A stretch of DNA of 64,000 nucleotides from Sphaerochaetaceae bacterium. GTDB lineage: Bacteria; Spirochaetota; Spirochaetia; Sphaerochaetales; Sphaerochaetaceae. Both the position numbers and the translations under genes were made by a program. The DNA lies in NCBI GenBank assembly GCA_028532915.1, contig JAQQAI010000089.1, positions 1 through 64,000 of the forward strand, read 5' to 3'. Below the pieces are notes generated by a model. That model was not told the origin of the DNA, searched no databases, and saw nothing but the letters and a program-made list of their open reading frames with translations. Positions 1 through 64,000 of the stretch are shown here, one piece after another (the first letter of the stretch is position 1; every line of letters begins with the position of its first letter).

Positions 1-16
1 GTACTAAAGAGAATCT

Positions 17-130
17 GGTCCGGTGGCCATAGCAGAGGTGTTATACCCGTTCCCATCCCGAACACGGAAGTCAAGCCCTCTAACGCCGATGGTACTGCGT
101 TCGCGCGGGAGAGTAGGTAGCTGCCGGACC
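17..130 (+). rRNA. rrf: 5S ribosomal RNA
   Basis: The sequence is a recognisable bacterial 5S rRNA of about 114 nt. The 5' strand GGTCCGGTGGC pairs with GCTGCCGGACC at the 3' end, and the internal segment with CCCATCCCGAACACGGAAG is the conserved loop B/C region. Eight T residues follow the terminal helix, so the helix probably doubles as the rho-independent terminator of an rRNA operon whose 23S gene would lie to the left of the window. The exact ends are estimated from the pairing. Confidence 0.96.
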
Positions 131-138
131 TTTTTTTT
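121..138 (+). terminator. T-tract terminating the rRNA operon
   Basis: The 3' strand of the 5S terminal helix (CTGCCGGACC) runs directly into eight T residues. No other hairpin lies between 5S and the next gene. Confidence 0.6.
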
Positions 139-198
139 GCCCTTTTAATGTCATTAAATTACTTGCGTAATAGCCCCATATTACATATCCTGTAGTAT

Positions 199-1227
199 AT
201 GATGATACAGATAGAAAAACCTACTTTAAGGCGCAGGGATATGAGTGCTGTTCTCCAGACAATGGTTGATGAACATATCGGTCCAGGTGAAAACAGTAAA
301 GTGTTTCTTTCTTCTCTTTGTTCCTATTTGAATATCGACGGATATTCTGTCGCATTCAGATCATTCATTGATACGATATATTATGCTATTAAATCTTTAC
401 GCCTGAAGGAAAATTCCTGTATCGGAGTAAGTGCGCTCTCTCCAAGGATATATCTTCATATCATCAGAAACCTCGGCCACAGACCGATGATATTCGATAT
501 TGATATGGCTACCTGTTCGTTCGATACCATACAGCTTGAACAGCACAAGGACAAACTAGATGCGCTGCTCGTCTATGAACCATACGGTATGCTCAGCCCG
601 GAAGAACTGTTCGGCATCACAGAAGTTCCTATCATAGTCGATATCACTCAATCTCTCGGATGTGCAGACGATGAATATTATTCAGGAAGCAGAGGGGATA
701 TCATCGTAATGAGTTTCGAACAGGGAGATATGATCAGTACAGGAGGCGGAGGAGCCATGCTGTTGAGAGCAGGGACACCCGATCAACAGGTCACCGAAGA
801 GATCTCGCTGCTGTACCCCTATATAGGTCTGTCGGATATGAACAGCGCGCTGGGCTCCATCCAGCTTGCCAATTTTGAAGGAGATCTGGAAAGACGAAGG
901 GCAATTCATACTGCATACACCCTCGCATCGAGGGGCAACAGACATAAACCTTTCGGATCTAAAGATCTGGATTATCTCACCAACGGCTATTCTTTTCTCC
1001 TGACTATTGAATCAAAGGTATCCGAGGCGATCGCATTCGCTAAAAAATATGATGTGAGCTGTGCAATGGCATTCAAAGACTCAGTTATCAGTGATCAATT
1101 GGACAGCTACAGCAGTTACCCCGGTGCCATCCCGATGATTCAGCGTACTATCCGTTTTCCGCTTTATCCTTTTTTGATGGGTAAAGAGATATCCCAAGTT
1201 GAAAAAGTCATTTCTCAGATACCCTAG
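199..1227 (+). CDS. DegT/DnrJ/EryC1-fold protein lacking the PLP lysine
   Basis: This 342-residue protein aligns by eye with the DegT/DnrJ/EryC1/StrS aminotransferase fold: an N-terminal 'IGPGENSKVF'-type segment, a strand with D148 and Q151 (VDITQSLG) where the family holds the PLP ring, and the glycine-rich loop ISTGGGGA at 179-186. In active members a lysine lies five residues before the TG of that loop; here the position is D177 (SFEQGDMISTG). The enzyme therefore probably cannot form the internal aldimine and may be a structural or regulatory relative. No good ribosome site precedes codon 1; an in-frame ATG at 241 is an alternative start. The gene overlaps the longest nad kinase frame but not the preferred one. 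The substrate is unknown. Confidence 0.8.
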   Translation: MMIQIEKPTLRRRDMSAVLQTMVDEHIGPGENSKVFLSSLCSYLNIDGYSVAFRSFIDTIYYAIKSLRLKENSCIGVSALSPRIYLHIIRNLGHRPMIFDIDMATCSFDTIQLEQHKDKLDALLVYEPYGMLSPEELFGITEVPIIVDITQSLGCADDEYYSGSRGDIIVMSFEQGDMISTGGGGAMLLRAGTPDQQVTEEISLLYPYIGLSDMNSALGSIQLANFEGDLERRRAIHTAYTLASRGNRHKPFGSKDLDYLTNGYSFLLTIESKVSEAIAFAKKYDVSCAMAFKDSVISDQLDSYSSYPGAIPMIQRTIRFPLYPFLMGKEISQVEKVISQIP

Positions 1228-1240
1228 GAGGACCGCTGTG
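1226..1240 (+). promoter_or_regulatory. Ribosome binding site deciding a GTG start for NAD kinase
   Basis: AGGAGG at 1226-1231 lies six bases before GTG at 1238. This start removes the 29-base overlap with the upstream gene that the ATG at 1199 would need. Confidence 0.75.
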
Positions 1241-2107
1241 CAAAGCAGAGAGCACAAAGAGATAAAGAAAGTAAGCATCTTCGCCAATACCAATAAAAGT
1301 GAATCTTCCATACTTGTTGAATCGATTCATCGGTATCTTTACAGTCGCGGTATTAGTGACGATATCTACCTCACAAACAGTATCGAAGAGATCAACAAGA
1401 TAGACGATAGAAGTGACCTCGCGATAATACTCGGAGGAGACGGAACTGTTTTGTCGTGTGCCAGATTCCTCCATTCAAAAGGGATCCCTATGCTCGCTGT
1501 CAATCTGGGAACCTTCGGGTTCATCACCGAAATATGTCAGGACGAGTGGATTCAGGCCTTTGAGGAGTACGAAAAAGGAATCGCACAAGTTTCCCGGAGA
1601 CTGATGGTCCGAGTCAGTGTCAAGCGAGATGGAAAGAAAGTTTTTCAGTCTCACGGTCTGAACGAGATGACGATCAGTTCATCAGGACTATCGAAAATGA
1701 TATCACTTCAGATGTATATCAATGATACCCATGCAGGTCTTTTCCGCTCGGATGGCGTGATAGTAGCCACGCCGACAGGCTCCACCGGCTATTCTCTTGC
1801 TGCAGGAGGCCCTATTTTAGATGTCCATCTTGATGCATTGATCATCAATCCTATCTGTCCCTTCACACTCTCCAACCGTCCTCTGGTCATTGGAGGTGAT
1901 GATGTTATAAAGATCGTCATCTCGCAAGGGCAGAAGACAGACCTCTCTTTGACGGTTGACGGGCAGGTACTGTTCCCGCTGCGGGAAGAAGATGAGATCC
2001 TTGTTGAAAAATCACGTTCAAAGGCGCTGCTGATCGAATCGACACGACGTAACTATTATGATGTCATTCGTGATAAATTGAAATGGTCCGGAGGTATGCA
2101 TGCTTGA
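1238..2107 (+). CDS. nadK: NAD kinase (ATP/poly-P dependent)
   Basis: NAD kinase phosphorylates NAD to NADP and is the only source of NADP in most bacteria. The 289-residue product from the GTG start carries the diagnostic GGDGT motif (ILGGDGTVL), the NLGTFGFITE stretch, the NE motif (LNEMTIS), and the DGVIVATPTGSTGYSLAAGGP segment typical of the NADK/LCB5 superfamily. Length is normal. The start is set by AGGAGG six bases upstream of GTG 1238. The stop overlaps recN by 8 bases, so the two are translationally coupled, as nadK and recN often are in other bacteria. Confidence 0.96.
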   Translation: MQSREHKEIKKVSIFANTNKSESSILVESIHRYLYSRGISDDIYLTNSIEEINKIDDRSDLAIILGGDGTVLSCARFLHSKGIPMLAVNLGTFGFITEICQDEWIQAFEEYEKGIAQVSRRLMVRVSVKRDGKKVFQSHGLNEMTISSSGLSKMISLQMYINDTHAGLFRSDGVIVATPTGSTGYSLAAGGPILDVHLDALIINPICPFTLSNRPLVIGGDDVIKIVISQGQKTDLSLTVDGQVLFPLREEDEILVEKSRSKALLIESTRRNYYDVIRDKLKWSGGMHA

Positions 2108-3761
2108 GGCCTTACATATCGAAAATCTTGCTCTCATCGAATCACTGACTATCCGCTTCGATTCGGGTTTTACAGTGCTGACCGGTGAGACCGGAGCCGG
2201 TAAATCAATAATACTCGGTGCTCTGTCCCTTCTATTCGGCGACAAGGTCGATTCATCGATCATCCGTACGGGTGAGAATGAAGCCAAAGTGAGTGCCGTC
2301 ATAGCTGTTCCGGCAGATTCTTTGGTCATACAGTACCTTGAGCACAGGGGGGTTGCACTCGATGATGAGTCTTTAATACTCACCAGGGTCGTGCGTTCCG
2401 GTTCACGCGGTATCGTCACAGTCCAGGGTCAGCCGATGACCCTCTCCGACCTCTCCTATATCTCTCACCAGTTGTTCGATATCCACGGTCAAAGTGAGCA
2501 TCAGTCTCTGCTTCACAGTGATAAACAGAGAATGATTCTTGATTCTTTCGCGCAAAGCTCTCCTCTTATCACAACCTATCAGACGCTGTACCATCAGTAT
2601 CATTCGGTGCTTGAAGAGATAGAAGAGATGGTCAGAACCATAGAGAATGCGCGCAGGGAGCAGGACTATCTTTCATTTGTTGCTGATGAACTTGACCGGG
2701 CAAAACTGCAGGAAGGAGAAGATGATGAACTTACCGAAAAGGTTCGGATTCTCAGCCAGTACGAAGAGCTCCACGATAATCTGGAGTTATTATACATGCA
2801 TCTCAAAGGAAAAGGTGATACACTGGGTGCAGTAGGTTCTACACAGAACGCACTATGGGCTGCACGTAAGATCTCAAACATCGATTCATCTGCCGAAGAG
2901 ATGGTTCAGCGTCTCGAATCGGTACTCCTGGAGCTCGAGGATATCAATCTCAATGCCCGGGATAAACTCTCTTCTATGACATTCTCTCAATCAGAACTCG
3001 ATTCGCTTCAAGACCGTCTGGCACTTCTCCAGCGGCTGAAGAAAAAATACGGCCCTTCGCTTGAGGATGTGATACGCATGAGAGACGAAACACAAAAGAA
3101 ACTCTCATATTCACTCGAAAGCGATTCAATGCTCGAACAGCTGGAGAAAAAGCGTAAAGATATTTTCGACCAGCTTGAAAAGAGTGCTCAGAGGTTGAGC
3201 GCTCATCGAAAAGAATGGGCTTCCATACTGGAAGAACAGATTGCGCAAAAGCTGTTGAAGCTGCAGATGCAGCATGTCAGTTTCACAATCTGTGTCATGC
3301 CGGGCGAGGAAGGTCCCTGGGGAGCCGATTCCGTTGAGTTCATGTTCTCAGCCAATCTGGGCGAGCAGGCGAAACCGCTGAAAGATATCGCCTCCGGGGG
3401 TGAACTGTCACGTGTGATGCTTGCAGTAAAACGTGTTTTGGGGGAGAAGGATAATATCGACACTCTGATCTTCGATGAAGTGGACACCGGTATCGGAGGT
3501 GCCGTTGCAGCTGCAGTCGGTGATCAGATAGCGCAACTTGGCGCCAATCACCAGGTGCTCGCGATAACACACCTCGCAACAATCGCGGCAAAGGCCGATC
3601 ATCAGCTGGTTGTTCAGAAACAGAGTCGTCAGGGCAGGACCGTGACAGACATCTACCCTGTTTCGGGACACGACAGGGTAGAGGAGATCGCCCGGATGCT
3701 CAGCGGCCATCCCGATGACGAATCAGCCGTCAGGCATGCACAGAGACTACTCGAGGGATGA
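2100..3761 (+). CDS. recN: DNA repair protein RecN
   Basis: RecN is an SMC-like ATPase of double-strand-break repair. The 553-residue product has Walker A GETGAGKS at residues 29-36, a central coiled-coil region rich in Glu, Lys and Leu, the ABC signature ASGGELSRVMLA, and Walker B LIFDEVDTGIGG, followed by the H-loop ITHLATIAA. Length fits the family (about 550). GGAGGT at 2091-2095 serves as ribosome site inside the end of nadK. The 3' end overlaps the convergent GH57 gene by 15 bases. Confidence 0.97.
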   Translation: MLEALHIENLALIESLTIRFDSGFTVLTGETGAGKSIILGALSLLFGDKVDSSIIRTGENEAKVSAVIAVPADSLVIQYLEHRGVALDDESLILTRVVRSGSRGIVTVQGQPMTLSDLSYISHQLFDIHGQSEHQSLLHSDKQRMILDSFAQSSPLITTYQTLYHQYHSVLEEIEEMVRTIENARREQDYLSFVADELDRAKLQEGEDDELTEKVRILSQYEELHDNLELLYMHLKGKGDTLGAVGSTQNALWAARKISNIDSSAEEMVQRLESVLLELEDINLNARDKLSSMTFSQSELDSLQDRLALLQRLKKKYGPSLEDVIRMRDETQKKLSYSLESDSMLEQLEKKRKDIFDQLEKSAQRLSAHRKEWASILEEQIAQKLLKLQMQHVSFTICVMPGEEGPWGADSVEFMFSANLGEQAKPLKDIASGGELSRVMLAVKRVLGEKDNIDTLIFDEVDTGIGGAVAAAVGDQIAQLGANHQVLAITHLATIAAKADHQLVVQKQSRQGRTVTDIYPVSGHDRVEEIARMLSGHPDDESAVRHAQRLLEG

Positions 3762-6116
3762 AAAATTCAGTTCGACCTGCAGCTGCCTCAGCAGTGCGGA
3801 GGTCATGACTGTAGTTATCTCCATCCTCTTCTCTCCGCGCAGGTAAGTCTGCAACGATTCCTGTGCCAAAGTGATTCCCGGCTGAAATCCATGCTCTCTG
3901 GCGAGAAGAAGAAGATCGAGTAGGTATGACCCTCTTTCATAGTTGAAACCGATCTCATCTATCGATGTCGCCACTCGTTCGATCTCTGCGGTGAAAATCT
4001 CTCTGACTGTTTTACGGGCACTGTCCTGTCCCGCATGGCTGATGAATTTCAGTATATTGCTTATACTTTCTCTTTTATTCTCCCACGAGATGGTTTCAGG
4101 TGTAGTGAAAAGTGATCTCAAAGCAGAGAGGGAAATGCCCATGTTCTCGATGAACAACGATTCTTTTGCAATGTTTTTGGCATTGTGAACGATCAGAGAG
4201 TAGTAGTTGATATGTCTGGAGATATTGAGCATCTCCTCATCACTCAGTCTGTTCATCGAGTGGTCGATCCAGCTGTAGACTTCTCCAAGCATCTTCAGCG
4301 GGATCATTGAAGGATCGAGCCTGAGAGAGTCTCCCGAAGCGGACTCTTTATTCACGAGTCGCATATCGACGACAAATCCTTCAGTGTCCTCAATAGTCAC
4401 GCGTGCTTCTATCGAATGAATACAGGTCGAATGATGATCGTAGATCGTGAGCTCATAGATATTTTTCTCTTTTTCCATCTTCGCATAATCTTTCAGAATG
4501 TATTTCCCGTATTCGTTTGTCCTGTCTTCTTTTCGTGCGAAATTCCGGTTCATCAGGAAGTAGGCTCCGGCTTCAAACACTCCAGGCGGATTAGATAGAA
4601 AACTCTTTGCTATTGTCTTACCTGACCCTTCGTTCTTCTTATTACTTTTCGCCTTTGCGAGTGTATTGAGAAAATTCTTTTCAACGCTGTCATCGAGACG
4701 GTTCTTGTACAGCCGCAGGCATTGGATGGCATAATTGATGTTCTGTCTGGGCTCAATCCCTGAAAGGTCATTGAAAAACCACCCGCAGGATGTATACATG
4801 TAGTGTTTGAATTTTTCTCCCTCAAGCAGCTGTGCGAGCGTTGCATGATCATGTATTGTGACTTTCTGTTCTTCGAGTCGTTCGAAGAAGATGTCAACAG
4901 AGATCTGATTGCTGATCACATCGACATACAGGAAAAGAAGCTTTTCCGGTGAGATGGTTTTCTCTGTGATTCTTTCCACCTCTTTATTAAAAACAGCGTC
5001 GACTGAAGTTGCAAGAATGTCGAATGCTTCGCGAAGCGGAGTCCTCCATTTCTGATTCCACCCCTGCTGACTTCCCGTGTTGCACCCGCAGTCCTTGTAC
5101 CATCTCGACACCCCGTGAGCGCATGACCAGGACGTTCCCCGCTGTTCCTCGCCTTCCATAAGTTCGGCTTTCTTTACGGCCGGATGCTTTTCGAGATACG
5201 ATGCGTAGTTTGTCAGTTCGAAATCATCCCTGCTTTCAACTTTCTTAACCAGAGCCGCCAGTGCCATATCTCCGAACGGTTCATGATGACCGTAGATCTC
5301 TCCGTCGGTCGCAGTATGAATGAGAGATGAATCTTCTGCATCCCTGATTCCCGTCAGTGTCTCGTACATGTTGTCGGCGTCTCTGAGAAGATGACCGAAA
5401 CTGATATCGGAGGCCAGATTGGGATGATAGAAGAAGGCCGTGATCGCGTCACCGCTGTTCCCTTCTATCAGGAAGGGTTCATGATGGCAAAGAGCACCAT
5501 CTTTTACGCTGATCATTTCTCCTCTTTCGTTTTCGACCCGGCTGCACTGATAGGGAGAAAGGATGATGAACTTGATGTTCTCTTCGAGAAGGGCATCGAT
5601 GACCTCTTTGTTAACTGCCGTCTCCGAGAGCCACATCCCTTCGGGGTCGCGGTCGAAACGGTTCTGAAAATCCCGTTTTCCCCATGCTATCTGAGTTCTG
5701 ATGTCTCCGGATGACGCGAGAGGAAGGATGGTATGATTGTATACCTGTGCGATCGCATTACCGTGACCGAAGGTCTCCAGGCTCTTCCTGTCCGCTTCGA
5801 TGATCCTTCTATAAGTACGGTTATGATATTTATCGAGCCAGGTGAGTAGTGTCGGCCCGAAATTGAAAGAGATATGTTCATAATTGTTCACGATATCGAT
5901 GACATGACCGAAACCGTCGAGGTACCTGGAATAGGCATTCGTTCTGTAGCACTCGCTGTAGACCCGCTCGTTCCAGTTTGCATGGGGTTTTGCAGATGGC
6001 TGGTCAGGTATCAGATCCACAAGAGGGTTCTCTCTGGGGGGCTGATAGAAGTGACCGTGTAATATGATAGACGTTCTCGTCGCTGTATTCTGTTTCATAG
6101 CATTAGATACTATCAT
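3747..6116 (-). CDS. GH57 glycoside hydrolase with DUF3536 C-terminal domain
   Basis: The protein (789 aa) has an N-terminal GH57 (beta/alpha)7 domain opening with the family signature HGHFYQPPREN (20-30). The probable nucleophile is E165 in MWLSETA and the probable acid/base is D271 in ATDGEIYGHH. The C-terminal half, from about residue 400, resembles DUF3536, a partner domain seen in GH57 proteins of spirochaetes and cyanobacteria. No signal peptide is visible, so it should act on intracellular alpha-glucan; the exact activity (amylase, 4-alpha-glucanotransferase or other) cannot be read from sequence. It is divergent from the DUF4912/GH57 pair across about 200 bases. The start has only a weak ribosome site; M7 is an alternative. 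Confidence 0.9.
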   Translation of the reverse strand: MIVSNAMKQNTATRTSIILHGHFYQPPRENPLVDLIPDQPSAKPHANWNERVYSECYRTNAYSRYLDGFGHVIDIVNNYEHISFNFGPTLLTWLDKYHNRTYRRIIEADRKSLETFGHGNAIAQVYNHTILPLASSGDIRTQIAWGKRDFQNRFDRDPEGMWLSETAVNKEVIDALLEENIKFIILSPYQCSRVENERGEMISVKDGALCHHEPFLIEGNSGDAITAFFYHPNLASDISFGHLLRDADNMYETLTGIRDAEDSSLIHTATDGEIYGHHEPFGDMALAALVKKVESRDDFELTNYASYLEKHPAVKKAELMEGEEQRGTSWSCAHGVSRWYKDCGCNTGSQQGWNQKWRTPLREAFDILATSVDAVFNKEVERITEKTISPEKLLFLYVDVISNQISVDIFFERLEEQKVTIHDHATLAQLLEGEKFKHYMYTSCGWFFNDLSGIEPRQNINYAIQCLRLYKNRLDDSVEKNFLNTLAKAKSNKKNEGSGKTIAKSFLSNPPGVFEAGAYFLMNRNFARKEDRTNEYGKYILKDYAKMEKEKNIYELTIYDHHSTCIHSIEARVTIEDTEGFVVDMRLVNKESASGDSLRLDPSMIPLKMLGEVYSWIDHSMNRLSDEEMLNISRHINYYSLIVHNAKNIAKESLFIENMGISLSALRSLFTTPETISWENKRESISNILKFISHAGQDSARKTVREIFTAEIERVATSIDEIGFNYERGSYLLDLLLLAREHGFQPGITLAQESLQTYLRGEKRMEITTVMTSALLRQLQVELNFSSLE

Positions 6117-6242
6117 AAGTTGTTATCCCGTTTATAGTGGCTATATATTAATAATCAGTAATTCGTATACACCAATTCATTTACTCAGTACAGGAGAACA
6201 ACAGTGACGTATATATGGCTCCTTTATGAAAGACCCCCTCTG

Positions 6243-6271
6243 TTGACTATTTATGATGATTTCTCTAACAT
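6243..6271 (+). promoter_or_regulatory. Sigma-70-type promoter for the DUF4912/GH57 operon
   Basis: TTGACT (6243-6248), a 17-base spacer and TAACAT (6266-6271) lie 50 bases before the start codon. The opposite GH57 gene starts on the other side of this AT-rich 200-base region. Confidence 0.6.
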
Positions 6272-6320
6272 GAATCTATTGAAATGATGCAGTACACACA
6301 CATCACCGACAGGAGTGCAT

Positions 6321-7058
6321 ATGATCATACCAAATATTGAGGCTTTATCTCTGACTGAACTTAGATATATAGCGATCAAGCATAAGATAGATGGTGCTGG
6401 TCAGATGGATCAATCTCAGTTGAAGGAAGCTTTATATGATTATTATGAGGAGTTCGGAGAACTGTCATTGAGCGATAGTTCCCAGTTCTCACCCTCATCT
6501 CAGATGAGATTCGTCAATTCGCTCATTGATGAGAGCGATGATCTTAAAATCGGAGATCTTCCGGGTGTGCTTGATCTTCCCGATATATATAGTGAGACCT
6601 CCATTCATCTGCTGCTGAAGAATCCGTTCTGGGCGCATGCCTACTGGAGCGTCTGTCCTTCCGATATGGCCAAGCTTACCGAAGGCGGATCAATCGTAAG
6701 TTTTTTCCTTCGGGTTACCATGTGTGAAAAGGACGATAAAGAGGAGATCGACAGTTTCGATATCGGTGTGGGGCTCCATGATGTATCGTGGAACGTGAAT
6801 CTGCCCATAAGCGGAAAGACTTATTACGTTTCGCTTCATTATGAAGACAATGAGGGAGAGAGCGGAATCCTCTGTTCATCGAACAGAATAACGACAAATG
6901 CAGGATATTATTACAGAAATCCCCATGTGCTTAAACAGGACGAAAAGAAGTTCGAACTGATCTTTTCTTCTCTCATCACAAAAGGGGGCGTACTGGTCGA
7001 CAGTTCTCCAGTCCACGAGATAGCAGATAACCTAGATACAAAAAGAGGCACAGTTTAA
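6321..7058 (+). CDS. DUF4912 protein with N-terminal Rho_N/SAP-like segment
   Basis: The N-terminal 45 residues (LSLTELRYIAIKHKI ... LKEALYDYY) look like a Rho_N or SAP-type helical nucleic-acid-binding module. The region from about residue 90 (HLLLKNPFWAHAYW) is characteristic of DUF4912, a family of unknown function often encoded next to GH57 genes. AGGAG at 6311-6315 favours ATG 6321 over an upstream in-frame GTG at 6315, giving 245 residues. The stop overlaps the next start by one base, so it is co-translated with the branching-enzyme-like GH57. A link to glycogen metabolism is inferred only from this neighbourhood. Confidence 0.85.
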   Translation: MIIPNIEALSLTELRYIAIKHKIDGAGQMDQSQLKEALYDYYEEFGELSLSDSSQFSPSSQMRFVNSLIDESDDLKIGDLPGVLDLPDIYSETSIHLLLKNPFWAHAYWSVCPSDMAKLTEGGSIVSFFLRVTMCEKDDKEEIDSFDIGVGLHDVSWNVNLPISGKTYYVSLHYEDNEGESGILCSSNRITTNAGYYYRNPHVLKQDEKKFELIFSSLITKGGVLVDSSPVHEIADNLDTKRGTV

Positions 7059-8674
7059 TGAAGATGAAAAGCAGCTCGATAGGGTTCATCCTTAATGCAC
7101 ATATGCCGTTTGTCAGACATCCGGAATATCCCCGTTTTCTTGAGGAAGACTGGCTGTTCGAGGCGATCAGTGAGACCTATCTTCCTCTTTTGCGCATGTT
7201 CAGAAGACTTCGGGATGAGGAAGTTCCATTCCGTTTTACCATTTCATTATCTCCGACTCTATGCACGATGCTCGCCGATCCTGTTCTTCAGGGACGGTTC
7301 ACCGACTATCTGAAGCTTCATGAAGAACTCGGAGAGAAGGAGCTGGAACGCTGCGGTATCGAAAACCCGACTGTACTTCCTCTGGTGAACAGGTATGTCG
7401 AGCAGATAAAGACCAATCTGGAAGATTATTTTGAACTGTATGAATGCAATATACTGTCAGGTTTTCTCGACCTTGAGCAGTCGGGACATCTCGAGCTCAT
7501 CACTACTGCGGCGACTCATGCATTTTTACCGCTGTACAGCAATTATCCTTCAGCAGTCAATGCCCAGATAGAACTGGCCGTACAATCTCACGTAGATTTC
7601 TTTAAACACCGTCCGAGAGGTTTCTGGCTGCCTGAATGCGGTTATTATCCGGGACTTGAAGAGTATCTGAAGGATGAGGAAATCTCATTCTTCCAGCTCG
7701 GAGCTCAGGCATTGGCTCTGTCGGAGACCCCGGTGAAGAGGGGCAACTATGCTCCTGTCAGCTGTCCCAACGGAGTTTACGGATTCGCCCGTGATTTCCA
7801 TCTTACCAGTCTGGTCTGGTCGAATATTGAAGGGTATCCGAGCGATCCCGCTTACAGGGAATTCTATCGCGATATCGGTTACGACCTCCCGATAGACTAT
7901 ATCCGTCCGTATATACATGAGCCTGAAGTGAGAGTCTTTACCGGCTTTAAATATTTTGCGGTCACCGGGAAAACGGACAATAAAGAGTATTATAATATCG
8001 AAAGAGCCCAGCAGAGGGTGAACGAGCACGCGAAGAATTTCCTTTACGAGGTCGAAAAGAAGAGCGGGAAACTGGAGAACCTTCTGGATCATCCCCCGTT
8101 CTTTACTCTGGCTTTCGATGCCGAACTTTTCGGACACTGGTGGTATGAAGGTATCGACTGGCTCGAACAGGTTATCCGCCTCGCGGCAGCTTCAGAGAAA
8201 GCTTCTTTACGTACTCCGCTCGATTATATCGCGAAGTCTTATGATGTACAGACACTCACCCCATCATTCAGCAGCTGGGGAGAAGGGGGCTTCGCCGATG
8301 TGTGGACCGACGGAGAGAACGTATGGAGTTACCGGCATATCCACAAGGCGATTGAACGGATGGAGGAACTGGCGACCAGATTCCCTAATCAGAATTCATT
8401 GAAGAAGCGATTTTTGAATCAGGCGGCCCGGGAGGTGATGCTTTCGATGGCCAGTGACTGGCCGTTCATCATCCATAACGGGACAAGTACCGGATATGCT
8501 CTGAAGCGGCTCAAGGACCATCTGAAGAATTTCAACGTCGTGTATGAGCATATGTGCAAGAATGCGGTGAACACCGAGTGGCTTGTCAAATCTGAGAAAC
8601 GGGATAATGTCTTCCCAGATATCGACTATAATATGTTTGATGTGAATTCTACGAGAAATCGTTACAACGGATAG
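7058..8674 (+). CDS. GH57 1,4-alpha-glucan branching enzyme-like protein
   Basis: The 538-residue protein belongs to the GH57 branching-enzyme branch (with the DUF1957-type C-terminal region). It opens with FILNAHMPFVRHPEYP, has the probable nucleophile E193 in WLPECGYYPG and the acid/base D354 in FDAELFGHWW; these positions nearly coincide with those known for the Thermus enzyme. The helical C-terminal domain contains WGEGGFADVW and a substrate-groove tryptophan-rich stretch. It would introduce alpha-1,6 branches into intracellular glucan. No secretion signal is seen. It is the last gene of its operon and is followed by a clear terminator. Confidence 0.9.
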   Translation: MKMKSSSIGFILNAHMPFVRHPEYPRFLEEDWLFEAISETYLPLLRMFRRLRDEEVPFRFTISLSPTLCTMLADPVLQGRFTDYLKLHEELGEKELERCGIENPTVLPLVNRYVEQIKTNLEDYFELYECNILSGFLDLEQSGHLELITTAATHAFLPLYSNYPSAVNAQIELAVQSHVDFFKHRPRGFWLPECGYYPGLEEYLKDEEISFFQLGAQALALSETPVKRGNYAPVSCPNGVYGFARDFHLTSLVWSNIEGYPSDPAYREFYRDIGYDLPIDYIRPYIHEPEVRVFTGFKYFAVTGKTDNKEYYNIERAQQRVNEHAKNFLYEVEKKSGKLENLLDHPPFFTLAFDAELFGHWWYEGIDWLEQVIRLAAASEKASLRTPLDYIAKSYDVQTLTPSFSSWGEGGFADVWTDGENVWSYRHIHKAIERMEELATRFPNQNSLKKRFLNQAAREVMLSMASDWPFIIHNGTSTGYALKRLKDHLKNFNVVYEHMCKNAVNTEWLVKSEKRDNVFPDIDYNMFDVNSTRNRYNG

Positions 8675-8679
8675 AAATC

Positions 8680-8913
8680 CTAAAGCTCTCTTTTCCATGA
8701 AGAGAGCACTTTTTTTGCAGTCTCTATCGGCAGTCGGTCATACAGGTGGGTGTTGGATACGGCTTCATCGCGGTAATCCTCATCTTTCTCCCAGTCGTTG
8801 ACCTCGTCGGTTATGAAGCAACCATCACCATTGACTCTCACGATATAATCATACGTGCCAACAATATCTGTTCGTTTACCAAAATATCTTGTTTCAATTA
8901 CAGATTTGTCCAT
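8680..8913 (-). CDS. Hypothetical 77-residue protein
   Basis: I do not recognise this family. The protein is small, acidic and soluble-looking, with a beta-rich core (VIETRYFGKR, YDYIVRVNGDG) and a C-terminal helix (ETAKKVLSSWKREL). The ATG at 8911-8913 is chosen because AAGGAG (complement of 8921-8926) precedes it at good spacing; a longer frame to 8991 lacks such a site. It lies alone between the GH57 operon and the divergent mraZ operon. The good ribosome site and compact fold-like composition argue for a real gene. Confidence 0.65.
   Translation of the reverse strand: MDKSVIETRYFGKRTDIVGTYDYIVRVNGDGCFITDEVNDWEKDEDYRDEAVSNTHLYDRLPIETAKKVLSSWKREL
8685..8716 (+). terminator. Rho-independent terminator after the GH57 gene
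   Basis: GCTCTCTT (8685-8692) pairs with AAGAGAGC (8700-8707), followed by a T-rich tract. The hairpin overlaps the 3' end of the convergent small gene. Confidence 0.8.
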
Positions 8914-9062
8914 TAAATTACTCCTTGGACAAGGATATACTCTTTTTTGATTTGTCTCAACACCCTGCAGACAGTTTCTCTTTTCTCCCATATTAGGTTA
9001 CAGATGTTTAGTAGATTCTGAAATACTTTAAGAATCATACAACTTCTGCATACTTACGACAG

Positions 9063-9091
9063 TTGAGTCGAGATGGTAGAGGTAGTATAGT
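9063..9091 (+). promoter_or_regulatory. mraZ (division cluster) promoter
   Basis: TTGAGT (9063-9068), 17 bases, TATAGT (9086-9091). The expected start of transcription is near 9098, about 50 bases before the mraZ ATG. Confidence 0.7.
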
Positions 9092-9109
9092 TTGTGGTAA
9101 GAAATGGTA
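9074..9109 (+). promoter_or_regulatory. Candidate MraZ operator boxes (TGGTA repeats)
   Basis: Three copies of TGGTA occur at 9074, 9095 and 9105. The last two are separated by exactly five bases, so their period is 10 bp. The set overlaps the promoter spacer and the predicted transcription start. MraZ is known in other bacteria to bind tandem TGGGN-type boxes with a 10-bp period upstream of its own gene, so autoregulation is a reasonable inference. Confidence 0.5.
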
Positions 9110-9148
9110 ATTTATACCAATTTTATATCGATTTTAAAAGGAAAGTGG

Positions 9149-9610
9149 ATGTTAACGGGTGAATATCGAAATACGATAGATGAAAAAGGAAGAGTCCTTA
9201 TTCCCTCCAAGGTGCGATCCGCACTGGAAGGGCAGACCAGCCTTGTCATCACCCGTTCTGTAGAAAACTGTCTGTGGATCATGCTTCCGTCATATTTCGA
9301 ATATGTCAGGAAGAAGATCATGGATGGTGGAGGAGCAATGTTCAATTCCGATACCCGATTGCTGCAGAGGATCATCATAGGGCAGGCGATGGAGGTCGAT
9401 ATCGACAAGACCGGAAGGCTGCTCATTCCGCCCCAGCTTCGGGCAAAGATCAATCTCAATGTGAAAGAGGAGACCGTTCTGCTGGGGATCAGTACCTATA
9501 TGGAGCTGTGGAGCGTTCCTTCATACGAGCAGTTCCTGAAAGAAAGCGAAGTCCTGTTTACTCAGGCCTCGCAGCGATTGAGCGAAATGCTTCATGACAG
9601 CGAGGTCTGA
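9149..9610 (+). CDS. mraZ: Transcriptional regulator MraZ
   Basis: MraZ is the AbrB-fold ring protein that heads most division/cell-wall clusters and regulates its own operon. The 153-residue product begins MLTGEYRNTIDEKGRVLIP, the first of two DNA-binding SpoVT-like repeats; the second begins at AMEVDIDKTGRLLIPPQLR. AAAAGGA just upstream of ATG 9149 sets the start; a longer frame from 9104 would reach into the promoter. The rsmH start follows the stop by one base. Confidence 0.95.
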   Translation: MLTGEYRNTIDEKGRVLIPSKVRSALEGQTSLVITRSVENCLWIMLPSYFEYVRKKIMDGGGAMFNSDTRLLQRIIIGQAMEVDIDKTGRLLIPPQLRAKINLNVKEETVLLGISTYMELWSVPSYEQFLKESEVLFTQASQRLSEMLHDSEV

Positions 9611-9611
9611 T

Positions 9612-10544
9612 ATGGTTTACGTACACACTTCCGTCCTCGCTGAGGAGACACTGAAATACCTCGTTCCGCAGAAGGACCATCCACTGATGATTGACTGCAC
9701 ATTGGGAGAGGGGGGACATTCGAAGCTCTTTCTGGAAAAGTATCCCTTCCTCAATGTGATCGGTCTCGACCGTGACGAGAATATCATCGGGAAGGCGAGA
9801 AACAGGCTGAAGCCCTATTCGGACAGGTTTACCGCTGTGAACACATGGTTCGACGAGTATCTTGATTCCTACATCGGTGAAAGCCCCTCGGTGATCCTTT
9901 TCGATCTGGGAATCTCAATATTCCATTATGCCGAATCCGAAAGAGGGTTCAGTTTTTCAAAGAGAGAACCTCTTGATATGCGTCTGAATGTGTCGAAGGA
10001 TATCAGCGCTGCCGATATCGTCAATACATACAGTGAGCAGCAGATTGCAGATATCATCTACAAGTACGGAGAAGAGCGCTACTCGAGAAGAATCGCCAGA
10101 GCGATATGTGAAAGAAGAGAAGTTCAGAGCATCACAAAAAGCGATGACCTTGCTTCGATCATCTATTCCGCGGTCCCGCAGCAGTACAGACATCAGCGTA
10201 TACATCCGGCGACAAGAAGTTTTCAGGCCCTGCGGATCGCAGTGAACGGAGAACTGGACAGGATCGAACCGGCAGTGAACAAAGCCATCGATATTCTCGC
10301 TCCTGGGGGACTGATCGGTGTAATCAGCTTCCACTCTCTGGAAGACAGACCTGTGAAGTACCTGTTCAGAGAGAGAGCCAAAGATTGCATCTGCCCTCCA
10401 AAGGCTCCGATATGTACCTGTGGTCATGTCGCAGATATTACCATCGTCACTAAAAAGCCTGTTGTGGCAACAGAACAGGAGTGTAAAGAGAATCCCCCTT
10501 CCAGGAGTGCGAAACTCAGAGTCGCTATGAAAAAGGAGAGCTGA
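9612..10544 (+). CDS. rsmH: 16S rRNA (cytosine-1402-N4)-methyltransferase
   Basis: RsmH (MraW) methylates N4 of C1402 in 16S rRNA using S-adenosylmethionine. The 310-residue product carries the cofactor loop DCTLGEGGHS, the acidic end LDRD, the family motif FDLGIS, and the C-terminal SFHSLEDRPVKY stretch. A pair of Cys pairs, CICPPKAPICTC, is normal in this family. GAGGT at 9602-9606 places the start at ATG 9612 rather than the ATG at 9594 inside mraZ. ftsL starts immediately downstream. Confidence 0.97.
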   Translation: MVYVHTSVLAEETLKYLVPQKDHPLMIDCTLGEGGHSKLFLEKYPFLNVIGLDRDENIIGKARNRLKPYSDRFTAVNTWFDEYLDSYIGESPSVILFDLGISIFHYAESERGFSFSKREPLDMRLNVSKDISAADIVNTYSEQQIADIIYKYGEERYSRRIARAICERREVQSITKSDDLASIIYSAVPQQYRHQRIHPATRSFQALRIAVNGELDRIEPAVNKAIDILAPGGLIGVISFHSLEDRPVKYLFRERAKDCICPPKAPICTCGHVADITIVTKKPVVATEQECKENPPSRSAKLRVAMKKES

Positions 10545-10545
10545 G

Positions 10546-10875
10546 ATGCGAGAGACAATGCAGTATTTTTCACATGTCCAGACTATCGGATTGAAAGAAC
10601 GCGTTCTCATCATTGCTTTACTTCTTATTCTTTTTTCATTTCTTGTCATTCCGATCCATCAGGCAGCGGCAAACAGAGAACTGGAAAGGACCGCTTCTAC
10701 ACTCGAAAAAGAGTTGAGAGATCAGAACGAATACACCCGTATTCTTCTTTCTTATATCACCAAGCAGTCGCTTCCCGAGGTGGTCTCCATCGAGGCTGTC
10801 GATCAGGGGCTCTCTTTTGAAAAACTTGATTTCGACGATGCTTCGTATGTCAGTATGGAAGGAGGTGTGCAATGA
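10546..10875 (+). CDS. ftsL: Cell division protein FtsL-like
   Basis: This is a 109-residue bitopic protein: a short cytoplasmic N-terminus, one transmembrane helix at about 20-41 (VLIIALLLILFSFLVI), then a coiled coil (ANRELERTASTLEKELRDQ). This is the architecture of FtsL/DivIC divisome subunits, whose sequences are poorly conserved, so position between rsmH and murF carries much of the assignment. GGAG precedes the ATG. The 3' end overlaps murF by four bases. In many bacteria ftsI and murE follow here, but they are absent. Confidence 0.8.
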   Translation: MRETMQYFSHVQTIGLKERVLIIALLLILFSFLVIPIHQAAANRELERTASTLEKELRDQNEYTRILLSYITKQSLPEVVSIEAVDQGLSFEKLDFDDASYVSMEGGVQ

Positions 10876-12245
10876 AGAGCTTCAACGGTGAATATATAGC
10901 GACTCTGCTGAAGGTGAAAGATCCCGGACAGTACAGCAATATCTCCATTTCAGACATCACGATAGATTCGAGGAAGGCCGGCTCGTCTTCACTGTTTGTC
11001 GCGATGAAAGGGAAAAGACATGATGGACACGAGTTCATAAGTGACGTCGTAAAGAGGCGGATTCCTTTGATTCTTGCTTCTTCAAAATACAAAAAAGAGG
11101 CCGGGTCCCTCGTGTCGGGCAGTTCTACAAAAGTCATCTACGTTGAAGATACTTTGAAAGCTCTGCAGCAGATGGCAAAGCTTCATATCTCGAATAACGG
11201 CCGGCTGAAAAAGATCGGGATCACCGGGTCGACCGGGAAGACCACGACGAAGGAAATACTCGGCTCGATTCTCAGGTGTGTAGCACCTACCGCCGTAACT
11301 CCGGGGAATTTCAACAGCGAGATCGGACTCGCGATCAGTGCATTCGAAATCGACCGTTTCTCCAGATATTCAGTATTCGAGATGGGTATCGATCATGCCG
11401 GTGAGATGGATACACTGGTCGACATATATACTCCTCATATCTCTCTGATCACAAATATCGGGTATTCCCATGTGGGTAAGCTCGGATCGATGAAAGCTAT
11501 TGCACAGGAAAAAGGAAAGATTTTTCATGACAGTGTGGAACGTGCACTGATGGAGGAATCGAGCTCCTTCTACCGGTTCGTCGAAAACGACCGGGAAGTC
11601 CCTATCCTTCCTTTCGGAGTCAACAGCACGCCTCTCGTTTCCGATGTCTTTTCTCTCGGCCTTGACGGCTGGACTTTCCGGTACAACGGAAGACCGGTGA
11701 TCATCAGGGGAGTGGGACGTCATACACTCATCGACGCTCTGGGAGCTATAAAGATTGCGCAGATGCTCGATATTGAGGATGAGGCCATCATAGAAGGTCT
11801 TCAGGCCTTCAAACCTCTTGCCGGCCATTCCTCGGTCCGCCAGGGAGATGTTACGATCATAGAAGACTGGTACAACTCTTCACCCGATTCTACCTCGACG
11901 ATCCTCGATTGTGTTTCCAATGCAGTCTGCAGAGGGAAGAAGAGGGCAGTCCTGGGATCGATGAAAGAGATGGGCTCCTATACGCACAGAGCCCATACCT
12001 ACGTTTCCAGACAGCTTAAAAACAGTTCCATCGAAAATATCTACCTGTTCGGTAAGGAGATGTATACCACATATAAGGAACTGAAACCGTATAGAAGCTC
12101 GAACCAGCTGTTTCTGACTGATGATTATCAGCAGCTGCAGAGAAGAATGATGGAGGATACAAAGCGGGGCGATCTCGTTTTGCTGAAAGGATCGAGAGCC
12201 ATGGAGATCGAACGGCTGGTTCCCGTGATAAGCACCATAGGGTGA
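10872..12245 (+). CDS. murF: UDP-MurNAc-tripeptide--D-Ala-D-Ala ligase
   Basis: MurF adds D-Ala-D-Ala to the UDP-MurNAc-tripeptide in the cytoplasm. The 457-residue protein has the Mur ligase N-terminal domain with the SRKAG motif, the ATP-binding loop GITGSTGKTTTKE, the NFNSEIGL motif, the EMGIDHAGEMD stretch, and a C-terminal domain with DWYNSSPDS (DxYNAnP-type). Length is normal. Start overlaps ftsL by ATGA. It is the only Mur ligase in this window, so murC, murD and murE must be elsewhere. Confidence 0.95.
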   Translation: MKSFNGEYIATLLKVKDPGQYSNISISDITIDSRKAGSSSLFVAMKGKRHDGHEFISDVVKRRIPLILASSKYKKEAGSLVSGSSTKVIYVEDTLKALQQMAKLHISNNGRLKKIGITGSTGKTTTKEILGSILRCVAPTAVTPGNFNSEIGLAISAFEIDRFSRYSVFEMGIDHAGEMDTLVDIYTPHISLITNIGYSHVGKLGSMKAIAQEKGKIFHDSVERALMEESSSFYRFVENDREVPILPFGVNSTPLVSDVFSLGLDGWTFRYNGRPVIIRGVGRHTLIDALGAIKIAQMLDIEDEAIIEGLQAFKPLAGHSSVRQGDVTIIEDWYNSSPDSTSTILDCVSNAVCRGKKRAVLGSMKEMGSYTHRAHTYVSRQLKNSSIENIYLFGKEMYTTYKELKPYRSSNQLFLTDDYQQLQRRMMEDTKRGDLVLLKGSRAMEIERLVPVISTIG

Positions 12246-12261
12246 AAAAGGAGACTGCGCT

Positions 12262-13290
12262 ATGAATCAGCTCATTACATCTATCATCGCACTGCTTTTT
12301 TCATTCGTGCTCACAGTTGTCTGCATCACATTGTTCTTGAAGATGATGAGGCACTTCAATATGTTTCAGATCATCAATCCGGATGCGCCTGAAAGTCATA
12401 TGGAAAAGAAGAATACCCCGACAGCCGGCGGTGTCACCTTCCTTGTCAGTACGACTGTCAGCTGTATCCTGTTTGCTGACATAACCGATCCGTTCATCTA
12501 TCTTCCCCTCATCGCGATGTGGGGATATGGTCTTGTAGGACTGGCGGATGATGTGATGAAGCTGACGAAAAAAGAGAATCAGGGGCTGACTTCCCTGAGA
12601 AAACTTGCTATGCAGATTCTTATTGCCGCTCTCCTTTATTATATCGTGGATAATACCAGCGGACTGCTTCTCAGGAAGGTGAGCGCCTTCTGGAATCCTC
12701 AGATAGAGTTCGATATCGGACTGTGGTTTCCGATCGCCTTTCTGCTGTATATGGTCATCTTCGTTAATGCCGTGAACATAAGCGACGGTCTGGACGGACT
12801 GGCAGCCAGTGTGACGATCAGTCCTCTGTTTCTGCTGTTTATCATCGGATCTATGTTTGCTTTCGTTTCTGCAGTGCAGCCTACTCAGGTCATCATCAAT
12901 TCGGGAGCCTCGAGTCTGATCGTTCTCATAGCTATCGTCATAGGATCGCTTCTTGCCTTCTTATGGTTCAACGGGTATAAGGCGCAACTGTTTATGGGAG
13001 ATGCAGGTTCGCACGCGATCGGTGCATGTATAGGAATGAGCGCACTTCTGATGAAGGTAGAGTTCATCATAGCCTTCGCTTCAGGAGTCCTGATCATAGA
13101 ACTCATCTCATCGTTTATCCAGATAGTTTCCATTCGACTGTTCAACAGGAAAGTTTTCCTGCTTGCGCCGCTGCATCATCATTTTGAATTGAAGGGGGCA
13201 CATGAAAGTAAAATCGTAACTAGATTCTTCATCGCGAGCATAATTCTGACTTTTGCCGCTGCATTGTTCTTCATGATCAAATACCGCTAG
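12262..13290 (+). CDS. mraY: Phospho-MurNAc-pentapeptide transferase
   Basis: MraY transfers phospho-MurNAc-pentapeptide to undecaprenyl phosphate, giving lipid I. The 342-residue membrane protein has about ten hydrophobic segments and the family motifs KKNTPTAGGV, the D-D pair LADDVMK, NAVNISDGLDGLA with catalytic Asp residues, and the C-terminal APLHHHFELKG loop. Length is typical. It sits 16 bases after murF with a GGAG site upstream. Confidence 0.96.
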   Translation: MNQLITSIIALLFSFVLTVVCITLFLKMMRHFNMFQIINPDAPESHMEKKNTPTAGGVTFLVSTTVSCILFADITDPFIYLPLIAMWGYGLVGLADDVMKLTKKENQGLTSLRKLAMQILIAALLYYIVDNTSGLLLRKVSAFWNPQIEFDIGLWFPIAFLLYMVIFVNAVNISDGLDGLAASVTISPLFLLFIIGSMFAFVSAVQPTQVIINSGASSLIVLIAIVIGSLLAFLWFNGYKAQLFMGDAGSHAIGACIGMSALLMKVEFIIAFASGVLIIELISSFIQIVSIRLFNRKVFLLAPLHHHFELKGAHESKIVTRFFIASIILTFAAALFFMIKYR

Positions 13291-13315
13291 TTCCTTTACG
13301 ATATGAGGTTGGTTT

Positions 13316-14476
13316 ATGGATTATTCAGACTATTATGAGAAACATCAGTTACACGATTCCTCTTTATACGATGATGATCAGAAAAGGGCCGTGCGGTCAT
13401 TTGTCTTCGTATGTATCGTTCTCATACTTGTCGCAAGCGGTCTGATCACACTCTACAGCGCCAGTTATGACGAAGCGTTGAAAATGGGTCTTCCCTCATC
13501 ATATTTCTTCCGCCGTCAGCTGCTGTTCGCCCTTTCGGGTTTCGCCGCATTCGTTCTGCTCTCTTTCATACCATTGAAACTTATACGCATTGCAGTCATT
13601 CCTCTGCTGATACTTTCTGTGGTTCTTATGCTTCTGACAATCCTGACCCCGCTCGGAGTAGAGAAAATGGGAGCCCGGCGATGGATCCAGATAGGTCCGC
13701 TTCCTTCATTTCAGCCTTCGGAACTGATCAAAGTTTCAGTGATACTTGCGCTGGCGGCCGTGTACGAGAAGACCTCCGATAAAGCTTCGGCGAAACGGAT
13801 ACTCATTGCTCCTCTTTTTCTGATAATGGTGAGTGCTGTCCTGATTCTCGCTCAGAAAGATTATTCTACGACTCTGGTTTTCGTTACTGTCACTCTTTCG
13901 GTTGCGATCGTCGGAGGGTTATCGGTTCCTGTGTTTCTGATGATAGGGGCCTTCCTTGCCGTACCCGCGGTCATCTTCATTCTTATCGAACCATACAGAA
14001 TCCGGCGGATCGTTTCCTTTCTGTTTCCATCGATAGATCCGACAGGAATCAACTGGCAGGTCAACAAATCGATCGAGGCGATCAGAAGCGGACAGGTTTT
14101 CGGCAAAGGGCTCGGTCAGGGAACCTATAAGCTCGGTCTGATCCCTGAAGTCCACAGTGATTTCATATTCGCATCTTTTTCCGAGGAAATGGGGCTGATC
14201 GGGATCATGGCCCTTGTACTGCTTTTTCTCCTTTTCTTTTTCATCGGAGTTTCTGTTGCTCTTCAGAACATTGGAGAGCACCGGTTTATCGCATTCGCCT
14301 CACTCGGAATCACCATGATGATCATCGGACAGGCAATAGTGAACATAGCTGTCGTCACTTCATTGCTCCCCCCCACAGGAATTCCTCTTCCCTTTTTTTC
14401 ACAGGGGGGAACCAATCTTTTTGTAGTTATCTGCGAATGCGGTCTCCTTCACCGCTTCATGAAGGAGGGTGCCTAG
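13316..14476 (+). CDS. ftsW: Lipid II polymerase FtsW
   Basis: FtsW is the SEDS-family glycosyltransferase of septal peptidoglycan. The protein (386 aa) shows about ten transmembrane segments, the motif GARRWIQIGPLPSFQPSELIK, the QKDYSTTLV loop, and the C-terminal LPPTGIPLPFFSQGG signature. FtsW rather than RodA is inferred from its place between mraY and ftsQ. The ORF abuts ftsQ by one base, so coupling is likely. Its cognate transpeptidase ftsI is not adjacent but is at 24683-26356. Confidence 0.94.
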   Translation: MDYSDYYEKHQLHDSSLYDDDQKRAVRSFVFVCIVLILVASGLITLYSASYDEALKMGLPSSYFFRRQLLFALSGFAAFVLLSFIPLKLIRIAVIPLLILSVVLMLLTILTPLGVEKMGARRWIQIGPLPSFQPSELIKVSVILALAAVYEKTSDKASAKRILIAPLFLIMVSAVLILAQKDYSTTLVFVTVTLSVAIVGGLSVPVFLMIGAFLAVPAVIFILIEPYRIRRIVSFLFPSIDPTGINWQVNKSIEAIRSGQVFGKGLGQGTYKLGLIPEVHSDFIFASFSEEMGLIGIMALVLLFLLFFFIGVSVALQNIGEHRFIAFASLGITMMIIGQAIVNIAVVTSLLPPTGIPLPFFSQGGTNLFVVICECGLLHRFMKEGA

Positions 14477-15307
14477 ATGGTTGATACGGCCTATCAGGCA
14501 GGATTGGACTGGGATACCTACAGGGTGCAGCCGGTGCAGTACAAGTCCGCCAGCAACCAGATGCAGGATACATCCGGTGAGAATGTCGATATTTCCACAA
14601 ATATGAAAATCATTCTCTGTATAACGGGTGTCGTAATACTGCTTCTTTTCTCCTACTATGTACTTCTCAATATTCCCTATTTCGATATAGATGCAGTCAC
14701 ATACCTGAGTGCAAATGATCAGCCTCTGCCTCCCTCAATCGAACAGACATACCACAAGGAGATCATTGGAACTTCAGTTTTCTCCTTTCCGCAGAGGAAG
14801 ATCAGGCGGGCTCTGGAAAGTCATCCCCTGGTCAGACAGGTACGATTTAGCCGCTTTGGAAGGGAGCTTGAGGTGGTTGTGGATACCGCAGAGGTATCGA
14901 TCATCATAGAAGAAGGAAACGGTGCATACGCTGCGCTGGCCGATTCAACTTACATCCCGCTCGATGCCGACGATTTCAGATTTCTGAGTTCACAGATTCC
15001 ACGGGTTGAATCTGTTCAGGCCGATGAACAGCAGATGCAGCTGATCGGCAGGATTCTGGAAGATTCCTCCGGGGACTCGTTCAATGACGGGATGATACTG
15101 CCTGCCTCACTATATTTTCCTTCGATGGACATCCGTATCGATATCAGAGAATCAGTGAGTCTTTACCGGTTGAAGTCCGTAGTGAGATTGGTTACACTGC
15201 AGTACGAAAAGAATCGACTATCTAATATTGCTCTAAATTCCAAGGTGCGTTATGATTTATACCAAGAAGCTTTATTCAAAGAGCAGATTTTCGGAGGTAA
15301 TAATTGA
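14477..15307 (+). CDS. ftsQ: Cell division protein FtsQ/DivIB
   Basis: This 276-residue bitopic protein has a cytoplasmic N-terminus of about 50 residues, one transmembrane helix (ILCITGVVILLLFSYYVLL) and an extracytoplasmic POTRA-type region (IPYFDIDAVTYLS ... FPQRKIRRALESHPLVRQVRFSRFG), which matches FtsQ/DivIB. It links the early and late divisome. The 3' end overlaps the ftsA TTG start by four bases. Confidence 0.88.
   Translation: MVDTAYQAGLDWDTYRVQPVQYKSASNQMQDTSGENVDISTNMKIILCITGVVILLLFSYYVLLNIPYFDIDAVTYLSANDQPLPPSIEQTYHKEIIGTSVFSFPQRKIRRALESHPLVRQVRFSRFGRELEVVVDTAEVSIIIEEGNGAYAALADSTYIPLDADDFRFLSSQIPRVESVQADEQQMQLIGRILEDSSGDSFNDGMILPASLYFPSMDIRIDIRESVSLYRLKSVVRLVTLQYEKNRLSNIALNSKVRYDLYQEALFKEQIFGGNN
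15293..15306 (+). promoter_or_regulatory. Ribosome binding site supporting a TTG start for ftsA
   Basis: GGAGGT at 15293-15298 is five bases before TTG 15304. The TTG overlaps the ftsQ stop (TTGA), and no ATG lies at a comparable position until codon 8. Confidence 0.7.
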
Positions 15308-16545
15308 GCGCAGATAAAGTTATGATGGGATTAGACATCGGTAGCTCATGGGTTCGTGCTGTCATATGTACTGTAGGCTCAGATGGAAATATCATGGTCG
15401 ATGGTATCTGTGAAAGACCTTCTGAAGGTATCAGGCAGGGTGTCATCGTAAATATCGAACAGACGATCAAGACGATAACCTCCGTGATAAACGAGGCGGA
15501 ACTGCAGGCCGGTGCGAATATCCAGTCGATGATCATCGGTGTAGGGGGGAATCATATAGAAGGGATTCCCTCTCAGGGAGTAGTCGGAATCAATGCAAAA
15601 GATCAGGAGATAAACCGAGAGGACATTTACAGATCTCTGGAGGTTGCAAGAGCCTTTGAACTGCCTCTGGAGAGAGAGATCCTGCATACGCTTGTTCAGG
15701 AATTCAGAGTGGACGGGAGAGGGGGTATCAAAGATCCCATAGATATGCTCGGCCACCGTCTCGAAAGCAAAGTACTGATTGTGACGGCCTCTTCGAGTAT
15801 CTGCCAGAATGCGAGAAAATGTATCCAGAGGGCAGGTTTTCAGGTTCAGCGTCTTATAGCCCAGCAGCTTGGAGACGCTGAAGCCGTATTAAGCACCGAA
15901 GAGAAGGAGATGGGAACGATTCTGATCAACATCGGCGGCGGAACCACCAATATGATCGCATATGTCAACGGAGCCCCGGTCTATACCGGAGGTATCCTCA
16001 TGGGCGGTTCCCATGTGACCAATGATATCGCCTACCTTCTGAATAAACCGAAGGTGATTGCGGAGAGCCTTAAATGCGACTATGGGAATTGTCATCTGCC
16101 ATCTGTCGACCCGCAGGAAATGATACTCATTCCCCAGGTGGGAAATCTCCCTTCCATAAAGATGCCGAAAAAAGAACTCAGCAAGATCATCGAGCCAAGG
16201 ATGGCTGAGATATTCTCTCTGCTGCAGGTGGAACTCGAACGCAAACAGGTGAGAGGCTCTTTCGGCGGAGGAATCGTTCTGGTGGGAGGGGGAGCACTTC
16301 TTTCCGGAGCCACCGAACTGGCCTCGGAAGTGTTCAGACTCCCCGCACGGATAGGATTCCCTGAAGCCCTTCACGGATTGGATAGATCATACATCAATCC
16401 CAAATATACTGTGACACTGGGAAGTGTGATGAGTGAGGCACGGCGCATCCGCGATGTCGCCGGATCGGCAAACACTGTTCACCGGGATAAAAAATCTCGC
16501 TCTGTATCAAAGAGATTGAAAGGTTTTTTTCGAACGATTTTTTAA
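15304..16545 (+). CDS. ftsA: Cell division protein FtsA
   Basis: FtsA is the actin-fold protein that tethers FtsZ to the membrane. The 413-residue product has phosphate loop 1 (GLDIGSSWVRAVI), the SHS2/1C domain (about 80-165), phosphate loop 2 (INIGGGTTNMIAYVNG), the adenosine motif (LVGGGALLSGATE) and a basic amphipathic C-terminal helix (SVSKRLKGFFRTIF), the usual membrane anchor. The TTG start is supported by a strong GGAGGT. ftsZ follows after 35 bases. Confidence 0.96.
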   Translation: MSADKVMMGLDIGSSWVRAVICTVGSDGNIMVDGICERPSEGIRQGVIVNIEQTIKTITSVINEAELQAGANIQSMIIGVGGNHIEGIPSQGVVGINAKDQEINREDIYRSLEVARAFELPLEREILHTLVQEFRVDGRGGIKDPIDMLGHRLESKVLIVTASSSICQNARKCIQRAGFQVQRLIAQQLGDAEAVLSTEEKEMGTILINIGGGTTNMIAYVNGAPVYTGGILMGGSHVTNDIAYLLNKPKVIAESLKCDYGNCHLPSVDPQEMILIPQVGNLPSIKMPKKELSKIIEPRMAEIFSLLQVELERKQVRGSFGGGIVLVGGGALLSGATELASEVFRLPARIGFPEALHGLDRSYINPKYTVTLGSVMSEARRIRDVAGSANTVHRDKKSRSVSKRLKGFFRTIF

Positions 16546-16580
16546 CATATAGGGGCAGATAGCCCTGGAGGATAGGATTA

Positions 16581-17804
16581 ATGGATTTCGATATGCTAGA
16601 AGATCTGCTGCAGAACGAGCAGACGCCACCTACCGATATAAAAGTCGTCGGGATCGGGGGGGCCGGAGGTAACGCCGTAAACAGAATGATTGCAAGCGGA
16701 CTTAAGAAAGTCACGTTCGTGGCAATGAATACCGATATTCAGGCATTGCAGCGTTCTAATGCTCAGATCAGAATGCCGCTTGGAAAGGAGCTCACAGGAG
16801 GACTGGGAGCCGGAGGAGTCCCCGAGGTAGGCGAAAAGGCCGCCCAGGAAAGCAGAGAGGAAATCAAGGAATTTCTTCAGGGAACCGACATGGTCTTCAT
16901 CACTGCAGGTATGGGAGGTGGAACCGGTACGGGTGCCGCCTCTGTCGTCGCAGAGGTGAGCAGAGAGGTCAATGCACTCACGGTTGCAGTCGTGACGACT
17001 CCGTTCGCCTTCGAAGGAAAGAAGAAGCTTCAGCTGGCACTTACCGGAATCGAGAAGCTCAGGAAAGTTGTCGATACCCTTATTCTCATACCGAATCAGT
17101 ATCTGCTGAAGATCGTGGAAAACAACACGCCGATCAAAAAAGCGTTTTTGCTTGCGGATGATGTACTGAGACAGGGAGTTCAGGGAATCAGTGAACTCAT
17201 CACCGAACCCGGCGAGATAAATATCGACTTCGCCGATGTAAAGACTGTCATGAAAGGAAGAGGTGATGCACTGATGGGAATCGGTATCGGTGAAGGAACC
17301 AGTCGGGCGGTCGATGCAGCCCGTTCGGCGATCAACAATCCTCTTTTGGAGAATGCACGGATAGACGGCGCTAAATCCGTTCTCGTCAATCTCGCAGGAG
17401 GTGATGGGCTTACCCTGCAGGAATACCAGGATGTTGTCGAGCTGATCACGGAAAATTGTGCTGAAGATGCACTGATCATCGCCGGACAGGCTTATAATCC
17501 CGAACTCGGGGAGAAGATCAAGGTAACTGTTGTGGCGACAGGTTTCGAACAGCAGCAGGATACGCTCGATGAGAGTGCACAGATAGGTGAATACAAACGG
17601 AGAAAGATGGAGGGGCCATCCTTCGAGTACAAAGGCAAGAAAACTCCGGAGACCGAACAGGCTCAGCAGGATCAGGAAGAAGAGGTCATCACAGTCAACA
17701 GATGGCAGGACCTTCAGCAGCAGCTGGGAGCCCGCAAAGCGGATAACGACTACAGCTTCCCTGCCGTACTCAGGTACCAGAGAGGAGAGAAAGAGGACTC
17801 ATAA
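16581..17804 (+). CDS. ftsZ: Cell division GTPase FtsZ
   Basis: FtsZ is the tubulin-like GTPase of the division ring. The 407-residue protein has the N-terminal [13 protein letters not shown], the tubulin signature GGGTGTG at 112-118, the T7-loop region ([11 protein letters not shown]), a low-complexity Gln/Glu linker, and a C-terminal peptide [10 protein letters not shown] that matches the FtsA-binding tail (IPAFLRRQ type). Length is normal. It ends six bases before the first Xer recombinase gene, so the operon continues. Confidence 0.98.
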
Positions 17805-17809
17805 CGGTT

Positions 17810-18724
17810 GTGAACACCAATACCGAAACACTCATTCTTGATTATATCGATTATCTGGTGGTTGCCAGACGGGTATCCCGGGCAACCATCGATGTTTATT
17901 CACACGAAGCTGTAAATTATCTCGAATATCTGCGAAAGATATCAAAGGATGTCAAATCTTCCTCCACAGATGATGTCCTCGCCTTTCTTACATCACATGA
18001 AGGACAGCAGCTTCATAAAAGGACCATTTCAAAGAAAATCAGTGCATCGCGTTCCTTTCATCGGTATCTTATTGAGATGAATGTACGAAAGGATGATCCT
18101 CTTGAGAGTATAGATGTCCCCACAATAGAGCAGACCTACTTTAAAAGTGTTTCCTACGATGATATAGAGGCAATCTTCGCTGCTATTGATACCACCGAAG
18201 GAGATCTGTTGAAAATCCGTGATAGATGCCTGTTCGAACTCATCTATTCGTGCGGTCTAAGGGTGAGTGAGCTCATCTCGCTGAAAGTGACAGATTACAA
18301 CAGAAGAGAGAGAGTGTTGACAGTCATAGGCAAAGGTAATATGCAGCGGACGCTTTTTGTCGGAGATATAGCTCATGAGATGCTCGGTCATTACAGAGAT
18401 GAGATCAGGCCCCGGCTTCTCGGTTCGAACAGGGGGGAACCTGCTCTCTTTGTGGGTAGGAGGGGGAAAGCGCTTACAAGACAGCTCGTCCATAAACGTT
18501 TCAAGTATTACTGCGCCCTGGCCGGGGTGAATGCAACCGTGCATACACTGCGCCACTCGTTTGCATCCCATCTGCTTCGAGGCGGAGCCGACCTCCGTTC
18601 AGTTCAGAAACTTCTCGGGCACAAGGATATCAAGACGACTCAGATATATATCCATTCAGAGACTGAAGACAAGTATCAGCGGTACAGGACTTATCATCCT
18701 GACGGTGAGAGTGATAAGGTATAG
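17810..18724 (+). CDS. Tyrosine recombinase XerC/XerD (first copy)
   Basis: This 304-residue phage-integrase-family protein has the SAM-like N-terminal domain (LILDYIDYLVVARRVSRATIDVYSHEA) and the catalytic set: R in SCGLRVSELISL, HxxR in HTLRHSFASHLL, H in LLGHKDIKTTQIYIH, and Tyr in that last motif. It is a chromosome-dimer resolvase rather than an integrase by length and context. It starts at GTG 17810 with a weak ribosome site, six bases after ftsZ. A second Xer gene follows at once, so the pair may be the XerC and XerD of this organism; which is which is uncertain. Confidence 0.9.
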   Translation: MNTNTETLILDYIDYLVVARRVSRATIDVYSHEAVNYLEYLRKISKDVKSSSTDDVLAFLTSHEGQQLHKRTISKKISASRSFHRYLIEMNVRKDDPLESIDVPTIEQTYFKSVSYDDIEAIFAAIDTTEGDLLKIRDRCLFELIYSCGLRVSELISLKVTDYNRRERVLTVIGKGNMQRTLFVGDIAHEMLGHYRDEIRPRLLGSNRGEPALFVGRRGKALTRQLVHKRFKYYCALAGVNATVHTLRHSFASHLLRGGADLRSVQKLLGHKDIKTTQIYIHSETEDKYQRYRTYHPDGESDKV

Positions 18725-18726
18725 GC

Positions 18727-19704
18727 ATGGATACTTTGGATGTACATGCCTATAATACTGCGGTGTTCACCCGTTATATTGAATATATCACTCATTTCAA
18801 GCGGTTGAGTCCAAATACGGTAACAGCGTACCGCCACCATATCGCTAGATACCTCGACTATCTTGAACAAGAGCAGCTGAAAATTGATGAGATCACTACC
18901 TACGAGGCAAGAAAGTTCGTCTCTTCTCTCATTCGTTCAGGACTTTCGGAACTATCGGTCAACCAGTATCTGGCATCTTACCGTTCCTTATACACCTATC
19001 TGTTCAAACGGAAGGAAATTACAAAGAATCCATTTTCATCTATAGAGGGAAATCCGAGAGGAAGACGTCTTCCCAGGGTGCTAAGCCGGCAGCAGGTAGT
19101 GAAACTTCTCTCTTTTGAAATCACAGATCTGGTGAGTCTGCGTGATTCACTGATCTTTCATCTTTTCTATTCCACAGGATGCCGTCTTTCCGAGATTTTG
19201 GAGATGGATATTGATCATATCGAGATGGAACAGAGCAGAATACTGGTGACCGGTAAGGGGAATAAAATGAGATATGTATTTCTCAATCCGTCGACCAAAA
19301 GTCTGCTGACGAGGCATCTGCGAGCGCGGGACAGGTGGTTTGAACGGTACCCTGCATCTGATGAAAGTGCGCAGAATGCTATTTTGCTGGGAGTTGGCGG
19401 AAAGCGGTTGTCCACTTCGACTTGTCATAGTATCTTTGAAAAGTATAGAGTGGCGCTGGGTGTGAATGAGGTGCTTACACCCCATATGCTGCGCCATAGT
19501 TTCGCCACTCATCTGCTGGATAATCAGTCGGATATACAACTGGTGAGCGAGTTGTTAGGTCATTCATCAATCTCCACAACTCAGATTTACACACATGTAT
19601 CGAAAAAACGGTTACATGAAGTGTATATGAAATGTCATCCGCATGGAAGGAAAGAAAATGGAAATAAGAGGAACAACGATAATTGCCGTAAGGAAGAACA
19701 ATGA
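18727..19704 (+). CDS. Tyrosine recombinase XerC/CodV-like (second copy)
   Basis: This 325-residue paralogue has the same architecture: N-terminal SAM-like domain, R in [12 protein letters not shown], HxxR in [13 protein letters not shown] in [16 protein letters not shown] with the nucleophile Tyr. The position directly before hslVU matches the codV(xerC)-hslV-hslU order known from Bacillus, which favours XerC/CodV for this copy. Its C-terminal tail is unusually polar ([14 protein letters not shown]) and its last 47 bases overlap the hslV coding region, so translation is coupled. Confidence 0.9.
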
Positions 19705-20200
19705 GGTAGCGATCGCCGGCGACGGACAGGTCACTGCCGGCGATACGATCATGAAGGGAAATGCCCGCAAAGTCCGTACTCTGATGAACGGGACTATCAT
19801 CAGCGGTTTTGCCGGGGCTACAGCAGATGCATTCACCCTGTATGAAGTGATAGAGAACAAGTTGAAGGAGTTCAACGGTGATCTTACGCGTGCCGCCGTG
19901 GAAATGGCGAAGGAATGGAGGATGGACAGAAACCTCCGCAGACTGGAGGCGATGATCATCGTTGCCGACAGGAAAAAGACGTTCCTTCTCACAGGAATGG
20001 GAGATGTTATCGAACCGGAATATAACATGATCGCTATCGGTTCAGGAGGCAATTATGCCCTTGCTGCGGCAAGAGCATACAACGAGAATGACGAACTCAG
20101 CGCACGCGAGATTGCCACCAAAGCTCTCGATATCGCCGGCGACATCTGTGTGTACACCAACAAATCGATACTTGTAGAGGAATTGAAGGAGTCAGTATGA
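19658..20200 (+). CDS. hslV: ATP-dependent protease subunit HslV
   Basis: HslV is the N-terminal-Thr peptidase of the HslUV protease. From ATG 19658 the 180-residue product begins MEIRG followed by TTIIAVR, so a five-residue propeptide must be removed to expose the catalytic T6. Conserved segments are [15 protein letters not shown] and [21 protein letters not shown] upstream supports this start over the ATG at 19643. It overlaps the preceding xer gene, and its end overlaps hslU by four bases. Confidence 0.95.
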
Positions 20201-21546
20201 ATTTTGATGAAATGACACCCGTAGAGATCGTACGGGAATTAGATAAATACATCATCGGGCAGGAAGATGCAAAAAGGGCAGTGGCTCTGGCTTTGAGATC
20301 AAGGTACAGAAGGAAGCTCCTTCCCGAAGCTATGAGAGATGAGGTCGCTCCGAAGAATATCATTCTCATCGGTCCTACCGGTGTGGGCAAGACCGAGATC
20401 GCACGCCGTATCAGCAAGCTGGCCCATACCCCCTTCGTGAAAGTCGAGGCGACCAAATATACCGAGGTCGGGTATGTCGGCAGAGATGTCGAATCAATGG
20501 TCAGAGATCTGATGGCAACGTCCATTCAGATAACAAAGAATTCCCTCGCTCAGGAGAAGAAGGAGACGGTCGAGCAGATCGTCGAAGAGAGACTTCTTGA
20601 CCTGCTTCTTCCTCCGGCACCTCAGAACAAAAAAGATGAATCCACATCGCTTGTAGAAGCAGCCAATGATACGAGAGAGAGGTTCAGACAGTTTCTCAGG
20701 GAAGGCCGTTTCGAAGACCGTGTGGTCGAGTTCAATGTGAACCAGAAACCTGCAGTCGGCGGTGTGGAACTGCTGGCCGGTGGAAATATGGAGGATCTTG
20801 AGAATACGATCCAGTCTCTGGGCTCGATCTTCGGCGGTAAAAGCAAGAAACGGAAGGTAAGCATCAAGCGGGCACGAGAGATTCTCACTGAAGAGGAGAT
20901 GGATAAGATCGTCGATCAGGACCAGGTTGTCGAGATAGCCAAGGAGAAGGTCGAACAGATGGGCATCATCTTCATCGACGAGATTGACAAGATCGCCGGA
21001 AACAAAGGAGGACGAAGCGGTCCCGACGTCTCCCGTGAAGGAGTCCAGAGGGATATCCTGCCGATCGTAGAAGGATCAAAAGTTCACACGAAATGGGGAA
21101 TGATCGATACCTCCCACATCCTTTTCATCGGGGCCGGAGCCTTCCACATCTCAAAACCTTCGGATCTGATTCCGGAGCTCCAGGGAAGATTCCCTCTGAG
21201 AGTCGAACTGAATGAACTGACCAGCGAAGATTTTCTCAGAATACTGCTTGAACCCGAGAACGCGATTATCAAACAATACATAGCTCTGATGAAAACAGAG
21301 GATGTCGACCTCTCATTTGATGATGATGCTCTTTTACGAGTATCGGAAATTGCTTATACTGTGAATGCTACGACCGAGAACATCGGTGCACGGAGACTCT
21401 ATACGATTATGGAGAAACTTCTGGAAGATATCTCATTCAAAGCTACACAGATGGCAGGTCAGACGTTTACCGTCACTCGCGAATATGTAGATGAACGTCT
21501 TGGGTCTGTGATTAAGGATGAGGATCTCAGCCGTTATATCCTGTAG
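20197..21546 (+). CDS. hslU: HslU ATPase
   Basis: HslU is the AAA+ unfoldase partner of HslV. The 449-residue product has Walker [14 protein letters not shown], the pore-loop region [18 protein letters not shown], an I-domain between the Walker motifs (about 110-240), Walker [12 protein letters not shown], sensor regions GRFPLRVEL and [15 protein letters not shown], and the C-terminal RYIL tail that inserts into HslV. Length is normal. Confidence 0.97.
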
Positions 21547-21574
21547 TCATGATGTGAACGGGAAGAAGGGTGAA

Positions 21575-22735
21575 ATGAAATACATCACTATCGTTGAAAA
21601 AGATTTTGAATCTGCAGTAAAGAAAGCTCGTGACACCTACGGTCACACCATCAGGATACACAGCCGCCGCGATGTTCTATCACGCGGTGGCTTTCTGTGG
21701 ATGAAAAAGAAACCCCATGTTGAACTTATCTGTTATCTTGCCGACGCAGCTGATGAGAAAAACCCTTCCATCATCGAGAAGATAGAGAAGGATGAGATCA
21801 TCGAGTCCGATAATCAAAAACAGACCGTAGAAGAACCTCAGATGGAAACGGAGGGTGAACAGATGCACTCCATCCGGGAAACTCTGCTTGAGCATGCGCT
21901 AAACATACTCGAGGAGAATCAGTTCTCCGAGGTAGTCTCTAAGACTGTTCTCTCTCTTCTGAAAGAGGAACTCAAAGATTGTCAAGGAGGGTATCCCAGT
22001 TCTGAAGAATTCGAACTCATGATAGTCGACAAGATCGTATCGCTTATCTCAATCGATCACGAGACTCAAATCCATCCTCCTCATTTCTTCGTTCTTCTGG
22101 GACCGACAGGGACAGGTAAGACTACAACGATCGCAAAGATCGGAGCGCTCTGGTCTCTACAGACGGCGGAGGAATTCCATCACAGCGTAAAATTCGTCAC
22201 TCTGGATACCTTCAGAGTGGGAGCATACGAGCAGCTTGCATCTTTTGCCGACTCACTGGAGATCGAAATAGATCTTGTGAAGAGTGAAGAGGATATGTAC
22301 CGCATCATCGAACAGACTTCAAATACCGATGTTGTTCTTATCGATACGATCGGAAAGAGTCCGAAGGACAAGGAACTGACAGTCAAGATGAAGACCCTCC
22401 TTTCGGTAATACCTGCAGATCAGAAAAAACTCTATATTGCAATATCCGGTTCTATGAAGCAGGAAGATATTGTAAAATCGATAGATATGTATGCAGGTTT
22501 CGGGATCACAAGCATAGTCATCACGAAAGTTGATGAGACACAGTCGATTGGAAACATCCTTTCGGTCGCCTATGAGAAGAACCTCCCCCTGCTTTTTATC
22601 ACGGATGGACAGAAAGTCCCTTCCGATATCCATAAGGCATCGGCAGCGACGATGCTTTCACTTCTTCACGGTTTTTCCCTTGATTTTGAATCTTTGTGGG
22701 CAAATCAGTCGAATCTTCTCGTAGACGAGGGGTGA
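21575..22735 (+). CDS. FlhF-like SRP-family GTPase
   Basis: The 386-residue protein has an N-terminal B-like domain (KYITIVEKDFESAVKKARDTYG), a charged linker, an N-domain helical bundle, and an SRP54/FtsY/FlhF G domain: GPTGTGKTTTIAKI at 176-189, DTFRVGAYEQL, DTIGKSPKD in place of the usual DTAGRSP, and TKVDE. The layout matches FlhF, which places polar flagella, but the gene is the last of the hslVU operon with no flagellar gene nearby. GAAGGG upstream sets ATG 21575; the longer frame from 21518 would overlap hslU. In Bacillus this operon position is held by codY. It could be the sole FlhF or a second, specialised copy. Confidence 0.8.
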   Translation: MKYITIVEKDFESAVKKARDTYGHTIRIHSRRDVLSRGGFLWMKKKPHVELICYLADAADEKNPSIIEKIEKDEIIESDNQKQTVEEPQMETEGEQMHSIRETLLEHALNILEENQFSEVVSKTVLSLLKEELKDCQGGYPSSEEFELMIVDKIVSLISIDHETQIHPPHFFVLLGPTGTGKTTTIAKIGALWSLQTAEEFHHSVKFVTLDTFRVGAYEQLASFADSLEIEIDLVKSEEDMYRIIEQTSNTDVVLIDTIGKSPKDKELTVKMKTLLSVIPADQKKLYIAISGSMKQEDIVKSIDMYAGFGITSIVITKVDETQSIGNILSVAYEKNLPLLFITDGQKVPSDIHKASAATMLSLLHGFSLDFESLWANQSNLLVDEG

Positions 22736-22743
22736 ATGATCTG

Positions 22744-23715
22744 TTATGAGATCAGAGAAATGATCATTGTCGAATAGGTGATCTGAAACAAAAACACCAT
22801 TGATGCCATGATCAAGGCTTTCCTTCCCTGAGATGCGATCCTGGAGAGAGTTATCTTCATCCCGACCGCAGCCATCGCAGTTACCAGAAGCCATTTACTC
22901 ATCTGTGAAAGGAGTGATACGGTCTTTTCATCGAGCAATCCAAGTGTATTCAGAGCCGAACACGCGATGAACCCGAGAATGTAGGAGGGGATTTTCACAC
23001 CGCGTCGTTGCATCTTCTGAGAATTCTCTTTTCTGAAGAATGAGATAATCAGAACCACAGGAAGAATCATAAGAATTCTCCCCATTTTCACGACAGAGGC
23101 AAGCTGCCCTGTGCTTTCATCAATTGAAAATCCGGCTGCAAAGACCTGCCCGATAGCCTGGAGGGTATTTCCGATAAGAATGGCCCCGTCTCCTCCTTCA
23201 AAAAACGGCAGGAAACTGATGAGGGCCGGTAGAAGAAAGATTCCGACAGTGCCGAGAAAATTTATGATGGCTATCGATATACCTACTTTATCATCTTCCG
23301 CCTTGATCACTCCCTGAACCGCGGCAATCGCCGACGATCCGCACACAGCGTTTCCGACGCCGATCAGCAATGCCAGGTCTGAATCCATTTTCATGATCTT
23401 GCCGAGCACAATCGCCGACGAAATTGTCAGAAGGATCGCACTTATGATAATGATGATAAGTGATACTCCCAGGTCCGCAAGATTCGCGAAATCGAGATTT
23501 ACTCCCATGAGAATGATCGAAAGAGAGAGGATCTTCTTTTCAGCGAAAGAGACGCCCGATGCAAAATATGGCCTTGAAGTGATTCCTGCTGCGGTGAGAA
23601 TGATTCCGCATATGATCGCGATGGTAACCGAACCGAGAGGAACTGCTCGGGAAATGAATGCTGCCGAGACTGCTGTGATAACTGATATGAGTATTCCGGG
23701 TATTTTGTTTTTCAT
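22744..23715 (-). CDS. YeiH-family (UPF0324) membrane protein
   Basis: The protein is about 323 residues with around ten hydrophobic helices and the family segments GVGNAVCGSSAIAAVQGVI, GKIMKMDSDLALLIG and the final AAVGMKI. It is a putative anion exporter of the YeiH/PSE type; substrate unproven. Frames extend to 23769, but that would leave only 25 bases to the divergent LysR frame, so the ATG at 23715 is preferred, giving about 100 bases for promoters. Neither candidate start has a clear ribosome site. Pairing with a divergent LysR gene recalls yeiE-yeiH of enterobacteria. Confidence 0.85.
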   Translation of the reverse strand: MKNKIPGILISVITAVSAAFISRAVPLGSVTIAIICGIILTAAGITSRPYFASGVSFAEKKILSLSIILMGVNLDFANLADLGVSLIIIIISAILLTISSAIVLGKIMKMDSDLALLIGVGNAVCGSSAIAAVQGVIKAEDDKVGISIAIINFLGTVGIFLLPALISFLPFFEGGDGAILIGNTLQAIGQVFAAGFSIDESTGQLASVVKMGRILMILPVVLIISFFRKENSQKMQRRGVKIPSYILGFIACSALNTLGLLDEKTVSLLSQMSKWLLVTAMAAVGMKITLSRIASQGRKALIMASMVFLFQITYSTMIISLIS

Positions 23716-23818
23716 GGAGGAAAAGATAGCAGATAATTGCATTAAATAAAATTTATATATTCTTATCATAATATTAGAAAATCTTTACAAAAATATGGCT
23801 CTGCACTATTCTTTCTTC

Positions 23819-24682
23819 ATGATTGATTACAAGTGGTACAGTTTTCTCACTGTCATCGAAGAAGGAACACTGGCTAAAGCGGCCGGGAAACTCGGTCTTA
23901 CTCAGCCTGCGGTCTCACAGCATTTGGGGGCACTGGAATCCTACTACGGTCAGCCCCTATTCGACCATAGCGGCAGAAAGCTGGTTCTCAACGAAGCGGG
24001 ATACCTTGTGAAGGAACTCGCTGAAGAGATGTTCAACAGGGACAGGCAGCTCGAAAGGAGCATGAAAAGACTCATAGGAGGCAGAAGCCGATACTCGATA
24101 GGAGCGACACTTACGGTTGGAGAATTCATTCTTCCTCCCTATATCGGCCGATACTGTCATAAATTCCCTCTGCGGGATATCACGATGACGATCGCAAATA
24201 CAGTCTCAATCATCGAGAAAGTCAAGAAGGGCGAGGTCGATCTTGCCATCGTCGAAGGTCCCTTTGACAAAAGGGAAGTGAATTATACCAGGTTCATGAC
24301 CGATGAGATGGTCTATATCACTGATAAAAGTCATCGGTCAGAATGTGTGACCCAGGCGATATTGGAGAATAACCGGTTTATTCTTCGGGAAAAGGGATCT
24401 GGAACGCGATACTACTGGGATACGTATGTGGAAGAGAAAGGAATCAGACTGAACGAAAAGATCATGGAGGTCGGTTCTCTCAGTGCCATAAAATCACTTG
24501 TGGAATCGGGATACGGTGTGTCAGTCATGTCTACCAAGGCTGTAGAGAAAGAACTGTCCATCGGATCGCTGCTTACCGTTCCTTTCAGCTGGGGACCTCT
24601 GTACAGAGAACTCTATTTTCTCTACACGAAGAATTCCCCATCCGCGTTCATAGATGAATTCATCTCTTTTAGCACCTCATGA
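23819..24682 (+). CDS. LysR-family transcriptional regulator
   Basis: This 287-residue regulator has an N-terminal winged HTH (MIDYKWYSFLTVIEEGTLAKAAGKLGLTQPAVSQHLGALE) and a periplasmic-binding-like effector domain from about residue 90. The ATG at 23819 fits the usual LysR N-terminus; a frame from 23795 adds eight residues. It is divergent from the yeiH-type gene, the usual arrangement for a LysR regulator and its target. The stop abuts the convergent ftsI stop with no spacer and no obvious terminator. Confidence 0.9.
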   Translation: MIDYKWYSFLTVIEEGTLAKAAGKLGLTQPAVSQHLGALESYYGQPLFDHSGRKLVLNEAGYLVKELAEEMFNRDRQLERSMKRLIGGRSRYSIGATLTVGEFILPPYIGRYCHKFPLRDITMTIANTVSIIEKVKKGEVDLAIVEGPFDKREVNYTRFMTDEMVYITDKSHRSECVTQAILENNRFILREKGSGTRYYWDTYVEEKGIRLNEKIMEVGSLSAIKSLVESGYGVSVMSTKAVEKELSIGSLLTVPFSWGPLYRELYFLYTKNSPSAFIDEFISFSTS

Positions 24683-26356
24683 TCATTTACCGGTGACCTG
24701 AAGATCTTCAATGGCCGAACTTTTGATATATCCGAGGCGTACCATATCCGAGATGATCTGAGATATCCCCGGAGAAGCTATCGAACTTCCCCAGATCGTC
24801 GAGCCTTTGGGATTCAAAGCTCCTATATAGATGATGTATTTCGGATCATCGAGAGGAAAGATCGACAGAGTACTTGCCAGGTAGGTATCATCGGAATAGC
24901 TTCCCGTTTGTTCATCGGCGACCTGGGCTGTACCTGTTTTTGCTCCGATCCTTACTCCTTCAACACCGATCTTGACTGCAGTGCCTCCCGGCTGAGAAGC
25001 CATTTCCATCCCTTCGAGGACGATATCGGCTGTCTGTTTGCTGATGATGGGACCGGAGTATCTGACGGAATGCTGTTTCACGATAGTGTTGTCATGGTCG
25101 CAGACCTTTTCGATGAGATACGGTTCGACCTTCATGCCACCATTCGCGATCGCTGTGGCGGCGGCGGCGATCTGAAGCGGACTTACTGCAATTTCCTGAC
25201 CGAAGGAGATCGTTTCTTTGCTTCTGGATGACCACAAGGAGACAGGAGCCAGGTATCCCGCAGTGGTTCCCGGTAGGCCGATATCATACCGTTCGGTAAA
25301 CCCGAAAGCCTCAAGATACTGTCTGAAGACCTCATCCGGCATTTCATGAGACCAGTGTGCTACAGCCCCGTTGCACGACTTTGCTATCATATCGACAGGA
25401 GTGACATCCCCGTGTGGTTCAACGCAGTTGATCGTAATCTCATTTCCATCTTCATCGGTGTATGTATAGGAACCGTCACAGAAAAAATGCTCATCAGACT
25501 CTATCGTAGAACTATCCAATTCACACGCAAGAGAGAAAATCTTGAATACGGAACCGGGTTCTCTCATCAGGGTGCTGAAGGCATTGGTTCTGTATTCGGC
25601 AGGAGATTCCCAATAGCTGTTCGGATCATACCACGGGTAGTTCGATACCGCCCTGATAGCTCCGGTTCTGCTTTCCATGATAATGCCTGCGATACTGTCG
25701 GGATCATGTTCTTTTTCAATGGAGAGGATACTCTGATCGAGCAGATACTGCAGTGTCATATCGATTGTCAGGTAGATATCATTACCGTATGTGATCTTTC
25801 TGCCGGGTTCAGGGTAAGGTGACAGAATCCGGTCCTGAGTGAGTTCAAGTCCTTCCAGACCTTTGTTCTCTGTATTGGTGAATCCGATGACCTGAGCTGC
25901 GTGATGAACCTGCGGATAGGTCCTACCGTACCGTTTTTCTATCACAATGCCGAGCTTTTCATCAGATGAGGAAAGCTGGTCGAGTCTTTCCTTCTGGTCA
26001 AAGTTCAGCCTCCTTTTGATGAGAGCATAGGTGCTCCTTTGAGAAACGATGTCCTCGATCTCCCGTGTACTCATGTTCACCACCGGGGCAATAGTTTCGA
26101 TCGTCTTTGTGATGTCTTCGGCTTTTTGAAGATGGAGTGCAAGAGAGTAGTATGGTGTTTCGATGGCAAGGATGTTCGATTGAGCGTCATAGATCGTACC
26201 TCGCACTACCTGTGAGGCGACAATCGGATCATTATATTTGATCTGTGCGTCGTCAGTGCTGACGATTATCCAAACAACTCTGATGAGAATGAGGATAAAT
26301 AGAGCTATTGTAAGTATGATCTCGACTCGAACTATTCGTTTTTCTCTAGATACCAT
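24683..26356 (-). CDS. ftsI: Class B penicillin-binding protein (FtsI/PBP3-like)
   Basis: This is the septal transpeptidase that works with FtsW. From ATG 26356 the 557-residue product has one N-terminal transmembrane helix, the PBP dimerisation domain (VVRGTIYDAQSNILA), and a transpeptidase domain with SVFK (269-272), SCN (327-329) and KTG (473-475). No PASTA domain follows. It is missing from its usual place after ftsL. A longer frame to 26431 would use up the whole intergenic region shared with the divergent LytM-like gene. No Shine-Dalgarno is evident; TCGACA and TACTAT 17 bases apart just upstream suggest a very short leader. Confidence 0.92.
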   Translation of the reverse strand: MVSREKRIVRVEIILTIALFILILIRVVWIIVSTDDAQIKYNDPIVASQVVRGTIYDAQSNILAIETPYYSLALHLQKAEDITKTIETIAPVVNMSTREIEDIVSQRSTYALIKRRLNFDQKERLDQLSSSDEKLGIVIEKRYGRTYPQVHHAAQVIGFTNTENKGLEGLELTQDRILSPYPEPGRKITYGNDIYLTIDMTLQYLLDQSILSIEKEHDPDSIAGIIMESRTGAIRAVSNYPWYDPNSYWESPAEYRTNAFSTLMREPGSVFKIFSLACELDSSTIESDEHFFCDGSYTYTDEDGNEITINCVEPHGDVTPVDMIAKSCNGAVAHWSHEMPDEVFRQYLEAFGFTERYDIGLPGTTAGYLAPVSLWSSRSKETISFGQEIAVSPLQIAAAATAIANGGMKVEPYLIEKVCDHDNTIVKQHSVRYSGPIISKQTADIVLEGMEMASQPGGTAVKIGVEGVRIGAKTGTAQVADEQTGSYSDDTYLASTLSIFPLDDPKYIIYIGALNPKGSTIWGSSIASPGISQIISDMVRLGYIKSSAIEDLQVTGK

Positions 26357-26408
26357 GGTGAATTTATAGTAATATGATTGTGATACATTGTCGATAGCAG
26401 GTGGGTAC

Positions 26409-27491
26409 ATGAGTAACAGAGAGAGACACAATTACGATGACATGAGTTCCTTTGACCGTCACGGAAAGGACAGATCGCGTATTGATTCGAAGAGCCTCTC
26501 CATCATCGTCGTCGTAATCATCATCGGTGTCGTCCTCTCTCTTTCTGTTATCCTCGTGTGGTATTTCTACTTCTCTACTCCTGAAACGGAGAAGAAAGCT
26601 GTTGAACAGACTCAGCCCCTGGTGATAGATGATGTGAAAGAAGCTCCCGAAGAAATTCCCTCTCAGAGCCCGCAGGCCACACCGACCCAGACAGACGATG
26701 CGGCTCAGAAGCTTGATGATGTGAAAGTTGATACAGATTCCTCTATTGCCGTAAAAGACCCTGACAATTGGTACACCGATCACACGGTTCAGGAAGGAGA
26801 GACTCTCGAATCTCTCTCACAGATGTACGGTATCACAAAGGAGAGCATCATTTCGGTGAATGCGATCAAGAGCCTTTCTTCAATCAGAGCGGGCATCACC
26901 CTCAGAATACCTGATCAGAACGGTCAGCTCTATACTGTCCAATCGGGTGATTCGCTTTCGATCATCACCAACAGATATAATCCGGGTCTCGGGTGGAAGA
27001 CTCTGCAGGAACTGAATAATCTCAAGTCTCAGGATATTTTTCCGGGACAGAAGCTGTTCATTCCAAGCGCAACCGTCCGGGATGACGGTTCTGTCAACGA
27101 CTATAACAGATTCGTCTCTCCTTTCGATGGCAGGATCACCGGTTTGTATGGTCAGACAGTCGTCTACGGATCTTCCGAGGAGATCGTCTCTCTCAAGGGG
27201 CTTTGGATAGCAGGTGAAAAGGGGAGTGAGGTCGAAGCCAGCGGTACCGGTACAGTCGTCGATGTAGGCAATGAGATAGATGGGATGGGACGATTCGTTG
27301 TTCTATCCCATGAAAACGGCTACAGAACCACCTATGCCCACCTTGATGAGGTCAGAGTCGAAGTCAGTCAGCAGGTGAAACAGGGAGAAGTCGTAGGTAC
27401 TCTCGGAGAGAGCGGGGACATAGATGAACCCACTCTGTACTTTTCCATCGAACAGGACGGCATTGCGCTTGATCCTTCCAATTTCATTTGA
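26409..27491 (+). CDS. LysM/LytM-domain protein, metal site degenerate (EnvC/NlpD-like)
   Basis: The 360-residue protein has a cytoplasmic N-terminus, one transmembrane helix at about 31-54, an acidic linker, two LysM domains (about 120-165 and 170-217) and a C-terminal M23/LytM domain. The zinc ligands of active M23 peptidases are lost: no HxxxD before the GSEVEASGTGTV strand, and PTLYFSI replaces the HLHFEI motif; only YAHLDEV resembles the catalytic pattern. This is the pattern of EnvC/NlpD amidase activators, so a role in septal peptidoglycan splitting is inferred, supported by divergence from ftsI. The start is ATG 26409 with AGGTGGG upstream. Confidence 0.88.
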   Translation: MSNRERHNYDDMSSFDRHGKDRSRIDSKSLSIIVVVIIIGVVLSLSVILVWYFYFSTPETEKKAVEQTQPLVIDDVKEAPEEIPSQSPQATPTQTDDAAQKLDDVKVDTDSSIAVKDPDNWYTDHTVQEGETLESLSQMYGITKESIISVNAIKSLSSIRAGITLRIPDQNGQLYTVQSGDSLSIITNRYNPGLGWKTLQELNNLKSQDIFPGQKLFIPSATVRDDGSVNDYNRFVSPFDGRITGLYGQTVVYGSSEEIVSLKGLWIAGEKGSEVEASGTGTVVDVGNEIDGMGRFVVLSHENGYRTTYAHLDEVRVEVSQQVKQGEVVGTLGESGDIDEPTLYFSIEQDGIALDPSNFI

Positions 27492-27497
27492 TTCCGT

Positions 27498-28907
27498 CTA
27501 TTTATTGAGAGTATCTGTGGCACTTTTCACAGCAGCCTCGGCAGAGACTGCGAACGTCTCACTCAAAGTCGGATGAGGATGGACGGAAAGGGCGATATCT
27601 TCAGCCACAGCTCCCATCTCCAGAGCGATGACCGCCTCACTGATGAGTTCTCCGGCATTGACTCCCGTGATACCCGCCCCCAGAAGCCTTTTGCTCTCTT
27701 TGTCGAACAGAGCCTTCGATATCCCTTCAGCGGCCAATGAACTCAGAGCTCTGCCGTTCGCCTGCCACGGGAAGGTCCCTTTGATGTAGGCAATATCCTG
27801 TTCCTTCAGTTCTTTCTCGGTAAGTCCTACCCAGGCGATCTCGGGACTGGTATAGGTGACAGAGGGGATGCCCATCACAGTAAATGCTGATGGGAGATTG
27901 CAGGCAACCTCTGCTGCGACCTTTCCCTGGTGTGCACTGCGATGAGCCAGCATAGGATTTCCTGTTACATCGCCTATCGCAAACACATGATCAACGTTGG
28001 TTCTCTGTCTGTCGTCGGTGATGATGGCCATTTTATCATCTGTTGCGATCGATGTGCTGCCGATACCGATCAGGTCGGAATTCGGTTTTCTGCCGACAAC
28101 GACAAGGACGACTTCACTTGATATCTTCATGCTTCCTTCACTGTTTTCGACCGATACTACCAGTTTATCCTGAGACGGTTCAACCTTCGTCACTTTCGTC
28201 TTGAGATGAATCTTCTCATACTGTTTGGAGATCTTTCTGATCAGTGGGCGTTTAAGATCATCGTCAGCCGGCAGGATGAGCGAATCGGCCATTTCCACAA
28301 TGGTTATCTTTGTGCCCAGAGCGTGATAAATCGATGCCATCTCAAGACCGATGATCCCCCCTCCGATAATCGTCATGCTTTCGGGAATCTTTGTGAGTTC
28401 GAGAGCCTTCGTTGAATCCCATACCCTCTCATCTTCGTAGGGTATGCCGGCAATTCGTACAGGAGAGGATCCTACGGCTATGATCAGATCATTGAAGGTT
28501 ACCATCATCTCTTCACCATCCTCTGATGTTACCTTTATAGCGGTATTAGATTCGAAGGTTGCTTCTCCTGTTATCCTTTCGATGTTGCGGGCCCTGCAGA
28601 GTTGATCAAGACCTCCTGTAAGACGGTTTACAACCGATTCCTTATGAGATCTGATCTCATTTAGATCTATTTCGGGTTTTCGAAATACGACTCCTGCATA
28701 AGAGGCTGACTCGGTCTCCTCTATAAGATGGGCAAGATGCAGAAGGGTCTTCGATGGAATGCATCCCACATTGAGACAAACACCTCCCAGTGAAGAATGT
28801 TTTTCTATGAGGGTTACGTTCCTGTTGAGATCTGCAGCTCTGAAAGCTGCCGTATACCCCCCGGGCCCTCCACCGATGACTACAAGATCTTTTTTGAATT
28901 CTTTCAT
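27498..28907 (-). CDS. lpdA: Dihydrolipoyl dehydrogenase (E3)
   Basis: E3 reoxidises dihydrolipoamide and passes electrons to NAD. The 469-residue flavoprotein has the FAD loop VIGGGPGGYTAA, the redox disulfide GGVCLNVGCIPSK (C44, C49), the NAD loop IIGGGIIGLEMA and the C-terminal HPHPTLSE motif with the active-site His/Glu. It is the last gene of the aceE-aceF-lpd operon, ten bases after aceF. It ends six bases from the convergent LytM-like gene. Confidence 0.97.
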   Translation of the reverse strand: MKEFKKDLVVIGGGPGGYTAAFRAADLNRNVTLIEKHSSLGGVCLNVGCIPSKTLLHLAHLIEETESASYAGVVFRKPEIDLNEIRSHKESVVNRLTGGLDQLCRARNIERITGEATFESNTAIKVTSEDGEEMMVTFNDLIIAVGSSPVRIAGIPYEDERVWDSTKALELTKIPESMTIIGGGIIGLEMASIYHALGTKITIVEMADSLILPADDDLKRPLIRKISKQYEKIHLKTKVTKVEPSQDKLVVSVENSEGSMKISSEVVLVVVGRKPNSDLIGIGSTSIATDDKMAIITDDRQRTNVDHVFAIGDVTGNPMLAHRSAHQGKVAAEVACNLPSAFTVMGIPSVTYTSPEIAWVGLTEKELKEQDIAYIKGTFPWQANGRALSSLAAEGISKALFDKESKRLLGAGITGVNAGELISEAVIALEMGAVAEDIALSVHPHPTLSETFAVSAEAAVKSATDTLNK

Positions 28908-28917
28908 ACAGCTGCTC

Positions 28918-30174
28918 CTACATGATTACTTTGCGGATATCGGAAAGAAGAGACGCGAGATATGTGGTGAAACGGACACCCTGAACCCCGTCAATAACCC
29001 GGTGATCGTATGAGAGCGAGAAGGGAAGGATATTTCTCGGTACGAAACGCTCCCCGTCTGCAACCGGCTGGATACTCATTCTGGAGATTCCCAGTATGGC
29101 AACCTCAGGCGGATTGATGATAGGGGTAAATCCTGTCCCTCCGATGCCCCCTAAACTCGAGATGCTGAAAGTGGAACCTGACAGATCCTCTGTCTTGAGC
29201 TTCCGTTCTCTTGCCTTACCGCTGAGTTCTACTATCTGCTGTGCGATCTGTGTCACCGATTTCTTGTCGGCCTCTTTGATAACGGGAACGACAAGGCCTT
29301 CTTCAGTATCGACAGCTATCCCTATATTGTAATAAAATTTGTGGATGATCTTATTGTCATGTTCATCGTAGGATGCGTTGAAACGGGGGAACTTTTTCAG
29401 TGCTGTCACTACGGCCAGAACCACGAAGGGGAGTATGGAAAGAGGAAGCTGGTCATATTCTTTCTTCATTTCTTTTCTGAACTTTTCAAGTTCAGTGACA
29501 TCCGCCTGATCGAACTGAGTTACATGAGGAATGGTCTGCCACGATCTTTGAAGGTGAGGACCCGAAATCTTCTGGATACGCGAAAGTTGAACTTTCTCGA
29601 TTGTACCGTATACCGAAAAATCTTCAAGCGGGGCTCCTTGTGCCGACCGTGGAGAATCTATCATCGATTTGACGTGGTTCTGCACATCCTCTCTCAGGAT
29701 CCTGTTATGGGGACCTGTCGGGTCCACCTGACTCAAATCCACTCCAAGTTCCCGTGAATACTGACGTACTGAAGGAGTCGCATGGGACAGTGACCGATTC
29801 TGAGATGGTTCTTTGGAATCCTGGAAGGATGGAACATCTTTTTTCATTTCATGTGTCACCTTCTGCTCTTCTTTTGATCTTTCGCCGTCCGTATCGGTTC
29901 GTTCATTTGTCTTACCGGCGGTCTCCTTTTCTGTCTCCTCTACTTCGATCGAGGCCAGAAGGGAGTCTTTCGAGACAGTGTCTGCCGTCTTCACATTCAG
30001 AGTTTTGATTGTTCCTGTAAAGGGAGACGGTATATCGGTGACCGCCTTTTCACTTTCCAGAGCCACAAGGCTCTCCCCCGACTGCACGGTATCTCCTTCG
30101 GCAACATAGATTTCGATGATGGGAACATTTGAAAAACCTCCGATATCGGGTACTTTAATCTGTTTTACTGCCAT
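28918..30174 (-). CDS. aceF: Dihydrolipoyllysine acetyltransferase (E2 of pyruvate dehydrogenase)
   Basis: E2 transfers acetyl groups to CoA. The 418-residue protein has one lipoyl domain with the attachment lysine K43 (ESEKAVTDI), a Glu/Lys/Thr-rich linker, a peripheral-subunit-binding domain at about 130-168 (TPSVRQYSRELGVDLSQV), and the catalytic domain with DHRVIDGVQG near the C-terminus. A single lipoyl domain is fewer than the three of E. coli AceF. It sits 16 bases after aceE. Confidence 0.95.
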   Translation of the reverse strand: MAVKQIKVPDIGGFSNVPIIEIYVAEGDTVQSGESLVALESEKAVTDIPSPFTGTIKTLNVKTADTVSKDSLLASIEVEETEKETAGKTNERTDTDGERSKEEQKVTHEMKKDVPSFQDSKEPSQNRSLSHATPSVRQYSRELGVDLSQVDPTGPHNRILREDVQNHVKSMIDSPRSAQGAPLEDFSVYGTIEKVQLSRIQKISGPHLQRSWQTIPHVTQFDQADVTELEKFRKEMKKEYDQLPLSILPFVVLAVVTALKKFPRFNASYDEHDNKIIHKFYYNIGIAVDTEEGLVVPVIKEADKKSVTQIAQQIVELSGKARERKLKTEDLSGSTFSISSLGGIGGTGFTPIINPPEVAILGISRMSIQPVADGERFVPRNILPFSLSYDHRVIDGVQGVRFTTYLASLLSDIRKVIM

Positions 30175-30190
30175 ATTCTCTATTCCTTTA

Positions 30191-32860
30191 TCAACTCAGA
30201 CGGGGATTCGGTTTGTCTATCTCTATATGATAAGCCTCTATGGCTTCCTTTACCCGGTCGTAAGATATCTTCTGTTCATCAGCAAGTCCCTTCAGTGCCG
30301 AAAGGACGATGTAGTATCGGTCGATCTCGAAGAATTTTCTCAGCTGCTTTCTCGTATCGCTTCTTCCGAATCCGTCAGTTCCGAGGATCGTCACATGTTT
30401 TTGAGGTATCAGACGCCGGATCTGTTCACTGTAGGCTCTGATGTAATCTGTGCTGATGACGACAGGTCCTTCAAACGGTTCAAGCAGCGAAGTGAGATAC
30501 GGCACCTTCTTCTCCTCTTGAGGATGGGTGAGATTGTAACGTTCGCATTCTACCCCTTCATTGTGAAGCTGATTTACTCCCAGGATACTCCACACGGAGG
30601 CTTCCACATCGAAATCCTTTCTGAGAAGTTCTGCGGCTTCGATTACTTCAAGCAGAATCGTCCCGCTTCCCATCAGCTGTACCTGAAGAGGGTTGGACTT
30701 CTTTCCACGACTGTACAGATATGCCCCTTTGACGATCCCCTCTGATGCGCCTTTCGGCATTGCCGGGTGAGGATAATTCTCATTCATGAGTGTGATATAG
30801 TAGAATACGTTTTCACCTTTTTCATACATTCTCACCATACCGTCGTGTATCAGCGTAGCTACCTCATACGAGAATGTCGGATCGTAGGCAAGACATGTAG
30901 GGTGGGTGGATGCGATAAGAAGTCCGTGGCCGTCTTCATGCTGAAGGCCCTCACCGTTGAGCGTGGTTCTTCCCGCAGTTCCTCCCATAAGGAAACCTTT
31001 GGCTCTACTGTCTCCGGCCGCCCAGATGAAATCATCAACTCTCTGGAACCCGAACATGGAATAGAAGATATAGAACGGGATCATCGGTAATTTGTGGTTT
31101 GCGTAACTGGTTGCGGCTGCTATCCATGAGGAGATGGCGCCGGCTTCGGTTATTCCCTCTTCGAGTATCTGACCTTTTGCATCTTCTCTGTACCACATGA
31201 GTGAACTGCTGTCCTGCGGTTCGTACAGCTGTCCGGTGGGAGCATAGATTCCAAGCTGTCTGAACAATCCTTCCATGCCGAATGTTCTAGCCTCATCCGG
31301 TACGATCGGAACGATACGGTCTCCGATGTTCTTGTCTTTCACCAGTTTAGTGAGCATTCTGACGAATGCCATCGTTGTAGACAGTTCTCTCTCACGAGTG
31401 CTTTCAAACATCTGGGAAAATTCCTTGAGAGGAGGGATTTGGAGCACTTCAGTGCTCTCATCCCGGTAAGGGACAGGTCCACCCATGACTTTCCTTCTGC
31501 GGGCGATAAACTGCGCTTCATCGGATCCCTCTTCAGGTCTGATGAACGGAAGGTCCTCGAGCTGATCATCTGCTAATTTTACATGAAAATGATCTCTGAA
31601 CGCTTTAAGACTGTCAAGATCCATACTCTTCTGATTATGGGTTCCCATGGAAGCTTCTCCCGACTTGCCCATTCCGTATCCTTTTACGGTATTGAAGAGG
31701 ATGACCGTCGGTTCACCTTTATGATTCACAGCTTCACTGAATGCTCCATAGATCTTTCTCGGATCGTGTCCTCCTCTTGTGAGCTGCCAGAGTTCTTTGT
31801 CGGTTTTATCGGCTATGAGACTGTTGAGATATTCATCGTCACCGAATATCTTCTCCCGAAGATATGCCGGTCCTCTCGACTGTATGGTCTGGAATTCTCC
31901 ATCAACCATGCGGGAGAGTTTTCTGAACAGAAGACCTTTTGTATCGCGTTCGAATATGGAGTCCCACTCTGTTCCCCATATGACCTTGATCACATTCCAG
32001 CCGGCTCCCCGGAATTTTCCTTCGAGTTCCTGGATGATCTTTCCGTTTCCTCTCACAGGTCCGTCGAGACGCTGTAGATTGCAGTTGACAACACAGATGA
32101 GATTATCGAGTTTCTCTCTGGACGCAAGTGACAGAGCCCCGAGAGACTCCGGTTCGTCCGATTCCCCGTCACCCATGAAAATCCACACCTTACGATTTTT
32201 GTTCTCTTTCAGTCCTCGTGATTCAAGATATTTCATGAACCGGGCCTGATAGATTGCCATCGAAGGTCCCAATCCCATCGAGACTGTAGGAAACTGCCAG
32301 AAATTCTTCATAAGATAGGGGTGGGGATAACTCGAAAGCCCTCCGCCGTTCACTTCCTTTCTGAAGTTGTCGAGCTGTTCAGAAGTGAGTCTGCCTTCAA
32401 CAAAGGCGCGTGCGTATATTCCCGGTGCACTGTGACCCTGGAAGAAGATCAGATCGCTTCCTTCAGGATGGTTGATTCCTTTGAAGAACCAGTTGAATCC
32501 CACCTCGTAAATTGCTGAAGAGGAGGAAAATGATGCGATATGTCCTCCGATCCCTTTGGTATCCCTGTTTGCCTTCGCTACCATAGCCATGGCATTCCAT
32601 CTCACATAGGAAGCTACATCCCTTGCAATAAGAGAATCCTCTTGAGCGATTGACGCGTTCTTACCCTGTATTACGGTGTTGGTGTATGGACTTATCACCC
32701 CGGGCGAGGTGTTCACTCCCTGATTGCGTGCACTTTGAGTGAGTTCCTGCAGCAGAAAATCGGTCTTTTCAGGTCCTTCGGTTCGGATGACCCCTTCAAG
32801 TGAATCGAGCCAGTCACGTGTTTCCCCCGGATCGGGGTCATGAAATACTTGTTTACTCAT
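30191..32860 (-). CDS. aceE: Pyruvate dehydrogenase E1, homodimeric type
   Basis: AceE decarboxylates pyruvate with thiamine diphosphate and acetylates the E2 lipoyl group. The 889-residue product has the ThDP motif GDGESDEPESLG ... NCNLQRLDG, the segment HSAPGIYARAFVEGRL, and the C-terminal TDGFGRSDTRKQLRKFFEID typical of the homodimeric family. GGAGGA precedes the start. First gene of the operon, with a clear promoter about 80 bases upstream. Together with aceF and lpd it gives the cell an NADH-forming route from pyruvate to acetyl-CoA. Confidence 0.97.
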   Translation of the reverse strand: MSKQVFHDPDPGETRDWLDSLEGVIRTEGPEKTDFLLQELTQSARNQGVNTSPGVISPYTNTVIQGKNASIAQEDSLIARDVASYVRWNAMAMVAKANRDTKGIGGHIASFSSSSAIYEVGFNWFFKGINHPEGSDLIFFQGHSAPGIYARAFVEGRLTSEQLDNFRKEVNGGGLSSYPHPYLMKNFWQFPTVSMGLGPSMAIYQARFMKYLESRGLKENKNRKVWIFMGDGESDEPESLGALSLASREKLDNLICVVNCNLQRLDGPVRGNGKIIQELEGKFRGAGWNVIKVIWGTEWDSIFERDTKGLLFRKLSRMVDGEFQTIQSRGPAYLREKIFGDDEYLNSLIADKTDKELWQLTRGGHDPRKIYGAFSEAVNHKGEPTVILFNTVKGYGMGKSGEASMGTHNQKSMDLDSLKAFRDHFHVKLADDQLEDLPFIRPEEGSDEAQFIARRRKVMGGPVPYRDESTEVLQIPPLKEFSQMFESTRERELSTTMAFVRMLTKLVKDKNIGDRIVPIVPDEARTFGMEGLFRQLGIYAPTGQLYEPQDSSSLMWYREDAKGQILEEGITEAGAISSWIAAATSYANHKLPMIPFYIFYSMFGFQRVDDFIWAAGDSRAKGFLMGGTAGRTTLNGEGLQHEDGHGLLIASTHPTCLAYDPTFSYEVATLIHDGMVRMYEKGENVFYYITLMNENYPHPAMPKGASEGIVKGAYLYSRGKKSNPLQVQLMGSGTILLEVIEAAELLRKDFDVEASVWSILGVNQLHNEGVECERYNLTHPQEEKKVPYLTSLLEPFEGPVVISTDYIRAYSEQIRRLIPQKHVTILGTDGFGRSDTRKQLRKFFEIDRYYIVLSALKGLADEQKISYDRVKEAIEAYHIEIDKPNPRLS

Positions 32861-32939
32861 ACATCTCCTCCAAATGTGAGGTTGCGATCAAAAGAATCTA
32901 TGATGTCTGATGCGTAACAAATCAACTGATATATAACTC

Positions 32940-32968
32940 ATAATATCCTATCGTAATGGGTAACTCAA
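32940..32968 (-). promoter_or_regulatory. Promoter of the aceE-aceF-lpd operon
   Basis: On the minus strand TTGAGT (complement of 32963-32968), a 17-base spacer and TATTAT (complement of 32940-32945). Predicted start near 32933 leaves a leader of about 73 bases. Confidence 0.65.
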
Positions 32969-33138
32969 CATGAATCGCATTCCTCTCTTGCATCGTATGA
33001 TACCTATAACATCGGTATGATAGTCCTATGAGTCAACCGATTTTAACAAAAATTTGAGTTCGAGGATTGTGGTAATTATTTAAAAAAGAGGGAAATATAT
33101 TCTGAATATGAAATTATGCAAAACATAAATTCATTTTT

Positions 33139-33170
33139 AAAAAGGTTCTTCGAAAACGGAGAACCTTTTT
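33139..33170 (-). terminator. Terminator after secA
   Basis: AAAAAGGTTCT (33139-33149) and AGAACCTTTTT (33160-33170) form an 11-bp hairpin five bases beyond the secA stop; the run of A gives a T tract on the minus strand. Its symmetry could also stop transcription on the other strand. Confidence 0.85.
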
Positions 33171-33174
33171 CTCG

Positions 33175-35889
33175 TCATGCATCTCTTCCGTGACAGTGTT
33201 TATACTTTTTTCCACTTCCGCAGGGGCATGGTTCATTTCTACCGACTTTCTTCGTGGTTCGAACAACCTGCACACTGCCGCTGTGTCCGGCAGAAGATGA
33301 GGATGAACCTTTATTGAAGGAGGAGAGCTGCTGATGTGATTCGGTAAGCTTTCGTTCCTTCGCTCTTTTTCCTGAATTGGGGTCTTCCTGGATCTTCACA
33401 CTGATCATCAGTGAGGCGATATACTCGCGGATACTCAGAATCATCTTCTCGAAAATCTCGAAACCTTCCAGCTTGTATTCGAGCAGAGGGTTCTTCTGGG
33501 CATAGGAGCGCAACGATACCGATTCTCTCAGAGCTTCGAGCTGGTCGAGGTGGTTCTGCCATCTCATGTCTATCTGTCTCAGATAGTGGAACCTGAGAAA
33601 ATCGTTGAACATCTTCTCTCCTGTCAACTTGATTTTCTCATCGATCTTATCCTTGAGAACCGTAAAGGAGAATTCGGTGAGTTCCTGTTTGGTGGAGAGT
33701 CCGCTGTCGAGAAGGTCCTTTTCTATGTCGATATGGAATTTCCCGATGATGAACTGACAGATACCTTTGACAAGTGATTCGGTATTGTCGAACTGTTCCA
33801 GATTACCGATTCCCTCAGTCAATGTCTCTTTTATCGTATCAAGACCGCGAAAGACAAGATTTTCATCCTCAAGAATGGAATCTCTCTGCTTGTAGATGAA
33901 ATTTCTCTGTTCATTGAGCACATCGTCATATTCAAGCAGATGTTTTCTGATCTCATAGTTCTGCTCTTCAACTTTCATCTGGGCACGTTCTATGGCCCTC
34001 GAGATCATGGAATGCTCTATCGGTTCACCTCCGAGTCCGACTCTCGACAGCATCGATTTGACCGTATCGCGGGCAAACAGTCTCATGAGAGTATCATCGA
34101 GAGAAAGGAAGAAACGGGAGACACCGGGATCTCCCTGACGGCCTGACCGTCCGCGGAGCTGGTTATCGATTCGTCTCGATTCATGCCGCTCGGTTCCGAG
34201 GATATACAATCCGCCGAGGGCTTTTACTTTTTCATAACGCTCTTTCCAGACAGGGTAGACTTCCTTTTTGGCCCGTTCGATCTGTTCCCCGTCGGCATCG
34301 CTTCCCACCTTTTTCCTGATAAGAGCATCAAGAGACCCTCCGAGTTTAATATCGGTACCTCGTCCAGCCATGTTGGTTGCTATGGTGATGGCTCCCTCTG
34401 CTCCGGCATCTTCGATGATCAGGGCTTCTCTGGCATGATTTTTCGCATTGAGTACCTCATGCTTAATACCACGTTTATGAAGAAGAGAGGAGATCAGTTC
34501 CGATTTCTCGATGGAGACCGTACCAACCAGAATCGGTTGTCCGGTTTTGTGAACTTTCTCTATCTCATCACATATGGCATCATATTTGAATTTCTCATTG
34601 AGATAGACAAGGTCGTGATGATCCTCTCTCGCAACAGGCAGGTGGGTAGGGATGACTACGACATCCAGGTTGTAGATGCTGTTGAATTCTCCTGCTTCCG
34701 TATCGGCAGTTCCCGTCATACCCGATATCTTGTCGTACATCCTGAAAAAGTTCTGGAAAGTTATGGTAGCGAGGGTCTTGTTCTGTGCTGCGACTCTGAT
34801 ATGTTCCTTCGCCTCTATGGCCTGGTGCAGGCCGTCCGAATATCTGCGTCCATGAAGAACTCTTCCCGTGAATTCATCGACTATCTGGACAGTGTTGTCT
34901 GCGACGACATAATCCACATCTTTATGAAAAAGGGTATGAGCCTTCACAGCCTGGGTTACGTAGTGGACGAATTCGAAGTTCTCATCATCATACAGGGTAC
35001 CCGTTATACTGTGGTTTTTCAGAAGAAGCTGCTCGATATGATTCAGTCCCTCGTTTGTGAAGGTGACTCTTTTGTGTTTCTCGTCAATCTGATAATCACC
35101 TTCGACATCTTCATCATAATCGAGAGTCTCGGGATTCACTTCACAGGGAATCAGAGACCGGACGATCATGTCGGCTTCTTTGATTCGTTTCGTGTCGTCC
35201 TCCGCCTGCCCGCTGATGATCAGAGGAGTCCTTGCTTCATCAATCAGTATCGAGTCGATCTCATCGATGATACAGTAGTGATGCAAGGCCTGTATCTTAT
35301 CGATCCTTCTCAGTTTCATATTGTCTCTGAGGTAATCGAACCCGAATTCGTTGTTAGTTCCGTAGGTGATATCACACGAATAGGCGGCCTTCCTTCCTTC
35401 ATTGTCCATCGAACTGACGATAGCGGAGACCGTCAAACCCAGAAAGCGGTAGATAGGGCCCATCCATGAGGCATCACGTGATGCAAGATAGTCATTGACT
35501 GTGATGATGTGAACTCCGCTGCCGTCAAGTGAGTTGAGATATGCTGCAGGTACACAGGTGAGGGTCTTCCCTTCTCCGGTTTTCATTTCCAGGATGTTTC
35601 CCTGATGAAGCACGACAGCTCCCATGATCTGCTCATCATAATGCTTTTCCCTGAGGACTCTGAAGGAAGCCTCTCTGGCCAGAGCAAATGCCTCGGGCAA
35701 AAGAGAATCAAGGGATTCTCCATCTGCTCTGCGCTGACGCAGCTGCTCAGTGATGTGCGGAAACTGCTCGTCAGAGAGATTCTGAGCCCAGCTTTCTTTA
35801 TCATTCACCTTCTCTACGATAGGGGTAAGTCGTTTAATATCTTTTTCCTGTTTTGTGCCGAATAGGCGTTGTAAAAGACTTTTTGCCAT
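33175..35889 (-). CDS. secA: Preprotein translocase ATPase SecA
   Basis: SecA drives post-translational export through SecYEG. From ATG 35889 the product has 904 residues: DEAD motor NBD1 with MKTGEGKT Walker A and [21 protein letters not shown], the preprotein cross-linking domain, NBD2 with [25 protein letters not shown], the helical scaffold, and a C-terminal SEC-C zinc motif ([19 protein letters not shown]). GAGGA upstream supports this start over ATG 35910. A perfect TATAAT on the minus strand (complement of 35924-35929) lies 35 bases upstream. Divergent from murG. Confidence 0.98.
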
Positions 35890-35986
35890 TGTTGGTCCTC
35901 GCATGTCCACGTGTAGTATATAAATTATAACGATAAATATTGCGTGTGTATATCGCTTTCTTGTAGAGTATGGTCAGGAGAAACCC

Positions 35987-37084
35987 GTGACAGAAATGAA
36001 AATCTGCTATACCGGAGGGGGGACCGGAGGCCATATTTTCCCTCTCTTTTCGATTGACCGCCATATGAAGACTCTTCCTGTCCCGACAGAGAATTCATTT
36101 TACATCACATCAGAAAAAGATCAGGATAGACGGTGGCTCGAAAGCGAGGGGGTGAGATTCTACCGGATAAGGGGTGGAAAGCTCCGGCGATATTTCTCTT
36201 TTCAGAATGCTGCAGATATCTTCAACATCATTGCAGCTTTCTTCCAATCGGTGAAGATCCTGAAAATTGAGAAGCCGGTTCTTTTATTCTCCAAAGGAGG
36301 ATACGTTTCTCTCCCTCCGGTAGCAGCCGCCTATCTGCTGAGAATTCCGATTGTTGCTCATGAAAGTGATTCGACAGCTTCACTGACCAGTAAAATCGCA
36401 GTGAGAATGTGTGCAAGAATGTGTATCGCACGAGAGGAAGTGAGCCTGACGTTCCCGGATCGTCACCGTCACAAATGTGTGGTTACCGGGGTCCCTACAA
36501 CTGTCCATTTCGACCTGGAACATGCCATGAGAATCAGAAAAGAGAGGAAAAGACCTCTCATCCTGATTCTCGGGGGATCACAGGGAGCTGTTCAGATCAA
36601 CGAACTGATTTTTCCGGTGATAGATCGTCTGTTAGCCTTTGCCGACATCGTTCACCAGACGGGGGAAGGAAAGGAGAACGGAATCAGAAAAATGGGATAT
36701 ACTCAGATTCCCTTTCTACACGATAGTTATGAACAGACTCTTTATGAATCGACGGTAGTCCTTTCCCGTTCGGGAGCGACCGTGATTGCCGATCTGATCG
36801 AGATGGAGGTCCCCCCGATTCTCATCCCGATTCCCTTGAAAGCCAGCAGAGGGGATCAGCAGGACAATGCACGATACCTTCAACGTATGAAAGCTGCTGT
36901 AGTTCTTGATTCGGACACAGTCGATTCTTCTCAGGTTCTGCAGAGCCTGGAAGGACTGCTTCAGGATCCGCAGAGACTGGAGATTATGAGAGAGAACCTG
37001 CGGAAGCTGAAAGGAAAAAGAAGTGAAGAGCTGATCGCCCGTGTTATTATAGACACACTAGATGAAAAAAATGGTACCATGTAA
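35987..37084 (+). CDS. murG: UDP-GlcNAc:lipid I N-acetylglucosaminyltransferase
   Basis: MurG converts lipid I to lipid II at the inner face of the membrane. The 365-residue GT28 protein has the N-terminal CYTGGGTGGHIFP loop, the FSKGGYVSLPP motif with HESDS, the second loop ILGGSQGAVQIN, the SRSGATVIADL motif and the uridine-binding RGDQQDNARYL stretch. The GTG start is preceded by AGGAG (35976-35980). It heads the murG-cvpA-holB-HK-RR-dinG operon, apart from the main division cluster. Confidence 0.95.
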   Translation: MTEMKICYTGGGTGGHIFPLFSIDRHMKTLPVPTENSFYITSEKDQDRRWLESEGVRFYRIRGGKLRRYFSFQNAADIFNIIAAFFQSVKILKIEKPVLLFSKGGYVSLPPVAAAYLLRIPIVAHESDSTASLTSKIAVRMCARMCIAREEVSLTFPDRHRHKCVVTGVPTTVHFDLEHAMRIRKERKRPLILILGGSQGAVQINELIFPVIDRLLAFADIVHQTGEGKENGIRKMGYTQIPFLHDSYEQTLYESTVVLSRSGATVIADLIEMEVPPILIPIPLKASRGDQQDNARYLQRMKAAVVLDSDTVDSSQVLQSLEGLLQDPQRLEIMRENLRKLKGKRSEELIARVIIDTLDEKNGTM

Positions 37085-37106
37085 GGGTCAATGAGAGGAG
37101 TTCTTT

Positions 37107-37631
37107 ATGGATGTGTGGAGTTTTACTATAGGTATGTATCAATTTACAGCCGTTGATATCATTATAACTGTCCTGCTTTTCATGGGGGCCGTGCTCGGAG
37201 CTGTGAAGGGGTTTGCTCGTGAAGCCGCGACCCGCTTTGGGTTCATAATCGCGATTCTCATCGCGATGCTGTTCACTTTGTCGGCAGGTTCACTGATAGG
37301 AGAAACTTTCACTCTGCCTCCTCTGTGGTCGGCCTTTATTGCCTTCATGGTTCTTTTCATCATCGCCTATACGGTGATGCTCCTGCTTGGAGGGCTTCTC
37401 GAAAAAACTCTTGAGACGATAAAGCTGGGCTGGCTCGACTCTCTGCTCGGTCTGGTTCTCGGTGTCGTGGAGATGTTCATCGCCGTGGTATTCGTTATCT
37501 ATCTGTTTGATATGCAGCCTGTGATCGATATCTCGAAATATCTCGATACAAGCGAACTGTACCGGAGAATCATCGTTCCGATCGTACCCCGTCTGATTGA
37601 AATATTTGAAGGAGCTGTAGCTGATGTTTGA
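37107..37631 (+). CDS. CvpA-family membrane protein
   Basis: This 174-residue protein has four hydrophobic segments and the CvpA family pattern: AVDIIITVLLFMGAVLGAVKGFAREA near the N-terminus and GWLDSLLGLVLGVVEMFIAVVF. CvpA proteins are linked to envelope homeostasis; the molecular role is unsettled. GAGG upstream sets the start. It overlaps holB by 8 bases. Confidence 0.85.
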   Translation: MDVWSFTIGMYQFTAVDIIITVLLFMGAVLGAVKGFAREAATRFGFIIAILIAMLFTLSAGSLIGETFTLPPLWSAFIAFMVLFIIAYTVMLLLGGLLEKTLETIKLGWLDSLLGLVLGVVEMFIAVVFVIYLFDMQPVIDISKYLDTSELYRRIIVPIVPRLIEIFEGAVADV

Positions 37632-38799
37632 GAATTTCCTTCCATACCGGCAAGAGAACGCCACTCTCTTTCAGCAGCAGTTTGGCAGATCGAAGCAGAT
37701 AGCTCATTCTCTGCTGCTGCACGGAAGCCGTTTCACCGGCAGGATGTCTTTCGCACTTGAGATCGCGCGGATACTGTCGTGCAGGCATGACGGAAAGGAA
37801 GACTGTATTTGTCCGTCATGCAAAGAATTCAACTTCCTCACGATGTCCAACGTGGTGATCCTTTCCCATCGTGATCACAATCTCAGGATATCGGCGGCAT
37901 TCGATCTGTTCGAAAAGCTGGAGACTGAAATGTCCAGAAGAATACTGATCCGTCAAATAAGGATCATGTTGATGGCTTATCATGTGTCGTTTGCAGAGCA
38001 GTCAGATTCGAAAAAAAGTGCACAGTTTTCGAAGGCCTCCGATGTAGATATGCTGTTGAGAGATTTTCAGGATACCGAGATTCAGGATTCACTCAAACTT
38101 GCAAAAGAGCTGAAAAAGAACGTGAATTCACTGATTCAGGGAAATAGCGGGAATATCACGATAGACCAGATCAGGCAGGTTGCGAAATGGACGAGCAAGA
38201 CTTCTTTCGACAGGACATCGCGATTCATCATTCTCGAGAATATCGAATCGGCTGCCGTCGGTGCGAACAACAGTCTTCTGAAGATGCTCGAAGAGCCTGC
38301 ACCGGGGACATACATCATCCTCATAAGTGAACATCCGAACAGACTTCTGCCTACTATCCGCTCGAGAGTCCAGAGCCATCATATCGTCCCGTTGACAGTC
38401 GATGAACGAAAAAGAGTATTTGAAAACTTTTTTTTCGCAGATTATCATCATTACGACTCGATCGAACAGTTCGTCCTTTTCAAAGCCGGGCTCCCTTTAG
38501 AGCAGATTGAAAAGGCCTCACGTGATTATATCGGTTCGATCATCTCGAAAAATGCCCTTAATTCGCGTCAGCTGGGAGATATCTGTACTTTGGTTGACGA
38601 GAAAAATCATCTGGACTACTTTATATCCATGGTCGACAAAAACCTTTCGTCGCATCTGAATAAAGGAAATGTTACAGTAAATGATGTTATCAGGATTCAA
38701 ACAGCCATGAACGAGACATTTCAGAAGGGAGAGTTGTTCAATCAGCAGCGGAAAGTGCTGGTCGAGATGCTCTATTACAGGTTATTGGAAGAACTATGA
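37624..38799 (+). CDS. holB: DNA polymerase III delta' subunit-like
   Basis: The 391-residue clamp-loader AAA+ protein has the Cys cluster CRHDGKEDCICPSC of the DnaX/HolB zinc module, the segment NSLLKMLEEPAPGTYIILI, and the SRC-type motif IRSRVQ. The Walker A position reads GSRFTGRMS, with Arg where Lys is needed, as expected for a non-hydrolysing delta' rather than DnaX. The stretch between the zinc site and sensor region (about 90-165) is longer and more charged than usual. It overlaps cvpA and the histidine kinase gene. Confidence 0.87.
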   Translation: MFENFLPYRQENATLFQQQFGRSKQIAHSLLLHGSRFTGRMSFALEIARILSCRHDGKEDCICPSCKEFNFLTMSNVVILSHRDHNLRISAAFDLFEKLETEMSRRILIRQIRIMLMAYHVSFAEQSDSKKSAQFSKASDVDMLLRDFQDTEIQDSLKLAKELKKNVNSLIQGNSGNITIDQIRQVAKWTSKTSFDRTSRFIILENIESAAVGANNSLLKMLEEPAPGTYIILISEHPNRLLPTIRSRVQSHHIVPLTVDERKRVFENFFFADYHHYDSIEQFVLFKAGLPLEQIEKASRDYIGSIISKNALNSRQLGDICTLVDEKNHLDYFISMVDKNLSSHLNKGNVTVNDVIRIQTAMNETFQKGELFNQQRKVLVEMLYYRLLEEL

Positions 38800-39989
38800 A
38801 CAATTTTATTCGACGTGCATTCGACAAGATCGAAAAACTGAGTACCGATGAGATCAAGACTCTCGTCCGCTATCAGGCAAGCGAGAACGAACTTCTCGGC
38901 GCCGTGCTGCAGACGATCAATACGGGTATTGTGGTAATCAACGCGAACGCCCGGGTTCTCACATGCAATGATGCAGCAAAAAGAATGATCCCTCTCAGAA
39001 GGAACCTTGTAGAAGGGGCAAGCCTCAAATTCATTCTCAAGGATACCGATGTCGCTCAGTTCATGCTTGACAGTATAACTCTCAGCGACCGTCAGAAAAA
39101 AAGGGAGCAGGATTTCTATTTCCAGCGGGGAGATGAGGTCATGACCTTGTCCATACAGTCGGTGGTGTATCAGAGTTCTTTCGAACCGTTGATGACCTAT
39201 GACACTGGATCCCGCATACTGTTCATCATCAATGACGTTTCGGAGGAGAGGAGCAAAGAAGCCCGTCTGCAGCGTTCCGAATCTCTTGCTTCGCTAACGA
39301 CCGTCGCAGCGGGAGTCGCCCATGAGATCAAAAATCCTCTCGCTTCCATCGGGATCCATCTGCAGCTGCTGAGAAAGGCATTCGAACGAAAGACTCAGCT
39401 TACTCTGGAAGATTCAAGACGCTATCTTGATGTCATAGATGAGGAAATTGAACGTCTCAATTCCATAGTCGTCGATTTCCTTTTCGCGGTAAGACCTATG
39501 AACGTATGTCTCCGCTATGAACAGCTCAACTCCATCGTGGAGGATGTATGTTCATTCGTAAACTATGAACTAGGCGAACATCAGATCAGTTTGAAACTTG
39601 ATCTTGAAGACTACCTGCCGAAACTCCGCATTGATGAGAACCTGATAAAACAGGTCCTTCTCAATATCATCAAGAATGCGATCCATGCGATGGATGACCT
39701 CGGCGGAGTCCTCACGGTAAAGACACGCAATAGGGGGGACACGATTGCCCTCATGATCACAGATACAGGATGCGGAATGGACGATGCGACCCGGTCGAAG
39801 ATCTTCGAACCCTATTTCACTACGAAAGAAAGCGGGAGCGGTTTGGGGCTTACGATGGTATTCAAGGTCATAAAGGAACATGGCGGAGAGATCAACGTCA
39901 CAAGTTCTGTGGGTAAGGGAACAACCTTTACCATCGTCCTTCCTGTACCTACAAGTCAGCGCCTTGCTATTGAGGCAAAGGAAGAGTAA
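38796..39989 (+). CDS. Cytosolic PAS-domain histidine kinase (NtrB/Hk2-like)
   Basis: The protein (397 aa) has no signal peptide or membrane helix. A PAS domain occupies about 30-150 (LQTINTGIVVINANARVLTCNDAAKRM). HisKA follows with H176 in VAHEIKNPLASI, then HATPase with N box (NIIKNAIHAMDD), G1 (DTGCGM), F box (FEPYFTTKESG) and G2 (GSGLGLTM). It shares ATGA with holB and TAATG with the NtrC-type gene after it, so it forms an operon pair with that regulator. The signal is unknown; a cytosolic PAS suggests an internal metabolic or redox cue. Confidence 0.93.
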   Translation: MNNFIRRAFDKIEKLSTDEIKTLVRYQASENELLGAVLQTINTGIVVINANARVLTCNDAAKRMIPLRRNLVEGASLKFILKDTDVAQFMLDSITLSDRQKKREQDFYFQRGDEVMTLSIQSVVYQSSFEPLMTYDTGSRILFIINDVSEERSKEARLQRSESLASLTTVAAGVAHEIKNPLASIGIHLQLLRKAFERKTQLTLEDSRRYLDVIDEEIERLNSIVVDFLFAVRPMNVCLRYEQLNSIVEDVCSFVNYELGEHQISLKLDLEDYLPKLRIDENLIKQVLLNIIKNAIHAMDDLGGVLTVKTRNRGDTIALMITDTGCGMDDATRSKIFEPYFTTKESGSGLGLTMVFKVIKEHGGEINVTSSVGKGTTFTIVLPVPTSQRLAIEAKEE

Positions 39990-41350
39990 TGCAGAGAACT
40001 ATCCTGGTTGCAGACGATGAGAAGAATATCAGGCTCGGATTGCAGATAGCCCTGGAAGATGAAGGGTTCAAGGTCCTGCTCGCCTCCGACGGACAATCAG
40101 CCTGGCAGGTGATCACTACCGAGAATGTCGATATGCTGATAACGGACCTGAAGATGCCGAAGATGGACGGGAATCAGCTTCTGAAAAAGATTTCGAGTAG
40201 CTACCCTACGATGCCTGTTGTGATTTTGACCGGACACGGAACGATCGAATCGGCAGTCGAGGCAATGAGAAACGGAGCTGTTGATTTCATGACCAAACCG
40301 CTCAACCTCGACCGTCTGTTCATGCTCATCAAACGTGCGTTCAGCCATCTTGATCTTTACGACCAGAACGCCCAGCTGAAAAAAGAACTCGAACAGCTGA
40401 AGAAACAGAGCAGCTACGACAAGATAATCGGAAGAAGCGAACCGATGGTGAAACTGATGGATACAGTCCATCAGGTTGCAGACGCTCAGGCAAGTGTTCT
40501 TATTACCGGAGAGAGCGGAGTAGGTAAGGAACTGATCGGGGATGCACTTCATCAGCTTTCAAGCCGCTCCAACCACCCATTCATCAAGGTGAGCTGTGCG
40601 AGTTTCGCGGAGACCCTTTTGGAAGATGAGTTGTTCGGGCATGAAAAAGGGGCCTTCAGCGGTGCCGTGAGCGCACGAAAAGGCCGGTTCGAGCTTGCGG
40701 ACAAGGGAACGCTCTTTCTTGATGAGATCGGGGAGATATCACCTTCAACACAGGTAAAACTGCTGAGAGTCCTGCAGGAGAGGCAGTTCGAACGCCTCGG
40801 GGGAGAAAAAACGATCACCGTTGATGTCAGGCTTGTCGCGGCTACGAACCGCGATCTGGCAAAAGAGGTGAGTGAGGGAAGATTCAGAGAAGATCTTTAT
40901 TACAGGCTCAATGTCATCCATCTCACCGTTCCTCCGCTCAGAGAACGCAAAGAGGATATTCCTCTGTTGATGAGCCATTTTCTGCAGATGTATACCGAAC
41001 GGAACAACCGGAAGATCGAAGGGTTCTCGAACAGAGCCAAAGCCGCTATGTTGAATTACGGATGGCCGGGTAATATCAGGGAGCTTGGAAACTGTGTTGA
41101 AAGTGCCGTCGTTCTCACGTCAGGTGATATCATAGATCTCGAGGACCTTCCTCTTGTCGTGAGAAACGTCAGCAGCAGCGAACGCGTAGTCATACCGGTC
41201 GGAACTACGATGGCCAAGGCCGAGAAGGCTCTCATTCTGGCTACACTGGCAAGCAATAAGGGAAACAAGAGCAGAACTGCCGATATGTTACAGATAGCAA
41301 GGAAGACTCTGCACAGAAAACTACAGGAATATTCAATTGAGATCGACTGA
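39989..41350 (+). CDS. NtrC-family sigma-54-dependent response regulator
   Basis: The 453-residue activator has a receiver domain with phospho-acceptor D53 (MLITDLKMPKMDG), a sigma-54 AAA+ domain with Walker A GESGVGK (174-180), the sigma-54 contact loop GAFSGA (221-226; Ser where many have Thr), Walker B GTLFLDEIGE, and a Fis-type HTH at the C-terminus (SRTADMLQIARKTLHRKLQEY). It is encoded one base from its partner kinase. Activators of this type need upstream enhancer sites and a -24/-12 promoter; one such promoter lies 3.3 kb downstream, before the RpoS-like gene. Confidence 0.95.
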   Translation: MQRTILVADDEKNIRLGLQIALEDEGFKVLLASDGQSAWQVITTENVDMLITDLKMPKMDGNQLLKKISSSYPTMPVVILTGHGTIESAVEAMRNGAVDFMTKPLNLDRLFMLIKRAFSHLDLYDQNAQLKKELEQLKKQSSYDKIIGRSEPMVKLMDTVHQVADAQASVLITGESGVGKELIGDALHQLSSRSNHPFIKVSCASFAETLLEDELFGHEKGAFSGAVSARKGRFELADKGTLFLDEIGEISPSTQVKLLRVLQERQFERLGGEKTITVDVRLVAATNRDLAKEVSEGRFREDLYYRLNVIHLTVPPLRERKEDIPLLMSHFLQMYTERNNRKIEGFSNRAKAAMLNYGWPGNIRELGNCVESAVVLTSGDIIDLEDLPLVVRNVSSSERVVIPVGTTMAKAEKALILATLASNKGNKSRTADMLQIARKTLHRKLQEYSIEID

Positions 41351-43421
41351 CATATATGACATCTTCGATGTTGACGGGACCTTATCGAGAGGATTTGAAA
41401 ACTATGAATTCAGAGAGGGACAGCTCGAGATGGCCCTCAAAGTGTGCTCGGCGTACACAGATGATGCCATAGCCGCTCTGGAAGCGGGAACAGGAATAGG
41501 TAAATCGTTCGCCTATCTCGTGCCGGCCATACTGTGGTCTGACGAGCATGAAGATGAAAAGACCGTTGTGGCGACCAGTACGATAAACCTCCAGCGTCAG
41601 CTCTATGATAAGGATATCGTTCAGCTGTGCCGGCTGTTGAACAAAGAGGTGAAAGTGGCGCTGCTGATGGGCCGCGGCAACTATCTATGCCTCCATCGTC
41701 TGCAGCAGCATGCTTCCAAATATCCTCTGTTGGCACAGGACCCTTCCTCGGCAGTATCTTCGCTGCTCGAATTCAGCCGGACGACCTCTAGCGGATTGAG
41801 GACGGAAGCGCCCTCATTCATACCTTTTTCTCTGTGGAGTGAGGTGTGCAGTGACAGCGATACCTGTCTCGGCTACCGCTGCTCCTATAACAATGACTGT
41901 TTCTATTTTGCATCGAAGAAAAAGGCGGCGAAGGCTTCGATTATCATCACGAACCATCATCTGCTGTTCACAGATGCCCAATCGAGACTTCTTGAAGATA
42001 TTCCCTACAACATGCCTTCGGTTCTTCCCCAGTTTCAGAAACTCGTGATAGATGAGGCCCATAATATCGAGAAGAATGCAACAGATTACTTTACTTCGAC
42101 CTATTCCGGTTCTGCCGTCAACAAGAGTCTGGACCGTCTGACTTCGAGAGTCAGCAAAACCCATCATATGGTCGATACCCTCGTGAATGTGATTCCTCCC
42201 CGGTTCGCTTCGTTTGATTTCGCGCCGCTCTTTGCTTCTGTTGTCGAACATGCAGGTAATCTGGAAACGTATTTGGTCGATTTTTTCAGAAAGATCCGGG
42301 TTCAGAAACTACTTGTCTACGTTTCAATGAAAGAGCAGTTCGAGACCGCTGTCAGGCTTGCATTCCAGGTCGCCGATGCACTCGATGCTCTCCTATCTGA
42401 TCTGAAGAAGGTCGTTTCCTATTCAGGTTTTCCCGAAGAGTATGAGTTTTATCAGAAGGAAGTATTCAGTCATATCGGACGGCTTTCGTATCAGAGGGAT
42501 GTGCTGAGACAGTTCTTTTCCTTCGAAGAAGGACGAATCGATGTCTACTGGATGGAAATGATCGAACAGAAAGGGGTTCAAATCCATATCTCTCCTCTGA
42601 GTGTCGCCGAAAAACTGCGCAGCTCGATATTCAGCGGTCTCGACACCGTTGTCTGCACGAGTGCGACTCTTGATCTGCATGATGATTTTTCCTACTGGGG
42701 GGCGAGGGTCGGGCTGCCTGCAGATAACGATAGAGCCTATATCAAGAATTCATTTGATTCACCCTTCGACTACAAGCGGTCTCTGCTGTTTCTCAATGCA
42801 TACGATGCACCGCTGTTCACCGAAAAAGAGAGCGAACAATACTATGAATACTGTACGAAAGCCGTAGAGGATGCGGTGCTGGCGAGTCAGGGAGGGGCTC
42901 TGATACTTTTTACGAGCTACAAGATGCTCAAGAAGGTAAGCCTCAGCTGTGAAAAGCGTTTCGCCGAGGCCGGGATTCATGTTCTCAATCAGGGGGAAAT
43001 GGAACGTTCCAAGCTGCTCAAGAATTTCATTGAAGACGAAAACAGCGTACTGTTCGCGACAGATTCGTTCTGGGAAGGGATAGATGCACCCGGCAATACC
43101 CTCCGGCTGGTGATCATTGTCAAGCTCCCGTTCAGGGTCCCCAACGAACCAGTTTTCCAAGCCAGATCTGAATATCTGGATTCGATAGGGAAGAGCGGGT
43201 TCTTCCATCTTTCACTGCCTGAAGCGACGATGAAACTGAAACAGGGGTTCGGACGGCTGCTGCGCCATACGGGAGACCGCGGTATAGTATTGATTCTCGA
43301 CAGCCGGATCGTGAACAAAAGTTACGGTCAGTGGATGGTTCATGCTCTTCCTGAATCTTTCAGGGTAGAGACTTCCATCGGGATGATCCAGGAAAAGGTC
43401 GAGATGTTTCTCTATACATAA
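41337..43421 (+). CDS. dinG: DinG-family ATP-dependent helicase
   Basis: This XPD/DinG-type 5'-3' DNA helicase (694 aa) has Walker A GTGIGKS (51-57), four cysteines for an Fe-S cluster (C118, C177, C182, C188), the DEAH box (239-242) and C-terminal motifs (TDSFWEGIDAPG, GFGRLLRHTGDRG). There is no exonuclease domain. The start is TTG 41337 with AGGAAT five bases upstream, overlapping the regulator gene by 14 bases. Last gene of the operon. Confidence 0.92.
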   Translation: MRSTDIYDIFDVDGTLSRGFENYEFREGQLEMALKVCSAYTDDAIAALEAGTGIGKSFAYLVPAILWSDEHEDEKTVVATSTINLQRQLYDKDIVQLCRLLNKEVKVALLMGRGNYLCLHRLQQHASKYPLLAQDPSSAVSSLLEFSRTTSSGLRTEAPSFIPFSLWSEVCSDSDTCLGYRCSYNNDCFYFASKKKAAKASIIITNHHLLFTDAQSRLLEDIPYNMPSVLPQFQKLVIDEAHNIEKNATDYFTSTYSGSAVNKSLDRLTSRVSKTHHMVDTLVNVIPPRFASFDFAPLFASVVEHAGNLETYLVDFFRKIRVQKLLVYVSMKEQFETAVRLAFQVADALDALLSDLKKVVSYSGFPEEYEFYQKEVFSHIGRLSYQRDVLRQFFSFEEGRIDVYWMEMIEQKGVQIHISPLSVAEKLRSSIFSGLDTVVCTSATLDLHDDFSYWGARVGLPADNDRAYIKNSFDSPFDYKRSLLFLNAYDAPLFTEKESEQYYEYCTKAVEDAVLASQGGALILFTSYKMLKKVSLSCEKRFAEAGIHVLNQGEMERSKLLKNFIEDENSVLFATDSFWEGIDAPGNTLRLVIIVKLPFRVPNEPVFQARSEYLDSIGKSGFFHLSLPEATMKLKQGFGRLLRHTGDRGIVLILDSRIVNKSYGQWMVHALPESFRVETSIGMIQEKVEMFLYT

Positions 43422-43425
43422 AAAG

Positions 43426-43450
43426 AGGGCCCTCAATTCATGAGGACCCT
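43426..43450 (-). terminator. Terminator after groES
   Basis: GAGGGCCCT and AGGGTCCTC (minus strand, complement of 43426-43434 and 43442-43450) pair with one G-T, followed on the minus strand by five T. The structure sits between the convergent dinG and groES ends. Confidence 0.75.
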
Positions 43451-43469
43451 GCCGATGCCGTTACGGCAA

Positions 43470-43733
43470 TTAGTCAATGATTGCTAAGATATCAGACATA
43501 TGAAGGATGAGGAACTCTTCACCGTTAGCTTTTACACTCGTTCCTGCATACTTGTCATACATGACTTTATCACCTTTCTTGACGGTGATAGATTCGTCAC
43601 TTCCAATTTCCAACACTTCAGCTGTCTGAGTCTTCTCTTGAGCTGTCTGCGGAATGAAAATCCCTCCAGCAGTTTTCTCCTGAATTTCTTCCATCTTGAC
43701 AAGTACTCTGTCTCCCATCGGTTTGATATTCAT
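43470..43733 (-). CDS. groES: Co-chaperonin GroES
   Basis: GroES caps the GroEL folding chamber. The 87-residue protein has the full family layout: IKPMGDRVLVKMEE, the mobile loop EKTAGGIFIPQTAQEK with GGI, and VKKGDKVMYDKYAGTSVK. AGGAGG precedes the ATG. No groEL follows; it is monocistronic between a terminator and its own promoter. No CIRCE repeat is seen, so HrcA control is not indicated. Confidence 0.97.
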   Translation of the reverse strand: MNIKPMGDRVLVKMEEIQEKTAGGIFIPQTAQEKTQTAEVLEIGSDESITVKKGDKVMYDKYAGTSVKANGEEFLILHMSDILAIID

Positions 43734-43799
43734 TGTTTCCTCCTGTGATATCTAAAATATTCACATTTTGTGTATTGTAGTGGCGTAAAATCCTCATTT

Positions 43800-43828
43800 A
43801 ATATACGCACAAAAAAACATGGGGTCAA
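43800..43828 (-). promoter_or_regulatory. groES promoter
   Basis: On the minus strand TTGACC (complement of 43823-43828), 17 bases, TATATT (complement of 43800-43805). Leader of about 60 bases. Sigma-70 type, without a CIRCE operator. Confidence 0.7.
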
Positions 43829-43927
43829 GCAATGAGGACAAAAGAGTATTCCTTTTGAAAAATAATTCTATCTCTTTTCGATAAGGAAAAGAATATGTAT
43901 ATTACATGTAGCTAAGGAGAAGAACAG

Positions 43928-44422
43928 GTGATCAAGGGTAGCGAACAATACTACAAACAGGCATTACATATCTGCAAAATAAACCTTTCGAATCAGGACG
44001 GGTCCGACGTTTTCGAAACTGCCGCATGTTTTTTTCAGATGGGAACCCTTCTGAGTGAACTTGGAGAGGTAGCCGGTGCGATCAGATGCTTCAACGATGC
44101 CTTCCTTCTCAGAGGTTCTTCATCCCGTATTCCTTCGACTCTGCAGTTCAGGGAGTTCCATGATGTTCAGATGGCCTCCTATATATTGGGAAAGAAAAAC
44201 AAATCTATCAGGACATATGCCGAGGGGGACATGGTTCACGATCTAATAAAAGGTCGATGGCTCGAGCTGCTTGATGAGCTTACCGAATCGCAGTTTCCCT
44301 TCGTCTGCGAAGATCTGCGGGCATGGTTCAAGACAGTGCGAATCGACTTTCCCTACTCGATCAAGGAGATGATCAGCCTTTCAGACCTGGAAGATGCCCC
44401 ACATATCCGGTCGAATACCTGA
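43928..44422 (+). CDS. Hypothetical small TPR-like protein
   Basis: I do not recognise a named family. The protein has 164 residues with no signal peptide or membrane helix. Residues 29-63 (FETAACFFQMGTLLSELGEVAGAIRCFNDAFLLRG) read as one tetratricopeptide repeat, with a shorter helical pair before it; the C-terminal half is helical and Trp/Phe-rich. The GTG start at 43928 has AAGGAG eight bases upstream (43914-43919). It lies directly before the RpoS-like gene, and candidate enhancer repeats begin five bases after its stop. A regulatory partner role is possible but only by position. Confidence 0.7.
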   Translation: MIKGSEQYYKQALHICKINLSNQDGSDVFETAACFFQMGTLLSELGEVAGAIRCFNDAFLLRGSSSRIPSTLQFREFHDVQMASYILGKKNKSIRTYAEGDMVHDLIKGRWLELLDELTESQFPFVCEDLRAWFKTVRIDFPYSIKEMISLSDLEDAPHIRSNT

Positions 44423-44426
44423 CAAT

Positions 44427-44483
44427 TGAGTCAAAATAACCCAGAATAGGGTGAAAAATACTGCGCTGTGTCAAAATTACCCA
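44427..44483 (+). promoter_or_regulatory. Candidate NtrC-type enhancer: two direct repeats
   Basis: TGAGTCAAAATAACCCA (44427-44443) and TGTGTCAAAATTACCCA (44467-44483) differ at two of 17 positions and are exactly 40 bp apart, about four helical turns. They lie about 160-210 bases upstream of the predicted sigma-54 transcription start, the usual distance for activator sites. The match to the activator encoded in this window is inference. Confidence 0.55.
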
Positions 44484-44611
44484 TAAAAATAGCTGTTTTT
44501 GCCTGGTGTGGCGTTTTTTCACACCTTTCTCTCGAGACTCTATCATACAGTAAAAAAATAAAGATATGTAATATAGTGAATTAATAAATATTATTGCACG
44601 TATCTATGTTG

Positions 44612-44628
44612 TTGGCACGCTATATGCA
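44612..44628 (+). promoter_or_regulatory. Sigma-54 (-24/-12) promoter of the RpoS-like gene
   Basis: TTGGCACGCTATATGCA contains GG at 44614-44615 and GC at 44626-44627 with the required 10 bases between. It matches the TGGCACG-N4-TTGCA consensus except for A in place of the first T of TTGC. The predicted start near 44639 gives a leader of about 16 bases, with AAGGAG just before ATG 44655. Confidence 0.75.
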
Positions 44629-44654
44629 AACTTCTTTTTCAAGAAGGAGTTGCT

Positions 44655-45524
44655 ATGAACCAGAAATCAAAAGTAATTAACCAGAATGTTCAGTTTGAAG
44701 ATGAAAACATCCTTTCCATGTACCTTAAAGAGATTAACAGAATTCCCCTGCTTACAAGGGAAGAAGAAAATGAATTAGCAAAGAAAGCGGCTCAGGGAGA
44801 CCAGGCTGCCCGCAACAAGATGGTTGAGAGCAATCTACGGTTTGTCGTCAATGTTGCAAAAAAATATCAGAACCAGGGTCTGCCGTTGATCGATCTGATC
44901 AATGAAGGGAATATCGGCCTTATGAACGCAATAGAGAAATATGATGTAGAAAGAGGGTACCATTTCATCAGCTACGCTGTATGGTGGATCCGCCAGGCGA
45001 TATTGAAAGCCATCTGCGAGAAATCGAGAACAGTGCGTCTTCCGCTCAACCGTGCTAATGAGCTGCTTCAGATACAGAAGATGCAGAGGGAACTGCTTCA
45101 TGAGAATGGGGAAGATCCCACAGCCGAAGAGATCAGCAAAGAGCTGGGAATGAATGCGCAGCTTGTGGATGACCTCCTTTCTATAAGCAGAGAGATGGTG
45201 TCCCTTGATGCTCCGGTATTCGGAGATCCTGCAAACTCGACTGTAGGTGATTTTGTCGAAGACAACTATTCGAGTGCCGAAGATATCCTGATGAACAAAT
45301 CTCTGAAGGATGATATCAACGATGCTCTGTCTGTACTCAGCGAAAAAGAGCGTGATATCGTCGAGATGAGATTCGGCCTGAACGGTGCAATTCCGATGTC
45401 GCTCAAAGAGATCGGCGAACTGTACAATCTCACCAAAGAAAGAATCCGCCAGATCGAAAAGAAGGCCATCGAACGAATGAGGCAACCGGCGCGCACTCAG
45501 GCGCTTAAATCATATACTGCATGA
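44655..45524 (+). CDS. RpoS-like group 2 sigma-70 factor
   Basis: This 289-residue sigma factor lacks region 1.1. It has region 1.2 (DENILSMYLKEINRIPLLTREEENELAKKAAQGD), region 2 with the -10 recognition/melting helix (YHFISYAVWWIRQAI), region 3 (DPTAEEISKELG) and region 4 with the HTH (SLKEIGELYNLTKERIRQIEKKAIERMRQ). Region 2.4 and the size fit RpoS/secondary sigma rather than the housekeeping RpoD. Its promoter is of the sigma-54 type, the same arrangement as rpoS of Borrelia. Terminator follows. Confidence 0.92.
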   Translation: MNQKSKVINQNVQFEDENILSMYLKEINRIPLLTREEENELAKKAAQGDQAARNKMVESNLRFVVNVAKKYQNQGLPLIDLINEGNIGLMNAIEKYDVERGYHFISYAVWWIRQAILKAICEKSRTVRLPLNRANELLQIQKMQRELLHENGEDPTAEEISKELGMNAQLVDDLLSISREMVSLDAPVFGDPANSTVGDFVEDNYSSAEDILMNKSLKDDINDALSVLSEKERDIVEMRFGLNGAIPMSLKEIGELYNLTKERIRQIEKKAIERMRQPARTQALKSYTA

Positions 45525-45535
45525 TTCATGCATTT

Positions 45536-45565
45536 AATCCTCCCGAAACGGGGGGATTATTTTTT
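45536..45565 (+). terminator. Terminator after the RpoS-like gene
   Basis: AATCCTCCC (45536-45544) pairs with GGGGGGATT (45550-45558) around GAAAC, followed by six T. Confidence 0.88.
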
Positions 45566-45684
45566 GTTTTCGTGGTTTTTCAACGGTATTACGGAATCAT
45601 AGAGTAAAGATATATCGATAAAAAAATAGATATAAATTTTAGGAAATCCGTAATTTTTGAATAGAAATGCGAGGAGTGTATTCG

Positions 45685-45713
45685 TTGACAGCACATGATT
45701 TTTCAACTACACT
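45685..45713 (+). promoter_or_regulatory. ppdK promoter
   Basis: TTGACA (45685-45690), 17 bases, TACACT (45708-45713). The predicted leader is about 40 bases, with AGGGGG before the ATG. Confidence 0.75.
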
Positions 45714-45759
45714 CACTATTGAAATTATTAGAAAGAACAATATTTAGGGGGATGCATCA

Positions 45760-48453
45760 ATGTCAAATGCAGAAACGAAATACGTATACTTCTTCGGTGA
45801 CGGAAAGGCCGAGGGGAATGCGAAAATGAAAGACTTACTCGGAGGTAAAGGGGCAAATCTTGCGGATATGACCTCGATAGGACTGCCGGTACCTCCGGGA
45901 TTTACCATAAGTACTGCGGCATGCGCTTTTTACAGTGAGAATGATGGAGAATATCCTGAACATTTGAGAGAAGAGGTCCTTGAACATCTTCACCATCTCG
46001 AAGAGGTGATGGGGGCAAAACTTGGAGATAAAGAGAATCCGCTGCTCGTATCGGTCAGGTCCGGCGCCGCCCAGTCGATGCCCGGCATGATGGACACCGT
46101 CCTTAATCTGGGAATGACACCCGAATCGGTCGTCGCACTGGCGAAGAAGACAAACAATGAAAGATTTGCATGGGACAGTTACAGACGATTCATGCAGATG
46201 TTCGGCGATGTAGTCATGGGTGTACCTCATCATGATTTCGAGCATGCCCTTGATTCTGTAAAGAAAGAAAGAGGAAGAAAGATCGATACCGATCTTGATG
46301 TGGAGGACCTCAAAGAGGTTATCTCCCGATACAGAGCTCTGTACCAGAAACATATCGGAGAAGATTTTCCTACAGATCCTATCGATCAGTTGTTCAAGGC
46401 GATCAACGCGGTGTTCGGTTCATGGAATAATGACAGAGCTATCAGGTACCGGCAGATGAATGACATCAGAGGCCTTCTTGGAACTGCCGTAAATGTTCAG
46501 TCCATGGTCTTCGGAAACATGGGAGCCACAAGCGGAACCGGTGTCGCCTTTACCCGTGACCCTTCCACCGGTGATAACCATTTCTACGGTGAGTACCTCA
46601 TGAATGCTCAGGGCGAAGATGTCGTAGCAGGTATAAGAACTCCGCAGACCATCGACACTCTCAGAGAAGTAAATGAAACAGTATACAACCAGCTTGTAGA
46701 GATCCGCTCCACATTGGAACAGCATTACAAGGATATGCAGGACCTCGAATTCACGATTCAGGAAGGCAAACTGTTCATGCTCCAGACCAGAAACGGTAAA
46801 AGAACCATCTTCAGCTGGCTCAAGAGTCAGGTCGATATGGTCGAAGAGGGTCTTATTACCAAGGATGTGGCAGTATCAAGAGTTCCATCTGGAGAATTCA
46901 ACAAGCTGTTTGCTCCCGTTCTCGATAACGAGGATATAAAAAACAGAAATCTGGATACTTTGACAAAGGGTCTCAATGCTTCTCCGGGAGGTGCCAGCGG
47001 TATCGTCTGTCTCTCTGCAGCGACAGCTGAACGGGTCGCAGCCGAAGGGAAGCCCGTCATTCTAACAAGAATCGAAACGAGTCCTGAAGATATCGGCGGA
47101 ATGGCCGTTGCGAAAGGTGTTCTCACCTCACGCGGAGGGATGACAAGCCATGCGGCTGTTGTAGCCCGCGGAATGGGTTGTCCCTGTGTCTCCGGTGCCG
47201 GGGATCTCGAGATAGATTACTCGGAAGGTACTGTGACTATCGGCGGCAAAGAGATCAAAGAAGGCGATTTCATTTCCATCGACGGTTTTACCGGTGCTGT
47301 GTACGGAGATAAGATTCAGGTCAAGCCTTCAGAGATCGTACAGGTGCTCAACGGCAATATGAAAGCTGAGGATTCACAGCTGTTCCAGAATTACAACAAA
47401 TTCATGGGATATGTCGATGAAATCAGAAAGATGAATGTCAGAACGAACGCCGATACCCCGTCGGATGTTCAGATGGCTGTCAAACTGGGTGCCGAAGGTA
47501 TCGGACTGTGCAGAACGGAGCATATGTTCTTCGGCGGTCAGAGGATCATCAGTGTCAGGAAAATGATCCTCGCCGATAACCTGATCGACCGTGAAAAAGC
47601 GCTTGCAGAGCTGCTTCCGATGCAAAGAGGTGATTTCGAGGAGATCTTTGAAGCACTCAACGGTCTTCCTGCAACTATCAGGCTTCTTGATCCGCCACTG
47701 CACGAATTCTTGCCCAACGACCATACATCACGTCATGAAATGGCATTGCAGCTGGGAATATCCGTTGAAGAGATCGCACACAAGACGACTCAGCTTCACG
47801 AGTTCAACCCGATGCTCGGATTCAGAGGATGCCGTCTGGCGATCATCTATCCCGAAATCCTTCATATGCAGGTGAGAGCCATCATTGAAGCTGCTTTGAA
47901 TGTGAAAGCCAAAGGAATCGAAGTTATCCCCGAGATCATGATCCCTCTCGTTGGTCATTACAGAGAGTTCGAATTCACGAAAAAGCATGCGATCGAGACA
48001 ATAGAAAAAGTCTTCGCCGAAAGAGGAGAGAGGATCACCTATAAGATCGGAACAATGATCGAGGTGCCCAGAGCCGCCCTTACGGCTGACGAAATCGCAA
48101 AATCGGCTGAATTCTTCAGTTTCGGAACCAACGACCTCACTCAGATGACGTGCGGATTCTCCAGAGATGATGCTGCAACCTTCCTCGGACCTTACGTTCA
48201 GGATACCGATAAGCAGTTCTATGAATACGATCCGTTTGCGACCATAGATTTTGACGGTGTAGGTAAACTGGTTAAGATGGCCAGCGAACTGGGCCGTTCT
48301 GTTAACCCCGATCTGAAACTCGGTATCTGCGGAGAACACGGAGGAGATCCGAAGACAGTGGCATTCTGCCAGAAGATCGGTCTCAACTACGTATCATGTT
48401 CTCCTTTCAGAGTCCCTGTCGCACGGCTGGCAGCAGCACAGGCTCTTATATAA
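45760..48453 (+). CDS. ppdK: Pyruvate, phosphate dikinase
   Basis: PPDK interconverts pyruvate, ATP and phosphate with PEP, AMP and PPi. The 897-residue protein has the N-terminal nucleotide-binding domain (LLGGKGANLADMTSIGLPVPPGFT), the phospho-histidine domain GGMTSHAAVVARGMGCPCVSG, and the PEP-binding barrel with LCRTEHMFF and FGTNDLTQMTCGFSRDD. Length is normal (about 880-900). In anaerobes it often works in glycolytic direction with PPi. It has its own promoter and stands alone. Confidence 0.98.
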   Translation: MSNAETKYVYFFGDGKAEGNAKMKDLLGGKGANLADMTSIGLPVPPGFTISTAACAFYSENDGEYPEHLREEVLEHLHHLEEVMGAKLGDKENPLLVSVRSGAAQSMPGMMDTVLNLGMTPESVVALAKKTNNERFAWDSYRRFMQMFGDVVMGVPHHDFEHALDSVKKERGRKIDTDLDVEDLKEVISRYRALYQKHIGEDFPTDPIDQLFKAINAVFGSWNNDRAIRYRQMNDIRGLLGTAVNVQSMVFGNMGATSGTGVAFTRDPSTGDNHFYGEYLMNAQGEDVVAGIRTPQTIDTLREVNETVYNQLVEIRSTLEQHYKDMQDLEFTIQEGKLFMLQTRNGKRTIFSWLKSQVDMVEEGLITKDVAVSRVPSGEFNKLFAPVLDNEDIKNRNLDTLTKGLNASPGGASGIVCLSAATAERVAAEGKPVILTRIETSPEDIGGMAVAKGVLTSRGGMTSHAAVVARGMGCPCVSGAGDLEIDYSEGTVTIGGKEIKEGDFISIDGFTGAVYGDKIQVKPSEIVQVLNGNMKAEDSQLFQNYNKFMGYVDEIRKMNVRTNADTPSDVQMAVKLGAEGIGLCRTEHMFFGGQRIISVRKMILADNLIDREKALAELLPMQRGDFEEIFEALNGLPATIRLLDPPLHEFLPNDHTSRHEMALQLGISVEEIAHKTTQLHEFNPMLGFRGCRLAIIYPEILHMQVRAIIEAALNVKAKGIEVIPEIMIPLVGHYREFEFTKKHAIETIEKVFAERGERITYKIGTMIEVPRAALTADEIAKSAEFFSFGTNDLTQMTCGFSRDDAATFLGPYVQDTDKQFYEYDPFATIDFDGVGKLVKMASELGRSVNPDLKLGICGEHGGDPKTVAFCQKIGLNYVSCSPFRVPVARLAAAQALI

Positions 48454-48492
48454 AATTAGATGACCGTGCTCTCCTTTATAGAGAGCGCGGCT

Positions 48493-49686
48493 TCAGATTA
48501 TCGTAATGGAAGGACCGCGAGCCTGGTTCCTTCCATTCATTTTCGCATCATACAGATAATTATCCACTTTCTGGAGAATCTCTCTGCGAGTGAACCCTTT
48601 TGTTATCGGACAAACTCCGATGCTCACTGTCACGCTCAGTGAATCCTCTTTAGACATCTCAACCCAATCGAATTGTCTTACCTCTTCTATGATCGATCGA
48701 ATGCGGTCTTTCAGGTCGTCAGTGTCTTCGCACCGGATCGTGAGCGCAAATTCATCGCCTCCCCAGCGTCCAACCTGTTCTCCTTTTTTTATATGTCTGG
48801 AAAGGATCACTCCTATCTGATAGAGGACAATATCGCCTGTTTCATGACCGAAAGAGTCGTTGATGTTTTTAAAATGATCAACGTCGACCATCAGGATGTA
48901 ATCGGAAGACTCCTTTGTGACTGAAGAGAGTGTCTTGTTGAAACGATCCTCCATAGAATACCTGTTATCAAGCTGTGTGACGAAGTCTTTTGATGCAAGT
49001 ATCCTAAGATCTTCTACAACCTTTTTCTTCTCCTTTGCATAGGTTAAAAAATCGAACTGCATTTTCTCGTTGAGTAGAAAGATGATCGATAAGTTGAGTC
49101 CAAGAAGGGCAAGCAGATACAGCAGATGTGTCAGCGGGAAGAAGAATGAGGTTGACAAGAGGAATGTATTTTTCGTTATCAGGATGCGGGTGAACATGAA
49201 AAGACGCATCATGAAGATAAAGATGATAACGACAACAAGGATCTGTGTCAGATTCAGTGTGTGATTGTACCAGTGAGGCTTTTTGACCGCATTCCTTAGT
49301 TCTTTCAGCAATATAACAAGTAATGCGATGACGGTAAGAGCGTGAACGAATCGAGCGTATGCGGATAGTTCATTCAAATAGATGAGTTGATTGATCACGC
49401 TGATTGCGAGGACAATCGCAATGGTCGGTGTTGATTTCACTTTTTTACCTATGAACGTACAGAGCCCCATATAGAAAAAGTAGTATGCGACGATATAGAA
49501 GGGGGGACTGAAAGAGAAGCAAAGAAAGGCTGCCAGATGACCGAGCGATTGAAGATACAGACTGATTGTCCAGAATCTCAGGCTGGGAAGCCTTTTTCTG
49601 TTATTGAGATATAAGACGGTCATGAAGATCGCTATTACGAACTGATTTATGAAACCGAGGTAGAAGTTCGCGTAATCTGTATACAT
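48493..49686 (-). CDS. Membrane diguanylate cyclase (GGDEF)
   Basis: The 397-residue protein begins with six or seven transmembrane helices (about 1-215) without a recognised sensor family, then a GGDEF domain from about 230 with MVDVDHFKNINDSFGHETGD and an intact GRWGGDEFAL active loop, so it should make c-di-GMP. The product-inhibition I-site is absent: the RxxD position five residues before GGDEF reads KKGE. The ATG at 49686 is chosen because GAGGTG lies upstream; the frame extends to 49716. Its targets are not in the window. Confidence 0.9.
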   Translation of the reverse strand: MYTDYANFYLGFINQFVIAIFMTVLYLNNRKRLPSLRFWTISLYLQSLGHLAAFLCFSFSPPFYIVAYYFFYMGLCTFIGKKVKSTPTIAIVLAISVINQLIYLNELSAYARFVHALTVIALLVILLKELRNAVKKPHWYNHTLNLTQILVVVIIFIFMMRLFMFTRILITKNTFLLSTSFFFPLTHLLYLLALLGLNLSIIFLLNEKMQFDFLTYAKEKKKVVEDLRILASKDFVTQLDNRYSMEDRFNKTLSSVTKESSDYILMVDVDHFKNINDSFGHETGDIVLYQIGVILSRHIKKGEQVGRWGGDEFALTIRCEDTDDLKDRIRSIIEEVRQFDWVEMSKEDSLSVTVSIGVCPITKGFTRREILQKVDNYLYDAKMNGRNQARGPSITII

Positions 49687-49824
49687 AGTATTGACACCTC
49701 TGAGAGTTAATCCCACCCGGTAGTGTAGTTGTTTTTCGATAAAGATTATAGATTAATAGTGTAGAATGAAGAAAAAAAAGAAGGACATTATTGTCTAAAC
49801 CTACCTGATTTCCTGTTCTGGAAG

Positions 49825-49896
49825 AGCCAAAAGTGGGAGTTGAACCCACGACCTACGCATTACGAGTGCGTTGCTCTACCTCTGAGCTATTTTGGC
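49825..49896 (-). tRNA. tRNA-Thr (CGT)
   Basis: On the minus strand the 72-base cloverleaf has acceptor GCCAAAA/TTTTGGC with discriminator T, D arm GCTCAGAGGTAGAGC, anticodon stem ACGCA/TGCGT with loop CTCGTAA (anticodon CGT), and T arm GTGGG TTCAACT CCCAC. CCA is not encoded. TTGCAT and TAACTT 17 bases apart lie just upstream on the minus strand. Confidence 0.96.
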
Positions 49897-49976
49897 TAAT
49901 ATGATACGGCGTTTAAGTTATACGTTTTTCGCCGAAAATGCAAGAGGGGAAAGGAAAAATGGTTCCGGTTCGGGTA

Positions 49977-50005
49977 TTGACGAATCAGAACATTCTTTTT
50001 ATGTT
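49977..50005 (+). promoter_or_regulatory. Promoter before the small gene and tsaD
   Basis: TTGACG (49977-49982), 17 bases, TATGTT (50000-50005). The predicted start near 50012 is 15 bases before ATG 50027. Confidence 0.55.
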
Positions 50006-50026
50006 AAGTCAACGGGGTATCCCCCT

Positions 50027-50254
50027 ATGGAGTGTATTCTGAATAAAAAACCAACACGGCATATGCCGCATAAAGCAGTTCCCGAAGAAAGGGTGATTGC
50101 GATAAAGGTGAAAACCAAAAAAAGTGCCCGCAGCGGTCTGTCATGGACCCCTGAGGTCGCGGAATTCTACATGGATATGTATCCGGAACTCATTGAGAGT
50201 GGATTTCCTTTTCATGAGCAGATGAAAGAATTGAGTCTCGAGGATCTTCTATGA
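50027..50254 (+). CDS. Hypothetical 75-residue protein upstream of tsaD
   Basis: The family is not recognised. The frame is open back into the tRNA-Thr gene, but the promoter at 49977-50005 makes ATG 50027 the first plausible start; ATG 50060 is another. The product is basic at the N-terminus (KKPTRHMPHK, IKVKTKKSARSG) and acidic and helical at the C-terminus (TPEVAEFYMDMYPELIE). Its stop overlaps tsaD by ATGA, so it is probably translated to couple tsaD. Confidence 0.55.
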   Translation: MECILNKKPTRHMPHKAVPEERVIAIKVKTKKSARSGLSWTPEVAEFYMDMYPELIESGFPFHEQMKELSLEDLL

Positions 50255-51264
50255 TTGTACTTGGAATAGAGACATCATGTGATGAATGTTCGGTAGCCGT
50301 CGTCAGAGACGGATTTGACATTCTAAGCAATGAGATAGCGACACAGATAAAACAGCATACTCCCTATCAGGGGGTCGTTCCCGAGCTCGCATCCAGACTG
50401 CATACCGAATGGATTTCCAGTGTGGTGAGCAATGCGGTCGAGAAAGCCGGAATTTCTTTTGATGATATCGATGCGGTGAGCGTGACGAACCGTCCGGGGC
50501 TCCTGGGAGCTCTCCTTGTCGGTGTGAATTTCGCAAAAGGATTTGCTTCGGCTCTGAATGTCCCTCTCATCGGGATAGACCATATTCGGGCACATCTGTA
50601 TGCCTCTCAGATTGAAAAGCCGATGGAATATCCCTATCTGGGCGTTCTGGTCTCCGGAGGTCATACTGTCATCTGTAAAGTGAACGGTTTCGACGACCTA
50701 GAGGTATTGGGGACTACTATCGACGATGCGATTGGAGAAGCTTTTGACAAAGTCTCGAAACACTACGGATTCGGGTATCCCGGAGGGGTGGCGATAGACA
50801 GACTGGCGCAGAAGGGTAATCCGAACGCATTTCTGTTTCCCGGTCCATCTCTTCATAAAGGGGAACATCCCTACGATGTTTCCTACTCGGGGTTGAAGAC
50901 GGCTGTGATAAATCAGCTTGATCAGTTCTGGGACAAGAAAAGCGAGAAGAGCCCCGAGAATATCGCCGCATCCTTCCAGCGGACAGCCGTACATATCCTG
51001 ATGAAAAGAATACGGAAGGCATTGGAAGATACTCAACTAAATCGTCTTGCCGCCGGAGGCGGGGTTGCCGCCAACAGCCTTCTGAGAGAGCAGTTGAGCT
51101 CGCTTGAAGGCGTGGATGTAGCCTTTCCTTCGATGAAACTCTGTACGGACAACGGTGCAATGATCGCCGGCCTGGCATATAGATACCTTAAAGAGGGAGT
51201 CAGCAGTGATTTTCATCTTACTGCATCGGCAAGAGTTAACGCTTTCAAGCATTCTTATCCCTAA
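50251..51264 (+). CDS. tsaD: tRNA threonylcarbamoyladenosine synthase TsaD
   Basis: TsaD transfers the threonylcarbamoyl group to A37 of ANN-decoding tRNAs with TsaB and TsaE. The 337-residue ASKHA-fold protein has the N-terminal LGIETSCDECSVAVV, the metal-binding HxxxH in DHIRAHLYA, the VSGGHT loop, YPGGVAID, and the C-terminal CTDNGAMIAGLA. Length is normal. It lies between tRNA-Thr and a tRNA pair. Confidence 0.97.
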   Translation: MIVLGIETSCDECSVAVVRDGFDILSNEIATQIKQHTPYQGVVPELASRLHTEWISSVVSNAVEKAGISFDDIDAVSVTNRPGLLGALLVGVNFAKGFASALNVPLIGIDHIRAHLYASQIEKPMEYPYLGVLVSGGHTVICKVNGFDDLEVLGTTIDDAIGEAFDKVSKHYGFGYPGGVAIDRLAQKGNPNAFLFPGPSLHKGEHPYDVSYSGLKTAVINQLDQFWDKKSEKSPENIAASFQRTAVHILMKRIRKALEDTQLNRLAAGGGVAANSLLREQLSSLEGVDVAFPSMKLCTDNGAMIAGLAYRYLKEGVSSDFHLTASARVNAFKHSYP

Positions 51265-51270
51265 ATCGCC

Positions 51271-51299
51271 TTGACAAAATATGTCATTTTGAGTACATT
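51271..51299 (+). promoter_or_regulatory. Promoter of the tRNA-Gln/tRNA-Glu pair
   Basis: TTGACA (51271-51276), 17 bases, TACATT (51294-51299); tRNA-Gln begins 25 bases after the -10 box. Confidence 0.75.
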
Positions 51300-51323
51300 C
51301 AAGCAGGTTTAGTGATAACGATT

Positions 51324-51394
51324 TGGGATGTAGTGTAATGGTAACACAGCAGATTCTGGTTCTGCATTTAGGGGTTCGAATCCCTTCATCCCAG
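51324..51394 (+). tRNA. tRNA-Gln (CTG)
   Basis: 71-base cloverleaf: acceptor TGGGATG/CATCCCA, discriminator G, anticodon stem GCAGA/TCTGC with loop TTCTGGT (anticodon CTG), T arm AGGGG TTCGAAT CCCTT. No encoded CCA. Weak U-A closing pair is normal for tRNA-Gln. Confidence 0.96.
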
Positions 51395-51405
51395 TTTTTT
51401 ACATT

Positions 51406-51477
51406 GGTCCCTTCGTCTATCGGTTAGGACGGAAGATTCTCAGTCTTCAAAGAGGGGTTCGATTCCCCTAGGGACTA
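51406..51477 (+). tRNA. tRNA-Glu (CTC)
   Basis: 72-base cloverleaf 11 bases after tRNA-Gln: acceptor GGTCCCT/AGGGACT, discriminator A, anticodon stem GAAGA/TCTTC with loop TTCTCAG (anticodon CTC), T arm GGGG TTCGATT CCCC. Co-transcribed with tRNA-Gln. Confidence 0.96.
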
Positions 51478-51484
51478 TTTAGAT

Positions 51485-51513
51485 TGCCAGCTCACTTTCG
51501 AGCTGGCATTTTT
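51485..51513 (+). terminator. Terminator after tRNA-Glu
   Basis: TGCCAGCTC (51485-51493) pairs perfectly with GAGCTGGCA (51500-51508), followed by five T. Confidence 0.92.
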
Positions 51514-51559
51514 CTGTGATTAGTGGACTTAAGACCGTCCACCAAAAGGAATATTGACG

Positions 51560-53197
51560 ATGATAACAGCATCAAACATTTCACTTTCATTCGGCACTCA
51601 GGTATTGTTCAAAGAGGTAAATATAAAATTTACACCGGGCAACTGCTATGGAGTGATAGGAGCGAATGGAGCCGGCAAGTCCACTTTTCTGAAGATCCTT
51701 TCGGGGGAGGTCGAGCAGGATACCGGTGAGGTCATCATCACTCCTGGGGAACGTCTCACAGTCCTGAAGCAGGATCACTTCGCATACAATGATTTTACTG
51801 TTCTTGAGACGGTGATCATGGGGTATGAACGATTGTATTCCATCATGAGCGAAAGAGACGCCCTTTACAGTAAAGAGGATTTTTCCGAAGAAGACGGGAT
51901 CAAGGCTGCCGAGCTTGAAGGTGAGTTCGCCGAACTCGGAGGCTGGGAGGCGGAGGCGGAAGCCGGTGTAATGCTGAGCGGTCTCGGTATCAGTGAGGAG
52001 ATGCTTTCAAGAAAGATGAGCGATATCGATGATACTCTTAAGGTAAGAATCCTTCTTGCGCAGGCTCTTTTCGGCAATCCCGATATCCTTCTGCTCGACG
52101 AACCGACCAACCACCTCGATCTCGAATCGATACACTGGCTGGAGAACTTCCTCGAGAATTTCAACAATACCGTTATCGTAGTGTCTCACGACAGACACTT
52201 TCTGAATTCAGTGTGTACTCATATCGCCGATATCGACTTCGGCAAGATCCAGCTGTATGTAGGTAACTACGATTTCTGGTATCTTTCAAGCCAGCTTGCA
52301 GCCAAACAGATGAAGGATGATAAAAAACGGAGAGAAGACAAGATCTCCGAACTGAAGGAATTCATTCAGCGGTTCAGCAGCAACCTGTCAAAGGCTAAAC
52401 AGGCGACGAGCCGCAAGAAACTCATAGAGAAACTCACCATCGATGACATCAGACCTTCTTCGCGGCGATTCCCTTATGTCGCATTCAAACCAGAGCGTGA
52501 ACCGGGAAAGAATATTCTCGAAGTGAAAGGTCTTTCAAAGACGGTGGACGGCGTGAAAGTTCTTCAGGATTTCAACCTTGTGGTCAACAACGGTGACAAG
52601 ATAGCTTTCGTGGGACCTCAACACTATGCAAAGACATTATTCTTCGAGATCATCAGCGGGCGGATAGAGGCCGATGAGGGGGAATACACCTGGGGTGTCA
52701 CCACCAAGAACAGCTATTTCCCAAAAGATAATCATGAATATTTTACCGATCATATATCTATCACCGACTGGCTCAGGCAATATTCGGTGGAAAAGGATGA
52801 TACCTTCGTCCGTTCATTTCTCGGAAGAATGCTCTTTTCCGGTGATGAGGCGATGAAGGACTGTACGGTTCTCAGCGGAGGAGAGAAAGTACGCTGTATG
52901 CTCAGCAGAATCATGCTTGAAGCCGGTAATGTTCTTGTCCTCGACGAACCTACCAGCCATCTCGACCTTGAAGCTATTACGTCGCTTAACAACGGTCTGA
53001 TTGATTTTTCCGGAGTATTGTTGTTTAATTCTCATGACCACCAGTTCGTCGATACGATTGCAAACAGGATCATCGAATTCGCTCCGGACGGAAATGTGAT
53101 CGACAGGATGATGGGACTCGAAGAGTATCTTGCAAACGAAGAGGTGAGGGCTCTCAGAGACAGTTATTATAAGGGTCATAGCGGGGTGATGATTTAG
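51560..53197 (+). CDS. ABC-F family ATPase (YbiT-like), one ATP site degenerate
   Basis: ABC-F proteins act on the ribosome rather than in membranes. The 545-residue protein resembles YbiT from end to end. NBD1 has Walker A GANGAGKST and Walker B LLLDEPTNHLD, but its signature reads SDIDDTLK. NBD2 has signature LSGGEK and Walker B LVLDEPTSHLD, but its Walker A position reads GPQHYAKTL with no GKS/T. Since each ATP site pairs the Walker A of one domain with the signature of the other, one site looks intact and one dead. AAAGGA nine bases upstream favours ATG 51560 over TTG 51554. Confidence 0.92.
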   Translation: MITASNISLSFGTQVLFKEVNIKFTPGNCYGVIGANGAGKSTFLKILSGEVEQDTGEVIITPGERLTVLKQDHFAYNDFTVLETVIMGYERLYSIMSERDALYSKEDFSEEDGIKAAELEGEFAELGGWEAEAEAGVMLSGLGISEEMLSRKMSDIDDTLKVRILLAQALFGNPDILLLDEPTNHLDLESIHWLENFLENFNNTVIVVSHDRHFLNSVCTHIADIDFGKIQLYVGNYDFWYLSSQLAAKQMKDDKKRREDKISELKEFIQRFSSNLSKAKQATSRKKLIEKLTIDDIRPSSRRFPYVAFKPEREPGKNILEVKGLSKTVDGVKVLQDFNLVVNNGDKIAFVGPQHYAKTLFFEIISGRIEADEGEYTWGVTTKNSYFPKDNHEYFTDHISITDWLRQYSVEKDDTFVRSFLGRMLFSGDEAMKDCTVLSGGEKVRCMLSRIMLEAGNVLVLDEPTSHLDLEAITSLNNGLIDFSGVLLFNSHDHQFVDTIANRIIEFAPDGNVIDRMMGLEEYLANEEVRALRDSYYKGHSGVMI

Positions 53198-53211
53198 AGG
53201 AGAGTAGGGTA

Positions 53212-53988
53212 ATGCTTTTGGTTGTTGACATTGGAAATACGAATGTTGTGATGGCGCTGCACGATACAGTCTCATGGGTCGCGGTGTGGCGGATCCACAG
53301 TGACCAGAAGAAAACCAGTGATGAATATTTCGTCATTATTGACTCCATGCTCAGACAGACGGGGGTGGATCCCCATTCCATCGATCAGTCGATCATCTCC
53401 TCGGTTGTTCCGAATCTTACCAGATCATTTGAAAAGGTCGTCAAAGCGGTAAGTGAGACCCATCCTGTCATGGTGAACCACGACTGCTGTGTAGGACTGG
53501 TAAGAGAGAGCATACCTTCCGAACTGGGATATGATCTTCTTTCAAACGCAGTCGCAGCCCATTACCGCTATCCCGATGATACTGTTATGGTTATCGATTT
53601 CGGCACGGCACTTACCTTCACTACGGTAGATGATAAAGGCAACATTCTCGGCGTATCGATTGCTCCCGGCCTTATCACCGCAGTAAACTCTCTTTTCAAC
53701 AATACGGCACAGATTCCTCAGGTACAGCTGAAAATACCGAAGTCAACGCTGGGGACCAACAGTGATGAATCGATACGCAGCGGAATAATGTTCGGGTTTT
53801 CGGGTCTGGTGAATTCCATGATCAGAAGGACCTCGGACGAGCTTCATCGTACGTTGAAGGTGATCATCACAGGAGGACTTTCACAAACGATAGCTCCTCT
53901 GATAGACCATGTAGATGATATCGAACCCCTCCACACATTGGAAGGGCTGAGAATCATAAACGAGGGACTTACTCGAAATCCTTCGTGA
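53212..53988 (+). CDS. coaX: Type III pantothenate kinase
   Basis: CoaX phosphorylates pantothenate, the first step of CoA synthesis. The 258-residue ASKHA-fold protein has the phosphate loop VVDIGNTNVVMAL, the DFGTALTFTTVD motif, the TAVNSLFNNTAQIPQ segment and the adenosine motif IITGGLS. AGGAGAG precedes the ATG, 14 bases after the ABC-F stop. The last 20 bases overlap the convergent aminopeptidase gene. Confidence 0.95.
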   Translation: MLLVVDIGNTNVVMALHDTVSWVAVWRIHSDQKKTSDEYFVIIDSMLRQTGVDPHSIDQSIISSVVPNLTRSFEKVVKAVSETHPVMVNHDCCVGLVRESIPSELGYDLLSNAVAAHYRYPDDTVMVIDFGTALTFTTVDDKGNILGVSIAPGLITAVNSLFNNTAQIPQVQLKIPKSTLGTNSDESIRSGIMFGFSGLVNSMIRRTSDELHRTLKVIITGGLSQTIAPLIDHVDDIEPLHTLEGLRIINEGLTRNPS

Positions 53989-55210
53989 ACTTTCCGTCTT
54001 CCATGATCACGAACTCATTGCCGTTCTCATCTGTTGCCACGATACTCATATCGTCAGAGCCGAACATGAAATCGGTATGAACATTTGACTGGTTGCATCC
54101 GGCGTCACGAAGATTCTGTTCATTCACCTTATCATGTTCAAGCTTGAGACAGGTCGGGTATCCTGCACCCAGTGCGAAGTGGCATGACGCATTCTCATCA
54201 TAGAGAATCGAATTGAAAACCGTATCTGCCCTGGCGATAGGGGATCTCTGGTCCACAAGAGCTATCTCTCCCACAAATGATGATCCCTCGTCGATTGCAA
54301 GATATTTGTGCAGCAGATCCTCTCCTTCTGAAGCTGTTGCTTCAACGACTTTTCCATCTTTGAATGTGAATCTCATTTCATTGACCCTGGAGTCGAACAG
54401 TGTAACAGGTTTCGTAGTCGTGATGATACCATCCACTTTTTTGAAATGTGGTGTGGTGAAGACCTCTTCGGTAGGTATATTCGGATAAAATGGTCGTCCA
54501 TCTACAGTAAAGTCGCCTCCGCCTTCCCATTTATGCAGCGGTCCAAGACCGACAGTCACGTCGGTTTGGGAACTTCTGAAGTGAAGGGATGTGATATGTC
54601 GCGAATTTAACAGTCCTGCTCTGCGCTCTATCGCCTGATTATGCTCTGCAAGAGCCCGAGAGGGATCTTCCTGGTCCAGATGGAGAATGGGTGCCAGAAC
54701 TCTCCACAGGTCATCTTCTGCGGCCTCTTCTCCAAGGATGCTCTTCGCCCATGTATCGCTTGGAACACATACCACACACCATGGAACGACATTCGACATC
54801 CGCGCTATTCGGGCTTTTCTATGAAACAGTGAATTGGCTCTTGAATATAGAGCGAGCTTGTCCGGATCGGCGTTTTTCAGAACGTCACGCTCGTCAGTAT
54901 TGTCGATACGGACATAAGCCCACCCCTCTTCGATCATCACTTCATCTTCGTTTCCGAAAAAAGGGGGGATATAAGAGAGAGCTTTCTCATCATCCTGCGC
55001 TGATAAACGTGAATTGAGCAGTCTCAGATCATCTACTCTGATCTCCACGTGAGTCGCACCTTTTTCATAGGCTGCCTGACCTACCTCAGAGGCGAACGGA
55101 TAACAGGCAAGGCTGGTTTTGATCATCAGAGACTGTCCCTTTTCGAGATTTATGCCCTGATTCACGATCATCCGGGCATACTCCCGTTTCATCAATTCTA
55201 TATCTTTCAT
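53969..55210 (-). CDS. M29 (AmpS/PepS-type) aminopeptidase
   Basis: The 413-residue peptidase has the M29 architecture with its metal ligands visible: E in IPTEEVFTTP, E in FVGEIALVD, H in ASCHFALG, Y in GAGYP, and HxD in VHTDFMFG. It should release N-terminal residues from peptides in the cytoplasm. AGGAGA precedes the ATG. It is the second gene of a two-gene operon, three bases after a paralogue. Confidence 0.93.
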   Translation of the reverse strand: MKDIELMKREYARMIVNQGINLEKGQSLMIKTSLACYPFASEVGQAAYEKGATHVEIRVDDLRLLNSRLSAQDDEKALSYIPPFFGNEDEVMIEEGWAYVRIDNTDERDVLKNADPDKLALYSRANSLFHRKARIARMSNVVPWCVVCVPSDTWAKSILGEEAAEDDLWRVLAPILHLDQEDPSRALAEHNQAIERRAGLLNSRHITSLHFRSSQTDVTVGLGPLHKWEGGGDFTVDGRPFYPNIPTEEVFTTPHFKKVDGIITTTKPVTLFDSRVNEMRFTFKDGKVVEATASEGEDLLHKYLAIDEGSSFVGEIALVDQRSPIARADTVFNSILYDENASCHFALGAGYPTCLKLEHDKVNEQNLRDAGCNQSNVHTDFMFGSDDMSIVATDENGNEFVIMEDGKFTKDFE

Positions 55211-55213
55211 GTT

Positions 55214-56416
55214 CTATTCTCCTGTATTCAAAATAAATCTTCCGTTTACCATAAGAGGAAACGTTTGATCCTGTTCATCGATGATATCGACGCATAAGGA
55301 AGGTGAGCCGATAGGGACCCTCCCTCTGAAGTTGCTGATGTTCACTCCTGTCTGTTCTCCGAGTTCCTTTTCATCTTCATAGGTTTTTAGTGCTTCCATA
55401 TGTTTTGCATCTCCCATTCCCAGAAAAAGAGAGCTTGTGAACACATCATCGATGACAGGGTCACCATAATAATGGATGTCGTGAGGGAAGATGTGTTCAT
55501 CTGTGAAGGAGAGGAATCCGGCTTTCGAAGCTCCATCATCGATTGCGAATATCTTCTCGAGAGCTTCTTTTCCCTCATCCGCATCGTAGCTGACGACTTT
55601 TCCGTTTTCAAAGACGAATTTTGCATTCGTGACCCATTGTCCGAGCATTCTGAAAGGGCGGGGCGGATATACAATACCGCTGGTATGGCTGCTGTCGGGG
55701 ATCATGGTGATTCCCCGGTCAAATAGAGAAGAGATGAAACTTCGCTGATTGTCCAGTATCGAAAGTCTCTGTCTGAATCTGCTTTCCTCTATCATCAGGA
55801 CTCTGAGATCGGTTTTCGAATCGTAGATATGCAGTTGTATGCTCTCATGTCTATGAATCTGTCTCAATAGATCCTGATTGAATCTGAGATGATCGACCCA
55901 TGCCCGGGATGTATCCTCTCTGTCAAGAAACAGATGAGAAGCGAATAAGGACCACATACGGTCAAGTGTATCGTCACCTTTACCGAACACTTTCTCCGCC
56001 CACAGCCTGTGAGGTATGGCAGCGACGGCAAACGGAGCCACCTCTCTGTTGAGCTGAGGAGGGCCCAGATTTCCTGCGCGTTGCAGAAGAGGCGGCTGTG
56101 ACACTATCTGATCGGGTGAGTAATCCGAGAGATCATTGTCGAGGTCGGCATCACTCAGTCTCAGAAGGACCTTCTGAATGGAGGTCTCGCTGATAAGCTC
56201 ATGTTCGACAGGGGTGACAGAGAAAACCTCTTTCACTTTTCCCTCTTCGACCAGTACGATCGAAACGGGGACTTTCGTGATCTCACTCGCCATCTGAGCC
56301 AGATCCTGGGCGAACTGAAGATTCCCTTCGCCTGTGTTAATCGAAAGGCCTTCTCCTTCACAGAGATTGAGAGAGATGCCGATGATGATGTCCATATATT
56401 TCTTTCTGTAATCCAT
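55214..56416 (-). CDS. M29 aminopeptidase-like protein without metal ligands
   Basis: This 400-residue protein is a paralogue of the downstream aminopeptidase over its whole length (YADEGKEALEKIFAIDDGASKAGF against EGEDLLHKYLAIDEGSSFVGE). Each metal-ligand segment is changed: TSGIVYPP for PTEEVFTTP, AGFLSFTD for VGEIALVD, SSLFLGMG for SCHFALGAG, VPIGSPSL for VHTDFMFG. It is probably not a peptidase; it may be a regulatory or structural partner of its neighbour. The frame is intact, so it is not a decayed gene. AAGGA precedes the ATG. Confidence 0.85.
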   Translation of the reverse strand: MDYRKKYMDIIIGISLNLCEGEGLSINTGEGNLQFAQDLAQMASEITKVPVSIVLVEEGKVKEVFSVTPVEHELISETSIQKVLLRLSDADLDNDLSDYSPDQIVSQPPLLQRAGNLGPPQLNREVAPFAVAAIPHRLWAEKVFGKGDDTLDRMWSLFASHLFLDREDTSRAWVDHLRFNQDLLRQIHRHESIQLHIYDSKTDLRVLMIEESRFRQRLSILDNQRSFISSLFDRGITMIPDSSHTSGIVYPPRPFRMLGQWVTNAKFVFENGKVVSYDADEGKEALEKIFAIDDGASKAGFLSFTDEHIFPHDIHYYGDPVIDDVFTSSLFLGMGDAKHMEALKTYEDEKELGEQTGVNISNFRGRVPIGSPSLCVDIIDEQDQTFPLMVNGRFILNTGE

Positions 56417-56508
56417 ACTATTCCTTTTTCTCAGTGCATCATACTATAATGACGATCGGGTAGAAAGGTCAATTATTACGATCAGTTGAGGAAATTCGTA
56501 AAAAACCC

Positions 56509-56537
56509 TTGACCAGTTCATGATATTTCGCTATAAA
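56509..56537 (+). promoter_or_regulatory. tRNA-Gly promoter
   Basis: TTGACC (56509-56514), 17 bases, TATAAA (56532-56537), 26 bases before the tRNA. Confidence 0.75.
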
Positions 56538-56563
56538 TTACATCCATACGAAAGAGCGATCCT

Positions 56564-56634
56564 GCGCCTGTGGTATAGTGGTATTACCTCAGCCTTCCAA
56601 GCTGAAGAGGCGGGTTCGATTCCCGTCGGGCGCT
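56564..56634 (+). tRNA. tRNA-Gly (TCC)
   Basis: 71-base cloverleaf: acceptor GCGCCTG/CGGGCGC, discriminator T, anticodon stem TCAGC/GCTGA with loop CTTCCAA (anticodon TCC), T arm GCGGG TTCGATT CCCGT. No encoded CCA. Confidence 0.96.
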
Positions 56635-56637
56635 CTC

Positions 56638-56671
56638 AAAAAAGTTCCTGCATTTATGCGGGGACTTTTTT
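56638..56671 (+). terminator. Terminator after tRNA-Gly
   Basis: AAAAAAGTTCC and GGGGACTTTTTT form a hairpin with G-T pairs around TGCATTTATGC, ending in T. It may also serve the convergent DUF1801 gene. Confidence 0.75.
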
Positions 56672-57048
56672 CATAATGTACCATCCTCTTTCATCTCTTC
56701 GATTCTACAATTGATGATCTTGCGTATCAGATGGACGGGCAGAGGTCTGTCCAAAGGGAAATGAACGGACCCTTTTGTGCACACGAACCCTTTCAATTCA
56801 TCCCGGAGATTCACTATGGGGTTCGGTGTCGGATATAGAGCCACGTGGTTCTTGGCTCCACCGAAATGGCAGATGTTCTTCTTGTGATAAAACGTAGGCA
56901 GTCCGTATCTGATCGTCTGTTCGTACTGGCATGGTAGAGCTTCGATGATAATTGAACGAAGCTGAACGAGAAGCTCTTTCGCCGGTGAGTCGAATGAATC
57001 TATGTAGGCGAAAACCGGATCTGTCTCATGAAATATCTCATTTTTCAT
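56671..57048 (-). CDS. DUF1801 (YdhG-like) family protein
   Basis: The 125-residue protein matches the DUF1801 pattern: AYIDSFDSPAKELLVQLRSIIIEALP, then IRYGLPTFYHKKNICHFGGAKNHVALYP and a C-terminal GSVHFPLDRPLPVHLIRKII. The function of the family is not settled; the fold is related to iron chaperone frataxin-like proteins in some reports, and here it lies next to feoAB, though on the other strand. ATG 57048 has AAAGGA upstream; the frame runs on to 57138. Confidence 0.85.
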   Translation of the reverse strand: MKNEIFHETDPVFAYIDSFDSPAKELLVQLRSIIIEALPCQYEQTIRYGLPTFYHKKNICHFGGAKNHVALYPTPNPIVNLRDELKGFVCTKGSVHFPLDRPLPVHLIRKIINCRIEEMKEDGTL

Positions 57049-57267
57049 GTTATATCCTTTATTACTCAAGTTTAGGGGGGAATGCCGGTGAGGTAAAGTC
57101 TGGATTTTTATTGCAATTCTGTGAACTCCCGTTAACAAAAGGATCCATCTTTTAAATGAATATCTATGTAAATCTATTTATTGTAAATAATAATATGATT
57201 TTTATGTGTTAAATCGAGTCGATGTGTCCTTCGGATTCAGATTATAATTCTTTTTTTAAATTCCTGA

Positions 57268-57296
57268 TTGACAATAAAAGTTAATCTGGATAAACT
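57268..57296 (+). promoter_or_regulatory. feoAB promoter
   Basis: TTGACA (57268-57273), 17 bases, TAAACT (57291-57296). The rest of the 290-base gap before feoA is very AT-rich and holds no frame with a ribosome site. Confidence 0.75.
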
Positions 57297-57309
57297 GTCA
57301 GTATCGATA

Positions 57310-57327
57310 TTAAGTAGTACTATTTAA
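57310..57327 (+). promoter_or_regulatory. Candidate metal-repressor operator in the feoA leader
   Basis: TTAAGTAGTACTATTTAA is an 18-bp palindrome with a single mismatched pair. It starts about seven bases after the predicted transcription start and ends just before AGAGGAA, so a bound repressor would block elongation or initiation. A DtxR-family gene lies at the end of this locus. Confidence 0.55.
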
Positions 57328-57339
57328 AGAGGAATAATT

Positions 57340-57552
57340 ATGACTTTGACTGAAGGCATGCCGAACACATCATATACTATCACCGATATTGTCGCAAAAG
57401 AGGATGGAATGAAGGATTTCCTCTTCTCTTTGGGATGTTTTCCCGGTGAAGATATCACGATCATCAGCCAGCTGGCTTCGAATATGATCGTGAATATCAA
57501 AGATGCGAGATACAGCATAGACAGTGAACTCGCAAAAGCGATCGTCGTCTGA
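57340..57552 (+). CDS. feoA: Ferrous iron transport protein FeoA
   Basis: FeoA is the small SH3-like cytosolic partner of FeoB. The 70-residue protein has the FeoA pattern: TDIVAKEDGMKDFLFSLGCFPGEDITIISQL, then MIVNIKDARYSIDSELAKAIVV. AGAGGAA precedes the ATG. feoB starts 53 bases downstream. Confidence 0.93.
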   Translation: MTLTEGMPNTSYTITDIVAKEDGMKDFLFSLGCFPGEDITIISQLASNMIVNIKDARYSIDSELAKAIVV

Positions 57553-57605
57553 GCCGATTCGGACAGATTATCGCCTCGAAAGAAAACGATACGAAGGAGT
57601 TATAG

Positions 57606-59618
57606 ATGAAAATCGCATTAGCAGGTAATCCGAACAGTGGGAAGACCACTCTCTTCAATGCTCTGACAGGTAAGATTGAGCATGTGGGAAACTGGCCCGG
57701 TGTCACAGTCGAGAAAAAAGAAGGTTCAATAAAGAGATCACTTAACGGATCTTCCGAGAAGATGACGGTTGTCGACCTTCCCGGAGCCTACTCTTGTTCG
57801 CCATATACTCAGGAAGAGTCGATAACAAAAGATTTCGTCATGAAGGAACAACCTGATGTCATACTGAATATCGTAGATGCGACAAATCTTTCGAGATCCC
57901 TGTTTTTCACCTCGCAGCTGCTCGAACTCGGTATTCCCGTGGTTGTAGCTTTGAATAAATCAGATCTCAATGTAAAACAGAAAACTGTCATCGATACTCT
58001 GCTGCTCAGCGAAAAACTACATTGTCCGGTCGTCGATACTGTGGCAACAAAAGGAGGTGCTTCCAATGGTCTCTCTCAGCTGGTGCAGGCTATCTTCGGA
58101 GCCTATTTGAGCAAGGAGAAACAAAGGTCTCTCGGAATCCGCAATGCTCAGACGGCGGCAACGAAGGAAGAGGTGCAGAAAGTCGATGAAAAGCGGTTCA
58201 AAGTCATCGCCTCAATTGTGAAGGAAGTCGAACGGAGAAATGTTCATTCATCATCCCAGAAGATGGGGGATGCGATAGACCGTGTCGTCGCTCACAAATG
58301 GCTCGGCATTCCGATATTTGTTCTGGTTATCTGGTTCGTCTTCTCGCTTTCTCAGTCGTGGCTGGGACCGTTTCTTGCCGATTTCTTCGTCGGATTGATT
58401 GACGGCCTCTATGCTTTAGTCGATTCTGCCATGGGTGATTCGGTGAATCCTGTACTCCATTCTCTGCTTCTTGACGGGATTATAGGCGGGGTAGGAGCAG
58501 TAATAGGATTTCTTCCTCTTATCATGGTGCTGTTTTTCACTCTTGCTCTTCTTGAGGATGTGGGGTATATGGCACGGGTTGCTGTGGTTATGGACCGTTT
58601 TTTCAAGAAGATCGGTCTTTCAGGGAAATCGATCATCCCTATGATCGTCAGTACCGGCTGTGCGATTCCCGGCGTCATGGCAACAAGGACCATCAAGAAC
58701 GAACGACAGCGCAGAACTACGGCAATGCTTTCACCGTTTATGCCGTGCGGAGCAAAACTTCCGATCATAGCGCTGTTTTCCGGGATATTCTTCAACGAGA
58801 ACAGCTGGGTGGGAACTTCGATGTACATGCTTGCAATCATAGTTGTTATTGTAAGCGGGCTTGTGATCAGAAAGATAACAGGTGATACGAGTCAGTCCTA
58901 TTTTATTATGGAGCTTCCTGAATACAGGGTCCCTAGTGTAAAGAGAGCCGCTTTGTCAATGCTCAACAGAGCGAAAGCATTCATCATAAAGGCCGGAACG
59001 ATCATTCTCGTATGTAATGCAGTCGTTCAGCTTCTGCAGACGTTCAACTGGTCGTTCCAGGTAGTCGGCGAGAGCAATCCCGGCCAGAGCATCCTTGCTT
59101 CCATAGCATCACCTATTGCCTTCTTGTTCATCCCTCTCGGATTCGGAATCTGGCAGTTTGCAGCTGCAGCTATCACAGGGTTTATTGCCAAGGAGAATGT
59201 AGTAGGAACGTTGGCTGTGACCTTCGCCATTACAAATTTCATCGACGTCGAAGAGCTTGCTCTTGTCGGCGGAACGACAGAGGTCATGGCCGTGTTCGGT
59301 ATAGGTTCTGTCGCAGCTTTAGCGTATCTGGTGTTCAACCTGTTCACTCCTCCCTGTTTTGCTGCAATCGGAGCGATGAATGCCGAACTTGAATCCAAGA
59401 AATGGCTGTTCGGAGCTATCGGGTATCAGTTGGGAACCGGATATACGCTGGCATTCTTTGTCTATCAGTTCGGAACTCTCTTCACAACAGGCAGTTTCGG
59501 TACGGCGTTCGTCCCCGGTCTGATAGCTGTGGCGGCGATGATCGGTTTCATCATCTATCTGATTAAGAGACCGAAGGCTGTTCAAAGTGTCAGTAGAACA
59601 GTCAAGGTCGGAGCATAA
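57606..59618 (+). CDS. feoB: Ferrous iron transporter FeoB
   Basis: FeoB imports Fe(II) using a cytosolic G domain. The 670-residue protein has G1 GNPNSGKTT, G2/G3 TVEKKEG and DLPGAYS, G4 NKSD, a helical spacer domain to about 215, and a membrane region with about ten helices, including the paired gate motifs with Cys (STGCAIPGVMATRTIKNERQRR and TPPCFAAIGAMNAEL). Length is near the shorter end of the family. GAAGGAG precedes the ATG. Confidence 0.97.
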   Translation: MKIALAGNPNSGKTTLFNALTGKIEHVGNWPGVTVEKKEGSIKRSLNGSSEKMTVVDLPGAYSCSPYTQEESITKDFVMKEQPDVILNIVDATNLSRSLFFTSQLLELGIPVVVALNKSDLNVKQKTVIDTLLLSEKLHCPVVDTVATKGGASNGLSQLVQAIFGAYLSKEKQRSLGIRNAQTAATKEEVQKVDEKRFKVIASIVKEVERRNVHSSSQKMGDAIDRVVAHKWLGIPIFVLVIWFVFSLSQSWLGPFLADFFVGLIDGLYALVDSAMGDSVNPVLHSLLLDGIIGGVGAVIGFLPLIMVLFFTLALLEDVGYMARVAVVMDRFFKKIGLSGKSIIPMIVSTGCAIPGVMATRTIKNERQRRTTAMLSPFMPCGAKLPIIALFSGIFFNENSWVGTSMYMLAIIVVIVSGLVIRKITGDTSQSYFIMELPEYRVPSVKRAALSMLNRAKAFIIKAGTIILVCNAVVQLLQTFNWSFQVVGESNPGQSILASIASPIAFLFIPLGFGIWQFAAAAITGFIAKENVVGTLAVTFAITNFIDVEELALVGGTTEVMAVFGIGSVAALAYLVFNLFTPPCFAAIGAMNAELESKKWLFGAIGYQLGTGYTLAFFVYQFGTLFTTGSFGTAFVPGLIAVAAMIGFIIYLIKRPKAVQSVSRTVKVGA

Positions 59619-59638
59619 GCTCGAAAGAGGAAAACCTT

Positions 59639-59788
59639 ATGGGAAATATCATAGTATTAGGTATAATTGGCCTTGTGGTTGGTCTTTCGATCTACAAGAT
59701 CGTGAAAGACAAGAAGAACAATGTCAAATGTTCAGGCTGTTCGGCCTGTCCGATGAACAGCAACTGCAATACGCATCATTCAAAATAA
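59639..59788 (+). CDS. FeoB-associated Cys-rich small membrane protein
   Basis: This 49-residue protein has an N-terminal transmembrane helix (NIIVLGIIGLVVGLSIY), a Lys-rich stretch and a C-terminal Cys cluster CSGCSACP ... NCNTHH. It matches the FeoB-associated Cys-rich membrane protein family found after feoB. GAGG precedes the ATG, 20 bases after feoB. It may handle or sense iron at the membrane; that role is not established. Confidence 0.85.
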   Translation: MGNIIVLGIIGLVVGLSIYKIVKDKKNNVKCSGCSACPMNSNCNTHHSK

Positions 59789-59803
59789 CGTATATACACT
59801 GAA

Positions 59804-59831
59804 AGGTCCGCCTGAACGGCGGACCTGATTT
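59804..59831 (+). terminator. Terminator of the feo operon
   Basis: AGGTCCGCC (59804-59812) and GGCGGACCT (59818-59826) form a perfect 9-bp stem around TGAAC, followed by a short T run. It lies between convergent genes and may act in both directions. Confidence 0.85.
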
Positions 59832-59845
59832 TCATAAAAAGGCAT

Positions 59846-60547
59846 TCAGATCACTCTGTAGCACAAATAGTGGGCGGTCGAGAGAGGAATCTTGATGGTG
59901 AAGTTGTTGTTTTCCACTTCCATGCTCTCATCGGTGAGAAACTCTCTTGCGATGATCTTTGTTCCTGGATAGAGATTATGCATATTGCAGAACTTCAGCA
60001 GTCCCTGCACGGCCTCACCCTCTTCGGTGATCCTGATCACTTCGAGGGGAACGTTTAACGGAGCGCTATCGAGGCGGGGTGCCGAGATGAGCGCATGCTC
60101 TGCCTCGCATCCGGGGAACGGGTTGCCGTGAGGACAACGGTCCGGTTTGCCGAAGAATTCATAGAGATACTCGGTGAATTCGTCACTGATCGTATGCTGA
60201 AGTCTCTGGGCTTCATCGTCAGCTTTTTCCCAGGGATAATTCATCCTCTTAATCAGCATATATTCGGCAAGATAGTGCTTTGTCAGCACCTTGATTCCGT
60301 ATGATCGACCGAGCTGTGTAAGGGTAATGTTCCTGTAGGTATCCTGCTGGGCCAGATTAAGCAGTTTCAGACGTTTGATAGCCTGGTTTACCGCAGGCTT
60401 CGAAACATTGAGCTTTTTAGCAAGCTGGGAATTCAGGACCTTCCCGTATTCCCGTTCCAGCAGGAACATCGTCACAAGGTAATTCAGAGCTGCCGGAAAC
60501 TTCTCTTGTAGCTGTTCAAAGGTTAATTCATTCTTTTCCATCGACAT
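59846..60547 (-). CDS. DtxR/MntR-family metal-dependent repressor
   Basis: The 233-residue protein has an N-terminal winged HTH (VLNSQLAKKLNVSKPAVNQAIKRLKLLNL ... ITLTQLGRSYG), a dimerisation/metal domain (LQHTISDEFTEYLYEFFGKPDRCPHGNPFPG) and a C-terminal SH3-like FeoA domain (ALISAPRLDSAPLN to the end). The Cys/Asp that precedes the ligand His in many members is replaced by Gln (RLQH). The start is uncertain: ATG 60547 or 60541 lack a ribosome site, while TTG 60577 has AAAGGA nine bases upstream. It probably represses feoAB in response to Fe or Mn. Confidence 0.9.
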   Translation of the reverse strand: MSMEKNELTFEQLQEKFPAALNYLVTMFLLEREYGKVLNSQLAKKLNVSKPAVNQAIKRLKLLNLAQQDTYRNITLTQLGRSYGIKVLTKHYLAEYMLIKRMNYPWEKADDEAQRLQHTISDEFTEYLYEFFGKPDRCPHGNPFPGCEAEHALISAPRLDSAPLNVPLEVIRITEEGEAVQGLLKFCNMHNLYPGTKIIAREFLTDESMEVENNNFTIKIPLSTAHYLCYRVI

Positions 60548-60570
60548 AAGTGTAATGCACTGAGGAGAAA

Positions 60571-60586
60571 AACTCAACTGAGTTGA
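60571..60586. promoter_or_regulatory. Palindrome upstream of the DtxR-family gene
   Basis: AACTCAACTGAGTT (60571-60584) is an inverted repeat with 6-bp arms, and TCAACTGAGTTGA (60574-60586) is an overlapping one. It differs from the feoA palindrome, so a shared repressor cannot be claimed. Autoregulation is possible. Confidence 0.35.
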
Positions 60587-60611
60587 TCCTTTATGTGAGA
60601 TCGAGTCGAGA

Positions 60612-60640
60612 TTGCATGTTTTTCATCTTTTTATTAATCT
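60612..60640 (+). promoter_or_regulatory. Possible promoter of the BpuR-like gene
   Basis: TTGCAT (60612-60617), 17 bases, TAATCT (60635-60640), about 85 bases before the ATG. Both boxes deviate from consensus. Confidence 0.4.
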
Positions 60641-60723
60641 GATGCACATACTATGGATTATTCGCGGAAGAAAGGGTACAGTACTCATTCGTGAACAAAT
60701 TAATGTAAAGTCAGAGGTGATAT

Positions 60724-60960
60724 ATGGGTATCAGAGGAGAAGTATTCTCGACAAAACTCGTTACGGGAGACAGAACCTATTTCTTTAATGTGAAAGAGAA
60801 TGTCTATGGAGATAAATTTCTGAATATTGTCGAGAGCAGAGGAACGGACGGAGGATCGGGACGTTTTATCAGACAGTCGATTCTGATTTATCAGGAAGAC
60901 CTTGGAGAATTCATCAAGGAGTTTCAGAAGACTCTTGATTTTCTCAAACAGAATCAATAG
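60724..60960 (+). CDS. PUR-alpha-fold nucleic-acid-binding protein (BpuR-like)
   Basis: This 78-residue protein matches the PUR-repeat family (DUF3276), known in Borrelia as BpuR, which binds DNA and RNA and regulates gene expression. The beta-beta-beta-alpha pattern is visible: GIRGEVFSTKLVTGDRTYFFNVKEN, FLNIVESRG, SILIYQEDLGEFIKEFQKTLDFL. It forms a single repeat and is expected to dimerise. GAGGTG precedes the ATG. The 3' end overlaps rnhB by 7 bases. Confidence 0.9.
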   Translation: MGIRGEVFSTKLVTGDRTYFFNVKENVYGDKFLNIVESRGTDGGSGRFIRQSILIYQEDLGEFIKEFQKTLDFLKQNQ

Positions 60961-61520
60961 AGAGTTTTGACCCTGAATGATGTGCGGTGTATGGGCGAGA
61001 GTCCGAACCGTGCACACAGCTCGAGGTGTTCTTTTGTAGGATATCCTTTATGCTTTTCAAAATGCCATTGCGGATAGAGATGGGAGCATTTGATCATGAT
61101 CTCATCTCTTGCTGTCTTGGCAAGTATGCTTGCGGCCATAATCTGGTAAATCAGAGAGTCTCCTTTGATGACAGCTTTCGCCGGATGGGAAGTGATACAC
61201 ACCTGATTGCCGTCAAACAGAACCTGGTCGAACAGGATATTGCGGTCACACAGCTGCTGGTAACATCTGTGCATCGTATGAAGTGTCGCCTGAAGAATAT
61301 TGATCGAGTCGATGATCTTATGGGACGAGAAGCAGATACTGTAGGCGACGGCTTTCTCTTTTATGATGACTGCCGCCTTTTCTCTCTTTTTCTCGCTGAG
61401 TTTCTTCGAGTCATTGAGTATTTCCACGGGAAAGTCCTGCGGCAGAACTACAGCGGCTGCACAGACCGGTCCTGCAATAGGACCCCTTCCGGCTTCATCG
61501 ATTCCACAGATAATTGACAT
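60954..61520 (-). CDS. rnhB: Ribonuclease HII
   Basis: RNase HII cuts RNA in RNA-DNA hybrids, including single ribonucleotides. The 188-residue protein has the catalytic D8-E9 in GIDEAGRGPIAGPV, an Asp in VLFDGNQ, and the ILAKTARDEIM motif with another catalytic Asp. Length is normal. Confidence 0.96.
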   Translation of the reverse strand: MSIICGIDEAGRGPIAGPVCAAAVVLPQDFPVEILNDSKKLSEKKREKAAVIIKEKAVAYSICFSSHKIIDSINILQATLHTMHRCYQQLCDRNILFDQVLFDGNQVCITSHPAKAVIKGDSLIYQIMAASILAKTARDEIMIKCSHLYPQWHFEKHKGYPTKEHLELCARFGLSPIHRTSFRVKTLY

Positions 61521-61549
61521 GCCGATACCTTAATGGGATACAAGAGACT

Positions 61550-61578
61550 TTGTCAATGTAGGCTCTCTATGCTATAAT
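61550..61578 (+). promoter_or_regulatory. smc promoter
   Basis: TTGTCA (61550-61555), 17 bases, TATAAT (61573-61578), giving a leader of about 95 bases. Confidence 0.75.
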
Positions 61579-61677
61579 CCTGTAATATCCTATTTGAGGG
61601 AACAAAAAAGGGACTTTATTTCCGTTCATTGATCCCGGAATAACGATATTGAATATACATTTTCACTGGAGACGAAA

Positions 61678-64000
61678 TTGTTTTTAAAAAGTATCGAGAT
61701 GTATGGGTTCAAATCCTTCGCCGATAAGACCAGATTAGAATTTGCTCATGGTACCACAAGCCTGCTGGGGCCTAACGGCTGCGGCAAAAGCAACATCGTC
61801 GATGCGATCAAATGGGTTCTGGGGGAACAGTCAACCAAGACCCTTCGTGCAGGGAAGATGGAGGATGTTATCTTCAACGGTACCGAGAAGCGTTCCGCTA
61901 TGAGTGTCGCTGAAGTGACACTGGTGATCAACAATGAACTTAATCTTCTGCCGACCGAGCATAGTGAAGTTGAAATCAAAAGAAGGTTGTTCCGCAGCGG
62001 CGAGAGCGAATTCTATATCAATCGCCAGCAGGTCAGACTCAAAGATATCAGAGAACTGTTTTTCGATACAGGTGTAGGAAAATCGGCCTATTCGATTCTG
62101 GAGCAGGGGAAGATAGATCAGATCCTCAGTCATAAACCGGAAGACCGCCGTTACATATTCGAAGAAGCCGCGGGAATCACCCGCTTCAAGAAACGAAGCG
62201 AGGAAGCCGGAAGAAAGCTGCAGAGAACCGAAGAGAACATAGACCAGGTAGAGACACTCCTTTCGGAAGTAAAACGACAATACGATTCCAGAAAAGGGCA
62301 GGCAGCGAAGGCTCAGCGCTATAAAGAGCTTGAGAGCGAACTGCTCGATATAGAAGTTAAAGTCCAGCTTTCCGCGGTACGATCATTTGTTCTGCTCAGA
62401 GAGAAAAGGACACAGCAGCTGACAGAAAGTGAACAGAAGTACGAGGATCTCAAAGAGCTGATCACAAAAGAGAGTGATGAGATCAAAGAGATCCAGCAGA
62501 CGATGCATTCCTATAATGAGCAGAAGATGTCCGTGACTCTCGCTTTACAGCGTCTCGAAGAACAGAAGAAGAGCTCCCATGAGCGGATAACACTGCTTAC
62601 CCAGCGTTATCATGATTTCATTCAGAACCGTGATGATGCTGTGAACAGAGGCGAACTGCTCAACGAGCGGCTCGTAGAAGATGAACAGCTTCTGGAGGAC
62701 CAGGAAGATAAAGCCGATTCTCTGAAGGCCTATATCAGTGAATACACCGACGACATCAAACGTATTGCAGATGATATCGTCACTACCGAACAGATGCTCG
62801 TCTCCATCGATAAAGATATCGAAGAGAAGGAAGAAGAAGCTCAAGCTCTGCACACCGATCAGAAAGAGCTTTCCGACCAGATCAGAGAGATTACGGACAC
62901 CATAGTCGAGGAGCTCGAAAACAGTCTGAGAACGAGCGGGTTTTCCAAAGAAGCGAAAGGAGATTCGGAAAAGGAGTTGATCTCAAAGATCGACATGATC
63001 AAAAGGGAGCTTGAAAAAGCTGCACTGCTTAATCCGTTGCGAATGGATGAGGAGCTTGAGACCACCGGTCAGAAAGACCAGCTGGGATCTGTTCTTGACA
63101 GCCTGGAAAGCCTTAAAGATGATATCATGAAGTTTTCGAGCGATTATTTCTCAGTTCTTGAGAATCTTACATCGCCGCAGGGTGCGATCAGCACCAAACG
63201 GACACTCGATAAGAAGATGGATCAGACTCTGAAGGATCTTCAGAACAACAGCGAAAATATCGTACGTCTGAGAAAGGAGAAAGAGGGACTTAATCAGCTG
63301 GCGAAGCAGTACAGAACACGCGAAACTGAACTGAAGGTCCTCCTTAGTGAATATCGTACGTCTCTTGATGCGACTCTCTCGGTCATAGACTCTCTGACCC
63401 GACAGAAAAGTGAACGGGAATTCGCGATTGAAGATGCGCTGAATGATAAGGAAAATGCAGAAGGACGGATGGAAGATACTCAGCAGAAAATCAGGATGAT
63501 CAAAGAGGAGCAGGATCAAATCGATATGGAGAAAGAGGACCTATCGTTGAAGATCAAAGAGATCGAAAATCAAATCAGAGAAATCCAGGAAGAATCAAGC
63601 CAGTCACAGCGGCAGATGCAGCAGCATTATGATGATCTGAACAATACACGAAGCGAGATCGACAAATACCGTGTTTATATCGAGAGTCTTGACAGCCAGA
63701 TTCAGAATGTCTATCACCAGTTCTATGATACCTACGGAAAAAGCCTCAAAGAGTACGAAGACGAGATGGATCTTGAAGATGAGACCGATGCGTCGCTCAG
63801 GGAGCGTCAGACGGCCTTGAAGAACCAGATTCAGCAGATGGGATATATAAATCACATGGCTGCAGTCGAGTTCGAAGAGATTAAGGAGCGCTATGATTTC
63901 CTCACGGCACAGCTCGGTGACCTGCGGCATGCGAAGACTAATCTCGAGAAGGTTTTGACAGAGATAACCGAGCGTTCCGAGGAACTATTTCTCACTTCAT
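61678..64000 (+). CDS. smc: SMC-type chromosome partition protein, 5' part, no hinge seen
   Basis: The frame starts at TTG 61678 (GGAG six bases upstream) and runs off the window after 774 residues. The N-terminal head is clear: FLKSIEMYGFKSFADKT, Walker A GPNGCGKSN, FNGTEKR, and the SMC Q-loop/arm stretch YSILEQGKIDQILSHKPEDRR. Coiled coil follows from about 170. A conserved arm segment close to the C-terminal head of SMC (RERQTALKNQIQQMGYINHMAAVEF ... ERYDFLTAQLGDL) is already present at about 707-750, roughly 280 residues earlier than in Bacillus SMC. No glycine-rich hinge is recognisable between the arms; the turn seems to lie at about 445-500. Confidence 0.9.
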   Translation, partial: MFLKSIEMYGFKSFADKTRLEFAHGTTSLLGPNGCGKSNIVDAIKWVLGEQSTKTLRAGKMEDVIFNGTEKRSAMSVAEVTLVINNELNLLPTEHSEVEIKRRLFRSGESEFYINRQQVRLKDIRELFFDTGVGKSAYSILEQGKIDQILSHKPEDRRYIFEEAAGITRFKKRSEEAGRKLQRTEENIDQVETLLSEVKRQYDSRKGQAAKAQRYKELESELLDIEVKVQLSAVRSFVLLREKRTQQLTESEQKYEDLKELITKESDEIKEIQQTMHSYNEQKMSVTLALQRLEEQKKSSHERITLLTQRYHDFIQNRDDAVNRGELLNERLVEDEQLLEDQEDKADSLKAYISEYTDDIKRIADDIVTTEQMLVSIDKDIEEKEEEAQALHTDQKELSDQIREITDTIVEELENSLRTSGFSKEAKGDSEKELISKIDMIKRELEKAALLNPLRMDEELETTGQKDQLGSVLDSLESLKDDIMKFSSDYFSVLENLTSPQGAISTKRTLDKKMDQTLKDLQNNSENIVRLRKEKEGLNQLAKQYRTRETELKVLLSEYRTSLDATLSVIDSLTRQKSEREFAIEDALNDKENAEGRMEDTQQKIRMIKEEQDQIDMEKEDLSLKIKEIENQIREIQEESSQSQRQMQQHYDDLNNTRSEIDKYRVYIESLDSQIQNVYHQFYDTYGKSLKEYEDEMDLEDETDASLRERQTALKNQIQQMGYINHMAAVEFEEIKERYDFLTAQLGDLRHAKTNLEKVLTEITERSEELFLTS

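Follow-up and report, generated by a model that had tools for sequence, protein, structure and literature searches.

The locus described here raises the question of what an M29-fold protein without metal ligands does beside a homologue that keeps all of them. It lies in a window of 64,000 nucleotides, the whole stretch of DNA analysed, in which two M29-family genes, here called DEG (upstream) and CAN (downstream), stand in tandem (Table 1). A common explanation for pseudoenzymes is that they regulate their active relatives, and a sequence-only reading of this DNA had proposed an active/pseudoenzyme pair of this kind, perhaps a heterodimer in which the inactive subunit gates or allosterically controls the peptidase.

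Table 1. Coordinates of the DEG/CAN pair and of its features in the window
Feature	Position	Strand	Description or basis
DEG, upstream gene of the pair	55214..56416	(-)	400 aa, M29-fold protein without metal ligands
CAN, downstream gene of the pair	53969..55210	(-)	413 aa, canonical M29 aminopeptidase, EEHYHD
Spacer AAC, DEG stop TAG to CAN start ATG	55211..55213	(-)	Sequence
DEG N-terminal domain, residues 1-127	56036..56416	(-)	Remodelled; conservation not dropped
DEG stretch with the six former ligand positions, residues 235-366	55301..55714	(-)	Alignment
coaX (type III pantothenate kinase), convergent neighbour	53212..53988	(+)	Synteny

Both genes encode full-length M29 proteins and the upstream frame is intact, as had been claimed: PF02073 (curated cut-off, 27 bits) matches each protein over its whole length, with 139 bits for DEG (residues 5-394) and 428 bits for CAN. 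The three-base gap reported between the genes is exact. The junction reads CTG AAT ACA GGA GAA TAG AAC ATG, with both frames in register, and the 3' end of DEG contains an AGGAG Shine-Dalgarno-like motif ahead of CAN; the short spacer and this motif are consistent with translational coupling of the two genes. Read-through of the TAG (55208-55216) would join DEG and CAN in frame, giving an 815-residue fusion. The shared register looks incidental, since the spacer is divisible by three in just 3 of 25 tandem loci (the window, L051 and L095). A scan for promoters and terminators gave signals at chance level. Just upstream of the pair, a tRNA-Gly (tcc) gene is found on the opposite strand at 56564-56635; further along lie a gene for a FeoB-like ferrous iron transporter (57606-59618, named from its sequence only) and, on the strand opposite to it, one for a winged-helix-like regulator (59846-60577). 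For its part, coaX is a conserved flank of the locus and stands outside the mechanism discussed below.

The positions of the metal ligands were set by phmmer alignments to AmpS, AmpT and PepS and by a MAFFT alignment of 89 M29 proteins, the six ligands being E250, E316, H345, Y352, H376 and D378 in AmpT numbering. CAN has all six (E249, E315, H344, Y351, H378 and D380) and is predicted to be an active-type M29 aminopeptidase with a full dinuclear metal site. The corresponding residues of DEG are G235, F301, S329, D336, R364 and R366 (GFSDRR), none of them a ligand, which agrees with the earlier claim that the downstream protein keeps its ligands and the upstream one replaces them all. Full-length DEG relatives (n = 45) retain from none to three of the six. 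Y352 and H376 are absent from all 45, the latter being replaced by Arg in 30, and E250 is kept in 3; E316, though lost in the DEG of the window, is present in 35. Parts of the old metal pocket persist in DEG relatives, and the pocket residues differ between DEG lineages. Arg or Lys occupies at least one ligand position in 43 of the 45 DEG proteins and in none of the canonical proteins. The claim of ligand loss also held when ligands at shifted positions were sought: the 45 full-length proteins of the DEG clade share no conserved His or Cys, and those acidic columns that are found mainly in DEG fall within its N-terminal domain, giving no indication of such ligands. Judged by these alignments, DEG cannot work as an M29 peptidase, its metal site being lost.

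Homologues of DEG are present in most of the sampled genera of Sphaerochaetaceae, in dozens of genomes and nearly always with an uninterrupted frame, which is far beyond chance for a degenerate paralogue. The pair, looked for in other spirochaetes, was found in tandem in many genera of this one family, so that the proposed pairing of an active-type enzyme with a pseudoenzyme was borne out. The degenerate M29 copy is a fixed trait of Sphaerochaetaceae. In the tree, the DEG copies form one clade with full support, apart from every canonical sequence and with branches longer than those of the canonical clade. Among the 395 genomes of the class searched, matches above 300 bits were confined to Sphaerochaetaceae, and the M29 copies read out elsewhere in the class retain five or six ligands; the DEG clade thus appears to be family-specific. 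Among the papers searched, none combined Sphaerochaeta with peptidase M29.

Several further genera carry DEG forms of about 350 aa without the segment around H345. Five shortened relatives (331-360 aa) were located, at L064 528-1571, L088 5093-6139, L063 4734-5780, L065 1091-2173 and L068 4732-5727, and this segment is missing in four of them. Some of these genomes have a canonical M29 gene elsewhere, and in G016 (L068) it lies directly downstream. Other M29 proteins occur outside the locus. The genome of the window encodes a third one on another contig (C49; L034 4000-5184), which has 6/6 ligands and represents a type that is shorter (about 366-394 aa) and recurs in many Sphaerochaetaceae genomes. 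Similarly, unlinked M29 proteins of genus g17 (L059, L085 and L086, in G069, G136 and G156) read EEHAHD, with Ala aligned with Tyr352; they keep five ligands and sit apart on a long branch of their own, which may reflect either another, milder departure or an effect of the alignment.

The gene order smc< rnhB> DEG> CAN> <coaX <ABC-F <tsaD is found in nearly all genera. Two other families of the class have just one M29 gene at this site, an intact one, adjoining coaX, ABC-F, apt and tsaD in one case (L073) and between rnhB and ABC-F in the other (L114), with surroundings that match the DEG/CAN locus in part only. Tandem duplication in place is therefore the simplest history. The position of DEG outside all canonical sequences on the tree is not decisive, since a tree with the duplication at the family's base is just as compatible with the data (AU p 0.364; log-likelihood difference, 0.10). 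Thus, the ancestor of Sphaerochaetaceae probably had an intact M29 gene between rnhB/smc and coaX that underwent tandem duplication. Of the two copies, the downstream one would have stayed a dinuclear-metal aminopeptidase, and the upstream one would have lost its metal site, commonly with Arg or Lys at ligand positions, while keeping the fold.

Confident AlphaFold2 models were obtained for DEG (pLDDT 91.9, pTM 0.88) and CAN (pLDDT 94.4, pTM 0.91), and the best PDB matches of both were PepS, AmpS and AmpT (PDB 1zjc, 2ayi and 4icq/4icr/4ics for the three enzymes). The TM score reached 0.94 for CAN (with PepS) and 0.73 to 0.77 for DEG, which is accordingly predicted to fold as an M29 protein. Both proteins share sequence family and predicted fold with these enzymes; however, while CAN has the full EEHYHD set, DEG differs from them in the lower TM scores, the loss of every ligand and a remodelled N-terminal domain. 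Where the model of CAN has N-terminal helices at 62-71, 75-78 and 83-94, the corresponding part of the DEG model consists of a second strand (60-67) and a loop, and the N-terminal segment measures 79 to 89 residues in DEG proteins versus mostly 96 in CAN.

Conservation in DEG has shifted from the catalytic to the N-terminal domain. Relative to CAN, mean conservation in DEG changed by -0.67 bits per site in the catalytic domain and by +0.04 in the N-terminal domain, a difference between domains that 20000 permutations never reached and that circular shifts reached in 2 of 393 cases. The constrained sites specific to DEG (N27, T47, G59, L117 and P120) are found for the most part within the N-terminal domain or in its link to the second domain, P368 and F255 being exceptions; Gly, Pro and hydrophobic residues make up the majority of the conserved sites particular to DEG. 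Apparently, then, the N-terminal domain has become the working part of DEG; it would have been remodelled and would now be relatively the most constrained part of the protein. The shift could also reflect structural rather than functional constraint.

DEG and CAN do not always co-occur, and many genomes have DEG alone. CAN is gone from the locus, with DEG still there, in genera g5, g12, g17 and g19. Among genomes at least 90% complete, 24 encode no PF02073 protein other than DEG (seven g12, fifteen g17 and two g5 genomes), a figure that is approximate because most CAN-free genomes are drafts and because two of the 24 (G134 and G149) have a stop inside the matched stretch; the absence of CAN from the site was checked for the loci examined. 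Some DEG copies in CAN-free genomes may have drifted. Three more genomes of the same completeness lack CAN and have a short-type M29 as their only other PF02073 protein. The converse arrangement, CAN without DEG at this site, was not found among the Sphaerochaetaceae loci read out, contig ends aside. DEG is under purifying selection: dN/dS of DEG pairs was 0.04 to 0.14 at loci without CAN and about 0.03 to 0.2 at loci with it. Since these values are low also where CAN is absent, DEG is selected for itself, and it has a role that needs no CAN, because several lineages lost CAN and kept DEG.

With this evidence, we consider it fairly probable that DEG is a non-catalytic binding protein on an M29 scaffold, which was probably once the dimer partner of CAN and has retained an independent role. 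It would most likely bind a peptide or protein without catalysis, probably at first as the partner of the active subunit. A more specific version, about which our confidence is evenly balanced, describes DEG as a distinct, family-wide pseudopeptidase whose partner-independent role is exerted via the remodelled N-terminal domain, that is, as a tandem duplicate outlasting its enzyme. We infer the binding role of DEG, its contact with CAN and its action through the N-terminal domain.

The best surviving alternative is the obligate active/pseudoenzyme heterodimer, in which DEG pairs with CAN and gates it or controls it allosterically. More than 20 loci have the tandem, with short spacers between the two genes, and a mixed dimer is plausible because known M29 enzymes are reported to be dimers (PMC7023490). 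In 16 to 25 tandem loci, and after correction for CoaX, ABC-F and TsaD, the evolutionary distances of DEG and CAN were correlated, with partial r of 0.59 to 0.68 by distance and 0.43 to 0.54 by rank. In every subset, DEG-CAN was the strongest by distance of the ten pairs among the five locus genes, while some subsets had a control pair that equalled it by rank. This correlation agrees with a working relationship where both proteins exist, though it does not prove physical contact. However, DEG is retained under selection where CAN is gone, and therefore gating CAN cannot be its sole function; in addition, the N-terminal domain, which holds dimer-interface residues (PMC10070186), is the one remodelled in DEG, with the helices at 62-94 of CAN replaced. 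Thus, the active-type/pseudoenzyme pair of the sequence-only reading is supported by the conserved tandem, and the co-varying distances are in keeping with it, whereas gating as the only role is opposed by the DEG-only genomes; an obligate heterodimer is unlikely, although a heterodimer may be one function of DEG.

The reading of DEG as a binding protein with its own role has a precedent in crocagin biosynthesis. The fold search with the DEG model also returned CgnE and CgnB (PDB 6zsu and 6zsv). CgnE has lost two metal ligands, shows no observed aminopeptidase activity and binds the precursor peptide; in the CgnB/E family, probably three to five duplications have taken place, and the second copy always lost metal-site residues (PMC10070186). 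CgnB and CgnE are monomeric and largely without the dimer-interface residues of the aminopeptidases, the N-terminal part being the main difference (PMC10070186). DEG resembles CgnE in being an M29-fold duplicate that has lost metal ligands next to a homologue with its ligands intact. Unlike the short CgnB and CgnE, DEG has 400 aa and a 127-residue N-terminal domain that is present, though remodelled. The former are encoded in a peptide natural-product (RiPP) cluster, whereas DEG sits among the housekeeping genes smc, rnhB, coaX, ABC-F and tsaD. Peptide binding is reported for CgnE and would be a putative property of DEG, which, in contrast to CgnE, is kept where the intact copy has been lost. 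We do not class it with CgnB/CgnE because of its N-terminal domain, its housekeeping neighbours and its survival beyond the intact copy. A second parallel is the alpha subunit of the mitochondrial processing peptidase, a metal-free homologue that contributes to a functional heterodimer with its active homologue (PMC11266112); DEG, unlike this subunit, is kept without its active partner in many genomes. The review in question covers pseudo-metallopeptidases of M16 and other families and does not mention M29 (PMC11266112).

It is distinctly less probable that DEG is a different, metal-independent enzyme. The M29 fold is also used for a different chemistry, and the DEG model matches 2,5-dihydroxypyridine dioxygenase (PDB 7cn3 and 7cup) at the level of the fold (E 5e-9; TM 0.52 to 0.59), with 8% sequence identity. 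That dioxygenase is an iron enzyme, whereas DEG has no ligands at the M29 metal site. The polar residues N27, T47, R225, D293 and S361, strongly conserved in DEG, would suit an enzyme, but CAN conserves D293 and S361 to the same degree and R225 in part, and these may be structural; the prevalence of Gly, Pro and hydrophobic residues among the DEG-specific sites, the missing conserved His or Cys and the variable pocket argue in the same direction. Finally, that DEG is a decaying duplicate without function is highly improbable, because the low dN/dS and the open frames kept nearly family-wide at one locus argue strongly against it at the level of the family, despite the longer DEG branches, the forms of about 350 aa and the stops in two relatives.

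With DEG, the loss of metals from a duplicated M29-fold protein is seen in a second setting, away from peptide natural-product clusters. As the locus occurs both with the two copies and with the dead copy alone, comparative genomics can separate a role as regulator from a role of its own. For the family, the practical consequence is that annotation by PF02073 only would wrongly call DEG an aminopeptidase in every DEG-only genome.
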